From the NCBI RefSeq assembly GCF_016093275.1, contig NZ_JAEDAK010000002.1, positions 310,001 through 374,000 of the forward strand: a DNA stretch of 64,000 nt, in the 5' to 3' direction. Source of the stretch: Inhella proteolytica. GTDB lineage: Bacteria > Pseudomonadota > Gammaproteobacteria > Burkholderiales > Burkholderiaceae_C. Below are positions 1-64,000 of the stretch, one piece after another. A program made the translations under genes and the position numbers. The number at the start of each line of letters is the position of its first letter. Position 1 is the stretch's first letter. Under the pieces are notes generated by a model. The model did not search any database, was not told the DNA's origin, and was given only the letters and a program-made list of their open reading frames with translations.

Positions 1-1
1 G

Positions 2-475
2 CTGCTGGCCGGCGCGCTGCTGCTCTCGCCGCACTATCAGGTCAGCCGCTCGGTGCTGATCAAGGCCCCGGCCGAAAGGGTCTTTGCGCACCTGGACAGC
101 CCGGCGGGCTGGGCGCGCTGGGGGGTCTGGTACCGCAAGGACCCGCAGATGAAGGTCACACCCGAAGGCAGCGCCCAGGGTGTCGGTGCCGCCTGGAGCT
201 GGACCAGCAAGAGCGAGGGCAACGGCCGCATGAAGCTGACCGCCGTCGAAGCCGGCAAGCGGGTGGGCTATGAGCTGCAGATCGAAGACTTCAACCCCAG
301 CACCGGACAGCTCGAACTGGTGCCCGAGGCGGGCGGCACACGGGTCACCTGGACGATGCAAGGTGATGTCGGGCACCGGCTGGCGCGCTGGTTCGCCTTC
401 TTCATGGACCGCTTGGTCGGCCCTGATTTCGAGGCCGGCCTGGCCAATCTGAAACAACTCGCTGAAAAGCAATAA
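2..475 (+). CDS. SRPBCC family protein (polyketide cyclase/START-like), 5' end outside window
   Basis: The reading frame is open from the window edge, so the true start lies upstream. The visible N-terminus is a hydrophobic stretch (LLAGALLLS) followed by SRSVLIKAPAERVFAHL, the usual beginning of an SRPBCC ligand-binding fold, in which a beta strand leads into 'A..VW..L.D...W..W'. The rest (WTSKSEGNGRMKLTAVEAG, then FEAGLANLKQLAE at the end) fits polyketide-cyclase/dehydrase-type SRPBCC proteins with a single N-terminal membrane anchor. The ligand cannot be predicted. The DUF808 gene follows after 12 bases, so the two may be co-transcribed. Family call is fairly safe; function is unknown. Confidence 0.75.
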   Translation: MLAGALLLSPHYQVSRSVLIKAPAERVFAHLDSPAGWARWGVWYRKDPQMKVTPEGSAQGVGAAWSWTSKSEGNGRMKLTAVEAGKRVGYELQIEDFNPSTGQLELVPEAGGTRVTWTMQGDVGHRLARWFAFFMDRLVGPDFEAGLANLKQLAEKQ

Positions 476-487
476 CCGGAAGATCCC

Positions 488-1396
<909 letters not shown>

Positions 1397-1400
1397 ACGG

Positions 1401-2183
1401 CTACGGGCAATAGGCCCGCGCCGCCGGCCCGGCCGCCAGGCTTTGTGCGGCCAGCTGGCGCAGCTGGGCCTGCAGCGCCGGCGCCACGGGCGAAGTCACC
1501 AGCGCCGGCCCGCTGCCCAGGGCCTGGCCGCTGGCGCTGGCGTACAGCACATAGGCCGCCAGCAAGGCACCGGCCGGGCTGCTGTGGTTGCCGTCGGCGG
1601 CGTGCAGGGCCAGCGCCGGCAGGGCGGCCGCGGCGCGGTCGAAGGCCTGCGGCACCGGGGCCAGGCAGGCAGCCTCGGCCCTTGCGATGCCTTCGTGAAG
1701 CCCGTAGATGCGCGCGCTCTCGTCCACCCCCCGGCGCGGCCATTCGGGAAACAGCACCGGCGTGGCGCCGCGCGCCTTGACCAGGCGGATCCAGGCCTTG
1801 GCTTCCCCGGTGGAGTAGTTCACCGTGCCGGAACTGCTGTACTTCTGTGCCTGCAGGAAGACCTGGCTCCAGGCCGCGGAATCCAGCAGCGTGCGCGAGG
1901 TCGAGTCGCTCAGGCGTTCGTCCAGAAACAACAGGCCGGGCGCCACGGCCACGCGCACCGGCTGCCCCGGGCTGGCCTGGCGGAACAGCTCCGCCACCAG
2001 GGCGGGCAGTTCGTTGAACTGGGTGTGGCTGTTGCCATAGAACAGCAGTGCGCGCTCGCCCGGCACGGGAGCCGAAGCGGGCGGCGGCGCGCTGGGGGCG
2101 CTGGACGACGCCCCACCGCAGGCGGCCAGGGCCGGCAGCAGGGCGGCGACGCAAAGCAGGCGAAGGGTGCGCATGCGGGCCAT
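1401..2183 (-). CDS. SGNH/GDSL-type hydrolase lipoprotein
   Basis: A 260-residue protein with an N-terminal lipoprotein signal: LLCVAALLPALAACGG, with a lipobox Cys at about residue 22, followed by a Ser/Pro/Ala linker. The mature part starts with LLFYGNSHTQFNELPALVAELF, where GNSHT resembles the block I Ser motif of SGNH hydrolases, and ends with ALHAADGNHSSPAGALLAAYVLY, where D..H fits the block V catalytic pair. Short SGNH-like lipoproteins of this kind (DUF4886-like) are poorly characterised, and no substrate can be named. The start could also be the Met three codons downstream (MRTLRL). Convergent with the DUF808 gene. Confidence 0.6.
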   Translation of the reverse strand: MARMRTLRLLCVAALLPALAACGGASSSAPSAPPPASAPVPGERALLFYGNSHTQFNELPALVAELFRQASPGQPVRVAVAPGLLFLDERLSDSTSRTLLDSAAWSQVFLQAQKYSSSGTVNYSTGEAKAWIRLVKARGATPVLFPEWPRRGVDESARIYGLHEGIARAEAACLAPVPQAFDRAAAALPALALHAADGNHSSPAGALLAAYVLYASASGQALGSGPALVTSPVAPALQAQLRQLAAQSLAAGPAARAYCP

Positions 2184-2318
2184 GCTCGCGCAGACGCCCC
2201 GGATCCGCCCCTGCGGAAAGTCAGCTTTGCGGGAATGCGAGCACTTTCCGGGGCAGATGCCCGTTTGCAGGCGGCCACGGCGCGCTTAGCATCGGGCCAT
2301 CCTTGCTCTGGGGCCGCC

Positions 2319-2639
2319 ATGGTTTCCCAAGTCCTCGCCAGCATCGGCTTGACCGTCTGCATCGCACTGGGCCTGCACATGCTGCTGGGCCGGGAGCGTC
2401 AGCGTCAGCTCGGTCTGTGGTGGCAGGGCTACCAGGCGCGCTTTTCGCTGTGGCGGCGGCGCTGGTCGCCGGACGCCCGCGCAGAGCAGCGGCGCCGCCA
2501 GCGCCTCTTCGTGGCCAGCCAGCATCGCGAAGCGATCGAGCGGGCCCGCTCCAGGCCCATGGAGCTGGACGAAGTGGAATGGGATGGCAATGTCGCCAAG
2601 CCCAAGTTTGGCCAGGCCCGCAAGCGCCATCTGCACTGA
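2319..2639 (+). CDS. small hypothetical membrane-anchored protein
   Basis: A 106-residue protein that starts MVSQVLASIGLTVCIALGLH, a single N-terminal transmembrane helix, followed by a strongly basic and amphipathic cytoplasmic tail (RERQRQLGLWWQGYQ, RRRWSPDARAEQRRRQRL) ending PKFGQARKRHLH. The open frame extends far upstream, but that portion is an unrelated Arg/Gly/Gln-rich translation antisense to the lipoprotein gene, so I place the start at the ATG where a normal membrane helix begins. I do not recognise the family. The basic tail could be a nucleoid, membrane-surface or partner-binding segment, but this is speculation. Confidence 0.5.
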   Translation: MVSQVLASIGLTVCIALGLHMLLGRERQRQLGLWWQGYQARFSLWRRRWSPDARAEQRRRQRLFVASQHREAIERARSRPMELDEVEWDGNVAKPKFGQARKRHLH

Positions 2640-2713
2640 GCCAGGCCTTCGGCTTGACCAGCGCCTGAGTCCCCAAGTAGAAGCGCTCCTTAGCGCCACC
2701 AGGGAGCAGGCGG

Positions 2714-5119
2714 ATGAGCACCGCGAAACGGCAGCCGGCAGCAGACCTTGCCCACATATGGGCCGGCGGCGGCTTCGCGGGTGCCTGGCGCTACGAGCAA
2801 CAGAGCGCCCGCCTGCAATGCGACGAGGATGTGGCTACCGCCCTGGGGCTGGCCGTCGAAGGGCCGCTGACAACCTTCCTGGCCGTGGTGGACGAGGCCG
2901 ACCGCGCCGCGCTGCTGGCGGCGGTGCAGGCCACCGCGCACGATGGCGGCCGCCTGGACCGGCGCTTTCGGATCGGGCAGGGCCCGGCGGCGGGGCAATG
3001 GGCGCGACTGGCCGGGCGGGCCAGCCAGGGGGTGTTGGCCGCCGCCCTGACCGACCTGCCGGGCGAAGGCGAGCGCATGGACAGCTGGCGCGACGCCGAG
3101 CAGCGCTTCCGCCACGCCTTTGACCAGACCCCCACCACGGCCGTGCAGGGCTACGACCGCCTGCGCCGTGTCATTTACTGGAACGCCGCGAGCGAGCAGC
3201 TGTACGGCTGGCGGCGCGAGGAGGCCCTGGGCCGGCTGCTGGAAGACCTGATCGTGCCGCCGCCCATGCGCGCCGACGTGGTGCGCCTGCACACCGCGTG
3301 GCTGGAGGAAGGCGTGGCCATTCCAGCCGGCGAACTGGAGTTGCAGCACAAGGACGGCAGCATGGTGCCGGTGTTCTCCAGCCACGTGATGCTGCGCAAC
3401 GGCTGGGACGAGCCCGAGATGTACTGCATTGACGTGGACCTGCGCCAGCAGCGCCAGGCCATGCTGGAAGGGCACCAGCGCGAGCGGCAGCTCAGCGTGA
3501 TCAGCCAGGTCAGCCACGCGGGCTGGTGGGAATGGGAACTGCTGACCGACGAGGTGCGCTGGTCCGCCGAACTGGGGCGATGGTTCGGCGTCGGCCCCGG
3601 TCAAGCCAGCCGCCAGCTGTTGCTGCAGCGCCTTGACGAAGCCACACGCCAGCAGCTGCAGGCGCATTGGATCCATGTGCAGCGCGGCGAAGCGCTGGAC
3701 CTGGAGCTGCGCCAGCTGGTGGCGGGGCAGGAGCGCCATTTCCTGCTGCATGTGGAGGCCCCCGACCCCACCGTGCCGCAGCGCCGCATCGGCACCCTGC
3801 TCGACATCACCGAAAGCAAGGCGGCCGCCTCGCGCATCGATCGCCTGGCCCGCCACGACGACATGACCGGCCTGCCCAACCGCCTGCAGATGAGCGAGCG
3901 GCTGGAAGAGGCGCTCTCGCGCCAGCGCCGCAACCCGCAGGGCAAGCTGCTGGTGGGCTGCTTGGGGCTGGACCGCTTCCGGCTGGTGAACGAGAGCTTC
4001 GGCCCGAGCCGCGGCGACAGCCTGCTGAACGCTTGCGCCGAGCGCCTGCGTGGCCGACTGCGCGCCCATGATCTGTTGGCCCGACTGGGCGGTGACCACT
4101 TCGGCGTGCTGATCGAAAGCGTGCGCGACGAGGCCGAGGCCGAGAGCCTGGCCCAGCAGCTGCTGGGCCTGTTCCGCCAGCCCTTTGGCAGCGGGGAGCA
4201 GGAGCATTACCTCAGCGCCAGCCTGGGGCTGAGCTGCTGGCCCGACGACGGCAGCAGCGCCGAGGTGCTGCTGCAACACGCCGAGACCGCGCTGCACCGC
4301 GCCAAGGAGCAAGGCGGCGGGCATCACCAGTTCTACCGGGCCGACATGAACGAGCGGGCGCTCGAGCGCGTGCAGCTGCTGAACCGCCTGCGCCGCGCCC
4401 AGCCCCAGGGCGAGCTGAGCCTGCACTACCAGGCCCAGCGCCGCCTCACCGACCGCAGCCTGCTGGGCGCCGAGGCCCTGCTGCGCTGGCACTCACCCCA
4501 GCTCGGCAACGTGCCGCCAGACCGATTCATCCCCCTGGCCGAGGAAAGCGGGCTGATCGATGCCGAGGGCGGGCTGGGCGACTGGGTGCTGGCACGCTGC
4601 TGCGCGACCCTGGCGGCCTGGCAGGGCGGGCCGCACGCGCAGCTGCGCCTGGCGGCCAACCTGTCGGCTCGCCAGTTCCGCAACGGCCGCCTGCCCGCCA
4701 CCGTGGCGCGGCTGTTGACCGAGCACGGCGTGAACCCGCAGCGCCTGGAGCTGGAGGTCACCGAATCCCTGCTGCTGGACCACGACCAGGCCACGCAGCA
4801 GCAGCTCTTCGCCCTCAAGGACCTGGGCGTGGCGCTGGCACTGGACGACTTTGGCACCGGCTATTCGTCGCTGGCCATGCTGCGCCGCGTGCCGGTGGAT
4901 GTGCTGAAGATCGACCGCAGCTTCGTGAAGGACCTGGGCCAGGACGGCGAGGCCGACGCGCTGGTGCGCGCCATCGTCGGCATGGCCAAGGCCTTGAAGC
5001 TGCAGCTGGTGGCCGAAGGCGTGGAGACCGAGGCCCAGGCGGCCTTCTTGAACGCGCTGGGCTGCGAAACCGGCCAGGGCTGGCTGTTCGGCCGACCGGT
5101 GCCGCTGGAGGATTTCTAG
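2714..5119 (+). CDS. PAS-GGDEF-EAL c-di-GMP signalling protein, GGDEF degenerate
   Basis: An 801-residue cytoplasmic protein without evident membrane helices. In order: an N-terminal sensor-like region (1-115), a PAS domain around 125-255 (RFRHAFDQTPTTAVQGYD, NAASEQLYGWRREEALGR), a second PAS-like region (WWEWELLTDEVRWSAELGRWF), a GGDEF domain from HDDMTGLPNRLQMSERL, and an EAL domain from about residue 580. The GGDEF signature reads GGDHF, so the Glu of GGD/EEF is lost and cyclase activity is unlikely. The EAL side keeps EALLRW, LELEVTESLLL, DDFGTGYSSL, KIDRSFVKD and AEGVET, consistent with a working c-di-GMP phosphodiesterase. It ends base-to-base against the convergent uvrA gene. Confidence 0.9.
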   Translation: MSTAKRQPAADLAHIWAGGGFAGAWRYEQQSARLQCDEDVATALGLAVEGPLTTFLAVVDEADRAALLAAVQATAHDGGRLDRRFRIGQGPAAGQWARLAGRASQGVLAAALTDLPGEGERMDSWRDAEQRFRHAFDQTPTTAVQGYDRLRRVIYWNAASEQLYGWRREEALGRLLEDLIVPPPMRADVVRLHTAWLEEGVAIPAGELELQHKDGSMVPVFSSHVMLRNGWDEPEMYCIDVDLRQQRQAMLEGHQRERQLSVISQVSHAGWWEWELLTDEVRWSAELGRWFGVGPGQASRQLLLQRLDEATRQQLQAHWIHVQRGEALDLELRQLVAGQERHFLLHVEAPDPTVPQRRIGTLLDITESKAAASRIDRLARHDDMTGLPNRLQMSERLEEALSRQRRNPQGKLLVGCLGLDRFRLVNESFGPSRGDSLLNACAERLRGRLRAHDLLARLGGDHFGVLIESVRDEAEAESLAQQLLGLFRQPFGSGEQEHYLSASLGLSCWPDDGSSAEVLLQHAETALHRAKEQGGGHHQFYRADMNERALERVQLLNRLRRAQPQGELSLHYQAQRRLTDRSLLGAEALLRWHSPQLGNVPPDRFIPLAEESGLIDAEGGLGDWVLARCCATLAAWQGGPHAQLRLAANLSARQFRNGRLPATVARLLTEHGVNPQRLELEVTESLLLDHDQATQQQLFALKDLGVALALDDFGTGYSSLAMLRRVPVDVLKIDRSFVKDLGQDGEADALVRAIVGMAKALKLQLVAEGVETEAQAAFLNALGCETGQGWLFGRPVPLEDF

Positions 5120-10696
<5,577 letters not shown>

Positions 10697-10771
10697 GGAA
10701 GGCTCAGGGCGACAGGGGGCGGACATTCTGCGGGCGGAATGCGGCCCGCCGCCGCCCAGGGGCCATTCCGG

Positions 10772-11653
10772 CTACATCCAGTAGCGGTCCGGGATGGCGT
10801 TCGCCGCGGGGCTCAGGGTCGGGTTTGGAATGTGGAAGCGCAGGCGGCGCTCCAAGTTGGCGCCGCGCAGCCCTTCCTTCGTGAAGGTGTGCGTGTCAAA
10901 GAGGCGCCGGTAGGCACCGCTCTCGTGCAGGCTGCGCAAGCCGGCCTCGATCTGCGCGGCCAGGGCCTTGTTCTCGTGGCGCACGTAGAAGATCTGGTCG
11001 TTGCGGTAGCTCAGCAGCAGGCGCGGCTCCAGCATCAGCTCGGGCGCGTCCTGGCTGCGCAGGCTCAGCTCACCCACCGCCTCCAGGGCGCCGCGCGGGA
11101 AATAGTCGATGGTGCCGCGCGCCACCATGCGGAACAGCGCGTCGTAGGTGTTGGACACCACCTTCAGGCCGGCGGCGCGCAGGATGGTGGTGTCCACCCA
11201 GCCCACGCCCTGCCCGGCGGTCAGTCCGGCCAAGTCTTCGAGCTTGTTCACGGCGGCAAATTGCGCCTGCCGCTCCTTGTGGATGATGAAGACGCGCTGC
11301 CCCATCAGGCCGCGGTAGAGCGGGATGTAGATCGGCCGGGCCAGGCGCTCGGCCTCGTCGTTCAGCGCCGCCCACATGAAGTCGATGTGGCCCTCGCGCA
11401 GGGCACGGAAGGCGCGCGGGCGCTCCATCGCCATCTCGGTGGGCTCGAAGCTGGCCTCCACACCCTGGGTGGCCAGCGCCAACTGGAGCAGGGAAAGGGC
11501 GAAGTTCAGGCGCAGATCCTGCGGCAGCAGCGCAAGCTGGGCATAGCGCAGCACCACCCGCGCCGAGGCCGGGCGCGCCGGCAGGCCCAGCGCCGCGGCC
11601 GCCAGCCAGTGGCGGCGGCGCCAGGCAAAAGGGGGCAGTGCATCCGGGGCCAT
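10772..11653 (-). CDS. periplasmic solute-binding-like protein, no transporter nearby
   Basis: A 293-residue protein with a twin-Arg-like basic N-terminus (WRRRHWLAAAALGLP) and a signal-peptide-like hydrophobic core ending near ASA. The mature part has a two-lobed solute-binding feel: LREGHIDFMWAALNDEAERLARPIYIPLYRGLMGQRVFIIHKE resembles the lobe crossing of SBP_bac_3/transporter-substrate-binding families, and GLRSLHESGAYRRLFDTHT resembles their C-terminal helix. No permease or ATPase is adjacent, so it may work as a sensor or scavenging receptor rather than in ABC import. It is divergent from the MatB-like gene with 42 bases between starts. Family placement is moderate; the ligand is unknown. 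Confidence 0.6.
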   Translation of the reverse strand: MAPDALPPFAWRRRHWLAAAALGLPARPASARVVLRYAQLALLPQDLRLNFALSLLQLALATQGVEASFEPTEMAMERPRAFRALREGHIDFMWAALNDEAERLARPIYIPLYRGLMGQRVFIIHKERQAQFAAVNKLEDLAGLTAGQGVGWVDTTILRAAGLKVVSNTYDALFRMVARGTIDYFPRGALEAVGELSLRSQDAPELMLEPRLLLSYRNDQIFYVRHENKALAAQIEAGLRSLHESGAYRRLFDTHTFTKEGLRGANLERRLRFHIPNPTLSPAANAIPDRYWM

Positions 11654-11695
11654 GCGCCAACTCTATGCGCCCAGCCCGCGGCCGAGAATCCCGGT

Positions 11696-13213
11696 ATGCA
11701 GCACGACGACTCCCTGTTCAGCGCCCTGCGCGCCGCCTTCCCTGCCGATCTGGACCGCATCGCCCTCACTGTCTGGGATCAGGAAGGCCAGCCGGCCTAC
11801 ACCTGGCGCGACCTGGAGCGCGGCTCGGCCATGCTCGCCAACTTGTTCGCCGACCTTGGCCTGCAACCCGGCGAGCGCCTGGCCTTGCAGGTGGAAAAGT
11901 CGGTCGAGGCCCTGATGGTCTGGCTGGCCTGCCTGCGCAGCGGCCTGGTGCTGGTGCCGCTGAACCCGGCCTACCAGGCGGCCGAGCTGACGCATTTCCT
12001 CAAGGACGCCGAGCCGCGCATCCTGGTCTGCGCCCCCGAGACGTTTGGCCGCCACAGCAGCCTGGCCTTCCAACTCGGGGTGGGGTGGGTGTTCACACTG
12101 GGGGCCGAACGCCAGGGCACGCTGCTGGAGCGCGCCAGCTTCCACGCCGACCAGCACAGGCCCCTGCCCCGTCAGGCCGGCGACCCGGCGGCCATCCTCT
12201 ACACCAGCGGCACCACCGGCGTCTCCAAGGGCGCCGTGCTCACGCACGGCAATCTGCTCAGCAATGCGCGCACCCTGGTGGAGGTGTGGGGCTGGCAGCC
12301 GCAGGCCGATGTGCTGGTGCACGCGCTGCCGATCTTCCATGTGCACGGCCTGTTCGTGGCCAGCCACTGCGCGCTGCTCAGCGGCAGCTCCATGCGCTGG
12401 CTGCAGCGCTTCGAGCCCGCCGCGGTGTGCAGCGCCCTGCAGGGCGCCACGGTCTTCATGGGCGTGCCCACGCTGTACACGCGCCTGCTGGCCCACGCCG
12501 GCTTCACACGCGCGGCGGCGGCGAGCGTGCGTCTGTTCATCAGCGGCTCGGCACCTCTGCAGGCCGAAACCTTCGACGAGTTCGAGGCCCGCATCGGTCA
12601 GCGCATCCTGGAGCGCTACGGCATGAGCGAGACCGGCATGCTGACCAGCAACCCCTTGAACGGGCCACGCGTGCGCGCCTCGGTGGGCCCGGCGCTGCCG
12701 GGCGTGCAGCTGCGCATTGCCGAGCCTGATGCCGAGAGCGTCGGCAGTGTCGAGGTCAAGGGGCCGAACGTGTTTGCCGGCTACTGGAAGCGCCCCGAGC
12801 TGAACGCCAGCGAATTCACGCCCGACGGCTACTTCCGCACCGGCGACATGGGCCGGCTGGACGCCCACGGCTATCTGCACCTGGTGGGCCGCGCCAAGGA
12901 CCTGGTCATCAGCGGCGGCTTCAACGTCTACCCGGCCGAGGTGGAGATGCACCTGAACGAGCTGCCCGGCGTGCAGGAGTCGGCCGTCATCGGCCTGCCG
13001 CACCCGGATTTCGGCGAGGCCGTCACCGCCCTGGTGATCCCCCTGCCCGGCGCGCAGTTGGACGAAGCCGTGCTGATCGCCGCCATGCGCCGGCGCCTGG
13101 CCGCCTTCAAATGCCCGAAGCGCGTGCTGCTGGCCACCGAGCTGCCGCGCAACGCCATGGGCAAGGTGCAGAAGAAACTGCTGCGGGAACAACATGCCCA
13201 GCTCTACCGATAA
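11696..13213 (+). CDS. matB: malonyl-CoA synthetase-like acyl-CoA ligase (MatB/ACSF3 type)
   Basis: A 505-residue ANL-superfamily adenylating enzyme. Visible motifs are the P-loop A3 (ILYTSGTTGVSKGAVLTH, near residue 170), ALPIFHVHGL, A5 (ERYGMSETGMLTSNPLNGPR, near 305), A7/A8 (FRTGDMGRLD ... GRAKDLVISGGFNVYPAEVE) and the catalytic Lys motif near the end (RNAMGKVQKK). The combination RYGMSETxM.TSNP and SVGPALPGV is typical of MatB/ACSF3 malonyl-CoA synthetases, which make malonyl-CoA from malonate, CoA and ATP. MatA decarboxylase is not adjacent. The frame is open far upstream antisense to uvrA; the start used is the ATG that gives a family-typical N-terminus. The final codons overlap the CWC gene by 20 bases. 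Confidence 0.8.
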   Translation: MQHDDSLFSALRAAFPADLDRIALTVWDQEGQPAYTWRDLERGSAMLANLFADLGLQPGERLALQVEKSVEALMVWLACLRSGLVLVPLNPAYQAAELTHFLKDAEPRILVCAPETFGRHSSLAFQLGVGWVFTLGAERQGTLLERASFHADQHRPLPRQAGDPAAILYTSGTTGVSKGAVLTHGNLLSNARTLVEVWGWQPQADVLVHALPIFHVHGLFVASHCALLSGSSMRWLQRFEPAAVCSALQGATVFMGVPTLYTRLLAHAGFTRAAAASVRLFISGSAPLQAETFDEFEARIGQRILERYGMSETGMLTSNPLNGPRVRASVGPALPGVQLRIAEPDAESVGSVEVKGPNVFAGYWKRPELNASEFTPDGYFRTGDMGRLDAHGYLHLVGRAKDLVISGGFNVYPAEVEMHLNELPGVQESAVIGLPHPDFGEAVTALVIPLPGAQLDEAVLIAAMRRRLAAFKCPKRVLLATELPRNAMGKVQKKLLREQHAQLYR

Positions 13214-13409
13214 CAGCCACTGCCCGCGTTGCGGCGGCGGTTTTCATTGCGGTGCGGCCGAGGCGCGCTGCGACTGCTTCGAGCTGAAGCTCAGCGCCGC
13301 GCTGCGCGCCGAGCTGGCGCAGCGCTACAGCGGCTGCCTGTGCCTGAACTGTCTGCGCGAGCTGGCAAAGCCCACCGAGCCGCCCGGCAACACATCAAGC
13401 CCGAGCTGA
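13194..13409 (+). CDS. cysteine-rich CWC family protein
   Basis: A 71-residue protein with eight Cys residues arranged CPRCGGGFHCG, CDCFELKLSAALRAEL and YSGCLCLNCLREL. This is the pattern of the small CWC family, for which a metal-binding, probably zinc, fold is presumed but no function is known. The ATG lies inside the last codons of the MatB-like gene (20-base overlap, different frame), so translation is probably coupled. The Ser/Pro-rich tail after LREL is not part of the conserved core. Confidence 0.75.
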   Translation: MPSSTDNSHCPRCGGGFHCGAAEARCDCFELKLSAALRAELAQRYSGCLCLNCLRELAKPTEPPGNTSSPS

Positions 13410-13453
13410 CGCCAGCCGTTCCCAGCGCCGCGCCAACGCGCTAGCCTGGGGGC

Positions 13454-14206
13454 ATGTGGAAGTCGCCGCACTGCCAACGCCGCCAGCTGCTGTTCGCCCT
13501 GACCGGCGGGCTGGCGGGCAGCGCGGCGCGGGCCGATTCGCTGCGGGTGTTCGCCGACGAGGATTACTACCCGCTGATCCACCGCCAGGCGGAGCGCCCG
13601 GCCGGCCTGCTGGTTGAGCGCCTGCAGCGCAGCAGCGCCTTCAGCGGCGACCAGTTCGTCATCGAGCTGGTGGGCCTGAACCGCGCGCTGATGCTGGCCG
13701 AACAAGCTGAGGGCGGTGTGCTCGGCCTTTCCTACACGCAGGAGCGGGCGCGCTGGCTGGATTTCTCGGCGCCGCTGATGCACGACGACATTGCCGTGGT
13801 GGTGCGCCGCGGCCAGGGCTTCCGCTTTCGCGGCCTGCCCGACCTGTACGGCAAGACCATCGGCCTGCCCAAGGGCGCCAGCTTTGGTGACGCGCTGGAG
13901 CAAGCCATCCAGCGTGGCGATCTGAGGGTGGAGCGCGACTGGGCCCTGGTGCGCCGTCTGCGCATGCTGCTGGCCGGACGGCTGGACGCGGCAGTGATTG
14001 GCGGCGGTGCGCTGAGCCTGCAGGCCGCCATCGAACGCGATCCGGATTTGCGCGGCCAGCGTGAGCGCTTCGAGCTGCTGTCCCAGCCGCTCTACCTGGA
14101 CCCGCTGCACCTGGGCGTACCCAAGTCCATGCAACTGCGCGCCCTGCTGGACCGGCTGAACCGCGCCCTCAGCCGCATGCCCCCGGCGCCGACGCTGCGC
14201 CGCTGA
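13454..14206 (+). CDS. SBP_bac_3-like periplasmic protein
   Basis: A 250-residue protein with a short signal sequence (RRQLLFALTGGLAGSAARA) followed by DSLRVFADEDYYPLIHR, the first strand of an extracellular solute-binding protein family 3 fold. The remainder contains the expected elements: LGLSYTQERARWLDFSAPLMHDDIAVVVRRG, then LPDLYGKTIGLPKGASFGD and the pattern RRLRMLLAGRLDAAVIGG. No ABC permease or ATPase accompanies it, a feature shared with two other such proteins nearby. The ligand is unknown. It ends exactly where the convergent exonuclease gene ends. Confidence 0.7.
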   Translation: MWKSPHCQRRQLLFALTGGLAGSAARADSLRVFADEDYYPLIHRQAERPAGLLVERLQRSSAFSGDQFVIELVGLNRALMLAEQAEGGVLGLSYTQERARWLDFSAPLMHDDIAVVVRRGQGFRFRGLPDLYGKTIGLPKGASFGDALEQAIQRGDLRVERDWALVRRLRMLLAGRLDAAVIGGGALSLQAAIERDPDLRGQRERFELLSQPLYLDPLHLGVPKSMQLRALLDRLNRALSRMPPAPTLRR

Positions 14207-14692
14207 TCAGCTGTGCAGCAGGCGCTGCAGCGCGATCTGCAGTACCTTCGCGTCGCTACTGGCGCGGTGCCGGCCAATCGAAAGCTCGTTGCGCACGCGC
14301 ATCACGGTGTCATGCCAGCACTGCGCCTGCTGTTCATCCAGCAGGGTGCGCAGGTCTTCCAGCTTGAAGGCGGGCGCGGCCTCGGCGGCTTCGAACAGGC
14401 GCGCCAGCCAGGGGTAATCCTGGGCCCAGCCGTCGCAGTACACGGTTTGTCCGGCCAAGCGCTGGTTCAGCTGCTCGGCCACCCAGGTGCTGGGCCGGCC
14501 ATGGCTGCTGAGCAGCTCGCGCTCGATGCCGTGCAGGGCGGCCGCGCCTTCGTCCCAGTGTGACCAGTCGGCCTCCGGCTGCACCAGGGTGCAGAACAGC
14601 TGGCCGTCGCGGTCCACAAAGCCCACCTCGATGGGATAGCTGCCGCGACCAAAGCCGCTGGCCTCGATATCGATGAAGGCGGGAAGCTGCAT
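14207..14692 (-). CDS. DEDDh-type 3'-5' exonuclease-like protein
   Basis: About 161 residues. It begins MQLPAFIDIEASGFGRGSYP, with D.E in the first exonuclease motif, has YCDGWAQDYPWL in the region of motif II, and ends IGRHRASSDAKVLQIALQRL, which supplies the His and Asp of a DEDDh motif III. The family includes RNase T, oligoribonuclease and the DnaQ proofreading subunit; this short stand-alone form lacks other domains, and its nucleic-acid substrate cannot be assigned. The frame is open 23 codons further upstream, but homology-like sequence starts at this Met, which I prefer. Confidence 0.7.
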   Translation of the reverse strand: MQLPAFIDIEASGFGRGSYPIEVGFVDRDGQLFCTLVQPEADWSHWDEGAAALHGIERELLSSHGRPSTWVAEQLNQRLAGQTVYCDGWAQDYPWLARLFEAAEAAPAFKLEDLRTLLDEQQAQCWHDTVMRVRNELSIGRHRASSDAKVLQIALQRLLHS

Positions 14693-14809
14693 GGGCTGAC
14701 TGTAGGCAGGCCGGGCGGCGCGGGCATGGGGATTTCCATCAAGCCGCGCGCTGTTCAGCACCCGGCTTTGCGCGCATCATGGGCGCTCAGCCACCGCCCG
14801 AGTCGCCCC

Positions 14810-15169
14810 GTGTCCGCCCACGAAGAACGCCGCCAATTCGCCCGCATCCATTTTGATGCCCAGGCCCAGCTCAGCACCGTGGACACGCGCCTTGACGTGC
14901 AGCTGCTCGACATCTCCCTGCAGGGCGCGCTGGTGCGCCTGCCCGCCGGCCTGCGCGTGGAACCGGGCGAACCCTGCCTGCTGGCCCTGCGCCTGGGCGA
15001 CGTAACGATCAAGATGGCGGCCGAGCTGGCCCATGTGAAGGCAGACCACGCCGGCCTGCAGTGCCGCTCGATCGACCTGGAGTCCATCAGCCACCTGCGC
15101 CGCCTGGTGGAGGTCAACCTGGGCAAGCGCGAACTGCTGGAGCGAGAGCTGCGCGCCCTTGTGGCGTGA
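14810..15169 (+). CDS. PilZ domain protein (c-di-GMP effector candidate)
   Basis: A protein of about 119 residues with the two PilZ c-di-GMP-binding elements: an N-terminal EERRQFARIHFD, matching the RxxxR motif, and LLDISLQGALVRLP, matching D/N-x-S-x-x-G, about 25 residues later. The C-terminal part (SIDLESISHLRRLVEVNLG) is the usual amphipathic end of single-domain PilZ proteins. I favour the GTG start (SAHEERRQ) because upstream codons read as non-family sequence; an ATG 28 codons earlier in frame is the alternative. The two EAL proteins in the window make a shared c-di-GMP pool plausible, but no direct link is visible. Confidence 0.75.
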   Translation: MSAHEERRQFARIHFDAQAQLSTVDTRLDVQLLDISLQGALVRLPAGLRVEPGEPCLLALRLGDVTIKMAAELAHVKADHAGLQCRSIDLESISHLRRLVEVNLGKRELLERELRALVA

Positions 15170-15254
15170 ACCGCGACGGTTCGGGTAAGCCCGTTTGCAG
15201 CCCGGCGCACACCGCGCAAACTGGCCTCTCCTCCCCCAAAAGAAGGAGCCCGCC

Positions 15255-16046
15255 ATGGCCCGTTCCCGTTCGCTGCTGCAGAGTCTGCGCCTGCTGAGTC
15301 TTGGCCTGTTGGCCGGCCCGGCCCTCGCCCAGACCCCACTGAACCTGTGCATGGAGAACGCCGACAACGTGCCCTGGATCCTGATGGGTGGCAAGCCCGG
15401 CTATGTGCAGATCATGATGGGTCATGTCGAGAAGGCCGTCGGCTTCCCGATCAAGGTCACCCCCATGCCCTGGAAGGACTGCCTGGCCGGCGTCAAGTCC
15501 GGTGCCATCGACGGCGCCGTCAGTGCCAGCCACAACAAGGAACGCGCGGAGTACGCCGACTACCCCGTCAACCTGAACGGCGAGGTGGACGCCACGCGGC
15601 GCATGTACCGCACCTCCTACTTTTTCTACAAGGGCAAGGGCAAGGCGCTGGCCTGGGACGGCAAGGTGCTGAAGGCCGAGGGGCTGCTGGGTGCGCAACA
15701 GGGCTTCTCGGTGGTGGCGCAGCTCAAGGAGCTGGGCGCCAAAGTGGAGGACAACACCCCCACCGCCGACGAGGTGCTCAAGCGCGTGGCCGCTGGCAAG
15801 TACCTGGCCGGCGTGGTGCAGGTCAACGAGGGCGACGCCTCGATCGCCGCCGATGCCGCGCTGCGCGACGCCATTGAGAAGGTGCAGCCCGCGCTGGTGG
15901 AGAAGCCCTACTACACGATGTTCTCCAAGGTCTACACGGCCAAGAACGCCTCCACCGCGCGCACCGTCTGGAACGCCATCCTGAAGGTGCGCAATGACGC
16001 CGGCTTCAAGGCCGAAGTGGCCTCGCTCACCAAGGGCAGTGAATGA
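15255..16046 (+). CDS. SBP_bac_3-like periplasmic protein coupled to the molybdoenzyme gene
   Basis: A 263-residue protein with a clear signal peptide (MARSRSLLQSLRLLSLGLL ... ALAQ) and a mature N-terminus TPLNLCMENADNVPWILMGG. The body has the solute-binding family 3 layout: VKSGAIDGAVSASHNKERAEYADYP, a lobe-crossing region, QQGFSVVAQLKELGAKVED, and VAAGKYLAGVVQVNEGDAS. A good ribosome-binding site (AGAAGGAG) precedes the ATG. The stop overlaps the start of the molybdopterin oxidoreductase (ATGA), implying translational coupling. No transport genes are adjacent. It may bind a small molecule relevant to the oxidoreductase, but this is inference from position only. Confidence 0.75.
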   Translation: MARSRSLLQSLRLLSLGLLAGPALAQTPLNLCMENADNVPWILMGGKPGYVQIMMGHVEKAVGFPIKVTPMPWKDCLAGVKSGAIDGAVSASHNKERAEYADYPVNLNGEVDATRRMYRTSYFFYKGKGKALAWDGKVLKAEGLLGAQQGFSVVAQLKELGAKVEDNTPTADEVLKRVAAGKYLAGVVQVNEGDASIAADAALRDAIEKVQPALVEKPYYTMFSKVYTAKNASTARTVWNAILKVRNDAGFKAEVASLTKGSE

Positions 16047-18250
16047 GTGACCGCACGGCGGGCAGTTACCGCATCTGTCCGCTGTGCGAGGCCGCCTGCG
16101 GCCTGCGCATCGAGCATGCAGGCGGCCTGGTCACGCGCATCCGCGGCGCCGAGGACGACCCCTTCTCGCGCGGCTACCTCTGCCCCAAGGCGGTGGCGCT
16201 GAAGGATCTGCACGAGGACCCGGACCGCCTGCGCCGCCCGCTCGTCAAGCGCGGCGGCGTGTTCGTTGAGGTCGGCTGGGAGGAGGCGCTCGAAGAGGTC
16301 GAGGCCCAGCTGCTCAACACCCTGCGCCTGTACGGGCCCGATTCGGTCGCCGCCGTCATCGGCAACCCCGCCGTGCACCGCATGGGCCTGCTGGCCTACT
16401 TCCCGCGCCTGGTGCGCGCCATCGGCACCGCCAATGTGTTCTCGGCCTCCACGCTGGACCAGATGCCCAAGCAGCTGTCCAGCGCGCTGATGTTCGGCCA
16501 CTGGTTTTCGGTAGCCGTGCCGGACGTGGACCGCTGCGACTTCCTGCTCATGCTGGGCGGCAACCCGCTGGCCTCGAACGGCTCGATGTGGACCGTGCCC
16601 GACGTCAAGACCCGGCTGAAGGACCTGCAGGCGCGCGGCGGCAAGCTGGTGGTGGTGGACCCACGCCGCACCGAAACCGCGGCGCTGGCCAACCAGCACC
16701 TGGCGCTGCGCCCGGGGTCAGATGCCTACCTGCTGCTGGCCCTGGCCGCCACCCTGTTCGAAGAAGGCCTGGTGAAGCCCGGCCGGCTGAGCGAACACCT
16801 GAACGGCCTGGACGACCTTTGCGCCTTCGTGGCGCCCTACCCGCCCGAGCGCGTCGCGGCGCGCTGCGGGCTCGAAGCCGCCACCATCCGCCAGCTGGCG
16901 CGCGACCTCGCCGCCGCCCCGCGCGCCGCCGTCTACGGCCGCCTGGGCACCTGCACCCAGCGCTTCGGCAGCGTCAATTCCTGGCTGGTGGACGCACTGA
17001 ACATCCTCACCGGCAACCTGGACCGCGAGGGCGGTGCCATGTTCCCCAAGGCTGCTGGCTTTGCCGCCAACACCCTGCCCGGCCCGGCCAAAGGCGTGCG
17101 CATGGGCCGGCGCAAGAGCCGCGTCAGCGGCGCGCCCGAGGTCTATGGCGAGCTGCCCATCACCTGCCTGCGCGAGGAGATCGCCACACCCGGCCCCGGC
17201 CAGGTGCGCGCCCTCATCAGCGTGGCCTCCAACCCCGTGCTCTCCTGCCCCGGCGGCGCCGCGCTGGATGAAGCCCTGGGCCAGCTGGACTTCATGCTCA
17301 GCCTGGACGTCTACGTCAACGAGACGACGCGGCATGCCGACGTCATCCTGCCCAGCCTCTCCCCGCTGCAGACCCCGCATTACGACATCGCCTTCAGCCA
17401 GCTCAGCATCCGCAACCACGCGCGCTGGAGTGAGGCCTTGCTGCCCGCCGACGAACCCGACGACTGGGAATACCTGCTGCGCCTGACCGCCCTGGTGCAA
17501 GGCCGCAACTGGCGCGCCCCCGTGGCCGAACTGGACGACGCGATGCTGGCCGAGGAACTGGCGCGCAGCCTGCCCGAAGCCTTCCGCGCCCCGGTGCGCG
17601 CTGCGCTGGGCGACGCCCCCGGCCCGGCCCGCCTGGTGGACCTGGCGCTGCGCCTCGGGCCCTATGGCGACCAGTTCGGCCGCCAGCCCGGCGGCCTCAA
17701 CCTGGACCAGGTGCGCGCGGCGCCGGCCGGCATCGACCTCGGCGCCCTGCAGCCACGCGTGCCCGAGCTGCTGCGCACACCCAGCGGCCGCATCGAGCTG
17801 GCGCCTCCCGAGTTCCTGGCCGAAGCCCCGGCCCTGGCCGCCGCGCTGGACGAGCCCGCGCCCGAGCTGGTGCTGATCGGCCGCCGCGACCTGCGCTCCA
17901 ACAACAGCTGGATGCACAACCTGCCGCTCTTGGCCAAGGGGCCGGAGCGCTGCACCTTGCAGATGCATCCGGCCGATGCGTCTCAGCGTGGGCTTTCGGA
18001 TGGCGCGCTGGTGCGCATCGAAGGCCCCGGTGGTCAGGTCCAGGCGCGCCTGGAGCTGAGCGACACGCTGCGGCCCGGCGTCGTCAGCCTGCCGCACGGC
18101 TGGGGTCACGACCAGCCCGACACCCGGTTGCGGGTGGCGAGCGAGCGGCCGGGGGCGAATCTCAATGCGCTGGTGTCGGATGGGCAGCGGGATCCTTTGA
18201 GTGGCAATGCGGTGCTGAGCGGCGTGGCGGTGACCGTGGCGGTGGCTTGA
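16043..18250 (+). CDS. molybdopterin (bis-MGD) oxidoreductase with N-terminal [4Fe-4S] site
   Basis: A 735-residue protein of the DMSO-reductase superfamily. It begins with a 4Fe-4S binding region, CPLCEAACGLRI followed about 30 residues later by GYLCPKAVALKDLHEDPDRLRRPL, then the cofactor domain (MLGGNPLASNGSMWTVPD, VVVDPRRTETAALANQHLALRPGSDAYLLLA) and the C-terminal molydopterin dinucleotide-binding domain (LIGRRDLRSNNSWMHNLPLL, SLPHGWGHD). No Tat signal is present, so it should be cytoplasmic. The residue near the molybdenum (FSASTLDQMPKQL) is neither Cys nor Sec, arguing against formate dehydrogenase or NapA activity. No electron-transfer subunit gene is adjacent. It overlaps the upstream binding-protein gene by 4 bases. 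Substrate unknown. Confidence 0.85.
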   Translation: MSDRTAGSYRICPLCEAACGLRIEHAGGLVTRIRGAEDDPFSRGYLCPKAVALKDLHEDPDRLRRPLVKRGGVFVEVGWEEALEEVEAQLLNTLRLYGPDSVAAVIGNPAVHRMGLLAYFPRLVRAIGTANVFSASTLDQMPKQLSSALMFGHWFSVAVPDVDRCDFLLMLGGNPLASNGSMWTVPDVKTRLKDLQARGGKLVVVDPRRTETAALANQHLALRPGSDAYLLLALAATLFEEGLVKPGRLSEHLNGLDDLCAFVAPYPPERVAARCGLEAATIRQLARDLAAAPRAAVYGRLGTCTQRFGSVNSWLVDALNILTGNLDREGGAMFPKAAGFAANTLPGPAKGVRMGRRKSRVSGAPEVYGELPITCLREEIATPGPGQVRALISVASNPVLSCPGGAALDEALGQLDFMLSLDVYVNETTRHADVILPSLSPLQTPHYDIAFSQLSIRNHARWSEALLPADEPDDWEYLLRLTALVQGRNWRAPVAELDDAMLAEELARSLPEAFRAPVRAALGDAPGPARLVDLALRLGPYGDQFGRQPGGLNLDQVRAAPAGIDLGALQPRVPELLRTPSGRIELAPPEFLAEAPALAAALDEPAPELVLIGRRDLRSNNSWMHNLPLLAKGPERCTLQMHPADASQRGLSDGALVRIEGPGGQVQARLELSDTLRPGVVSLPHGWGHDQPDTRLRVASERPGANLNALVSDGQRDPLSGNAVLSGVAVTVAVA

Positions 18251-18325
18251 CCGCTCGGGCGTGGCTTTGCGCGCTGATTGAACTGCCTGCGAGGGAGCCC
18301 GCCGGGATGTCGTCCCGGCAGCCGA

Positions 18326-18355
18326 CCTACTTTCTTGCTCGTGCAAGAAAGTAGG
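18326..18355. repeat. perfect hairpin in the left arm of the large palindrome
   Basis: Two 13-base arms, CCTACTTTCTTGC and GCAAGAAAGTAGG, enclose a TCGT loop. The same hairpin occurs in the right arm with loop ACGA. It is T- and A-richer than everything around it and could act as a terminator stem, a protein-binding site or a REP-like unit. Confidence 0.85.
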
Positions 18356-18832
18356 CAAAGAACACGCGCCCGCTCCGCTGTCCCCGGCCTGCGGCCGGGG
18401 ATTCCCTGCGCTGCTCGCGTCTTGGGGCTGCAGGGCGGAACGCACTGCGTTCGCTTCGCTCTCTCCGTTTGAACGGCCGCCCTGGGTCAGATGTTGAAGC
18501 GCGCTGCGCGCGCGCCCCAAGCCGCTGTGCTGCTCGGCAGCTACGAAGGGCGAGCAGCCAACAGCCGAACAGCCAGCAGCCGGGAAACGGCGCCATGGTT
18601 GAAGTCCGGGCTGTTCGGTATTCGGCTGTTGGCTGCTGCCCCTATGCAGGTGCCGAGCAGCACAGAAATGCTGGGCGGCGTGCGGCACGCACGCCCACCT
18701 GACTGACTCGGCCCAACTGTCTGAGCGGAGTGAGAGCAGCGAACGCAGTGAGTTTTGGGCCGGCCCAGCATTTCGCGCAGCGCAGGGGACCCGGCCGCAG
18801 GCCGGGCGCCGGAATCGGGGCCGTGTTCTTTG

Positions 18833-18862
18833 CCTACTTTCTTGCACGAGCAAGAAAGTAGG
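18833..18862. repeat. perfect hairpin in the right arm of the large palindrome
   Basis: Inverted counterpart of the left-arm hairpin: the same 13-base arms around an ACGA loop. Because each copy is itself palindromic, the two copies can pair either locally or with each other, giving two competing folds. Confidence 0.85.
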
Positions 18863-19045
18863 TCGGCTGCCGGGACGAAATCCCGGCGGGGTCCCTCAAA
18901 GGCCGCCCAAAGCGCTTAGATGCTCTGCCTTTGAATTGCCGACGGGCCATGTTTCAGCGCAGCTTCGGACAGGCCCTATTGAATTTCCGGCGCAGCCAGA
19001 ATGCCCGCTGTGAGCCTCTCAGGGCCTCCAAAAGGGAGCGCGAGC

Positions 19046-19456
19046 ATGACCATCGACGATCTGCTCAGCATTGGGCCCCTCAGCTGGCTCCTGCTGGTCA
19101 CCATGTTCACTCTGTTTTCGGCGCCCATCTGGGTTGCGCCACTCATAGCCTGGCGACAGGCCCACCGCATCCGCAAACCACTTCTCTACGCTCTAGTTGG
19201 CTCGTCGACCTGTGTTGTTGTCGGCTATCCGCTCTATGGCTGGCTGTACGAGCTCAGTCAGTACGATTTGATCCTGCTTAGGGACAGACTGGAAGGAGAC
19301 GGAGCCTCGCGCCTCCTGGTCTTTCTCTTAGACCGTTCATCAGTCTGGGCCTGGCTACTTCTGACCTTGCTGCTAGCCCTCTTCAGCTTCGGCTGCTCCG
19401 CCTTGGCATACAAGTTCTGGCCAAGGCGAGGCGCTGGAACAAGGGCCGGCAGTTAG
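19046..19456 (+). CDS. small hypothetical membrane protein of atypical composition
   Basis: A 136-residue protein with about four hydrophobic helices (SWLLLVTMFTLFSAPIWVAP, LLYALVGSSTCVVVGYPLYG, a shorter one, and WAWLLLTLLLALFSFGCSAL), and a basic C-terminus. A ribosome-binding site (AAGGGAG) lies about 9 bases before the ATG. Codon use is visibly less GC-rich than that of neighbours, with TTA, CTA and AGG codons, suggesting recent acquisition or weak selection. It sits immediately beside the large palindrome. I do not recognise the family. Its stop overlaps the stop of the convergent outer-membrane efflux gene by 4 bases. Confidence 0.65.
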   Translation: MTIDDLLSIGPLSWLLLVTMFTLFSAPIWVAPLIAWRQAHRIRKPLLYALVGSSTCVVVGYPLYGWLYELSQYDLILLRDRLEGDGASRLLVFLLDRSSVWAWLLLTLLLALFSFGCSALAYKFWPRRGAGTRAGS

Positions 19457-20814
19457 CCACCCCCGCCCAGCGCCCTAAACAACCCCACCCCCGCCTGCAA
19501 ACTCGCCAGCCGCACCTGCAAGGCCGCCTGCTGCGCCGCAAAGCTCGCCCGCTGCGCATCCAACAGCTCCAGCTGACTGGACGCCCCATTGGCAAAGCGC
19601 AGCTCCACCAGGCGCAGCCGCTCAGCCTCGGCGGCCGCCTGGGCTTCCTGCGCACGCAGCTGCTCGGTCAGGGTGCTGCGCGCCACCAGGGCGTCGGCCA
19701 CTTCGCGGAAGGCCTGCTGCACGGCCTTGTCGTACTGGGCCACGGCGGCGTCGCGGGCGGCCTGGCTGGCGGCCAGGTTGGCGCGGTTGCGGCCGGCGTC
19801 GAACAGGGGCTGCAGCAGCTGGCCGCTGAAGCTCCAGGCGCTCTGCTTAAACAGCTCGCTGAGCTGGCTGCTGGCGGTGCCGGCGCTGGTGCTCAGGAAG
19901 ATGGACGGGAAGAAGGCCGCGCGGGCAGCGCCGATGTTGGCCTCGGCGGCGATCAGCTGGGCCTCGGCCTGGCGCACGTCAGGGCGCTGCAGCAGTTGCT
20001 CGGAGCGCACACCGGCGGCCAGCGGGGCCAGGGCCTGATCCAGCAGGGGCGTGGCGGCGGGCAGCTCGGGCCCCAAGGACTGACCGGTCAGCAGGACGAG
20101 GGCGTGCTCGTCCTGGGCGCGCTGGCGCTCGGCCTGGGCCAGGGCGGCGCGGGTGGCTTCCAGTGCCGAAATGGCACCCTGCAGCTCCAGGCTCGAAGCG
20201 GCGCCCTGGTCGAAGCGCAGCTTCACCAGGCGGTGGCTCTCCAGGCGGCTTTCCAGCGTGCGACGCGCCAGCGCCAGCAGCTGCTCGTCGGTCTGCAGCG
20301 CGTAGTGCGCCGAGGCCACGGCGGCCACCAGGCTGAGCTGGGCGGCGCGGGCGCCTTCGGTGCTGGCGAGGTAGCGGGCCTGTGCGGCCTCGCTCTGGTT
20401 CTTCAGCTTGCCCCAGAGGTCGATCTCGTAGGCGCTGAGCTGCAGGCCGACCTGGTAGTTGCTGCTGATGCCCTCGCCCTGCGCCTTGGGCTGGCGCGAC
20501 ATCGCCGCACCCAGGCCCACGGCGGGCCAGCGGTTGGCGTCGCTGACGCGCGCCAGCGCGGCGGCCTGTTCGACGTTCGCCAGCGCCACGCGCAGGTCGC
20601 GGTTGTGGCGCAGCGCGGTCTCGATCAGGCGCTGCAGGCGGGCGTCGGCGTAGAAGCCTTGCCAGTTCGGCAGCTGCACGGCGGCCTCGGCAGGCTGGCC
20701 GACGGCCTCGGCCACCGGCAGGGCCGGGCGCTGGTGCGCCGGCGCCAGGTTCATGCAGGCGCTCAAGCTCGCAATGGCCAGCAGGGACAGCGCGGTTCGG
20801 TTCATGGTCTTCAT
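19453..20814 (-). CDS. RND efflux outer-membrane lipoprotein (OprM/NodT family)
   Basis: A 453-residue outer-membrane factor that forms the exit duct of the tripartite pump. The N-terminus is a lipoprotein signal (LSLLAIASLSACMN), followed by NWQGFYADARLQRLIETALRHNRDLRVALANVEQA, the classic opening of the NodT/OprM family. Two repeated OMF domains follow (YEIDLWGKLKNQSEAAQARYLAS; RPDVRQAEAQLIAAEANIGAARAAFFPSI). I chose the ATG 1 base after the pump stop because a GAGGGA ribosome-binding site sits at the right distance; the Met three codons later is too far from it. Last gene of the efflux operon. Confidence 0.93.
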   Translation of the reverse strand: MKTMNRTALSLLAIASLSACMNLAPAHQRPALPVAEAVGQPAEAAVQLPNWQGFYADARLQRLIETALRHNRDLRVALANVEQAAALARVSDANRWPAVGLGAAMSRQPKAQGEGISSNYQVGLQLSAYEIDLWGKLKNQSEAAQARYLASTEGARAAQLSLVAAVASAHYALQTDEQLLALARRTLESRLESHRLVKLRFDQGAASSLELQGAISALEATRAALAQAERQRAQDEHALVLLTGQSLGPELPAATPLLDQALAPLAAGVRSEQLLQRPDVRQAEAQLIAAEANIGAARAAFFPSIFLSTSAGTASSQLSELFKQSAWSFSGQLLQPLFDAGRNRANLAASQAARDAAVAQYDKAVQQAFREVADALVARSTLTEQLRAQEAQAAAEAERLRLVELRFANGASSQLELLDAQRASFAAQQAALQVRLASLQAGVGLFRALGGGG

Positions 20815-20815
20815 T

Positions 20816-23800
20816 TCAATGTCCCTCGGCGGCGCCGCCAATGCCATGGGCATGCTGCTTGTCGAATTCGAGCTGGCGCGTGCTGGGCTTGAAGAGCTTG
20901 CGCACCACCAGGAAGAACACCGGCACGAAGAGCACGGCCAGCACGGTGGCCGAGACCATGCCCGACATCACCCCGGTGCCGATGGCGCGCTGGCTGGCCG
21001 AGCCGGCCCCGCTGGCGAACACGAGCGGCATCACGCCGAGGATGAAGGCCAGCGAGGTCATCAGGATGGGCCGGAAGCGCAGATGGCAGGCCTCCAGGAT
21101 CGCGGCCGTGAGGCTGCGCCCTTCGGCCTGCAGGTCCTTGGCGAACTCGATGATCAGGATGGCGTTCTTCGCACTCAGGCCAATGATGGTGATCAGGCCG
21201 ACCTTGAAGAACACGTCGTTGGGCATGCCGCGCAGGCTGGCGCCCAGCAGCGCGCCCAGCAGGCCCAGGGGCACCACCAGCAGCACGGCGAACGGAATCG
21301 ACCAGCTCTCGTACAGCGCGGCCAGGCACAGGAACACGGCCAGCAGCGAGAAGATCAGCAGGGCGGTGGCCTGGGCGCCGGAGATCTTTTCCTCGCGCGA
21401 GAGCCCGGTCCACTCGAAGCCGATGCCGGGCGGCAGCTGGGCCGCCATCTTTTCGATCTCGGCCATCGCCGCGCCGGTGGAGGCGCCGGGTGCGGCGTCG
21501 CCGGCCAGGCGCATGGCCGGGTAGCCGTTGTAGCGCACCGCCTGCATCTGGCCAGTAATCCAGCGCGTGCTGGCAAAGCTGCTCAGCGGCACATGCTGGC
21601 CCTTGTTGTTCAGCACGCTCAGGCGCAGCAGGTCCTCGGGCTGCATGCGCGCCGCGGCCTCGGCCTGCACCACCACGCGCTGCAGGCGGCCGTTGGCGGG
21701 GAAGTCGTTCACATAGGCCGAGCCGAGCTGGGTGGCGATCACCGCGCCCAGGTTGTCGAAGCTCACGCCCAGAGCATTGGCCTTGTCGCGGTCGATGTCG
21801 AGCTGCAACTGCGGAGCGTCCTCCAGGCCGTCCGGGCGCATGCCGGTTATGAGCTTGCTTTGGCTCGCCATGCCCATCAGCTGGTTGCGGGCGTTCAGCA
21901 GGGCCTCGTGGCCCAGGCCACCGCGGTCTTGCAAGCGCAAGGCAAAGCCGGTGGCCGTGCCCAGCTCGGGGATGGGCGGGGGCGAGAGCGGGAAGATGAA
22001 GGCGTCGCGCACGGCCATGAAGGCGCCGAAGGCACGGCCGGCCAGGGCTTGCGCGCTGTGGTCCTTGCCCTTGCGTTCCTCCCAGGGCTTGAGGGGCACG
22101 AACACCAGGGCGGCGTTCTGGCCCTGGCCGCTGAAGGAGAAGCCGATCACGCCCACGGTGGCGCGCACCTCGGGCTGCTTAAGCATGAAGTCTTCGACCT
22201 GCTTGACCGCGGCCTCGGTGCGCTGGGCGGTGGCACCCGGCGGCAGCTGCACGTTGACGATCAAGTAGCCCTGGTCTTCATTGGGCAGGAAGGAGGTGGG
22301 CATGCGCACGTACAGCCAGCCCACCACGGCAATCAGCGCCACATAGATCAGCAGCACGCGGCCACCGCGCTGCAGCAGCTTCGCCACCCAGCCCTCATAC
22401 CCCTTGGCGGTGGCCGCAAAGCCGCGGTTGAACCAGCCGAAGAAGCCGCGCTTGTTGTGGCCGCTGCCGGGCTCCACCGGTTTGAGCAAGGTGGCGCAGA
22501 GGGCCGGCGTCAGGCTCAGGGCCATGAAGGCCGACAGCAGCATCGAGGCCGCCATGGAGAGCGAGAACTGGCGGTAGATGTTGCCCACCGAACCGGCAAA
22601 GAAGGCCATGGGCACGAACACCGACACCAGCACCACGGTGATGCCGATGATGGCGCCGGAAATCTGGCCCATCGCCTTCTTGGTGGCCTCGAGGGGCGTG
22701 CGCCCCTCCTCGTGCATGATGCGTTCGACGTTCTCCACGACCACGATGGCGTCGTCCACCAGGATGCCGATGGCCAGCACCATGCCGAACAGCGTCAGCA
22801 CGTTGATGGAGTAGCCCAGGCCCAGCATGATGGCGAAGGTGCCCAGCAGGGCGATCGGCACCACGATGGTCGGGATCAGGGTGTAGCGCCAGTTCTGCAG
22901 GAACAGGTACATGACCAGGAACACCAGCAGGATGGCCTCGAACAGGGTCTGCACCACCTGCGAGATGGAGATCTGCACGAAGCGCGAGCTGTCGTAAGGG
23001 ATCTCGTAGACCACGCCTTCGGGGAAATAGCGCTGCAGCTCGACCATGCGGTCCTTCACCGCCTGGGCCGAGGCCAGGGCGTTGCCGCTGGGTGCCAGCT
23101 GGATGCCGATGCCGGTGCTGGGCTTGCCGTTCAGGCGCGAGTAGCTGCCATAGCCCTGGCCGCCCAGCTCCACGCGCGCCACGTCGCCCAGGCGCACGGT
23201 GGAGCCATCGGGGTTGGCACGCAGCACGATGGCCTTGAACTGCTCCACCGACTCCAGCTGGCCCTTCACCACCACGGTGGCGCTGACGGTCTGGGTCGAG
23301 AGATTAGGCAGCTCGCCGATGGCGCCGGCCGGCACCAGCGCGTTCTGCGCGCGGATGGCGGCGTTGACCTCGGTCGCGTTCAGGTTGTAGGCGCGCAGCT
23401 TGGCCGGGTCGATCCAGATGCGCATGGCGCGCTCGGTGCCGAACAGCTGGGCTTGGCCGATGCCGGGCAGGCGCTGCAGCTCCGGGATGATGGAGCGCGC
23501 GGCGTAGTCGCCCAGGGCGATCGGGTCCAGGCGGCCGTCCTTGCTGGACAGGGTGACGAAGAGCAGGAAGTTGTTGCGCGCCTTGTCCACGCGCACGCCC
23601 TGCTGCACCACCGCCGAAGGCAGGCGCGGCGTGGCGCGCGAGAGGCGGTTCTGCACCTCCACCTGCGCCAGGTCGATATTGGTGCCGGGCTCGAATGTCA
23701 CCGTGATGGTGCCGCTGCCATTGGCCTGCGAGACCGACTCGATGTAGGCCAGATTGGGCGAGCCGTTGAGCTCCTGCTCCAGCACGGCGAGCACGGATTC

Positions 23801-23977
23801 ATCCAGCGTGCGCGCCGAGGCGCCGGGGTAGAAGGTGGACACCACCAGCGAGGGCGGCGCCACCGTGGGGTACTGCGCCACCGGCAGCTTGGTGATGGAC
23901 AGCGCGCCGAACACCAGGATGAACAGCGCGATCACCCAGGCAAAGATGGGGCGATCAATGAAGAAGCGGGACAGCAT
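20816..23977 (-). CDS. RND multidrug efflux pump inner-membrane transporter (AcrB/MexB, HAE1 family)
   Basis: 1053 residues, the normal length for AcrB. It opens MLSRFFIDRPIFAWVIALFI, has the proton-relay Asp pair in helix 4 (FGMVLAIGILVDDAIVVVENVERIM), the family motif GSVGNIYRQFSLSMAASMLLSAFMALSLTPALCA, and the second-half equivalents (GLITIIGLSAKNAILIIEFAKDLQ; SLAFILGVMPLVFASGAGS). It exports hydrophobic and amphiphilic compounds using the proton gradient, working with the adaptor and outer-membrane lipoprotein encoded on either side. The adaptor stop precedes the start by 14 bases. Expression is probably controlled by the divergent TetR gene. Confidence 0.96.
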   Translation of the reverse strand: MLSRFFIDRPIFAWVIALFILVFGALSITKLPVAQYPTVAPPSLVVSTFYPGASARTLDESVLAVLEQELNGSPNLAYIESVSQANGSGTITVTFEPGTNIDLAQVEVQNRLSRATPRLPSAVVQQGVRVDKARNNFLLFVTLSSKDGRLDPIALGDYAARSIIPELQRLPGIGQAQLFGTERAMRIWIDPAKLRAYNLNATEVNAAIRAQNALVPAGAIGELPNLSTQTVSATVVVKGQLESVEQFKAIVLRANPDGSTVRLGDVARVELGGQGYGSYSRLNGKPSTGIGIQLAPSGNALASAQAVKDRMVELQRYFPEGVVYEIPYDSSRFVQISISQVVQTLFEAILLVFLVMYLFLQNWRYTLIPTIVVPIALLGTFAIMLGLGYSINVLTLFGMVLAIGILVDDAIVVVENVERIMHEEGRTPLEATKKAMGQISGAIIGITVVLVSVFVPMAFFAGSVGNIYRQFSLSMAASMLLSAFMALSLTPALCATLLKPVEPGSGHNKRGFFGWFNRGFAATAKGYEGWVAKLLQRGGRVLLIYVALIAVVGWLYVRMPTSFLPNEDQGYLIVNVQLPPGATAQRTEAAVKQVEDFMLKQPEVRATVGVIGFSFSGQGQNAALVFVPLKPWEERKGKDHSAQALAGRAFGAFMAVRDAFIFPLSPPPIPELGTATGFALRLQDRGGLGHEALLNARNQLMGMASQSKLITGMRPDGLEDAPQLQLDIDRDKANALGVSFDNLGAVIATQLGSAYVNDFPANGRLQRVVVQAEAAARMQPEDLLRLSVLNNKGQHVPLSSFASTRWITGQMQAVRYNGYPAMRLAGDAAPGASTGAAMAEIEKMAAQLPPGIGFEWTGLSREEKISGAQATALLIFSLLAVFLCLAALYESWSIPFAVLLVVPLGLLGALLGASLRGMPNDVFFKVGLITIIGLSAKNAILIIEFAKDLQAEGRSLTAAILEACHLRFRPILMTSLAFILGVMPLVFASGAGSASQRAIGTGVMSGMVSATVLAVLFVPVFFLVVRKLFKPSTRQLEFDKQHAHGIGGAAEGH

Positions 23978-23991
23978 GGGTCAGCTCCCGC

Positions 23992-25188
23992 TTAACGGCT
24001 GGCGGCCGAGGCTGGGGCCGAAGCCGGGCCGGTCCAGGGCACGGGCTTGACCGGCGCGCCGGGCACGAACATCTTCTGGAAGCCATCGACGATGACCTGC
24101 TCGCCGGGCTTCAGGCCGTCGAGCACCACCCACTGATTGCCCTGGCTGCCGCCGAGCTTGACCGGGCGCGGTTGCGGCTTGTTGTCGGCGCCCACCACCA
24201 GCACCGTGTCGCCCTGGCTGCCGCGCGTCACCGCCTGCTGCGGCAGCAGCAGGCCGGCGGGCAGCTCGGCCTGGCTCAAACGCACGCGCACGAACTGGCC
24301 GGGCAGCAGCTGGCCCTGGCCGTTCGGCACTTCGGCGCGCAGCTGCACCTGGCCGGTGCCGGGGTCCACGCTCAGGTCGGTGAAGAGCAGCTTGCCGGGC
24401 TCCTTGGCCTCCTGGCCGTTGTCCAGCAGCACGCGCACCTGGGCAGCGTCCTTGCCGGCGGCGCGCAGCTGGCCGGCGGCAAGGGCCTGGCGCAGCGCCT
24501 GCACCTCGTTGGCGCTCTGGGTGAAGTTGACGTAGACCTTGTCGGTCTGCTGGATCAGGGCCAGCTGGGTGGCCTCGGCAGCGCTGACCAGCGCGCCTTC
24601 GGTCACCAGCGCGCGGCCGATGCGCCCGGCGATGGGCGCCTTGACGGCCGCGTAGTCCAGGTTCAGGCGCGCGGTTTGCACCGCCGCCTTGGCGGCCGCC
24701 ACATCGGCTTCGGCCGCCTTGGCCGCGGCCACGGAGGCCAGGTATTCCTGCTGGCTGATGGCCTTGGCCTCCACCAGGGGCTTGTTGCGTTCGGCCTGCG
24801 CCACCGCCTGGGCCACATTGGCTTGCGCCTTGGCCAGCTGGGCCTGGGCAGCGTCCAGTGCGGCCTGGTAGGGCGCGGGGTCAATCTGGAACAGGGACTG
24901 GCCGGCGCGCACCTCGGCGCCTTCGGTGAACAGGCGCTTCTGCACCACGCCGTTCACGCGCGCCCGCACCTGGGCGGTGCGCAGGGCTTCCACCCGGCCG
25001 GGCAGCTCCACCTGCAGGTTCACCGCCTGCGGCTGCACCTGCAGCACGCCCACGGCGGGTGGCGGCATGCCGCCGCCCTGGGCCTGGGCGTTGCCGCCTT
25101 GCTGGCCGCAGGCGGCCAGCGCCAGCAGGGCGGGAAGGGAGAGCCAGAGCGGCCGCACCAGCGGCTTCTTGTTCGGGTGGGAAGGCAC
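23992..25188 (-). CDS. RND efflux periplasmic adaptor lipoprotein (MFP, AcrA/MexA family)
   Basis: A 398-residue membrane fusion protein. The GTG start gives a lipoprotein signal (LWLSLPALLALAACGQQ) and is preceded by an AAAGGAA ribosome-binding site; the frame is open further upstream across the operator, but that part would disrupt the signal peptide. The mature protein has PAVGVLQVQPQAVNLQVELPGRVEALRTAQVRARVNGVV (barrel-sandwich hybrid), a long coiled hairpin (QAALDAAQAQLAKAQANVAQAVAQAERNKPLV) and KAPIAGRIGRALVTEGALV. It bridges the pump and the outer-membrane channel. First gene of the efflux operon. Confidence 0.94.
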   Translation of the reverse strand: MPSHPNKKPLVRPLWLSLPALLALAACGQQGGNAQAQGGGMPPPAVGVLQVQPQAVNLQVELPGRVEALRTAQVRARVNGVVQKRLFTEGAEVRAGQSLFQIDPAPYQAALDAAQAQLAKAQANVAQAVAQAERNKPLVEAKAISQQEYLASVAAAKAAEADVAAAKAAVQTARLNLDYAAVKAPIAGRIGRALVTEGALVSAAEATQLALIQQTDKVYVNFTQSANEVQALRQALAAGQLRAAGKDAAQVRVLLDNGQEAKEPGKLLFTDLSVDPGTGQVQLRAEVPNGQGQLLPGQFVRVRLSQAELPAGLLLPQQAVTRGSQGDTVLVVGADNKPQPRPVKLGGSQGNQWVVLDGLKPGEQVIVDGFQKMFVPGAPVKPVPWTGPASAPASAASR

Positions 25189-25316
25189 AGGAATTCCTTT
25201 CGGGCGGCGCGTGGCACGCGGCAATGACAGCAGGGCTTGGCTCACCCGGCACGACGAAACAGGCACGGCCCTTTCGACACCACCCGGCGGCTTGGACTTG
25301 GGAAAGGCGCGCAGTC

Positions 25317-25340
25317 TACATACATGCACGAATGTATGTA
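25317..25340. promoter_or_regulatory. AcrR-type operator, 24-bp perfect palindrome
   Basis: Two 9-base arms, TACATACAT and ATGTATGTA, separated by 6 bases, lie between the divergent efflux adaptor and TetR genes, 23 bases before the regulator ATG. The arms and spacing are the same as those I recall for the Escherichia coli AcrR operator upstream of acrAB. The site is strikingly A/T-rich for this genome. It should let the TetR protein repress both the efflux operon and itself. Confidence 0.85.
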
Positions 25341-25362
25341 AGTGACTTTAGAATCTCCCTCC

Positions 25363-26055
25363 ATGGTGCGCAAAACCAAACAGGAAGCGCTGGAAACCCG
25401 GCAAAAGCTGCTCGACGCGGCCGAGCAGCTGTTCCACGCCCAGGGTGTTTCCCACACCTCGCTGCAAGACATCGCCAGCGCCACCGGCATGACCCGCGGC
25501 GCGGTGTACTGGCATTTCAAGAACAAGGCCGAGCTCTTCACGGCCATGATGGACCGCGCCACCCTGCCGCTGGAAGCCGCACCGCCCGAGGCCCCCTGCC
25601 TGCAGCAGCCCGGACTGGCCGCGCTGCGCTGGGGCCTGGTGCACCTGTTCCACCTGACGGCCCATTGCAGCCGCACCCGCCGCGTGTTCGAGATCGCGCT
25701 GCAGAAAATGGAGTTCAGCGGCGAGTTGGCGGCCCTGTCGCAGCGCAAGGCCGAAGCCCACCAGCGCTGGGTGGAGCGCCACCAGAGCAACCTGGAGGGC
25801 GCCGTGCGTGCCGGCCAACTGCCCGCCAGCCTGGACACGCGCCAGGCGGCCATCGGCCTGGTGGCCCTGTGCCACGGCCTGCTGCACCAATGGCTGCTGC
25901 AGCCCAGTACCTTCGACCTCACGCAGGTGGGCGAGGCCGCCACCGAGTCCTATCTGCAAGGCCTGGCGCACCAGGGCGCCAGCCTGCTGCCGGCCATTCC
26001 ACCGGCCGAGCGCGCGCGCCTGCTGGCCTGCGTGCAGGCCCAGGCCCCCGCCTAA
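25363..26055 (+). CDS. TetR/AcrR family repressor of the adjacent efflux operon
   Basis: A 230-residue regulator. The N-terminal HTH domain is typical ([51 protein letters not shown]) and the C-terminal ligand domain resembles AcrR/TtgR/MexL-type efflux regulators ([23 protein letters not shown]). It is divergent from the RND operon, and a palindrome matching the AcrR operator lies just upstream, so local control of the pump is well supported. The start used is the Met before VRKTKQEAL; a GTG seven codons earlier is possible. The inducer is unknown but is probably a pump substrate. Confidence 0.93.
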
Positions 26056-26161
26056 GCCCCAACTAAGCACGCCACAAGCCCCGCCAAAGCACAGGGGCAT
26101 GCACCGGAACGGCCGGCGCCCAACGACAATTGCGGGTTTGCCCGAAAGCCAAGGCCCCACC

Positions 26162-28510
<2,349 letters not shown>

Positions 28511-28584
28511 ACCCGGGGAATGCGGCCCCTTGGCCGCCGCATGAACTGGCGCATACTCCAACGAACCGTCCGTAACACGCCAGC

Positions 28585-30831
28585 ATGTCCGACCTCTCTC
28601 CGTCCTCTGACGCGCGGCTCGATCCCGACGACGATGTGCTCGAACTCATCGACGAGCACGATGCCCACGCGGACGAGCACGCCGGCGCGCCCTGGCGGGT
28701 GCTGATCGTCGACGACGACAGCGACGTCCACAAGGCCACCGAACTGGCCATGCAAGGCCTGCTGATCGAAGGCCGCAAACTCGAGTTCCTGCACGCCAGC
28801 TCGGCCGCCCAGGCGCGCGAGCTGCTGGCCCGCGAACCGAACCTGGCCGTGGCCCTGCTCGACGTGGTGATGGAGAGCGAGGACGCCGGCCTGCAGCTGG
28901 TGCGCCATATGCGCGCCGACGCCTGCCACGACGCCACCCGCATCGTGCTGCGCACCGGCCAGCCCGGCTACGCGCCCGAGATCGAGACGGTGCGCTCGCT
29001 CGACATCAACGACTACAAAACCAAGAGCGAGCTGACGCGCACGCGCCTCTACACGGTGCTCACCGCCGCCATCCGCTCCTACAAGCAGATCTGCGAGCTG
29101 CAGGTCGGCCGCCGCGGGGTCTCGCGCATCCTGCAGGCCGCCAACGAGCTGAGCCAGATCCGCACCCTGCCCCGCTTTGCCGAGTGCGCGCTCGAACACC
29201 TGTGTGGCCTGTTCGAGAGCCCGCCCGCCGGCTTGGTGTGCGTGCAGCACCGCTCGGACGCCGTCGAGCAGGCTCGCATCGTCGGCGCGCTCGGGCCCTT
29301 CGCCGAACTGATGGGCGCCAGCCTCAGCCTGCTGGATGCCGGCGCGAGCCGGGACGCCATCGAACGCAGCTTCGGCTTCGGCCAGCCGCATATCGGAAAC
29401 CCGCTCACCCTGCACTTCCGGCTCTCCAATGAGCGCAGTCTGGTGATGCACGCCCTGCTCACCCGCGAGCCCGACGAGGCCGAGCTGCCCCTGCTGCACA
29501 CCTTCAGCTCCACCGTGGCCATCGGCTTCGACAACGTGGCCATGTACGGCCAGTTGCTCGACCACGCCTACAACGACCAGCTGCTGCAGCTGCCGAATCG
29601 CAACCGCTTCATCGAGCTGCTGGAAAAGCATCTGCAGGCGCCCGAGGGTCTGTCGCTGGCGCTGATCGACATCGACGACTTCTCCGACATCAACGACGCC
29701 TTCGGCCACCGCTTTGGCGACCAGGTGCTGCAGGCCGTGGCCGCGCGCCTGACCGAGCAGTTGGGCGAACGGGCCGAGATGGCGCGCATCTCGGCCGACA
29801 CCTTCGGCCTGATGGGCCCGACCGAGCGCATCAATGCCGAGGGCGTGTCCGGCGTCTTCACGGAACCCTTCAATGTGGCCGGCGAACGGCTCCAGCTCTC
29901 CGCCACCACCGGCCTGGTGAACCTGGCCGACAGCAGCGCGCTGGGCTCGGAGCTGCTGCTTGACGCCCACATTGCACTCAAGCGCGCCAAGCTGATGCAC
30001 CGCGGGGCGGCCCAGTACTTCAGCGCCGAAATGGGTGTGGACGCGCGCGAGCGCTTCAAGCTGCTCAAGGGCCTGCGCGCCAGCTTCGAGGCGCGCCGCC
30101 TCTTCGTCGTCTACCAGCCCCAGGTGCACCTGCCCACCCGCAAGGTGGTCGGCGCCGAGGCGCTGCTGCGCTGGCGCAATGAGGAAGGCAAGTTCGTTCC
30201 GCCCGACCAGTTCATCCCGCTGGCCGAGCAGAGCGGGCTGATCATCTCCATCGGCGAGTTCGTGCTGCGCACCGCCTGCTTCCAGGTCGCCCGCCTGCGC
30301 GAGCTCGGCTATATGGACTTCCGCATGGCGGTCAATATCTCGCTGGCCCAGTTCCGCCATCCGCACTTCATTCCCACCCTGCAAGCAGCGATGCGCGACG
30401 CCGAGGTGCCGGGCGACGCGCTGGAGCTGGAGATCACCGAATCCATGGCCATGGAAGACGTGGACATGGTGCTGCACGTGCTGGCCGACATCCGCGCCAC
30501 CGGCGCCACCGTCGCCATCGACGACTTCGGCACCGGCTTCTCCAGCTTGAGCCAGCTGCGCCAGCTGCAGGTCGAACGCCTGAAGATCGACCGCGCCTTC
30601 GTTCAGGAGGCCCAGAGCTCAGCCGCCGGCTCCACCATCGCCGCCATGGTCGTCAACCTGGGCCGCAGCCTGGGCATGCAGGTGCTGGCCGAAGGCATCG
30701 AGACCGAGGAACAGGCCGCCCAGCTGGTGGCCCTGGGCTGCCACGAAGGCCAGGGCTATCTGTTCGCCCGTCCGATGCCGGGTGAGCTGTTGGAAGGCTG
30801 GATGGCGCAGAGTAACCGCGCGCCGGAATAG
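28585..30831 (+). CDS. response regulator REC-DUF3369-GGDEF(degenerate)-EAL protein
   Basis: A 748-residue c-di-GMP protein. An acidic N-terminus precedes a receiver domain (WRVLIVDDDSDVHKATELAM; phosphoacceptor Asp in ALLDVVMES, near residue 92; Lys in DYKTKSEL). A DUF3369 region follows (RSYKQICELQVGRRGVSRILQAANELSQIR), then a GGDEF-like domain (NRNRFIELLEKHL, DIDDFSDINDAFGHRFGDQVL) whose signature is replaced by ISADTFGL, so it cannot be a cyclase. The EAL domain is intact (GAEALLRWR, LELEITESMAMED, DDFGTGFSSL, KIDRAFV, AEGIETEEQ), predicting phosphodiesterase activity controlled by phosphorylation. No cognate histidine kinase is adjacent. Confidence 0.93.
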   Translation: MSDLSPSSDARLDPDDDVLELIDEHDAHADEHAGAPWRVLIVDDDSDVHKATELAMQGLLIEGRKLEFLHASSAAQARELLAREPNLAVALLDVVMESEDAGLQLVRHMRADACHDATRIVLRTGQPGYAPEIETVRSLDINDYKTKSELTRTRLYTVLTAAIRSYKQICELQVGRRGVSRILQAANELSQIRTLPRFAECALEHLCGLFESPPAGLVCVQHRSDAVEQARIVGALGPFAELMGASLSLLDAGASRDAIERSFGFGQPHIGNPLTLHFRLSNERSLVMHALLTREPDEAELPLLHTFSSTVAIGFDNVAMYGQLLDHAYNDQLLQLPNRNRFIELLEKHLQAPEGLSLALIDIDDFSDINDAFGHRFGDQVLQAVAARLTEQLGERAEMARISADTFGLMGPTERINAEGVSGVFTEPFNVAGERLQLSATTGLVNLADSSALGSELLLDAHIALKRAKLMHRGAAQYFSAEMGVDARERFKLLKGLRASFEARRLFVVYQPQVHLPTRKVVGAEALLRWRNEEGKFVPPDQFIPLAEQSGLIISIGEFVLRTACFQVARLRELGYMDFRMAVNISLAQFRHPHFIPTLQAAMRDAEVPGDALELEITESMAMEDVDMVLHVLADIRATGATVAIDDFGTGFSSLSQLRQLQVERLKIDRAFVQEAQSSAAGSTIAAMVVNLGRSLGMQVLAEGIETEEQAAQLVALGCHEGQGYLFARPMPGELLEGWMAQSNRAPE

Positions 30832-30855
30832 GCCCACCGCTCAAATCTGACCGGG

Positions 30856-31716
30856 TCAAACGGTCTGGCGCCCCACGTGGAGCACCAGGCTGCGCCGGGT
30901 GCGCTGCCAGTCCGTGATCGGCACTCCGCCATGCACGGTGGCCGCATGAAGCACGACCAGCTGACCGGCTCTCAGGGTCTGGATGACGGGCGCAATGGCC
31001 GCTCGGGCCAGTTCCGCCTCCACATGGTCTAGATAAGCGCGCGCCTGCGCTGAATCAGGATCGGTGTCCGCGAGGAGCAGACTGCCCCCGCCGGCATCAA
31101 AGCCGCGCAAGCGCCGGTGCGAACCCGGAAAAACGGTCAGCGCGCCGTTGCCCGCATCCGCGTCCTCCAGCGCAAGCCACAGCGTGAGCAGCGCCCCCGG
31201 CGCCGGGATCGGTGCATAGGGCATGTCCGCGTGCGGTCTGGCCTGCGAGCCGCGGTAGAAATACGAGCACTTCAACAGCTGCGGCTCGGCCCCGACCAGA
31301 CAGGCCATCCAGGCCTGCAGCTGCGGGTGCGCCACCAGCTCGGCCAGCGCGAGCAGCTGCTGCTGGGCATTGACCAGGCGCCAGCTCAGCGGCACCCGTT
31401 GCGCCTCGAGCTCCAGCAGCTCGGCCCAGTCCAGGGAGCGCCCCAGACTGTCGCTGTCGATCTGCACGCTCAAGCCTTGAGCGGCGGCCTCGCGCCAAGC
31501 TGCATCAACCGCGTCGGCGCTGTGTTGCAGCAGGTTCAAGCGGGTCTTGAACCAGCCCTGCTCATGCAGTGCCAGCAGGCCCGCGCGCTGCTCAGCGGTG
31601 GCCGTTGCGAAGCGCGGATCGGACTGCCAACCCGGCCGGTCATACCAGGCCAATTGCTCTGGCCGCAGCCCTGCCCCAACCCAGGGCTGCGCGCCAATCT
31701 CGGCAACCGCGTTCAA
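30856..31716 (-). CDS. phytanoyl-CoA dioxygenase (PhyH) family protein
   Basis: A 286-residue Fe(II)/2-oxoglutarate dioxygenase. The metal triad is visible: RPHADMPYAPI (HxD, near residue 162) and the distal His in VVLHAATVHGG, followed by RTRRSLVLHVG, where an Arg would hold 2-oxoglutarate. The core GALLTLWLALEDADAGNGALTVFPGSHRR is classic PhyH. The start appears to be TTG, forming a TTGA overlap with the liuE stop, so translation is coupled to hydroxymethylglutaryl-CoA lyase. It may hydroxylate a CoA ester or small amino-acid-like molecule; the substrate is not evident. Last gene of the long minus-strand run, converging on the EAL gene. Confidence 0.85.
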   Translation of the reverse strand: MNAVAEIGAQPWVGAGLRPEQLAWYDRPGWQSDPRFATATAEQRAGLLALHEQGWFKTRLNLLQHSADAVDAAWREAAAQGLSVQIDSDSLGRSLDWAELLELEAQRVPLSWRLVNAQQQLLALAELVAHPQLQAWMACLVGAEPQLLKCSYFYRGSQARPHADMPYAPIPAPGALLTLWLALEDADAGNGALTVFPGSHRRLRGFDAGGGSLLLADTDPDSAQARAYLDHVEAELARAAIAPVIQTLRAGQLVVLHAATVHGGVPITDWQRTRRSLVLHVGRQTV

Positions 31717-32621
31717 GCTTGACGCTTGGCGAGCAGCGCCCGCGCCACCCGGGACACCGGCGGCCGGCCCAGTACCTTGCTGATGAACGCGGCCGCGTCC
31801 ACCAGCGCTTCAATGTCCACACCGGTCTCGATGCCCAGCCCGTTCAGCATGAACACCACGTCCTCGGTGGCCACATTGCCGGTGGCGCCCTTGGCGTAAG
31901 GGCAGCCGCCCAGACCGCCGACGCTGGCGTCAAAGGTGGCCACGCCCAGCTCCAGGCTGGCGTAGACATTGGCCAGCGCCTGTCCGTAGGTGTCGTGGTA
32001 GTGGCCGCTGACCTCCGCGAGCGGAAAGTGCTTCAGCGCCCGCTCCAGCGCCGCCTGCACCCGGCGCGGCGTGCCCACGCCGATGGTGTCGCTCACGCCC
32101 AGGTGGTCGACGCCGATCGCCTTCAACTGCGCCGCGACGCGGTCCACCTGGTCGGGGTGGATCTCGCCCTCGTAAGGGCAACCGAGCGCGCAGCTCAGCG
32201 CTGCCCGCACCTTGATGCCGCGCGCCTTGGCCTCCGCCACCACCGGCGCAAAGCGCTCGATGCTCTCAGCGATCGAGCAGTTGATGTTCTTCTGCGTGAA
32301 GGCCTCGCTGGCCGCGGTGAAGACGACGATCTCGTCGGGTTTCAGGGGCAGTGCGGCCTCCAGGCCCTTGGCGTTGGGCACCAGCACGGCGTAGGCCACA
32401 TCGGGGCGGCGCGCGATGCCGCGCATCACCTCGACGTTGTCGCCCATCTGCGGTACCCATTTGGGGCTGACGAAGCTGGTGGCCTCGAGGCGGCGGATGC
32501 CGGCCTCCTGCAGGCGCTGGATCAGCTCCACCTTGTGCTCGGTGGCCACGGTCTGCTTCTCGTTCTGCAGACCGTCGCGCGGGCCGACGTCGCAGAGGGT
32601 GACTTGGCTGGGCAAGCTCAT
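31713..32621 (-). CDS. liuE: hydroxymethylglutaryl-CoA lyase
   Basis: A 302-residue TIM-barrel lyase that cleaves 3-hydroxy-3-methylglutaryl-CoA to acetyl-CoA and acetoacetate, the last step of leucine degradation. The signature opening VTLCDVGPRDGLQNEKQTV carries the metal and substrate residues, SGHYHDTYGQAL supplies the metal-binding His pair, and GGLGGCPYAKGATGNVATED contains the catalytic Cys loop. Length is normal (also named mvaB). It lies in the cluster holding both methylcrotonyl-CoA carboxylase subunits and the methylglutaconyl-CoA hydratase. Confidence 0.95.
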   Translation of the reverse strand: MSLPSQVTLCDVGPRDGLQNEKQTVATEHKVELIQRLQEAGIRRLEATSFVSPKWVPQMGDNVEVMRGIARRPDVAYAVLVPNAKGLEAALPLKPDEIVVFTAASEAFTQKNINCSIAESIERFAPVVAEAKARGIKVRAALSCALGCPYEGEIHPDQVDRVAAQLKAIGVDHLGVSDTIGVGTPRRVQAALERALKHFPLAEVSGHYHDTYGQALANVYASLELGVATFDASVGGLGGCPYAKGATGNVATEDVVFMLNGLGIETGVDIEALVDAAAFISKVLGRPPVSRVARALLAKRQA

Positions 32622-32650
32622 ATCAATTCGAAACTTGAACGGTCAGGTTG

Positions 32651-33085
32651 TTAGCACCACCAGCGATACCGGCGCTTGTTTTCGCGATGAAGGTCGAGGT
32701 CATCCGTGAATGTGTGCTTCTTGTACCCCTGACCAAACCATGTCGCCCAGAGAACACACAGGCCAATCAAAAGCAGAAACACACTCTCGCCAGGGCCGAA
32801 CGGGCCTTTGACAAAGGCGACTCCAGCCCCCGCCACCATCGCCCCGCCAAAGAAAATTCCGAGTGTTCTACGAAAAATCATCCATGCAAAGGCAAGCGAG
32901 CGCTCTGTACGGCTGGGCGGCTTAGATCTATCGCGGGTCGCAAAGTAAAAGGGGATGCAGAGCAAGACGGCAGCCACGCCGCAAACAATGATCGAAGCCT
33001 TATTCACCCCATTGCGTGCAAGCAGCAGGCCGAAAAGCACACAAGCGACGATCCAGAAGGTTGTCCATTGTTCTCGCGGGTACAT
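32651..33085 (-). CDS. small hypothetical membrane protein inside the leucine cluster
   Basis: About 144 residues. Four hydrophobic helices are visible (FWIVACVLFGLLLARNG, ASIIVCGVAAVLLCIPFYFA, LGIFFGGAMVAGAGVAFV, SVFLLLIGLCVLWATWFG) with a polar C-terminus rich in His, Arg and Asp (KKHTFTDDLDLHRENKRRYRW). Codon use is clearly more A/T-rich than in the flanking liuD and liuE genes. The ATG follows the liuD stop by 2 bases; a TTG two codons upstream would overlap it. I do not recognise the family. It looks like a later insertion into the operon that kept the flanking genes on one strand. Confidence 0.6.
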   Translation of the reverse strand: MYPREQWTTFWIVACVLFGLLLARNGVNKASIIVCGVAAVLLCIPFYFATRDRSKPPSRTERSLAFAWMIFRRTLGIFFGGAMVAGAGVAFVKGPFGPGESVFLLLIGLCVLWATWFGQGYKKHTFTDDLDLHRENKRRYRWWC

Positions 33086-33087
33086 CG

Positions 33088-35082
<1,995 letters not shown>

Positions 35083-35101
35083 GTGGGGCTCCAAAGTGGC
35101 G

Positions 35102-35126
35102 GCGGCGCCCCTCGTGAGGGCGCCGC
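35102..35126 (-). terminator. GC-rich hairpin between metallopeptidase and liuD genes
   Basis: Arms GCGGCGCCC and GGGCGCCGC enclose a CTC/GAG extension, giving a stem of about 11 pairs in the 80-base spacer. There is no T-run after it on the minus strand, only ACTTTGG, so it may attenuate or separate transcription rather than end it fully. Confidence 0.35.
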
Positions 35127-35162
35127 GATCATGGCGCGCAGTATCGGTGTTGCGGCCCTGAA

Positions 35163-36869
35163 TCAGCCCGCCGGAATGCCCCAGCGTTGCAGGGCATCGG
35201 GGCGCAGCTTGACGAGGACGCGCAGCGGGCGCGGCGGGAATTCCCCGGAGCAGGCCAGCTCCGAGGACGGGCCATCGGCATAGTCCACCCGGATCGTGTC
35301 GCCCTGGGCGCAAGCCGCCTGCACCGCGTCCCACGCTTCGAGCGGGCGCTCCATCAGCGGCAGGCCTTGCAGGGCCACCGCCATCTGGCCCAGGCGCAGG
35401 GTCTTGCAGATCGGCCCGGTCTCCAGCTTGAAACCCTGCCGCAGCCCGTGGTAGCTGGCGGCCCCGCCGCAGTCCATGTTCATGGTGCGGCGAACCCAAT
35501 GAGCCGCCTGGGTGCGGCGGGTCAACTCGTCGAGTTCCTCGCTGCGGTCCACCGGGCGCACATCCGCCAGCTCCAGGGCCTGCAGGGCCTGGGTGAATCC
35601 CGCACCAAAGGGCTGGCCGCGGTCGTTCAGCAGGCGCCCCAGCGCGCCGGGTTGATCGCCCTCAGCCCAGGCCACGAGGCGGGCAGCATCCAGATGCCCG
35701 CTGCCGGCATGCAGGCTGGCCAGCCGTCGCAAGGGCGACTCGGCCGCGGGCTGGCGCTGGGTTTGCAAGGCCTGGGCCAACTGCATCAGGCTGAGGCCAC
35801 AGGAATATTCCGTGCCGTCGCGCCGGCCGCCCGTCAGCGCGGCCATCGCCATCTCGCCGCGCGCGGCCAGGCAGCTGTTCAGCGCGCCCTGCACCCGCGC
35901 CCGCATCTGCGCCGGCGTCATCTGGCCCTCTTGGGTCTGCTGCACCAAGGCCATCCATTCGGCATGCCCTTCGTGCAACCAGGGCTGCGCATCGTCGGAG
36001 CTGTACAGACCCTTGTTCCACCAATGCCCGACCTCGTGCGCGATGAAATGGGAGAAGTCCTCGTTGGACATCGTGGCGGCATCGCGCGGGAGGCGCAGCC
36101 GCATCATCTGGCCCGGTGTGGTGTCGCCGTGGTAGCCCGGCGATTCGGACAGAGTCACCACCACGGCGCCGGTGTGCGGCAGGGTCCGACCATAGGCTTG
36201 ACCATAAGCCTGCAGGGTGCCGAGCAGTCGCTCGCGCACGAAGGCGGCGCGCGCGGCGCCGAGGCCACCGTCCAAGGCCAGCCAGGCCGGACCTTGGCGC
36301 TCCGCAGCACGACGCCCGAGGTAGACGTACTCAGCGATACCGATGCGCTTTTGCTGCTCCCAGCCACTGTGCTGCAGCTCCTGATCGACCTCGGCGGCCG
36401 GAATCCGCAACTCGACCAGGGCGCGATGGGCGCGCCCACGCTGCAGGACATGGGGCGCAACCCAGCGCCAGCGCAGCTCGGTGCCCGGCAGCAGCACGGC
36501 GTAATGCCCGGTGTGCAGCAGCACGCCCGAGCCATCGCTCTGTGGCTGCGCCGGCTCATAGGTGGCGTAGGCGCCCAGCACCCGGGGCCGCACACGCAGG
36601 GTGGCAGCGCGGCAACCCGGCTGGATGCGCAGCGCGCTGGGGCCGAGCTCGGTGCAGGCATCGCCCGCTTCGGCCATGAGCTGGCGCCAGGCCTCCTGTC
36701 CATGGGGGGTGGGCGGCCAGAAGGGCAGCTCCCGCACGCCGGTCGGGGGCTCGTAGCGCACCAACAGGCGGCCCTGGGCGTCCAGGCTGCCGGTGACCGT
36801 CAGGCTGGCGGCCTGCGTGGGCAAGACCAAGCCACAGGCTGCCAGCAGCAGCCCCAGGCACTTCCACAT
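35163..36869 (-). CDS. secreted gluzincin-type metallopeptidase-like protein
   Basis: A 568-residue protein with a signal peptide (MWKCLGLLLAACGLVLPTQAA). The central zinc site is clear: FSHFIAHEVGHWWNKGL (HExxH) followed about 20 residues later by WLHEGHAEWMAL, giving the third ligand Glu as in M1/M61 gluzincins. The N-terminal half is beta-rich and the C-terminal part has several Cys residues (MDCGGAASYHG, GPICKTL, ELACSG) that could form disulfides. No close family name is recognised, and the substrate is unknown. It is flanked by 26-base and 80-base gaps, looser than its neighbours, so it may be only loosely attached to the operon. Confidence 0.65.
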   Translation of the reverse strand: MWKCLGLLLAACGLVLPTQAASLTVTGSLDAQGRLLVRYEPPTGVRELPFWPPTPHGQEAWRQLMAEAGDACTELGPSALRIQPGCRAATLRVRPRVLGAYATYEPAQPQSDGSGVLLHTGHYAVLLPGTELRWRWVAPHVLQRGRAHRALVELRIPAAEVDQELQHSGWEQQKRIGIAEYVYLGRRAAERQGPAWLALDGGLGAARAAFVRERLLGTLQAYGQAYGRTLPHTGAVVVTLSESPGYHGDTTPGQMMRLRLPRDAATMSNEDFSHFIAHEVGHWWNKGLYSSDDAQPWLHEGHAEWMALVQQTQEGQMTPAQMRARVQGALNSCLAARGEMAMAALTGGRRDGTEYSCGLSLMQLAQALQTQRQPAAESPLRRLASLHAGSGHLDAARLVAWAEGDQPGALGRLLNDRGQPFGAGFTQALQALELADVRPVDRSEELDELTRRTQAAHWVRRTMNMDCGGAASYHGLRQGFKLETGPICKTLRLGQMAVALQGLPLMERPLEAWDAVQAACAQGDTIRVDYADGPSSELACSGEFPPRPLRVLVKLRPDALQRWGIPAG

Positions 36870-36896
36870 CGCTTGCTCCCTATGGGCGTATCGCCC

Positions 36897-37709
36897 TTAT
36901 TCGGCTTCCAGCTCCGCCCGCAGCACCTGCACCAGTTCGGCTTCTTCCTCGGGTGGGTAGAAGTAGGGATAGAGGCAGCGCACCTCGTCGGCCAGTTCGG
37001 GCTTGCCGCCGAAGCGGGCCACCTGCGATTCCATGTGCAGCATGTCCAGGCACATCAGCACGGAGGGGGCATCGACGCTGGCGTTGTGCCCCACCTGCAG
37101 GCGCTTGGCCCCCAGCATGCGCCGGTAAAAGGGCGCGTGGCGCGGGTTGACTTCCAGGATGATCAGGTCGGCCAACTTGACGCGGTGGGCATACAGATAG
37201 GCCAGGTGGAAGAGGCCGGAGAGCGCCGGCTTGGAGGTTTCCGCGCCTTCGAGCGCCAGCTTGGAGCACTCCACCAGCTTCAGACCCTTGGCGCGCAGGC
37301 GCAGCAACTCTTCGGGAAAGCTGGCATCGGCCGCCAGGCCATTGGGGCCGTCCTCGCGCACCGAAAGCGTGCCGATCAGCCGGCGCCCGTCGCGCGCCTG
37401 CAGCGTGGTCAGGCCCGGCTCGGGGCTGCCCACCGGGCTCACCTTCAGCCCTCGCTGACCATAGCGGCGCCCCACCAGGGTCTGCGTCTGCTGCCAGCCC
37501 ACCAGGTCGCGGATGCGGTCGATCAGCGGGCGCTGCAGATTGGTGCGGCGCTCGTCCACCCCGCGGGGCAGCGAGGGCGCCCAGCTGGACATCAGCCACT
37601 TGGCCGCCTTCTTCGTGGGCCCGACCCAGCGGCTGTCCACGAACACGGACCCCTTGGCCTCCGCGGGAGGCGGACCGGCCGAGGCCCCTTCTTCCGATTT
37701 CGCGCTCAT
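36897..37709 (-). CDS. FeeM-like N-acyl amino acid synthase domain protein
   Basis: A 270-residue protein. The central and C-terminal region (LVGRRYGQRGL, LDGTTLQ-like LTTLQARDGRRLIGTLSV, DASFPEELLRLRAKGLKLVECSKLAL, FHLAYLYAHRVKLADLIILEVNPRHAPFYRRMLGAKRL) matches the FeeM/LuxI-related GNAT fold of N-acyl amino acid synthases, which transfer an acyl group from acyl-ACP to an amino acid. The N-terminal 50 residues are unrelated and basic. The start ATG shares its first base with the DUF3147 stop (TGATG), so it is the next cistron of the biotin block. The acyl and amine substrates are unknown. Confidence 0.7.
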   Translation of the reverse strand: MSAKSEEGASAGPPPAEAKGSVFVDSRWVGPTKKAAKWLMSSWAPSLPRGVDERRTNLQRPLIDRIRDLVGWQQTQTLVGRRYGQRGLKVSPVGSPEPGLTTLQARDGRRLIGTLSVREDGPNGLAADASFPEELLRLRAKGLKLVECSKLALEGAETSKPALSGLFHLAYLYAHRVKLADLIILEVNPRHAPFYRRMLGAKRLQVGHNASVDAPSVLMCLDMLHMESQVARFGGKPELADEVRCLYPYFYPPEEEAELVQVLRAELEAE

Positions 37710-38059
37710 CACCACAACTCAATTCCCCAGCGACGCAACAGCAGGGCACACAAACCGAAACACGCGATTGTGAGCACGGCACTCGCCAGCAGCGCCGGCC
37801 AGAAACCCCAACGCCCCAGTAACAAAGGGAAAACGCCAAACATCGGCAGCGTGGGCAGCACGTACCAGAGCGTGTACTGGGCATGGCGCGCCAGCTTTTC
37901 GGCGGGCTGGCCCTCGACGTGCATCCACACCAGGGCCAGCACCGTGACCCAGGGCAGGGCGCCGATCAGGCCACCCAGGCGGTCACTGCGCCGTACGGCC
38001 TCGCCGATCGCGACGACCAGGCCCGCGGTGATCGCGTACTTGGTCGCCAACCAGAGCAC
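37709..38059 (-). CDS. DUF3147 family small membrane protein
   Basis: A 116-residue protein with the family pattern LWLATKYAITAGLVVAIGEAVRRSDRLGGLIGALPWVTVLALVWMHVEGQ, followed by ARHAQYTLWYVLPTLPMFGVFPLLLGRWGFWPALL. Four transmembrane helices are predicted by eye, and the length is typical. The function is unknown. It starts with GTG 2 bases after the bioB stop, so it is co-translated with the biotin genes, and its stop overlaps the FeeM-like start. Confidence 0.8.
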   Translation of the reverse strand: MLWLATKYAITAGLVVAIGEAVRRSDRLGGLIGALPWVTVLALVWMHVEGQPAEKLARHAQYTLWYVLPTLPMFGVFPLLLGRWGFWPALLASAVLTIACFGLCALLLRRWGIELW

Positions 38060-38061
38060 GC

Positions 38062-39096
38062 TCAGGCGCTCCCGCAGCCGCAGCCCGCTTCAGCCTTGGG
38101 CGCTTCCTGCACCTCAGCCACCCGCAGATCCAGGCGCTCCAGCAGCTTGCGGTCGGCCTCGGCCTGCGGGTTGCCGGTGGTCAGCAGCTTCTCGCCGTAG
38201 AAGATGGAGTTGGCGCCGGCCATGAAGCACAGGGCCTGCAGGGCCTCGTCCATGGCTTCGCGGCCGGCGCTCAGGCGCACCATACTGTGCGGCATGGTGA
38301 TGCGCGCCACGGCGATGGTGCGCACGAACTCGAAGGGGTCCAGATCCTCGTTCTTGGCCAGCGGCGTGCCTTCCACCTTGACCAGGTTGTTGATCGGCAC
38401 CGATTCGGGCGGCGGGTTCAGGTTGGCCAGCTGGGCCACCAGGCCGGCGCGCTGGGCGCGGCTCTCGCCCAGGCCGACGATGCCGCCGCTGCACACCTTC
38501 ATGCCGGTGGCGCGCACCGCCTCCAGCGTGTCCAGGCGGTCCTGATAGGTGCGGGTGGTGATGATCTCGCCGTAGAACTCGGGCGCGGTGTCAAGGTTGT
38601 GGTTGTAGTAGTCCAGGCCCGACTCTTTCAGCTGCACGGCCTGCTCGGGCTTGAGCATGCCGGCTGTCACGCAGGTCTCCAGGCCCAGGCCCTTGACCTC
38701 GCGCACCATGGCCATCAGCTGCTCCATGTGGCGTTCCTTGGGCGCGCGCCAGGCCGCACCCATGCAGAAGCGCGTGGCGCCCTTGGCCTTGGCGGCCTCG
38801 GCCGCGGCCTTGACCTCGCCCAGGTCCAGCAGCTTCTCGGCCTCCAGGCCGGTGTCGTAATGGGCCGACTGCGGGCAGTAGGCGCAGTCCTCCTCGCAGC
38901 CGCCGGTCTTGATGGACAAGAGCGTCGAGAGCTGCACCTGGTTGGCCGGCTGGTGCTGCTGGTGCACGCTCTGCGCGCGGTGGATCAGCTCCATGAAAGG
39001 CAGCGCGAACAGGGCCTCGACCTCGGCGACGCTCCACAAGCCCGGCTCGGCCTTGAGCGGACGGTGCAGGTGGATGGGTTGCACGGGAGCGTTCAT
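38062..39096 (-). CDS. bioB: biotin synthase
   Basis: A 344-residue radical SAM enzyme that inserts sulfur into dethiobiotin. The cluster motif is [17 protein letters not shown] (CxxxCxxC, near residues 66-73); [40 protein letters not shown] and SGGIVGLGE complete the family pattern, and the C-terminus ends in CGCGSA. An AAGGA site precedes the ATG, which shares a base with the bioD stop. Last biotin gene in the order bioA-bioF-bioD-bioB. Confidence 0.97.
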
Positions 39097-39800
39097 CAGG
39101 AATCCTTCAACTTCAACAGACGGTCCAGGGCCGCAGCCTCCAGATGGGAGGCCACCGCGCCGGGTGAGGGCTCAGCCAGGCGCGGCACCGCGCCCAGGCA
39201 AGGTGCGGGCAGCAGGGCCCGCAGGGTGGCGAGATTTTCGCCGTGTTGCAGCATCTGGCCGTCGACGGTATTGCCAATCCAGCCAGCCAAGGGCAAACCC
39301 CGAGCCTGGATGGCTTCCGCCGTCAAGAGCGCGTGGTTGATGCAGCCCAGGCGCAGGCCCACCACCAGGATCACCGGCGCAGCCAGCTCGCGCGCCAGGT
39401 CGGCGCTGTCCCAGGCGGCCACTTCATCCAGCGGCACGCGGAAGCCGCCGACGCCTTCGACGAAGGCGATGTCGAGCTTGTGCAGCGGCGCACGCAGCGC
39501 ATCCAAGACCTCGGCGCGGCGGATCGGCCGGCCTTCCAGGCGCGCGGCCAGGTGCGGGGCACAGGGGGTGCGCAGCTGGATGGGGCCAACCTCGGCCTCG
39601 CTGAGGCCGGCGGCCTGCGCCGCGTGCAGCTGCGCCACGTCCTCATTGACCCAGCGCCCTTCCCGCAATTCCTGCCCGGCCGCCACCGGCTTGAGGCCGG
39701 CCGCACGCAGGCCGCGTGCCGCGGCGGCCTGTACCAGGGCGGCGGTGCAGGTGGTCTTGCCGATCTCGGTATCGGTGCCGGTGATGAAGAAGAGGCTCAT
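39096..39800 (-). CDS. bioD: ATP-dependent dethiobiotin synthetase
   Basis: A 234-residue protein opening [22 protein letters not shown], the BioD P-loop, followed by LKPVAAG and [12 protein letters not shown]. It closes the ureido ring of dethiobiotin from 7,8-diaminopelargonate, CO2 and ATP. The start overlaps the bioF stop by 4 bases (ATGA) and the end abuts bioB. Confidence 0.95.
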
Positions 39801-40975
39801 GGCTGCAAGGCACGAATGAGGGTGTCGATGTCATCGGACTGGTGGTCCGCGCACAGCGTGATGCGCAGCCGCGCCGTCCCCACCGCCACCGTCGGCGGGC
39901 GGATGGCCGGCACGCGCAGGCCACGCGCATCTAGGCGGGCCGATAGAGCCAGCGCGGCGGCGTTCTCGCCCACGATCAGCGGCTGGATCGGCGTGTCCGA
40001 ATGCGGCAGCTGCCAGCCGTGCGCGGCGGCAAGCGGCGCCAGGCCCTCCACCAGGTGCGCGCGCAGCAGCTCCAGCTGGTCGCGCCGGCGCTCGCCCTCC
40101 TCGCCCTCAATCAGTTCGAGCGACTTCAGCAGCGCGTGCGCCAGGGCTGGCGGGCTGGCGGTGGTGAAGATGGTGGGGCGGGCGGTCTGCAGCAGCCACT
40201 CGATCAGCGAGGGATGGGCAGCGATGAAGGCGCCGGCCACGCCGGCCGCCTTGCCCAGGGTGCCCATCCAGACCAGGCGCTCACTGCGCAGCCCGCAGTG
40301 CGCCAGGCTGCCACGGCCGCGCGGGCCGAGCACGCCGAAGCCATGGGCGTCGTCCACCAGCAGCAGCGCATCGTGCGCCTCGGCCAGCGCCAGCAGCTCG
40401 CGCAGCGGGGCCAGGTGGCCGTCCATGCTGAACACGGCATCGCTGACGATCAGCTTGGTGGCCGCCGTGGAGGCACGCAGCTGGGCCTCCAGTTCGCCAA
40501 GCTCCGTGTAGACGCTCTTCTGCGCCCGCGCCAGGCGCGCGCCGTCGATCAGGCTGGCGTGGTTCAGGCGCTCGGAAAAGATCTGTGCGTCCTCGCGGTC
40601 GCCCAAACCGGTCAGCAGCGCCAGATTGGCCATGTAGCCGGTGCACAGGGTGATGGCGCGGGCGTCCGGAATGCAGTCGCGCGCCCAGCGCGCCAGCTCG
40701 GCTTCGAGCGCCTCGTGGGCCTCGGAGTGCCCGCTGATCAGGTGCGAGGCGCCGCTGCCCACGCCGTAGCGTTCCGCGCCCTCTTGCAGCGCCTGAACCA
40801 GCGCCGGATGGTCGGCCAGGCCCAGGTAGTCGTTCGAGCAGAACAGCAGCTTCTCGACACCATCGATGACCTGGCGCGGCGCGGTGGGCGAGCTGGCGAT
40901 GCGACGCGTGCGGATCAGGTCCTGCGCGGCGCGTTCGGCCAGGCGCACCTGGAAGCGCTCAAAAAGGGCAGACAT
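39797..40975 (-). CDS. bioF: 8-amino-7-oxononanoate synthase
   Basis: A 392-residue PLP enzyme of the alpha-oxoamine synthase family. Characteristic segments are FCSNDYLGLADHPAL, GSGASHLISGHSEAHEALE, DAVFSMDGHLAPL, LLVDDAHGFGVLGPRGRG and the PLP lysine in MGTLGKAAGVAGAF near residue 240. It condenses pimeloyl thioester with alanine. The start lies 17 bases inside bioA and the end overlaps bioD by 4 bases. Confidence 0.96.
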   Translation of the reverse strand: MSALFERFQVRLAERAAQDLIRTRRIASSPTAPRQVIDGVEKLLFCSNDYLGLADHPALVQALQEGAERYGVGSGASHLISGHSEAHEALEAELARWARDCIPDARAITLCTGYMANLALLTGLGDREDAQIFSERLNHASLIDGARLARAQKSVYTELGELEAQLRASTAATKLIVSDAVFSMDGHLAPLRELLALAEAHDALLLVDDAHGFGVLGPRGRGSLAHCGLRSERLVWMGTLGKAAGVAGAFIAAHPSLIEWLLQTARPTIFTTASPPALAHALLKSLELIEGEEGERRRDQLELLRAHLVEGLAPLAAAHGWQLPHSDTPIQPLIVGENAAALALSARLDARGLRVPAIRPPTVAVGTARLRITLCADHQSDDIDTLIRALQP

Positions 40976-42248
40976 CGTCGAGCGTGGCGCGTACGCGCTC
41001 GGCCAGCCAGGTGGCGGTCGGGGCGTCGATCAGGTAGGGCGGCATCAGGTAGACGGCACGGCCGATCGGACGGATCAACAGCTCGTGCGCGCGCGCCGCC
41101 AGGTGGAAGCGCTCGGCAAAGCGCGCGCCGGCCACCGCCTCCTGCACGTCGAAGGCCAGCACCAGGCCGGTCTGGCGGCCGTGCTCGATGCGCGCGTCGG
41201 CCAGCAGCGGCGCGAAGGCCTCGCGCAGAAGCGCCGCCTGGTGGGCCAGCGTCGGCAGCACCGTGTCCATGCGCCGCAGCACCTCGTTCGCGGCGGCACA
41301 GGCAATCGCGTTGCCCGTGTAGGAGTGCGAATGCAGAAAGCCGCGCGCCACCTCATCCGACAAGAAGGCCTCGAACACGCGGTCCGTCGTCAGCACCAGG
41401 GAGAGCGGCAGCGTGCCGCCGGTGATGCCCTTGCTGAGCAGCAGGAAGTCGGGCCAGTTCAGCGGGTCCACCTGCTCCCAGGCGAAGAAGCTGCCGGTGC
41501 GGCCGCAGCCCACCGCGATCTCGTCGGCGATCAGGTGCGCGTCGTACGTCGTGCACAGCGCGCGCAACTCACGCAAGACCTCGGGCCCATGCATGCGCAT
41601 GCCGCTCGCGCCCTGGATCAGCGGCTCGACGATGACGGCCGCGCAGCGGCCCTGCAGCGCCACGAGCTTCGCCTCAATCGCCGCGAGCGCTCCGGCCTCG
41701 TGCAGGGCGGGCGCCAGATGCGTGCGGCGCAGCAGCGGCGCGTAGGCATCGCGAAAGATCGCCACATCGGTGACCGACAGCGCCCCCAGGGTCTCGCCGT
41801 GGTAGCCACCGGCCAGGGCGATGAACTCGTTCTTGTCCGGCAGGCCACGGTTGCGCCAGTAGTGCGCGCTCATCTTCAGCGCGATCTCGGTCGCCGAGGC
41901 GCCGTCGCTGCCAAAGAAGGCATGGCCGAGGGCGCCGCCGGTGCGTGTGCTCAGGCGCTCGGCCAGCTCCACCGCCGGTTCGTGCGTGCAGCCGGCCAGC
42001 ATCACATGCGGCAAGGTACGGGCCTGCCGGGCGATGGCCTCGGCCAGGCCGGCATCGGCATGGCCGAACAGGTTGACCCACCAACTGCTGTTGGCATCGA
42101 AGTAGCGGCGGCCCTGGTCGTCGAACAGCCAGGGGCCCTCGCCGCGCACGATGGGCAGTGGCGGCACCTGGTCCAGCCGGGCCATTTGGGTGCAGGGGTG
42201 CCAGACGGCGGCGCGGCTGCGCGCCGCCAGATTCAGGGAAGTGCTCAA
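40959..42248 (-). CDS. bioA: adenosylmethionine-8-amino-7-oxononanoate aminotransferase
   Basis: A 429-residue class III aminotransferase, the same length as Escherichia coli BioA. Motifs are VWHPCTQM, PVAF-like NSSWWVNLFGHA, FGSDGASATEIALKMSAHYW, GGYHGETLGALSVTD, DEIAVGCGRTGSFFA and the PLP Lys in LLLSKGITGGTLPLSL. The frame is open upstream into liuC, but the best start is a TTG that overlaps the liuC stop (TTGA), giving a family-typical N-terminus (STSLNLAARSR). Translation is therefore probably coupled to the leucine-degradation gene. Confidence 0.93.
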   Translation of the reverse strand: MSTSLNLAARSRAAVWHPCTQMARLDQVPPLPIVRGEGPWLFDDQGRRYFDANSSWWVNLFGHADAGLAEAIARQARTLPHVMLAGCTHEPAVELAERLSTRTGGALGHAFFGSDGASATEIALKMSAHYWRNRGLPDKNEFIALAGGYHGETLGALSVTDVAIFRDAYAPLLRRTHLAPALHEAGALAAIEAKLVALQGRCAAVIVEPLIQGASGMRMHGPEVLRELRALCTTYDAHLIADEIAVGCGRTGSFFAWEQVDPLNWPDFLLLSKGITGGTLPLSLVLTTDRVFEAFLSDEVARGFLHSHSYTGNAIACAAANEVLRRMDTVLPTLAHQAALLREAFAPLLADARIEHGRQTGLVLAFDVQEAVAGARFAERFHLAARAHELLIRPIGRAVYLMPPYLIDAPTATWLAERVRATLDDVCPF

Positions 42249-43030
42249 AGCCAGGGTGCCGGGGTCTTGGTCAGGAAGCTTTGCACGCCCGCCTTGCCCT
42301 CGGCTGACGCGCGGATGTCGGCGATGCGGCGCGCGGTGTCGTCGCGCAGCTTCTCGGTGAGGTGGGGCTCGGCGCCCAGGTCGAGCACCAGCTTCTTGCA
42401 GGCCTGCACGGCATGCGGGCCATTGGCGCACAGGGCCGCGGTCAGCTCGTTCACCTTGGCATCGAGCGCTTCCAGGTCGGCCACGAGCTCATGCACCAGG
42501 CCCAGGCGCTGCGCCGTCGCGGCATCGAAGCGCTCGGCGCTCGTGAACCAGCGGCGCGCCTGGCGCTCGCCCATGGCCTTGACGACGTAGGGGCCGATGG
42601 TGGCGGGCAGCAGACCGAGCTTGGCCTCGCTGAGGCAGTAGCCCGCCGCTGCCGTGCTGACGACGATGTCGGCACAGGCCACCAGACCCACGCCGCCGGC
42701 GTAGACATCCCCTTGCACGCGCGCGATCACGGGCATGGGGCAGCGGTAGATCGTCCAGAGCATCTCGGCCAGGCGGCCGGCGTCCTGGTGGTTCTCCTCC
42801 CAGGAATAGTCGGCCATCGCGCGCATCCAGTTCAGGTCGGCGCCGGCGCAGAAGGCCTTGCCTTCGGCGGCCAGCACGATGCAGCGCAGGTCCTTGCGCG
42901 CGCCCAGGTCCTCAAAGGCGCGCGTCAGCTCGTGAATGACGGCGTCGTTGAAGGCGTTGCGAACCTCGGGGCGGTTCAGGATGACGCGGGCGACGCGGTC
43001 CTGCTCTTCGATCTTCAGGGTGGCGCTCAT
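42245..43030 (-). CDS. liuC: methylglutaconyl-CoA hydratase (enoyl-CoA hydratase family)
   Basis: A 261-residue crotonase-fold protein. It has VARVILNRPEVRNAFNDAVIHEL, AFCAGADLNWMRAMADYS (first oxyanion loop), VQGDVYAGGVGLVACADIVV (second loop) and SEAKLGLLPATIGPYVVKAMGERQARRWF. The sequence fits the gamma-carboxygeranoyl/methylglutaconyl-CoA hydratases of leucine and acyclic terpene pathways; the neighbouring carboxylase genes support leucine. The start overlaps the GNAT stop by 4 bases. Confidence 0.9.
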   Translation of the reverse strand: MSATLKIEEQDRVARVILNRPEVRNAFNDAVIHELTRAFEDLGARKDLRCIVLAAEGKAFCAGADLNWMRAMADYSWEENHQDAGRLAEMLWTIYRCPMPVIARVQGDVYAGGVGLVACADIVVSTAAAGYCLSEAKLGLLPATIGPYVVKAMGERQARRWFTSAERFDAATAQRLGLVHELVADLEALDAKVNELTAALCANGPHAVQACKKLVLDLGAEPHLTEKLRDDTARRIADIRASAEGKAGVQSFLTKTPAPWL

Positions 43031-43566
43031 GCGGCCTCCAGGGGGGTCAGGGGTTTGCTCATCAGCACCGAGGGGTAGGTCTTGCCGCGCCACTGCACGC
43101 CGCCGCATTCCACGTAGCCGCGGCGCAGGTAGCGGCAGCGCAGGGCTTGGGCGGGGATGGCGGTGTCGAGCGCGACCTGGGCGAAGCCCTGGGCCTGCGC
43201 CCAGTCCTCGGCGGCGTCCATCAGGCGCTCGGCCAGGCCCTGGCCGCGCAGCTCGGGGTGCACGGCCAGCTGGGACAGGATGGCCGTGCCAGGCTCGGTG
43301 TAGAGCGCCGGCGGGGCGTCGGCGATATAAGTCTCATCGGCGCGCTTGGGGCCGCGGATGCTGACGGTGCCGACCAGGCGCTCCCCCTGCAGGGCCACCA
43401 GCGTGTGGCCCTCGGCGATGCGCGAGCGCGTCGTTTCGACGCTCTGATCGGCCGCAGTGAAGTTCCAACCCTGTTCGACCAGGCTGGCATAGGCGGCATG
43501 CAGCAGCGCGGTCAGCTGCTGCATGCAGTCACTGGCTTGCAGCGGGCGGATGGTGACGGGCTTCAT
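43027..43566 (-). CDS. GNAT family N-acetyltransferase
   Basis: A 179-residue acetyltransferase fold: [26 protein letters not shown] opening, then LSQLAVHPELRGQGLAERLMDAAEDWAQ, the acetyl-CoA binding motif A, and AQALRCRYLRRGYVECGGVQW near the end. The acceptor is unknown. The ATG sits inside the end of the hydrolase gene (38-base overlap) and the stop overlaps liuC, so the gene is locked into the leucine operon. Its role there is unexplained. Confidence 0.85.
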   Translation of the reverse strand: MKPVTIRPLQASDCMQQLTALLHAAYASLVEQGWNFTAADQSVETTRSRIAEGHTLVALQGERLVGTVSIRGPKRADETYIADAPPALYTEPGTAILSQLAVHPELRGQGLAERLMDAAEDWAQAQGFAQVALDTAIPAQALRCRYLRRGYVECGGVQWRGKTYPSVLMSKPLTPLEAA

Positions 43567-44372
43567 CAAGCTTCAGGTGTTGGGTCAGGAAGAGGCGCAG
43601 GGCTTCGAAGGATGCGGCCCGCGCGGCCGCATCGCCGCCCTGGTGCACGCCCTGCGGGTTCACGCCATTGGGCACATCGGTGCGCAGCCTGACGGGGCGT
43701 GTGCTGTCAAAGCCATGGAAGGCGCCGGCGTAGCTGATGCGCTGCACCGCGGCCCCTTCGGACTGCCAGCGCGCGGCCAGCTGTTCGCAGGGCGCCGCCG
43801 GCGTCCAGTCGTCGGCCGCGCCGAGCTGGAGCAGCACGGGCATGGCCGGCGCGCCGTTCTGCATCAGCTTGGCGCAGCCCGGGTAGTACAAGGCGGCCGC
43901 CGCGAGCGGCGGCGCCTTGGGCGAACGCTTCGAATCGATCACCGTCAGACCGGTCGTGCCGCCATTGCTCCAGCCGATCAGCGCAATGCGCGCCGGATCG
44001 ACGCCGGGCTGCTGGCGCAGCCACTCGAGCGCGGCCAGCGCGTCCTGGCGGCGTTCAGCCACCGAGACCTTGCGCTCGGCGTAGCGCGTGCTGCACTGCG
44101 GGCCCAGGCCGCGGCTGCCCCAGCTGTCGGTCAGCAGCAGCTGCACACCGAGCGCGGCAAGGAACTGGCGGTATTCCGGATAGCGCGCATCCAGGGTCTT
44201 GCCGTCGCGCTGGTAAAGGCCGCCGCAGCCGTGCAGGGCCAGCACCGCGGGCTGGGGCTGCGGGCCCGGCAGCGGGTACCAATGCGCCTGCAGCGCCGGC
44301 TGACCGGCGCGGACGGGAATCTGAAGGGGCTCGGCCTGCGTGGCGCCGGCAAGCGCCAGCAAGACGGCCACC

Positions 44373-44389
<17 letters not shown>
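43529..44389 (-). CDS. secreted dienelactone hydrolase-like alpha/beta hydrolase
   Basis: About 286 residues. A signal peptide ([18 protein letters not shown]) precedes an alpha/beta hydrolase: [15 protein letters not shown] (oxyanion region), [27 protein letters not shown] (nucleophile elbow GWSNG), ALYYPGC, and [11 protein letters not shown] near the end with the catalytic His. This matches the dienelactone hydrolase family. The GTG start lies 17 bases inside liuB; other GTG starts are possible. A BioH role is unlikely because the protein is predicted to be exported. Confidence 0.75.
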
Positions 44390-45995
<1,606 letters not shown>

Positions 45996-46025
45996 GGGGT
46001 TCTTCCTTGGAGGGCCGGCATTCTC

Positions 46026-46045
46026 GCCCGACCGAGCGGTCGGGC
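46026..46045. promoter_or_regulatory. 20-bp perfect palindrome upstream of liuB, TetR-operator-like
   Basis: Arms GCCCGACCG and CGGTCGGGC flank a central AG, 31 bases before the liuB ATG and 37 bases before the divergent small gene. The CGACCG-NN-CGGTCG core is the kind of dyad bound by TetR-type regulators of acyl-CoA catabolism; in betaproteobacteria a TetR regulator (LiuQ) has been described for leucine degradation. I cannot verify the exact LiuQ motif. A transcription terminator is unlikely because no gene ends here. Confidence 0.6.
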
Positions 46046-46081
46046 CTTGCCGACGGGTGGTCGCAGGGCTAGGCTCGACCC

Positions 46082-46465
46082 ATGACCCGCTCCGGCTCCG
46101 CTCTCTTCGACGCCTTGCAGCGGCTGGGATTCAAGCGCTGGTACGAGCGGCAGCTGCTGGCCGGCCATGCGCATTTGGTGCTGGCCCTGCTCAGCCTGCT
46201 GGCCCTGCTGGGCAGCTTTGAGGCCATGGGCCTGGCGCAGGGCGGGCGCGCCTGGAACTGGGCCGGCGTGCTGGCCAGTGCCTCGGTCGGGTTTTGGGCG
46301 CTGCGCCGCTATGGCGTGCTGCTGAGTCAGGCCGAATCGGTCTCGCTGCAAGCCACCTGCCCGCACTGCGGCACGTATGGACGCCTGCAATGCCTGTGCG
46401 CGCGCCCGGACGGCGCGGAAGTCAGCTGCCGCGCCTGCTCCGGCGCCTGGGTGATCCAGGACTGA
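46082..46465 (+). CDS. hypothetical protein, two membrane helices plus C-terminal zinc-ribbon
   Basis: A 127-residue protein. Two helices ([17 protein letters not shown] and [19 protein letters not shown]) precede a cytoplasmic C-terminus with four zinc-type cysteines: [12 protein letters not shown] and [14 protein letters not shown]. The N-terminus is basic and amphipathic. The protein family is not recognised. It ends next to the convergent CopZ-like gene and is divergent from liuB. Confidence 0.6.
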
Positions 46466-46672
46466 TCACGCCGGCGGATAGCCGGCCTCGCGCAGCGTCG
46501 CGGCCAGCTGTTCGGCGCTGAGTGCAGCCGGCGCCTGCACCTGCACGGCCTTGGTGGCCGGATCGGCCTGCACCTGCACCATGGGGTGCAGGGCCTGCAG
46601 GGCGCGCGTCACCGCCGCCACGCAGTGGCCACAGGAGAGATCGGGAACCTGAAATTGATGCGTGTTCATCAT
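46466..46672 (-). CDS. copZ: CopZ-like heavy-metal-associated chaperone
   Basis: A 68-residue stand-alone HMA domain with the metal-binding Cys pair in FQVPDLSCGHCVAAVTRAL and the usual C-terminus AATLREAGYPP. It probably carries Cu(I) to the divergent P-type ATPase. The start is one of two adjacent ATG codons. The spacer toward the ATPase gene holds a GC-rich repeat. Confidence 0.88.
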   Translation of the reverse strand: MMNTHQFQVPDLSCGHCVAAVTRALQALHPMVQVQADPATKAVQVQAPAALSAEQLAATLREAGYPPA

Positions 46673-46680
46673 TGCCTAGC

Positions 46681-46744
46681 GTAGGGCCGCCCCAAGCGGG
46701 CAAGCGCCCCCTTGGGGGGTAGCGAACGAAGTGAGACTGGGGGC
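46681..46744. repeat. GC-rich intergenic repeat-like element between copZ and copA
   Basis: Contains CCCCC-TT-GGGGGG followed by AGCGAACGAAGTGAGACTGG. The layout (C-run/G-run dyad followed by AGCGA..GAAGTGAG) resembles short dispersed intergenic repeats common in Burkholderiales (recalled, not checked). Related C5/G5 dyads occur at 52215 and 63858. Confidence 0.4.
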
Positions 46745-46802
46745 GTCGAACCCACATTGTTCCGCGCTTGGGCGGCAGCGGCGCTGCCTACACTGCCCCG
46801 CC

Positions 46803-49187
46803 ATGTCTGCCCTGCCCTCCGTCGATCTGGCCCTGCCCATCAGCGGCATGCATTGCGCCGCCTGCGTGGCGCGCGTGGAAAAGACCCTGGCCGGCGTGCC
46901 CGGCGTGCGCAAGGCCGAGGTGCTGCTGACCGAGAACCGCGCGCAGCTGCAGCTCGAACCCGGCTGGAGCGCTGTGGCCCTGATGGCCGCCGTGCGCAAG
47001 GCCGGCTACGACGTGCCGCTCACGCAGGCCACCCTGCACCTTCAGGGCCTACACGATGCCGCCGATGCGCTGCGCGCCCACGAGGCCCTGGCGCGCGTGC
47101 CCGGCGTGGTGCTGGTGCAGGTCAATCTGGGCGCGGCCAGCGTGGCCTTGCAGGCCCTGCCCAGCACGCAGCCCGCCGCGCTGCTGCAGGCGGCCCGTGC
47201 GGCCGGCTTCGCCGCGGCCTTGCAGACCCAAAGCGACCCCGGCGGCATCCTGGCGGCCGAGCAGGCCGCGCTGCGCCGCGACCTGCTGCTGGCCTGGGCC
47301 CTCACCCTGCCTCTGCTCGCGCCCATGCTCGCCATGCCCTTCGGCCTGCATCTGATGCTGCCGGGCGCGGTGCAGGCCCTGTTGGCCGCCGCCGTGCAGT
47401 TCGGCCCCGGGCGCCGCTTCTACAAGGCCGCCTGGGCCGGGCTGCGCGCCCGCAGCCCCGGCATGGACCTGCTGATCGCCCTGGGCTCCAGCGCCGCCCT
47501 GGGCCTGAGCCTGTGGCTGCTGTGGCGTGGCGCCGGGCCGATGGAGCTGTTCTTCGAATCGGGTGCTTCCATCCTCAGCTTCGTGCTGCTGGGACGCTGG
47601 CTGGAGGCGCGTGCCAAGCGCGCCACCGGCAGCGCGCTGCGCGGGCTGCAGGAGCTCGCGCCGGCTCAGGTCGAGCTCTGGCGCGACGGCGCCTGGCGCC
47701 TGGAGCCGCTGGCCGAGCTCAAGCCCGGCGACCGCGTGCGCGTACGCCCCGGCGCCCGCATCCCCTGCGATGGCCGCCTGAGCGAAGGCCGCACCCATGT
47801 GGACGAGGCGCACCTGAGCGGCGAACCCCTGCCCCTGGCCAAGCAACCCGGCGACCACCTGCGCGCCGGCGCACTGAACCTGGACGGCGTGATCGAGCTG
47901 CGCGCCACCCAGACCGCCGCCGCCTCCAGCCTCGCGCAGCTGGTACGCCTGGTCGAATCGGCCCAGGCCAGCAAGGCGCCCATCCAGCGTTTGGCCGACC
48001 GCGTGGCTGCGCGCTTCGTGCCGGCCGTGCTGCTGCTGGCGCTGGGCACGCTGCTGGTGTGGACGCTGACCGGGCGCTGGGGCCAGGGCCTGGTGGCCGC
48101 GGTCTCGGTGCTGGTGGTGGCCTGCCCCTGTGCGCTCGGCCTGGCCACGCCCACCGCCGTGGTGGTGGGCATCGGCCGCGCCGCGCGGCGCGGGCTGCTG
48201 GTGCGTGACGCCGCCGCGCTGGAGCAGCTGGCCACGATCGACCGCATCGTGTTCGACAAGACCGGCACCTTGACGCGCGGCCAGCCCGAGCTGGTGGGCA
48301 TTGAACCGCTGGCCGACGCCAACCGCCTGCAGGTGCAGGCCCTGGCAGCCGCCTTGGCCCAGGGCAGCGAGCACCCGCTAGCCAAGGCCCTGGTGCAGGC
48401 GCAGGGCGAGCTGCCCACGCCCGTCGCCACCGAGGTGCGCAGCCTGGCCGGCTTGGGCCTGACAGGGCGCCTGGGCGAATTGCAGCTGCATCTGGGTTCC
48501 AGCCGCTACATGGCCGAGTTGGGCCTGGCCACTGGCGCCTGGGAAGCGAGCGCCCAGCAGCAGGCGGCGCGGGGCCACAGCATCAGCTGGCTGGCCAGCG
48601 GCCCGCCCGCCGCCCAACTGCTCGGCCTGCTGAGCTTTGGCGACCGCCCGCGGGCGGAAGCGGCCGCCGCCCTGCAGGCGCTGCGTGAGCAGGGCCTGCG
48701 CTGCAGCCTGCTGTCCGGCGACCGCCCCGAGGCCGCCCAGGCGGTGGCCCAGCAACTCGGCTTCCAGAACGAGGACGATGTGCACGGGGGCCTGCTGCCG
48801 CAGGACAAGCTGGGCGCCATCCACGCCTGGAAGGCGCGCGGCGAACGCGTGGCGATGGTGGGCGATGGCATCAACGACGCGCCGGCGCTGGCCGCCGCCG
48901 ATGTCGGCATTGCCATGGGGGCGGGCGGGCGCGGCACCGAGGTGGCCGCCCAAGCCGCCACGCTGACCCTGCTGCACGACGACCTGCGGCGCATCCCCGA
49001 GGGCCTGCGCCTGGCGCGCCGCACCCTGCGGGCCATTCGTCAGAACCTGGTGTGGGCCTTTGGCTTCAATGCCCTGATGCTGCCGCTGGCCATGGCCGGT
49101 CAGCTGCACCCGATGGGTGCCAGCGCCGCCATGGCGGCCAGCAGCCTGATGGTGCTCGGCAACGCGCTGCGGCTGCGCCGCGCCTGA
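46803..49187 (+). CDS. copA: Cu(I)-exporting P1B-type ATPase
   Basis: A 794-residue heavy-metal P-type ATPase. HMA domain 1 has GMHCAACVARVEKTL (residues 15-29). A second HMA-like unit (LHLQGLHDAADALRAHEALARVPGVVLV) has lost both Cys residues. The transport motif ACPCALGLATPTAVVVG (CPC, near 440), the phosphorylation site FDKTGTLTRG (near 485), SEHPLAKALV (HP motif) and MVGDGINDAPALAAADVG are intact. Eight membrane helices fit copper export to the periplasm. The start ATG gives a normal CopA N-terminus. Its promoter region has a GGCAGC/GCTGCC dyad about 20 bases upstream. Confidence 0.92.
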   Translation: MSALPSVDLALPISGMHCAACVARVEKTLAGVPGVRKAEVLLTENRAQLQLEPGWSAVALMAAVRKAGYDVPLTQATLHLQGLHDAADALRAHEALARVPGVVLVQVNLGAASVALQALPSTQPAALLQAARAAGFAAALQTQSDPGGILAAEQAALRRDLLLAWALTLPLLAPMLAMPFGLHLMLPGAVQALLAAAVQFGPGRRFYKAAWAGLRARSPGMDLLIALGSSAALGLSLWLLWRGAGPMELFFESGASILSFVLLGRWLEARAKRATGSALRGLQELAPAQVELWRDGAWRLEPLAELKPGDRVRVRPGARIPCDGRLSEGRTHVDEAHLSGEPLPLAKQPGDHLRAGALNLDGVIELRATQTAAASSLAQLVRLVESAQASKAPIQRLADRVAARFVPAVLLLALGTLLVWTLTGRWGQGLVAAVSVLVVACPCALGLATPTAVVVGIGRAARRGLLVRDAAALEQLATIDRIVFDKTGTLTRGQPELVGIEPLADANRLQVQALAAALAQGSEHPLAKALVQAQGELPTPVATEVRSLAGLGLTGRLGELQLHLGSSRYMAELGLATGAWEASAQQQAARGHSISWLASGPPAAQLLGLLSFGDRPRAEAAAALQALREQGLRCSLLSGDRPEAAQAVAQQLGFQNEDDVHGGLLPQDKLGAIHAWKARGERVAMVGDGINDAPALAAADVGIAMGAGGRGTEVAAQAATLTLLHDDLRRIPEGLRLARRTLRAIRQNLVWAFGFNALMLPLAMAGQLHPMGASAAMAASSLMVLGNALRLRRA

Positions 49188-49191
49188 GGGC

Positions 49192-49899
49192 TTATTCGCT
49201 GTTCGCGCGGAACAGCAGTTCCACGTCGACCACGCGGCGCTCAGGCAGCGGGCCGAAGCGCCATTGCTGCACGGCGCGCGCCGCAGCCTGGCCCAGGCGG
49301 CGGTTCCCGCCTTCGCGCGCCTCGGCCTTGCTGACCACCCCATTGGGCTCAACCGTGAAGCGCACCGGCACCACATGGTCACGTCCACCGATGGCCTCAA
49401 GCACCTGACGCGTCATTTCGGGGGCGACGTACTGCTCCAGTTTCAGCGGAACCTCTTCGGCCTCGGCTTCGGGCTCCGGTTCCGGCGTGGCCGTGGGCGG
49501 CACGCTGGCTGCCGGCGGCAGGGTGTTGACGGGTGCGGCCACCGGCTGGGTGCTGGTGTGCGGCGGCGGCGCTGCCGGCTCCAGACTGCGGGTGACGACG
49601 GGTTCGGACGCCCCGCTCGCACTGGAAGCCGGCGTGGCGTTGGCCACCTGGCTGCCGCCCGAACTGGGGCGTGGCGCCGGTGCCGCGGCAGGCTTGGCGG
49701 CCGCGGGAGCGGGCTTGGCCGGCGCCGCAGCGGCGGCCGGCTTGACGGTGTGGAACTTGATGAAGCTGAAGACCTTCTCAGCATCGCGCTTGGCGCGATC
49801 CGTGTCGCTGATCTTGCCGTCCGACTGCGCCCAGGCGCCGCCAGCCAAGGCCGCAGCCACCATCACACACAGCCCACGCTTCGTACCGCCCCACGCCAT
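49192..49899 (-). CDS. secreted TonB C-terminal-like protein, paralogue A
   Basis: A 235-residue protein with a signal peptide (LCVMVAAALAGGAWAQS) and a GAGGAG ribosome-binding site. It has an N-terminal block DTDRAKRDAEKVFSFIKFHTVKP, a long Pro/Ala/Ser linker, and a C-terminal TonB-C-like domain (KLEQYVAPEMTRQ, VPVRFTVEPNGVVSKAEAREGGNRRLGQAAARAVQQWRFGPL). Unlike true TonB it appears to be cleaved and exported rather than anchored. A second copy lies directly upstream on the same strand. The role is unknown; it may sit in the envelope as a partner of TonB-like machinery. Confidence 0.75.
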   Translation of the reverse strand: MAWGGTKRGLCVMVAAALAGGAWAQSDGKISDTDRAKRDAEKVFSFIKFHTVKPAAAAAPAKPAPAAAKPAAAPAPRPSSGGSQVANATPASSASGASEPVVTRSLEPAAPPPHTSTQPVAAPVNTLPPAASVPPTATPEPEPEAEAEEVPLKLEQYVAPEMTRQVLEAIGGRDHVVPVRFTVEPNGVVSKAEAREGGNRRLGQAAARAVQQWRFGPLPERRVVDVELLFRANSE

Positions 49900-50013
49900 C
49901 CCGAACTCCTCAAACTGAAGGAAGGCGCGACGATAGAGGCGCCTTCCCGGGGCGACAAGGCGAATACTGCACGCCTTCGCCCCCCATCCCTTGTTCACGG
50001 CAATGCGTCACGC

Positions 50014-50805
50014 TCAATCGAGCTTGAACACGATGTCGACCTCGGCCTCACGCGCCGCATTGAGCGGGGCAAAGCGCCACTGTTGCACCGCCCGGGCCGC
50101 CGCCTGAGCTAGGCGACGCGGCGCGCCCTCGCGCGGCACCGCGCTGACGACCTTGCCATCCGTGCCCACCTCGAACCGCACCGTGACCTTGCCGCCCGTC
50201 ACCGTGTTGACGTTGTTGGCACGCGGCAGCTCGGGCTCGACGTACTCGAGCAGTTGCAGCGCGACCTCCTCTTCGGGCTCGGGCTCGGCCGGCGGCGGCG
50301 TCACCGAGGGCGCCGGCTGGTTGGGCGTCGTCACCAGGGCCGCGACGGGCAACACGGCGGCGCCGGCACCCTGCGCGGGCGCCGCCAGTGGGTTGGGTTC
50401 GCTCTGGGCGATCGGGCTCGCCAGCGTGGCGGACTGGGCTGCCGTCGCTGCGGGCGCCGCCGCCTGATGGGTCGGTGCGCCCAGGCCCTGGGCCGGCGCC
50501 GGCTCAGCCGCGCGTGCCGCGTCCAGCGTGGCCACCTGGGCATCGCTGGCCCGCCGCGCCACGGGCGCCGCCGCCACCGCTGCACGGGTCTCCACGGGCT
50601 TGTCGGCAGGCTTCTCGGCCGGCTTGTCTGCCGGTTTGGCCGCACGCACGGCGTGGAACTTGATGAAGTTGAAAACCTTGCCAGCGTCGCGCTTGGCCCG
50701 CTCCTGGTCGCTCAGACCGGCATCGCCGCTCTGCGCCAGGACGCCCAGGCTCAACGAAAGGAGCGACACCAGCGTGGTCGCCCGAATGGATGTGCGCAGG
50801 AACAT
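50014..50805 (-). CDS. secreted TonB C-terminal-like protein, paralogue B
   Basis: A 263-residue paralogue of the downstream gene: signal peptide (ATTLVSLLSLSLGVLAQS), block SDQERAKRDAGKVFNFIKFHAVR, a low-complexity linker with a KPADKPAEKPADKP repeat, and the TonB-C-like end (LLEYVEPELPRAN, VTVRFEVGTDGKVVSAVPREGAPRRLAQAAARAVQQWRFAPL). GAGGAG precedes the ATG at normal spacing. The two genes arose by tandem duplication and have diverged mostly in the linker. No ExbB/ExbD genes are close by. Confidence 0.75.
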   Translation of the reverse strand: MFLRTSIRATTLVSLLSLSLGVLAQSGDAGLSDQERAKRDAGKVFNFIKFHAVRAAKPADKPAEKPADKPVETRAAVAAAPVARRASDAQVATLDAARAAEPAPAQGLGAPTHQAAAPAATAAQSATLASPIAQSEPNPLAAPAQGAGAAVLPVAALVTTPNQPAPSVTPPPAEPEPEEEVALQLLEYVEPELPRANNVNTVTGGKVTVRFEVGTDGKVVSAVPREGAPRRLAQAAARAVQQWRFAPLNAAREAEVDIVFKLD

Positions 50806-51032
50806 GGGGGAAATCTCCTCAACGGCCAGCCAGTGGGCGTGAAAGCCCGCCACTCCGGTCATGGGCGGCGCAGTGTACGGATCGACACCTTTTGTCATGC
50901 TGGGGTAATCCCGGCACATTCCTGGGGGCTCGCCTCTATGAGAAAGAGCTCACGCTCAGGCCGCCGAATTTGTAACTGCGTTACAGATTCCGCGTCGGCT
51001 ATCGTGCCCGATCGGTAACAAGTGCACCCTGT

Positions 51033-52097
51033 ATGGCCAACGCCCAAGAAGCCGCGCTGGACTTTCCGTTCGGCGACACCCTGCCCGAACCGGGCCGCAC
51101 GGTCGAGATCCAGCCCGGCCTGCTGTGGCTGCGCATGCGCCTGCCCTTTGCGCTGGACCACATCAATCTGTGGCTGTTGCGTGACGACGATCCGGCCCAG
51201 GGCCCGGGCTGGGCGATCGTGGACTGCGGCATTGCCGACGAAGCCACACGCAGCGCCTGGCTGCAGGTGCTGGAGCAGGGCCCGCTGGCCGGCACACCGG
51301 TGCGGCGCGTCATCGTCACCCACTTCCATCCGGACCACATGGGCAACGCCGCCTGGCTGTGCGAGCGGCTGGGCGCGCGCCTGTGGATGAGCGCCACCGA
51401 CTACCAGGTGGCCCGCCTGGCCAGCGCTTCCACCGTGGGCATGGGCGGCAGCGCCGCGGCCGACTTCTTTGCCAGCCATGGCCTGGTGGACGAGGAAGCC
51501 CAGGCCAAGATCCGCGGCCGTGCCAATTACTACCCCAGCCTGGTGCCAGCCGTGCCACCAGCCTACCGGCGCCTGCTGGACGGCGAGTGGCTGCAGATCG
51601 GCGCCGGCCGCTGGCAGGCGCGCGCCGGCCAGGGCCATTCGCCCGAGCACCTGTGCTTCAGCGCACCCGCAGAGGGGCTGCTGATCGCCGGCGACATGGT
51701 GCTGCCGCGCATCTCCACCAATGTCTCGGTGGTGGATGTCGAGCCAGAGGCGGATCCGCTCAAGCTCTACCTCGATTCGCTGGCCCGCCTGGCTGATTTG
51801 CCCGACTCCACTCTGGTGCTGCCCGCGCACGGCCGCCCGTTCCGCGGGCTGCAGCGCCGCATCGGGCAGTTGCAGGAACACCATCGCGAACGCCTGGCCG
51901 AGCTGCGCGCCGCGTTGGCGCAGGGCCCACGCAGTGCCGCCGAGGTGCTGCCCGTGCTGTTCCCGCGCAAGCTCGACCTGCACCAGACCACTTTCGCGAT
52001 GGGCGAGGCAATCGCCCACCTGAACCATCTCTGGCTACAGGGTGAGGCTCGGCGCACGCAGGGCGCGGACGCCATCTGGCGCTTCAGCGTGCCCTGA
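51033..52097 (+). CDS. MBL-fold metallohydrolase
   Basis: A 354-residue metallo-beta-lactamase fold. The metal motif THFHPDHMGN (HxHxDH) is near residue 97; further ligands are GQGHSPEHLCF, LLIAGDMVLP and LPAHGRPFRG. The C-terminal helical part (RIGQLQEHHRERLAELRAALA, LFPRKLDLHQTTFAMGEAIAHLNHL) is of the type found in glyoxalase II-like or LACTB2-like hydrolases. The substrate is unknown. A strong terminator follows immediately, so it ends its own transcript. Confidence 0.88.
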   Translation: MANAQEAALDFPFGDTLPEPGRTVEIQPGLLWLRMRLPFALDHINLWLLRDDDPAQGPGWAIVDCGIADEATRSAWLQVLEQGPLAGTPVRRVIVTHFHPDHMGNAAWLCERLGARLWMSATDYQVARLASASTVGMGGSAAADFFASHGLVDEEAQAKIRGRANYYPSLVPAVPPAYRRLLDGEWLQIGAGRWQARAGQGHSPEHLCFSAPAEGLLIAGDMVLPRISTNVSVVDVEPEADPLKLYLDSLARLADLPDSTLVLPAHGRPFRGLQRRIGQLQEHHRERLAELRAALAQGPRSAAEVLPVLFPRKLDLHQTTFAMGEAIAHLNHLWLQGEARRTQGADAIWRFSVP

Positions 52098-52100
52098 AAG

Positions 52101-52150
52101 CGAATCCGCCGCCGACCTTTGCAGGTGCGGCGGCGGTTCGTCTTCTCTCC
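52101..52150 (+). terminator. Rho-independent terminator after the MBL hydrolase gene
   Basis: Begins 3 bases after the stop. The stem pairs CGAATCCGCCGCCGACCT with AGGTGCGGCGGCGGTTCG around TTGC, with one bulge on each side, and is followed by TCTTCTCTCC. Confidence 0.8.
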
Positions 52151-52292
52151 CTGTGGGATCGCCTGGATGACAGCGATGGCGCGCAGTGTGTTGCCGCGCC
52201 ACTGGCCCGGCCAGCCCCCCAAAAGGGGGAAGTCGGAAGAAGGAGGCGAATTCCCCAATGAAGACAGAGACTTAACATCAAGATACAAGTCG

Positions 52293-52311
52293 TCCTCCTC
52301 AATCAGGAGGA
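52293..52311 (-). terminator. small hairpin downstream of the YgjP-like gene
   Basis: TCCTCCT and AGGAGGA pair around a 5-base loop, 25 bases beyond the minus-strand stop, followed on that strand by ACTTGTATCTTGATGTT. It is short and weak, so it is only a possible terminator. The stretch between it and the upstream MBL terminator contains a C6/G5 dyad near 52215 and no gene. Confidence 0.35.
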
Positions 52312-52335
52312 GCCGACCGCGCCACGGTGAACGCT

Positions 52336-53166
52336 TTACAGCGGCGGCAACTGAGCGCGCTTGAGTTCGGCGCGCGGACTTTCGAAGCCGGGCAGCAGTT
52401 CGGCCACCAGGTTCCAGAAGCGCGGGCTGTGGTTCATCTCGCGCAAATGCGCCACCTCGTGGGCGATGACGTAATCGATCACCGCCGGGCTGAAATGGAT
52501 CAGCCGCCAGTTCAGGCTGATGACGCCGCGGCTGTTCGCGCTGCCCCAACGCCCCTGGGCGCTGGAGAGGCGCAGCTTCTCCACGCGCACCTGAAGCAGC
52601 TCAGCGAAATGCGCCAGCCGCGGCTCGAAATGGCTGCGCGCATGCTGCTGCAACCAGGCTTGCACGGCATCGCGCCACTGGGATTCCTGCGCCAGCGGCG
52701 GCAGGCGCAGCCAGAGCTCGGGGGGCTCGCCGGGCAGCGCCGCCTCTTGCCAGCTCGCCACGGCGGCGCGGCGTGGGGCCGGCTCATCGCTCGCGCGCAG
52801 GCGCAGCTGACCGCCCAGAAAGGGCAGCAGCTCGCCATCGCGCCATTGCACGCGCAGGGCCTCCAACTGCTCGACGCGGCGCTCGCATTCCTGCCACTTG
52901 CGCAGGATCCACTCGCTGCGCTCGCGCAGCACGCCCTCGATCTCGGCCACCGTGACCCAGCGCGGCGCGCGCACGCGCAGGCCCTCGGGGCCGATGGAAA
53001 AGCCGATCGAGCGGCGGCGGCAGCGCGTCAGCGTGTAGGGCAGACGGCGGGCGCCCAGGTCCACATGCGGCCCGCCCTGGCGCGGCTGCGCGGCCGGGGC
53101 CAGCAGAGGCTCGCGCCGCGGGGCGCTGTCGAACAAGGGAAGCTGGTTGGGCGCGTCGTCGCTCAT
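52336..53166 (-). CDS. YgjP-like M48-family metallopeptidase
   Basis: A 276-residue protein with the zinc motif VIAHEVAHLREMNHSPRFW (HExxH plus a downstream His), GRWGSANSRGVISLNWRLIHF before it, and an N-terminal beta domain (YTLTRCRRRSIGFSIGPEGLRVRAPRW). These are features of the YgjP/DUF45 metallopeptidases; the substrate is unknown. It follows plsC with a 7-base gap and ends the minus-strand operon. Confidence 0.85.
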   Translation of the reverse strand: MSDDAPNQLPLFDSAPRREPLLAPAAQPRQGGPHVDLGARRLPYTLTRCRRRSIGFSIGPEGLRVRAPRWVTVAEIEGVLRERSEWILRKWQECERRVEQLEALRVQWRDGELLPFLGGQLRLRASDEPAPRRAAVASWQEAALPGEPPELWLRLPPLAQESQWRDAVQAWLQQHARSHFEPRLAHFAELLQVRVEKLRLSSAQGRWGSANSRGVISLNWRLIHFSPAVIDYVIAHEVAHLREMNHSPRFWNLVAELLPGFESPRAELKRAQLPPL

Positions 53167-53173
53167 GCGCTCT

Positions 53174-53974
53174 TCAGGGTTGCGGCGCGGGGGCGGCCTG
53201 CGGAGCGGGCGCCGCCGGGCGATAGGCCGCGGGGTCGAGGCGCCGCATCTCGGCCTCGATCCATTGCTTGACTTCGACCATCAGGCTTTCGGGCGTGTGG
53301 CCCTGCGGCGCAAGCACCGGGCCCACCGAGAGCTCGTACTCGCCCGGACTGATCAAGAAGCTGCGCGGCGGCCAGACCTTGGCGGTGGCGCAGGCCACGG
53401 GCTGCACGGACAGGCCGGTGTCGCAGGCCAGACGGGTGCCGCCGGTCTTGTACTGGCCGGTTTCGCCGCGCGGGATGCGCGTGCCCTCGGGAAACATGAT
53501 GACCCAGGTGCCCTGCGCCGCCAGGCGCCGGCCTTGCGCCGCCACCTTGTTGAAAGCCTCGGCACGGCGGCTGCGGTCGATGTGCACCATGTCCATGCGC
53601 CCCAGGGCCCAGCCGAAGAAGGGGATGTAGAGCAGTTCCTTCTTGAACACGAAGGCCAGCGGGTGCGGCATGTAGGCGAACAGGGCCAGCGTCTCCAGCG
53701 CGCTCTGGTGCTTGGCCAGCAGGATGACGGCGTCCCTCTTGCCCTGCGGCAGGCGCTCAAAGCCCAGCCGGCGCACGCGCGCGCCTGCAAAGTGATGCAG
53801 GCCCCACAGCAGCACACGCCCCCAGGCCGAGCAGAACCAGTACAGGCGCGTGGGCGAGACGAAGGGCGAGATCAGCACCGCCACCGTGGCCCAGGGCACG
53901 ATGGTCAGCACACCCCAGGCGAAGAACAAGGCGGAACGCAGCGCCATCAGCGCCGTCATCAAGGGGTGACTCAC
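53174..53974 (-). CDS. plsC: 1-acylglycerol-3-phosphate O-acyltransferase
   Basis: About 266 residues. Acyltransferase motifs are LLAKHQSALETLALF (HX4E, the usual HX4D with Glu) and MFPEGTRIPRGE, with the region between matching KKELLYIPFFGWALGRMDMVHIDRS. Two hydrophobic segments near the N-terminus anchor it to the inner membrane. It makes phosphatidic acid from lysophosphatidic acid. A GTG start overlaps the gmhB stop (GTGA); an ATG five codons later is an alternative. The Pro/Ala-rich tail is not conserved. Confidence 0.9.
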   Translation of the reverse strand: MSHPLMTALMALRSALFFAWGVLTIVPWATVAVLISPFVSPTRLYWFCSAWGRVLLWGLHHFAGARVRRLGFERLPQGKRDAVILLAKHQSALETLALFAYMPHPLAFVFKKELLYIPFFGWALGRMDMVHIDRSRRAEAFNKVAAQGRRLAAQGTWVIMFPEGTRIPRGETGQYKTGGTRLACDTGLSVQPVACATAKVWPPRSFLISPGEYELSVGPVLAPQGHTPESLMVEVKQWIEAEMRRLDPAAYRPAAPAPQAAPAPQP

Positions 53975-54585
53975 AGCGCGCCGGCCTCGGTGTCTTGTTC
54001 GAGCTTCTCGCCCCGTGCCGCGCGCTCGCGCCGCTCGAACTGGATCAGCCAATCGGCGAAGGCGGCCAGGTCCTGGTGCACCTGGGCGCCCGGCACCTGG
54101 TCCAGCATCTCGGCAATCCGCTCCTCCGGTACCCCGGCCAGGCGATCGCCACGCAGCAGATGGGGCACGCAGCCCGCCGCCGCCGCCGTCTGCAGGTCGC
54201 GCAGCGAGGCGCCGACCATGTGCACGCTGGCCAAGTCGGCTCCGAAGCGCTCGCCGATCTGCTCGATCAGGCCGGGCAGGGGCTTGCGGCAGCTGCAGCC
54301 CTCCTCGGGGGTGTGCGGGCAGAAGAAGGCGGCATCGAGCCGCCCGCCGCTGGCCTGCAGCAGCTCGTTCAGCCGCAGGTGCACGGCATTCAAGGCCCCC
54401 ATGTCCAGCAGGCCGCGGCCGATGCCAGGCTGGTTGGTCGCCAGCACGGTGTGCCAGCCATGGTGGTTGAGCCGCGCCACCGCCTCCAGCGCGCCCGGCA
54501 GCGGGCGCAGCTCCTCGGGCGACTTGACGTGGTCGTCGCGGTACTGGTTCAGCGTGCCGTCGCGGCCGAGGATCACCAGCTTCAT
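53971..54585 (-). CDS. gmhB: GmhB-like HAD phosphatase lacking the nucleophilic Asp
   Basis: About 204 residues. Length, the Zn-binding segment CPHTPEEGCSCRKPLPG and TNQPGIGRGLLDM place it with D-glycero-beta-D-manno-heptose-1,7-bisphosphate 7-phosphatases of lipopolysaccharide core synthesis. However, motif I reads LGRDGTLN where the family has D-x-D-G-T (the nucleophile is Gly, codon GGC), and motif IV reads VGASLRDLQ instead of VGDS/K..D (Ala for Asp). Both changes are clear in the nucleotide sequence. Either another residue substitutes or the protein is inactive. The start used gives MKLVILGRDG; an upstream ATG would add a His-rich decapeptide. Confidence 0.8.
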   Translation of the reverse strand: MKLVILGRDGTLNQYRDDHVKSPEELRPLPGALEAVARLNHHGWHTVLATNQPGIGRGLLDMGALNAVHLRLNELLQASGGRLDAAFFCPHTPEEGCSCRKPLPGLIEQIGERFGADLASVHMVGASLRDLQTAAAAGCVPHLLRGDRLAGVPEERIAEMLDQVPGAQVHQDLAAFADWLIQFERRERAARGEKLEQDTEAGAL

Positions 54586-54619
54586 CGGGTGATGGGCGTG
54601 GTGGTGGGAATGCATCGGT

Positions 54620-56764
54620 TTACTGTGCCAGACGGGCCAGCTCCGCGACGCGGTTCATAGCCTGCTGCAAACCCCGTAGCAAGGCCAACCGATTCGCGCG
54701 TACGGCGGTGTCCTCCGCGTTCACCATCACGCCGTCGAAGAAGGCATCGACAGGGCCCTTGAGCGCCGCCAGGGCGCGCAGCGAACCGGTGTAGTCGCCC
54801 TGCTCGAACAGCGGGTCGGCCTGGGCCGTGGCGGCTTGCAGCGCCGCGGCGAGCTGCTGTTCGGCGGCTTCCTGCAGCAGCGCGCTGTTCAGCGCAACCG
54901 GCGCCTCCTCGCTCTTCTTCAGGATGTTGCCGACGCGCTTGTTGGCCGCGGCCAGGGCCGGCGCCTCGGGCAGCGCCGCGAAGGCGCGCACCGCCGCCAG
55001 GCGCTTGGGGATGTCGCCCCATTGCGCCGGGCGCAGGGCGATCACCGCGTCCACCTCCTGCGCCGAATAGCCCTGCTCGCGCAGCGTGCCGGTCAGGCGC
55101 TCGTAGGCGAAGTGCAGCAGATCTTCCTGCACGGTGGGGTGCGTCAGCATGCCCTCGGGGAAGGCGGCCACGCCGGCCTGCACCAGGGCGGGCAGGCTGA
55201 GCGGCAGGTTCTTCTCCATCAGGATGCGGATCACGCCGAGCGCGTGGCGGCGCAGCGCGAACGGGTCCTTGTCGCCGCTGGGCAGTTGGCCCACGCCGAA
55301 CAGGCCCACCAGGGTCTCCAGCTTGTCGGCCAGCGCCAGCACGGTGCCGGTGTGGTTGCGCGGCAGCGCGTCGCCGGCAAAGCGCGGCTTGTAGTGGTCT
55401 TCGATGGCGATGGCCACGCCGTCACGCAGGCCTTCATGGCGGGCGTAGTAGCCGCCCATGATCCCCTGCAGCTCGGGGAACTCGCCCACCATGTCGGTCA
55501 GCAGGTCGGCCTTGGCCAGCAGCGCCGCCTGCTGGACCTTGCTGTCCAGCACGTCGAACTGGTCCTTGGCTTCCACCGTGTAGGGCACGGTGGCGCTGCG
55601 GAGCTGGTTGACGATGGCATGCGCAATCGCGCGCACGCGCTCGGCACGCTCGCCCTGGCTGCCCAGCTTGCCGTGGTAGACCACCTTGGCCAGGCCGGGC
55701 ACGCGATCGGCCAGCTTCTTCTTGCGGTCCTGGTCGTAGAAGAACTTGGCATCCGCCAGGCGCGGGCGCACCACGCGCTCGTTGCCCTGGATCACCGCAC
55801 TCGCGTCCGCCGGCGCGATATTGCTGACCACCAGGAAATGCTGGGTCAGCCTGCCGGCGGCATCCAAGAGCGGGAAGTACTTCTGATTGGCCTTCATCGT
55901 CAGGATCAGGCATTCCTGCGGCACTTCCAGGAAGTCCTTCTCAAACTGGCAATGCAGCACATTCGGGCGCTCCACCAGGGCCGTCACCTCGTCCAGCAGG
56001 GCCTCGTCCTCGATGGGCTTGAGCCCGAGCTTGGCACCGGCGGCTTGCAGTTGGCGCTGCAGCTCGGCGCGGCGCTCGGCAAAGCTGGCGATCACCGCGC
56101 CGCGGGTCTTCAGTGCCTCGGCGTAGTGGTCGGCATGCTCAATCTCCAGGCGCGACTCGGCGGCCTCGAAGCGGTGGCCTTGCGTGTGGCGGCCGGACTG
56201 CAGGCCAAGCAGGCTCACAGGCACCACGGTGTCGCCGTGCAGCGCGATCAGGCTGTGCACCGGGCGCACGAAGTGCACATTGCTCCAGCCATCGGCGAGC
56301 TGGTAGCTCATCACCTTGGGGATGGGCAGGGCCTTGAGCATCTCGTCCAAGGCCTGCTGCAGGCCCTGGGCCAGGCTGGCGCCGGGCTGCACGGTGTTGG
56401 CGAACAGGGCCTCGGCCTTGCCGTCTAGGGCCCGCTCCAGCGAGGTGTCGGCTGCTAGGCCGGAAGCAGCCAGCTTCTTAAGCAGCGCCGGGCTGGGCTG
56501 GCCATCGGCGCCCAAACCCACGGCCACCGGCATCAGCTTGATGCGCTGCGCCTTTTCGGGCGCCTGCTCCAGCACCTGCGTCAGGTGCAGACCGAGACGG
56601 CGCGGCGAGGCGAACGAGGTCGCCACCGCGCCTGCCCCCACCAGGCCTTGGGCGCGCAGCGCGGCTTCGATCAGCTGCGCGAACGATTCGCCCAATTTCT
56701 TGAGCGCCTTCGGCGGCAGCTCTTCGACAAACAGTTCGACAAGGAGGTTTTGATGCGTGCTCAC
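54620..56764 (-). CDS. glyS: glycyl-tRNA synthetase beta subunit
   Basis: A 714-residue GlyS: NLLVELFVEELPPKALKKLGESFAQ opening, LQSGRHTQGHRF, LTMKANQKYFPL, VSNIAPADASAVIQGNERVVRPRLADAKFFYDQDRKK, YYARHEGLRDGVAIAIEDHYKPRFAGDALP and LADKLETLVGLFGVGQLPSGDKDPFALRRHALG. It works with GlyQ as an alpha2-beta2 class II synthetase. The GTG start lies 2 bases after the glyQ stop; the upstream open frame is an artefact of high GC. Confidence 0.96.
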   Translation of the reverse strand: MSTHQNLLVELFVEELPPKALKKLGESFAQLIEAALRAQGLVGAGAVATSFASPRRLGLHLTQVLEQAPEKAQRIKLMPVAVGLGADGQPSPALLKKLAASGLAADTSLERALDGKAEALFANTVQPGASLAQGLQQALDEMLKALPIPKVMSYQLADGWSNVHFVRPVHSLIALHGDTVVPVSLLGLQSGRHTQGHRFEAAESRLEIEHADHYAEALKTRGAVIASFAERRAELQRQLQAAGAKLGLKPIEDEALLDEVTALVERPNVLHCQFEKDFLEVPQECLILTMKANQKYFPLLDAAGRLTQHFLVVSNIAPADASAVIQGNERVVRPRLADAKFFYDQDRKKKLADRVPGLAKVVYHGKLGSQGERAERVRAIAHAIVNQLRSATVPYTVEAKDQFDVLDSKVQQAALLAKADLLTDMVGEFPELQGIMGGYYARHEGLRDGVAIAIEDHYKPRFAGDALPRNHTGTVLALADKLETLVGLFGVGQLPSGDKDPFALRRHALGVIRILMEKNLPLSLPALVQAGVAAFPEGMLTHPTVQEDLLHFAYERLTGTLREQGYSAQEVDAVIALRPAQWGDIPKRLAAVRAFAALPEAPALAAANKRVGNILKKSEEAPVALNSALLQEAAEQQLAAALQAATAQADPLFEQGDYTGSLRALAALKGPVDAFFDGVMVNAEDTAVRANRLALLRGLQQAMNRVAELARLAQ

Positions 56765-56766
56765 GA

Positions 56767-57720
56767 TCAGGCCGCCTTCTGTTCTTTTTGTTTCTTGGCT
56801 TCGATCTGGGCGACGACCTCGTCGGCCCAGGCTTTGGGCGCCATCGGGAACCCGAGGCGCGCGCGGCTGTCCACGTAGCTCTGCGCCACGGCGCGCGCCA
56901 GGTTGCGGATGCGGCCGATGTAGGCGGCGCGCTCGGTCACCGAAATGGCGCCACGCGCATCCAGCAGGTTGAAGCTGTGGCCGCACTTCAGCAGCTGCTC
57001 GTAGGCCGGCAGCGCCAGGTGCTGCTCCATCAGGTGCTTGCTCTGCTTCTCATGCGCGGCAAAGGCCTGCAGCAGGAAGTCGACGTCGCTGTGCTCGAAG
57101 TTGTAGGTCGACTGCTCGACCTCGTTCTGGTGGAACACGTCGCCATAACGGATGGCCGGGCGGCCGTTCTGGGCCTCCACGTAGATCAGGTCGTAGACCG
57201 ATTCCACGCCCTGCAGGTACATGGCCAGGCGCTCCAGACCGTAGGTGATCTCACCCGTGATGGGCCGGCAGTCGATGCCGCCGACCTGCTGGAAGTAGGT
57301 GAACTGCGTCACCTCCATGCCGTTCAGCCAGACCTCCCAACCGAGACCCCAGCAGCCCAGCGTGGGGTTCTCCCAGTCGTCCTCAACGAAGCGCACGTCG
57401 TTCTTCTTCAGGTCGAAGCCCAGCGCTTCCAGTGAACCGAGGTAGAGCTCCAGGATGTTGGCCGGCGCCGGCTTCAGAACCACCTGGAACTGGTAGTAGT
57501 GCTGCAGGCGGTTAGGGTTCTCGCCGTAGCGGCCGTCCTTGGGCCGGCGGCTCGGTTGCACGTAGGCGGCGTTCCAGGGCTCGGGGCCCAGGGCGCGCAG
57601 GAAGGTGGCGGTGTGGCTGGTGCCGGCGCCCACTTCCATGTCGTAGGGCTGCAGCAGCGCACAGCCTTGGTTGGCCCAGTAGTCCTGCAGGCGAAGAATG
57701 AGTTGCTGGAAGCTCAGCAT
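56767..57720 (-). CDS. glyQ: glycyl-tRNA synthetase alpha subunit
   Basis: A 317-residue catalytic subunit: [103 protein letters not shown] and [11 protein letters not shown] are fully typical. The start is the ATG of MLSFQQ; the longer open frame upstream is non-homologous. It precedes glyS and is separated from lnt by about 60 unremarkable bases. Confidence 0.96.
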
Positions 57721-57782
57721 GGTGGGAATCCAAAGACGGCGGGGCTGAATGGGTCGCCTGGCGGCCCGGAGAGGGGCGGATT

Positions 57783-59264
57783 CTAGGGAGCGCGCCGCGC
57801 AGCCCGGCCCCGCAGCACCGCCCAGACCAGGGGCAGCAAGCCCAGGGCCCACAGCGGCCACAAGCCGAGTGCATGCAGCCAGCGCGCATACGGCGTGCTG
57901 CCGCTGCGACCCTCCACGTCGACCACCAGCAAGCCGCGCGTGAGCGGTAGCAGCTGCTCGCGCAGCCGGCCCTGGTGGTCCACCCAGGCCGTGGCCCCGG
58001 TGTTGGTGGCACGCACCACGGCGCGCTGGAATTCGAGCGCGCGCATCTGCGAGAACTGCAGGTGCTGATCCTGCACCATGTGACGACCAAACCAGGCCAG
58101 GTTGCTGGCATTGACGAACAGGGTGGCAGCGTCAGGGCCGTCCACTGCGCTGGCGACGATATCCTCGCCGAACAGATCCTCGTAGCAGATCAGCGGACGC
58201 ACGCGCTGCCCGCCGACCACCCAGGGCCGCTGGTGCTGGCCGCGGGCCTGGTCGTCCATTGGGATATTGAGCGCCCGCACGAACCAGGCAAAGCCCGGCG
58301 GAATGAACTCGCCAAAGGGCAGCAGATGCCGCTTGCCGTAGACGTAGCGCCGCTCGCCCTGCTGCAGCCCGATCAGGGAATTGACGTAACCCTCCTGCGC
58401 ATTGCCGACAAAGCTGCCCATCAGCAGGGGGCGGCGCTCCGACAGCTGCGTCAGCCGCTGCTGGGCCTCGACGGGCAGGAAGTCGTAGGGCAGCGGCAGC
58501 ACCGACTCCGGCGTGACCAGCAGATCGCCCTCGCCGGCCTCCAGCTGCGCCAGCAGATCGTCCAGTTGGGAGGCGATGCGCGCCTCGTCGAACTTCTGCG
58601 ACTGCGGCACATTGGGCTGCACCAGTCCGACCTTCAGGGTGCCAGTGCTGTGCGTGAACTGCTGCGGCAGCAGCAGGCCCAGCATCGGCAGCGCCAGCAG
58701 CGCCAGCCCGCGCGGGGCGCGCGTCTGCCAGACCTGCACCAGCCCCGCCGCGCCCAGCGCCGCCACAAAGCCGATGCCATACACCCCGGCCCAGGGCGCC
58801 CAGCCGGCCAGAGGCCCCACGGTGTGGGCATAGCCGCTGGCGATCCAGGGAAAGCCCGTCAACCACTGCGCCCGGGCCAGTTCACCCAGCAGCCAGCAGC
58901 AGGCCCAGAGCAGCGGTGCCGCCGCCGGCAGCCGCGGCCTGAGCCAGGCGAACAGCGCCAGCGCCGCGGCGCTGTACAGGCTCAAGAAGGCCCCTAGCAG
59001 CAGCAGCGCGCCCACCGCCAGCACAGGGTGCAGGCCACCGAATTCGTGCAGGCTGATGAACAACCACCACAGGCCGGAGCTGAGCCAGCCCAGGCTGAAC
59101 AGGAAACCCAGGCCCGCGGCCTGCCGAACGCCTTGCCGCCAGCTCAAGGCCGCCAACAGGCCCAGGGCCAGGATCTGCAGCGGCCAGGCCAGCAAGGGCG
59201 CGAAGGACGCCGTGTGCACGACCCCGGCGGCCAGCGCGGCCAGCCCCCCCCACAACAGGCGCAT
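57783..59264 (-). CDS. lnt: apolipoprotein N-acyltransferase
   Basis: A 493-residue membrane protein with about seven N-terminal helices and a nitrilase-like periplasmic domain. The Glu-Lys-Cys triad is visible in [14 protein letters not shown] (near residue 250), [14 protein letters not shown] (near 311) and [13 protein letters not shown] (near 363). It transfers the third acyl chain to lipoproteins, consistent with the several lipoproteins in this window. It starts on the corC stop with a 1-base overlap. Confidence 0.95.
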
Positions 59265-60148
59265 CAGCTCTCCGGAGCTTCCGGTGCGCGCGTGACTTTG
59301 AACCAGCGCACCGCGCCGCCCCGCGTCAGCATGACGTGGAACAGCAGCCCACCCAGGGCCACCGTCTCGCCGCGCCGCGGCACGCGACCGTGTTCGTGCG
59401 CCACCAGGCCGCCGATGGTGTCGAAGTCCCGCTCCGGCAACTGCAGGCCGAAGGCGGTGTTGACGGCCTCGATGGCGGTGTCACCCGCCACGCGCTGGCT
59501 GCCATCCGCCAGGGTGTAGAGGCCGCCATCGCCCTCGCGCTCGCGGTCGTCGAACTCGTCCTCGATCTCGCCGACGATCTCCTCCAGCACGTCCTCGATC
59601 GTCACCAGGCCGGCGGTGTTGCCGAACTCGTCGATGACGATGGCCAGATGGTTGCGGTTGGTGCGGAAGTCGCGCAGCAGCTCGTTCAGGCCCTTGCTTT
59701 CCGGCACGAACACCGGCGGGCGCAGCAGGGTGCGCAGGTTCAGCTCGGGCGCGCGCTGCAGCTTCAGCAGGTCTTTGGCCAGCAGGATGCCGATGATGTT
59801 GTCGCGCGTGCCCTCGAACACCGGGAAGCGCGAATGCGCGGTGCCGATGACGCTGCCGAGCAGCTCCTCGTAGGGGGAATCGATGTCGAGCAGATCCATG
59901 CGGGGCGCGGCCACCATCACGTCGCCGGCCGAGAGCTCGGCCATGCGCAGCACGCCTTCGAGCATCTGACGCGACTCGGGCTCGATGAGCTCGCGGCTCT
60001 CGGCCTCGGCCAGCGTCTCCATCAATTCCTTCTTCGAGTCCGGGCCCGGGTGGAGGAACTCGAGCACACGCTCCAGCAGGCCGCGCGGGCTCTCCTTGGA
60101 CTCACCCGGCCGGCCGCTGGGCGGCCGACTCGGCGCAGGGTCTGACAT
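59264..60148 (-). CDS. corC: CorC/HlyC family protein (CBS-domain)
   Basis: A 294-residue protein: ELIEPESRQMLEGVLRMAELSAGDVMVAAPRMDLLDIDSPYEELLG, then GTAHSRFPVFEGTRDNIIGILLAKDLL (CBS 1), RTNRNHLAIVIDEFGNTAGLVTIEDVLEEIVGEIEDEFDD (CBS 2) and a transporter-associated C-terminal domain (DTAIEAVNTAFGLQLPERDFDTIGGLVAHEHGRVPRRGE). CorC-like proteins are linked to Mg2+/Co2+ homeostasis. First gene of the minus-strand lnt/gly block; divergent from the CobW gene. Confidence 0.92.
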   Translation of the reverse strand: MSDPAPSRPPSGRPGESKESPRGLLERVLEFLHPGPDSKKELMETLAEAESRELIEPESRQMLEGVLRMAELSAGDVMVAAPRMDLLDIDSPYEELLGSVIGTAHSRFPVFEGTRDNIIGILLAKDLLKLQRAPELNLRTLLRPPVFVPESKGLNELLRDFRTNRNHLAIVIDEFGNTAGLVTIEDVLEEIVGEIEDEFDDREREGDGGLYTLADGSQRVAGDTAIEAVNTAFGLQLPERDFDTIGGLVAHEHGRVPRRGETVALGGLLFHVMLTRGGAVRWFKVTRAPEAPES

Positions 60149-60272
60149 CAGATCCGGGGCTCAAGGCCCCGCACAAACAGGGGGCGGCAAGGATAGCGGA
60201 TGGCCATGACGCACTTGAAACCAGAGGTCTGGCCCCAAAATGGACTGTTTTCCGATCGGCCCCTGCCTCCCC

Positions 60273-61361
60273 ATGTCCAACCAGCCGCAACCCATCCCCG
60301 CCACCATCCTCACGGGCTTTCTCGGCGCCGGCAAAACCACGCTGCTCAAGCGCGTGCTGTCCGAGGCGCACGGCCAGAAGATCGCCGTGATCGAGAACGA
60401 GTTCGGCGAGGAGAACATCGACAACGAAATCCTGGTGGCCGACACCAACGAGCAGATCATCCAGATGAGCAATGGCTGCATCTGCTGCACGATCCGCGAA
60501 GACCTGCGCTCCACCCTGGCCGACCTGGCGCGCCGCCGCCGTGCCGGCGAACTGGACTTCGAGCGCGTCGTCATCGAGACCACCGGCGTGGCCGACCCCG
60601 GCCCGGTGGCGCAGACCTTTTTCATCGACGACGAGATCGCCGAGAGCTTCGTGCTCGACGCCATCCTGACCCTGGTGGACGCCAAGCACGCCGACGCGCA
60701 GCTCGACAGCCGCCAGGAGGCGCGTCGCCAGGTCGGCTTTGCCGATCAGATCTTCATCAGCAAGAGCGAGCTGTGCGAGCCGGCGGCCGTGGATGCGCTG
60801 GTGCACCGCATCAAGCACATGAACCCGCGCGCGCCGCAGCGCAAGGTGCACTTCGGCGAGGTGCCGCTGAGCGAGGTATTCGACCTGCGCGGCTTCAACC
60901 TCAATGCCAAGCTCGACATCGACCCGGAGTTCCTGAAGGTCGAGGAACACGGTCATCACCACCATGACCACGGCCATCACCACGAACACGGCGAGCACTG
61001 TGGGCACGACCACCACCATGAGCACGGTGAACACTGCGACCACCCGCACCATCACCACCATGACGACGACGTCAAGAGCTTCGTCTACCGGGCCGAGCGC
61101 GCGTTCAACCCGGCCAAGCTGGAAGACTTCCTCGGCGCCATCGTCCAGGTGTATGGTCCGAAGATGCTGCGCTACAAGGGCGTGCTGAACATGAAGGGCA
61201 GCGAACGCAAGGTGATCTTCCAGGGCGTGCACCAGCTGATGGGCTCGGATCTGGGGCCGAAGTGGGCCGCCGGCGAAAAGCGGGTCAGCAAGATGGTCTT
61301 CATCGGCATCGACCTGCCCCGCGAGGTGCTGGAACAAGGCCTGGAAGGCTGCTTGGTTTGA
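60273..61361 (+). CDS. CobW/G3E family GTPase with His-rich insert
   Basis: A 362-residue G3E GTPase, likely a metal chaperone. Motifs are LTGFLGAGKTTLLKRVL (Walker A), VIENEFGEENIDNE, GCICCTIREDL (the CxCC metal-binding motif) and ISKSELCEPAA (nucleotide-base motif). A His-rich insert at about residues 226-264 carries two HEHGEHC units plus HHHHH runs, typical of zinc-binding G3E proteins. The C-terminal CobW domain is intact (LRYKGVLNMKGSERKVIFQGVHQL). The dksA gene follows after 121 bases. No obvious Zur box was seen upstream. Confidence 0.92.
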   Translation: MSNQPQPIPATILTGFLGAGKTTLLKRVLSEAHGQKIAVIENEFGEENIDNEILVADTNEQIIQMSNGCICCTIREDLRSTLADLARRRRAGELDFERVVIETTGVADPGPVAQTFFIDDEIAESFVLDAILTLVDAKHADAQLDSRQEARRQVGFADQIFISKSELCEPAAVDALVHRIKHMNPRAPQRKVHFGEVPLSEVFDLRGFNLNAKLDIDPEFLKVEEHGHHHHDHGHHHEHGEHCGHDHHHEHGEHCDHPHHHHHDDDVKSFVYRAERAFNPAKLEDFLGAIVQVYGPKMLRYKGVLNMKGSERKVIFQGVHQLMGSDLGPKWAAGEKRVSKMVFIGIDLPREVLEQGLEGCLV

Positions 61362-61482
61362 GGGTAAATCTGGGGCAGTGCGCTGACTACAATCCCGCGC
61401 CCAAAACGCCCCAGGCTGTCCCAGGATCGTCACTTTGGGCCGTATAAATCAGCAGGGCACTGGCCCTGTGAGGAGTAAATAG

Positions 61483-62001
61483 GTGAGCAAGACCCTGACC
61501 CCCAAACCCGCAGCGAGCCCAGCCGCCAAGGCCCCGGCCAAGCCGGCGGCCAAGGCGGGCGGCAATGAGGCTTGGCGCAACAAGCCCGGTCACGAGCTGA
61601 CCGATGCCGAAGTGCTCGCCATGCCTGACAGCGAGTACATGAACGACCAGCAGCTGGCGTTTTTCCGCAGCAAGCTGCAGGCCTTGCGTGACAGCATCCT
61701 CTCCAATGCCGGTGAAACCACCGAGCATCTGCGTGAGGACACCACCATCGTGCCCGACCCCGCCGACCGCGCCACCATCGAGGAAGAGCATGCGCTGGAA
61801 CTGCGCACGCGCGACCGCGAGCGCAAGCTGCTGAAGAAGATCATGCAGTCGATTGCGCGCCTGGACAGCGGCGAATACGGCTACTGCGACGAGACGGGTG
61901 AACCCATCGGCCTGGGCCGGCTGATCGCCCGCCCGACCGCGACGCTGTCGCTGGAAGCCCAGCAGCGCCGCGAAATGAAACAGAAGATGTTCGGGGACTG
62001 A
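61483..62001 (+). CDS. dksA: RNA polymerase-binding transcription factor DksA, Cys-poor form
   Basis: A 172-residue DksA with an Ala/Pro/Lys-rich N-terminal extension, coiled-coil region (FFRSKLQALRDSILSNAGETTEHLRED, DPADRATIEEEHALELRTRDRERKLLKKI) and the C-terminal finger region YGYCDETGEPIGLGRLIARPTATLSLEAQ. Only the first of the four zinc Cys is kept, as in known single-Cys DksA of alpha- and betaproteobacteria. It modulates transcription with ppGpp. Start is GTG with AGGAG 7 bases upstream. TACAAT near 61388 is a plausible -10 element, low confidence. Confidence 0.93.
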   Translation: MSKTLTPKPAASPAAKAPAKPAAKAGGNEAWRNKPGHELTDAEVLAMPDSEYMNDQQLAFFRSKLQALRDSILSNAGETTEHLREDTTIVPDPADRATIEEEHALELRTRDRERKLLKKIMQSIARLDSGEYGYCDETGEPIGLGRLIARPTATLSLEAQQRREMKQKMFGD

Positions 62002-62025
62002 GGTCCCAGATCCGACAAGGCGCGC

Positions 62026-63807
62026 ATGGCCGACGATCCCAAGCAATCGGAAAGCTTCCTGCGCAAGGTGGCGCGCTTTGTCGCCAATCCGACCACGGAT
62101 TGGAAGGAGATCAACTCGCGTCAAGACGACCCTGAGAGCGAGCTCGCCAAGGCCGAACTGAAGGCCATGATCGAGCGCAAGCGCCGCAATGACTTCGTGC
62201 GCAAGCGCGAGTTCGACATGCTGCGCCGCCTGCGTCGTGAGGGGCTGACGCCCGAGCAACTGGCCGCCGCTGGCGCGCAGAACAACTCCGTCATCAGCGA
62301 CGCCGACAAGCCCCTAGGCGAGGCCAACCGCGACGACGTCGAGGCGGTGCGCGACAAGATCAACCAGATCGAGCAGCAGATGGTCAAGGAGGGCTTCCGT
62401 CCCTCGATGGCGCCGCGCCCCTCGCTGCAGGTTGCACCCGCGGGCGATTTCGACTCGACCACCCGCGCCGCCCACTTCGCCCCCACCCTGCCCACGCCGG
62501 GGCCGGGCGAACCGGTGGCGGCGCCGGCCCCATCGGCGGCCGTGATGGGCCGTGGCCTGCCGCCGCCCAGCGATGCCGCGCCCAGCGCCCTGCCCACGCT
62601 GCCGCCGCTGGAGATGGACCTGACCTTCGGCGCCGCGACCGACGTGGCGCCTGCCGCGCTGCCGGAGCCGACCTTCGATCTGGTACTGGATGCCCAGCCT
62701 CCCGCCAAGCAGGAGGAACTCGGCCACGACCCGGAACTCGACGAGGCGGTGATCGCCTTCGCCAATGGCGACAACGAGACCTGCGAGCGCGCGCTGACCG
62801 AGCTGACGCAGGCCGGCGGCCCCCGCAATCTGCATGCCGACACCTGGCTGGTGCGTTTTGACTTCTACCGCGCCACCGGCCAGCAGCCGCCCTTCGAGGC
62901 GCTGGCGCTGGATTACGTGCACCTGTTCGGCCTGTCGCCGCCGCAATGGTTCTCGATTCCGAAGCTGGTGGCCGAAAGCCGCAAGGCCGAGCGCGCGGCA
63001 GCGGCACCGGCCAGCGGCATCAAGCCGACCGGCGTGACCTGGGCAGCGGCCGGCGCCTTCGATCTGGATGCGCTGACCCTGCTGAAGAAGCGCTGCGACA
63101 CCGCCCCCCTGCCCTGGGTGCTCGATTGGTCGGAGCTGCAGCGCGTCGAGGCCGAGGCGCGCGAGCCCCTGACCGATTTGCTGCGCGCCTGGGCCAAGCA
63201 GGCCACCGAGATGCGCTGGATCGGCGGCGACCGTTTGCTTGAACTGCTGCGTGAAGCCACGCCGGTGGGTGAACGCGACACCGACACCGGCTGGTGGATG
63301 CTGCGCCTGGAGGCGCTGCGCGTCGTCAACCGACCGGACCAGTTCGACGAGGCGGCGATCGACTACTGCGTGACCTACGAGGTGTCCCCGCCCTCCTGGG
63401 ATCCGGCTCGCTGCAAAGTGCGCGTCACCAACGGCAGCCTGTCCACCCAGGGGCCGAGCACCAATATTTCCGGCGCCGGCGGCCTGGCCTTCCTGGACTC
63501 CACCATGGAGACCGAGGAAGGCGGCAACGTAGCCCATCTGGAGATGTCCGGTCAGCTGGTCGGCGACATCACCGAGGTGCTGAAGACCATGAGCGCGCAG
63601 ATCGGTGCGGCCGTGCAGGTGCAGGTGGCCTGCCCGAAGCTGGTGCGGCTGGACTTCATCGCCGCCGGCGACCTGCTGAACTGGGTGCTGAACCAGCGCA
63701 GCGAGAACCGCAGCGTGGTGTTCACCGATGCGCACCGCCTGGTGGCCCTGTTCTTCGGTGCCATGGGCATCAACGAGCACGCGCGCATCAAGGTCCGCGT
63801 CGCATAA
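62026..63807 (+). CDS. STAS-domain protein of unknown function
   Basis: A 593-residue protein in four parts: a conserved N-terminal helical region (FLRKVARFVANPTTDWKEIN, IERKRRNDFVRKREFDMLRRLRR), a Pro/Ala-rich linker, a helical TPR-like middle (DEAVIAFANGDNETCERALTELTQ), and a C-terminal STAS-like domain (NVAHLEMSGQLVGDITEVLKTMSAQIG, RLDFIAAGDLLNWVLNQRSENRSVVFTDAHRLVALFFGAMGINEHARI). The last part resembles MlaB-type STAS domains. Function unknown. It sits between dksA and hslV, downstream of dksA by 24 bases, so the three may share transcripts. Confidence 0.75.
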   Translation: MADDPKQSESFLRKVARFVANPTTDWKEINSRQDDPESELAKAELKAMIERKRRNDFVRKREFDMLRRLRREGLTPEQLAAAGAQNNSVISDADKPLGEANRDDVEAVRDKINQIEQQMVKEGFRPSMAPRPSLQVAPAGDFDSTTRAAHFAPTLPTPGPGEPVAAPAPSAAVMGRGLPPPSDAAPSALPTLPPLEMDLTFGAATDVAPAALPEPTFDLVLDAQPPAKQEELGHDPELDEAVIAFANGDNETCERALTELTQAGGPRNLHADTWLVRFDFYRATGQQPPFEALALDYVHLFGLSPPQWFSIPKLVAESRKAERAAAAPASGIKPTGVTWAAAGAFDLDALTLLKKRCDTAPLPWVLDWSELQRVEAEAREPLTDLLRAWAKQATEMRWIGGDRLLELLREATPVGERDTDTGWWMLRLEALRVVNRPDQFDEAAIDYCVTYEVSPPSWDPARCKVRVTNGSLSTQGPSTNISGAGGLAFLDSTMETEEGGNVAHLEMSGQLVGDITEVLKTMSAQIGAAVQVQVACPKLVRLDFIAAGDLLNWVLNQRSENRSVVFTDAHRLVALFFGAMGINEHARIKVRVA

Positions 63808-63857
63808 GGCCCCCAGTCTCCGGCCCTGTGGCCTGGATGGCCCAGGCCCTGCGCCAT

Positions 63858-63902
63858 CCCCCAGGGGGCTGACCCGGCTCGGGAACGGCCCTTCGCCGGG
63901 TC
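63858..63902. repeat. GC-rich dyads before hslV
   Basis: CCCCC-A-GGGGG is followed by arms GACCCGGC and GCCGGGTC around a 16-base loop. It may terminate the STAS gene transcript, although no T-run follows directly, or be a dispersed intergenic repeat. Confidence 0.4.
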
Positions 63903-63952
63903 GGCCCCGTCACGCGCTAATCTCTCTCTGGCAACTCAAGCCTAAACATCCC

Positions 63953-64000
63953 ATGAGTGACACCCCCGTCTTCCACGGAACGACGATTCTTTCGGTGCGC
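63953..64000 (+). CDS. hslV: ATP-dependent protease subunit HslV, 3' end outside window
   Basis: Only 16 codons are visible, MSDTPVFHGTTILSVR. The segment GTTILSVR matches the start of HslV, whose mature N-terminal catalytic Thr follows the Gly. Its position after the dksA block agrees with the usual betaproteobacterial order. The partner hslU would lie beyond the window. Confidence 0.85.
   Translation, partial: MSDTPVFHGTTILSVR

Follow-up and report, generated by a model that had tools for sequence, protein, structure and literature searches.

The 607-bp near-palindrome at 18291-18897 of the window, by which we mean the whole 64-kb stretch of DNA analysed here, is one copy of a repeat family dispersed through its own genome and found again in all five other genomes of the genus. 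We interpret it, with about equal measures of confidence and doubt, as a chromosomal, non-coding and non-autonomous mobile repeat whose ends are defined by structure and whose copies are homogenised within genomes. Mobility is suggested by the polymorphism of its sites together with the passenger DNA that some copies enclose.

The 607-bp unit and its copies

The preliminary description of this locus had reported a palindrome of 607 bp with arms of 76 bp, and these figures hold: 74 of the 76 terminal bases of the left arm (18291-18366, forward strand) are identical to the reverse complement of the right arm (18822-18897, reverse strand), the centre being the CCATGG at 18593-18598, with the midpoint at 18594. 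The inverted match reaches 95-nt arms at 91% identity (18278-18372 / 18816-18910), and beyond these arms more blocks pair inward around the same centre, again as described, among them an inner palindromic module at 18383-18399 (forward strand; partner at 18790-18806, 100% complementary) and a central inverted pair spanning 18525-18665, in which 18525-18585 and 18605-18665 (82%) flank CCATGG. The entire 607 bp are 76% identical to their own reverse complement. The longest exact inverted repeat in 18200-19000 measures 57 nt, whereas none of 200 mononucleotide shuffles exceeded 14, and the palindrome is the sole spot of the window where 30 nt have an exact inverted partner inside 1 kb. Folded as single-stranded DNA the unit reaches -278.8 kcal/mol; 20 shuffles average -146.4 kcal/mol (sd 4.7), which gives a z-score of -28.

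The copy in the window carries no passenger DNA. Upstream, a molybdopterin-oxidoreductase-like gene (16043-18250, forward strand; 735 aa; best NCBIfam match TIGR01591, with a score below the cut-off) ends with its stop codon 40 bp ahead of the unit. The small membrane gene that had been placed directly beside the palindrome is an ORF outside it, at 19001-19456 (forward strand) or, from a later ATG, 19046-19456; its start is 100-150 bp from the palindrome, Pfam gives no match for it, and nothing ties it to the unit. A search of the Rfam 15 covariance models gave eight matches, six of them to miRNA families and none reaching its gathering score, and a known structured RNA family was therefore discarded as an identity for the palindrome.

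A search with the 607-bp unit in its own genome (4.98 Mb, 44 contigs) gave 56 matches, a single place often being hit on both strands. Five copies are near-full, at 93-95%, and many others are weaker; the unit is thus not a single-copy sequence. From 24 of these loci, having 48 arms, we aligned 37 terminal arms (alignment A1), nine arms being unfit for the search expression and two others, L056R and L062R, being well-formed arms with a different second hairpin that were left out. The 72-position covariance model built from A1 (R1) matches 91 arms in the genome at E <= 0.01. Of these, 74 fall into 36 facing pairs, with spans of 314-690 bp for 35 pairs and 1410 bp for the remaining one, and the other 17 lack a partner; the window contains just one pair. 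The general architecture is that of two half-units of about 260-300 bp, inverted and head to head, and the units fall into two main size classes, of about 520 and 600 bp. The left and right halves of the 520-bp class, of which 16 copies were aligned, are related yet distinct (66% identical in L197), and its local hairpins, such as a CCTAGG-type stem, were seen by eye in several compensated versions. At the left ends of L066 and L059 a small hairpin (GGCTTCGCCGAAGCC-like) is inserted in the loop of the first hairpin, from which we suggest that stems may lengthen through the nesting of palindromes.

In bacteria, large dispersed palindromes are generally deemed disfavoured. The unit had been viewed as a rare, unstable structure or as a recent insertion of two inverted repeats. 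Facing half-units are instead the usual form of the family, which occurs in 5/5 other genomes of the genus and, by R1 arms under stricter filters, in 74 of 150 genomes of the taxonomic family (own genome included), so that both ideas are left without support. An assembly artefact is also unlikely, because facing arm pairs are present in G003, a genome of the genus assembled as one contig. Among the matches listed, ten contigs of the drafts G041, G165 and G283 start within 100 bp of an arm; palindromes thus appear to break assemblies, and they may explain contig breaks in some draft genomes.

Hairpins at the ends of the half-units

Each half-unit starts with a hairpin H1 (7-bp stem), followed by a hairpin H2 (mean stem 13-14 bp) and then by a purine-rich stretch of AAAGAA type. 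In the left arm of the window copy H1 lies at 18301-18319 (forward strand, 7-bp stem) and H2 at 18326-18355 (forward strand, a perfect 13-bp stem with a 4-nt loop), and in the right arm, on the reverse strand, H2 occupies 18833-18862 and H1 18869-18887, the latter position being derived from the arm-to-arm match.

In A1, 90.9% of 580 cells are standard pairs and the covariation score is 0.280, compared with 0.113 (sd 0.011) in shuffles, a test inflated by kinship among the arms, and with at most 0.139 when the structure is slid along the alignment, a control that preserves relatedness. Two-sided change was found in 10 of the 19 pairs, hardly above the 7.3 of the shuffles (7/500 as high), and further pair types numbered 17 against 16.7 (285/500 as high), which is no excess. 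By cells, two-sided changes amount to 65 and one-sided wobble changes to 8. Among the 31 distinct rows, nine are unpaired at the loop-closing position of H1 and up to 11 at outer positions of H2, partly due to a misaligned GTTCC type.

G-T pairs are nearly missing from H2 stems: none occurs among 237 pairs of 18 own hairpins, counted with a scorer that penalised G-T, and with a scorer that rewarded it there is one among 498 pairs (39 arms from named records, not pattern-selected) and four among 420 pairs (32 arms of relatives). At the collection loci the matched arm had been picked via its H2, and only partner arms were counted there. RNA stems usually contain several per cent G-U. As a control for this value tRNAs were sought; none was found in the 64-kb window and none was parsed from the loci, where the parser may miss some. 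The near-absence of G-T and the excess of two-sided changes fit a structure required in the DNA or on both strands, or one perfected by templated correction, better than an RNA of one strand. The same scarcity, together with the ratio of 65 two-sided to 8 one-sided cells, is what would be expected if the repeats were a mutational by-product, in which template switching (quasipalindrome correction) perfects the hairpins and gene conversion spreads them, with neither function nor enzyme; we consider this very unlikely, since new sites, the H1-H2 plan shared by distant taxa and the bias towards gene 3' ends would all be left unexplained.

In the 14 units with both arms aligned, mean pairing is 0.893 within the local hairpins and 0.795 between left and right arm, so that what is conserved may not be the large palindrome as such.

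Orthologous sites, neighbouring genes and passenger DNA

For 15 sites of the own genome, the flanks were looked up in the five remaining genomes of the genus (G001 to G005). Empty sites in relatives were indeed found, in at least one genome for 8/15 sites: L197 (G005, G001 and G002), L051 (G001 and G002), L061, L205 and L206 (each in G005), L060 (G004), and L065 and L199 (both in G003). Occupied orthologues were found for 5/15 sites, namely L197, L051 and L205 in G004 and L061 and L060 in G003; R1 arms are present in the occupied stretches and absent from the empty ones. The remaining seven sites gave no resolved flank pair. As for the site in the window, the upstream gene is present in G003 with no unit after it, and the sequence beyond differs. 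In the empty orthologues of L197 in G005 and G001 the flanking genes overlap by ATGA, and the empty state is therefore probably the ancestral one there. Two empty sites also lack 15-25 bp outside the conserved end, and hints of a duplicated target sequence are weak. The hairpin types differ among occupied orthologues, which looks like homogenisation within genomes; the outer flanks are clearly kept at L060/L243 and less so at L051/L240. Of the possibilities raised in the preliminary description, a non-autonomous mobile unit is supported by the many copies and by presence or absence at orthologous sites; transposition was observed in none of these site comparisons.

The position of the units relative to genes, called with our own codon-usage gene caller, was counted for 40 of the 46 own loci fetched, since L048, L052, L209, L210, L212 and L213 have no clear second end; four of the units counted (L043, L045, L047 and L049) lack one normal arm. 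The neighbouring genes are convergent for 16 units, tandem for 23 and divergent for one, compared with 7, 33 and 8, respectively, of the 48 other adjacent gene pairs of the window, giving an enrichment for convergent pairs (16/40 vs 7/48, p 0.008) and a depletion of divergent ones (1/40 vs 8/48, p 0.036). At least one side faces a gene 3' end in 39/40 copies, and of the 55 gene 3' ends facing a unit, 47 are within 115 bp of it (median 33 bp) and eight at 181-831 bp.

These positions are what one would predict of an element selected by the host at gene 3' ends, whose hairpins, acting on both strands, would shield transcripts, process them or insulate converging genes. The occupied orthologous sites across species and the compensated hairpins point the same way, and that species share sites is also compatible with a host function. 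We regard this explanation as possible though doubtful. No intrinsic terminator (a GC hairpin followed by a T run) was detected in 18200-19000, where shuffles give a mean of 0.8, and intrinsic termination was discarded as a reading of this one copy. Moreover, the L197 unit stands between two genes for transporter ATPases; a permease gene overlaps the second of these, and strong termination by the unit would cut that operon. Sister species also have empty sites. The earlier proposal of a selected structure has support in hairpins that are kept through compensated change.

The passenger DNA was seen in facing pairs with long spacing, and extended inverted ends surround other DNA in 11/11 of those examined, from several genera. 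In the own genome, L196 (contig C2, 2170-3431) has 258-nt inverted ends at 91% around 908 bp of lower GC, whose single ORF tested has no Pfam match; in a separate comparison the two ends are 89% alike, and both resemble the right-hand half-unit type (88 and 84%) more than the left (68 and 69%). Elsewhere, L082 (ends of 178+43 nt) encloses 1421 bp encoding a 374-aa protein with no Pfam match, L151 (145+79 nt) encloses 698 bp, L123 (four blocks of 40-65 nt) encloses 739 bp with an HNH endonuclease (PF14279, E 3.9e-12), and L228 (95+93 nt) encloses 1315 bp with a PF03411-type (M74) peptidase. The HNH gene between inverted half-units, at L123:6320-6736, belongs to a Sulfuritalea metagenome bin. 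L218 (1224-3571; ends of 207+141 nt) holds 1630 bp with a LysR-like ORF recognised by eye and, as its GC is host-like, enclosed DNA is not always foreign-looking; L219, L220, L224 and L227 resemble it, and L217 is the weakest case at 71%. Inner GC is under that of the locus in 9/11, the exceptions being L217 and L227, with L218 nearly equal.

Pfam was run on ten chosen proteins. Three candidates for cargo were rejected, namely the CAP12-TIR effector of L216 and the HATPase_c_3 protein of L217 (26.6 bits, cut-off 25), both of which adjoin a unit and do not lie between paired arms, and the DUF4160 protein of L104, where both arms point in one direction. The first two, a CAP12/Pycsar-type TIR gene at L216:3138-4343 and the HATPase_c_3 gene at L217:2073-3962, are different genes in two genomes of one genus, and both are beside a ribonucleotide reductase beta gene (identified as the beta subunit by family search for L216 alone), a spot that is perhaps a hot spot for defence genes.

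The inverted ends around different inner DNA in several genera, with relatives in many taxa, could also be taken for a gene-cassette system, in which an unknown recombinase captures or exchanges passengers via half-units recognised by structure and the cargo-less copies are resting or decayed. This we judge quite unlikely: long inner DNA occurs in only 1/36 own facing pairs and, among the matches listed, in 3/42 paired loci of the collection, the inner DNA of L218 is host-like, no transposase, recombinase or autonomous relative was recognised by eye among the ORFs inside the long pairs or beside the arms examined, and these facts are also explained by secondary insertion into palindromes already present. 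A broader version, a mobile gene-cassette system shared across phyla, in which ends recognised as folded DNA would enclose a passenger gene or no cargo and an unknown enzyme would place the units just behind genes, also seems to us unlikely.

Under the preferred reading as a mobile repeat, a unit is made of two half-units of about 260-300 bp, each opening with H1 and then H2, an end defined more by fold than by sequence. Units would enter intergenic DNA near gene ends, moved by a trans-acting enzyme that reads folded single-stranded ends, and the 3'-end bias would come from tolerance or from targeting. Turnover would proceed by conversion, which would homogenise the copies of one genome, so that each species would come to have hairpin sequence types of its own while the sites stay put. 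Now and then the halves flank passenger DNA, in some cases a single gene, and the cargo-less form is the large palindrome of the window.

Distribution and relation to known repeats

By sequence, the 607-bp unit matches 12/40 genomes, its own included, and R1 under the stricter filters finds arms in 56/150 genomes of the order, again counting its own. The exact H2 pattern occurs in at least 116 stretches of named genomes, and the labels of the 80 matches listed include Burkholderiales, Rhodocyclaceae, Ectothiorhodospiraceae, Pseudomonas, Lysobacter and Pasteurellaceae, and also Bacteroidota, Clostridia, Fibrobacter and Desulfuromonadales, several of these loci being metagenome bins whose taxon labels may be wrong. 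A facing partner within 2.5 kb is present in 42 of the 80, the DNA ended too soon in 13, and 25 arms are single despite room; such single arms, like the 17/91 of the own genome, count against a reading as paired mobile units. Folding was compared for 14 chosen units, and each does better than the average of eight shuffles; the one from Ectothiorhodospiraceae has no mirror pairing and that from Desulfuromonadales little.

Ilyobacter (Fusobacteriota) has arms too, and so does the Pasteurella multocida record of locus L249 (NZ_CP020346.1). This record is filed as a plasmid; it has dapF, xerC and clpB close to the unit and resembles a misassembled piece of chromosome. The unit of the window had no match in plasmids or phages; a Variovorax unit matched 12 plasmid records and no phage. 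Seven of these records are replicons of 0.67-2.5 Mb, two others measure 373 kb and 29 kb, and the remaining three belong to P. multocida (0.26-0.33 Mb), the one inspected being chromosome-like. Viral contigs gave 1, 1 and 0 matches with three patterns. An origin from phages or plasmids was therefore rejected; a freely mobile element would not usually be nearly missing from viral contigs and phages, and this counts against mobility too.

Large palindromes of this kind thus occur in roughly half of the family's genomes sampled, with relatives in distant taxa, and are apparently unnamed. With a defined and searchable end structure (R1) and with full and empty sites at hand, sequenced strains can test whether the repeat is a mobile element, an expression element, or both.

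No description of this palindrome family was found in the open-access literature, and none of six genus names looked up occurs in PMC3733652. The repeat resembles the REP/BIME/REPIN-RAYT group in being intergenic, palindromic and multi-copy, in its inverted pairs and in its species-specific sequence types. REPs are 20-50 nt long and most often have a GTAG tag (PMC8266576), whereas here the half-unit is of 260-300 nt with a two-hairpin arm of about 72 nt. The foot of H2 reads CCTAC (GTAG on the other strand) in only 14 of the 37 arms of A1 and has other sequences in 23. That a RAYT transposase (Y1, HUH) moves the repeat, as the likeness and the one Y1_Tnp gene of the own genome might suggest, is highly improbable, and we rejected it as the driver: Y1_Tnp is about equally common in arm-positive (57/74) and arm-negative (55/76) genomes of the family, the arm-rich G066 and G041 have none, and the own gene (C22:243525-243857, L069), the only one found in the genome, has no adjoining repeat, which leaves the family without a link to Y1 transposases.

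ERIC sequences are about 127 bp long. According to PMC2267715, ERIC or intergenic repeat units and Correia elements (NEMIS, 108 or 158 bp) are intergenic stem-loop repeats with a proposed role in mRNA stability, and its survey of stem-loops in 40 genomes, P. multocida among them, names one family in that species, Pam-1, ascribed to uptake signals (PMC2267715). Our repeats share the intergenic stem-loops but are mostly two-armed units of 300-700 bp, in many taxa.

With MITEs and cargo-carrying non-autonomous transposons they have in common terminal inverted repeats, the want of a transposase gene, presence/absence polymorphism and some passenger DNA. They differ in that no parent insertion sequence or autonomous relative was recognised at the loci examined, in that no clean target duplication is definable, and in ends set by paired hairpins and not by a fixed sequence. 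Integron attC cassettes carry passenger genes and have structure-defined ends. By analogy our units, with both of these features, may be likened to them; in the units, however, inverted ends stand on both sides of the passenger, whereas an integron cassette has one attC.
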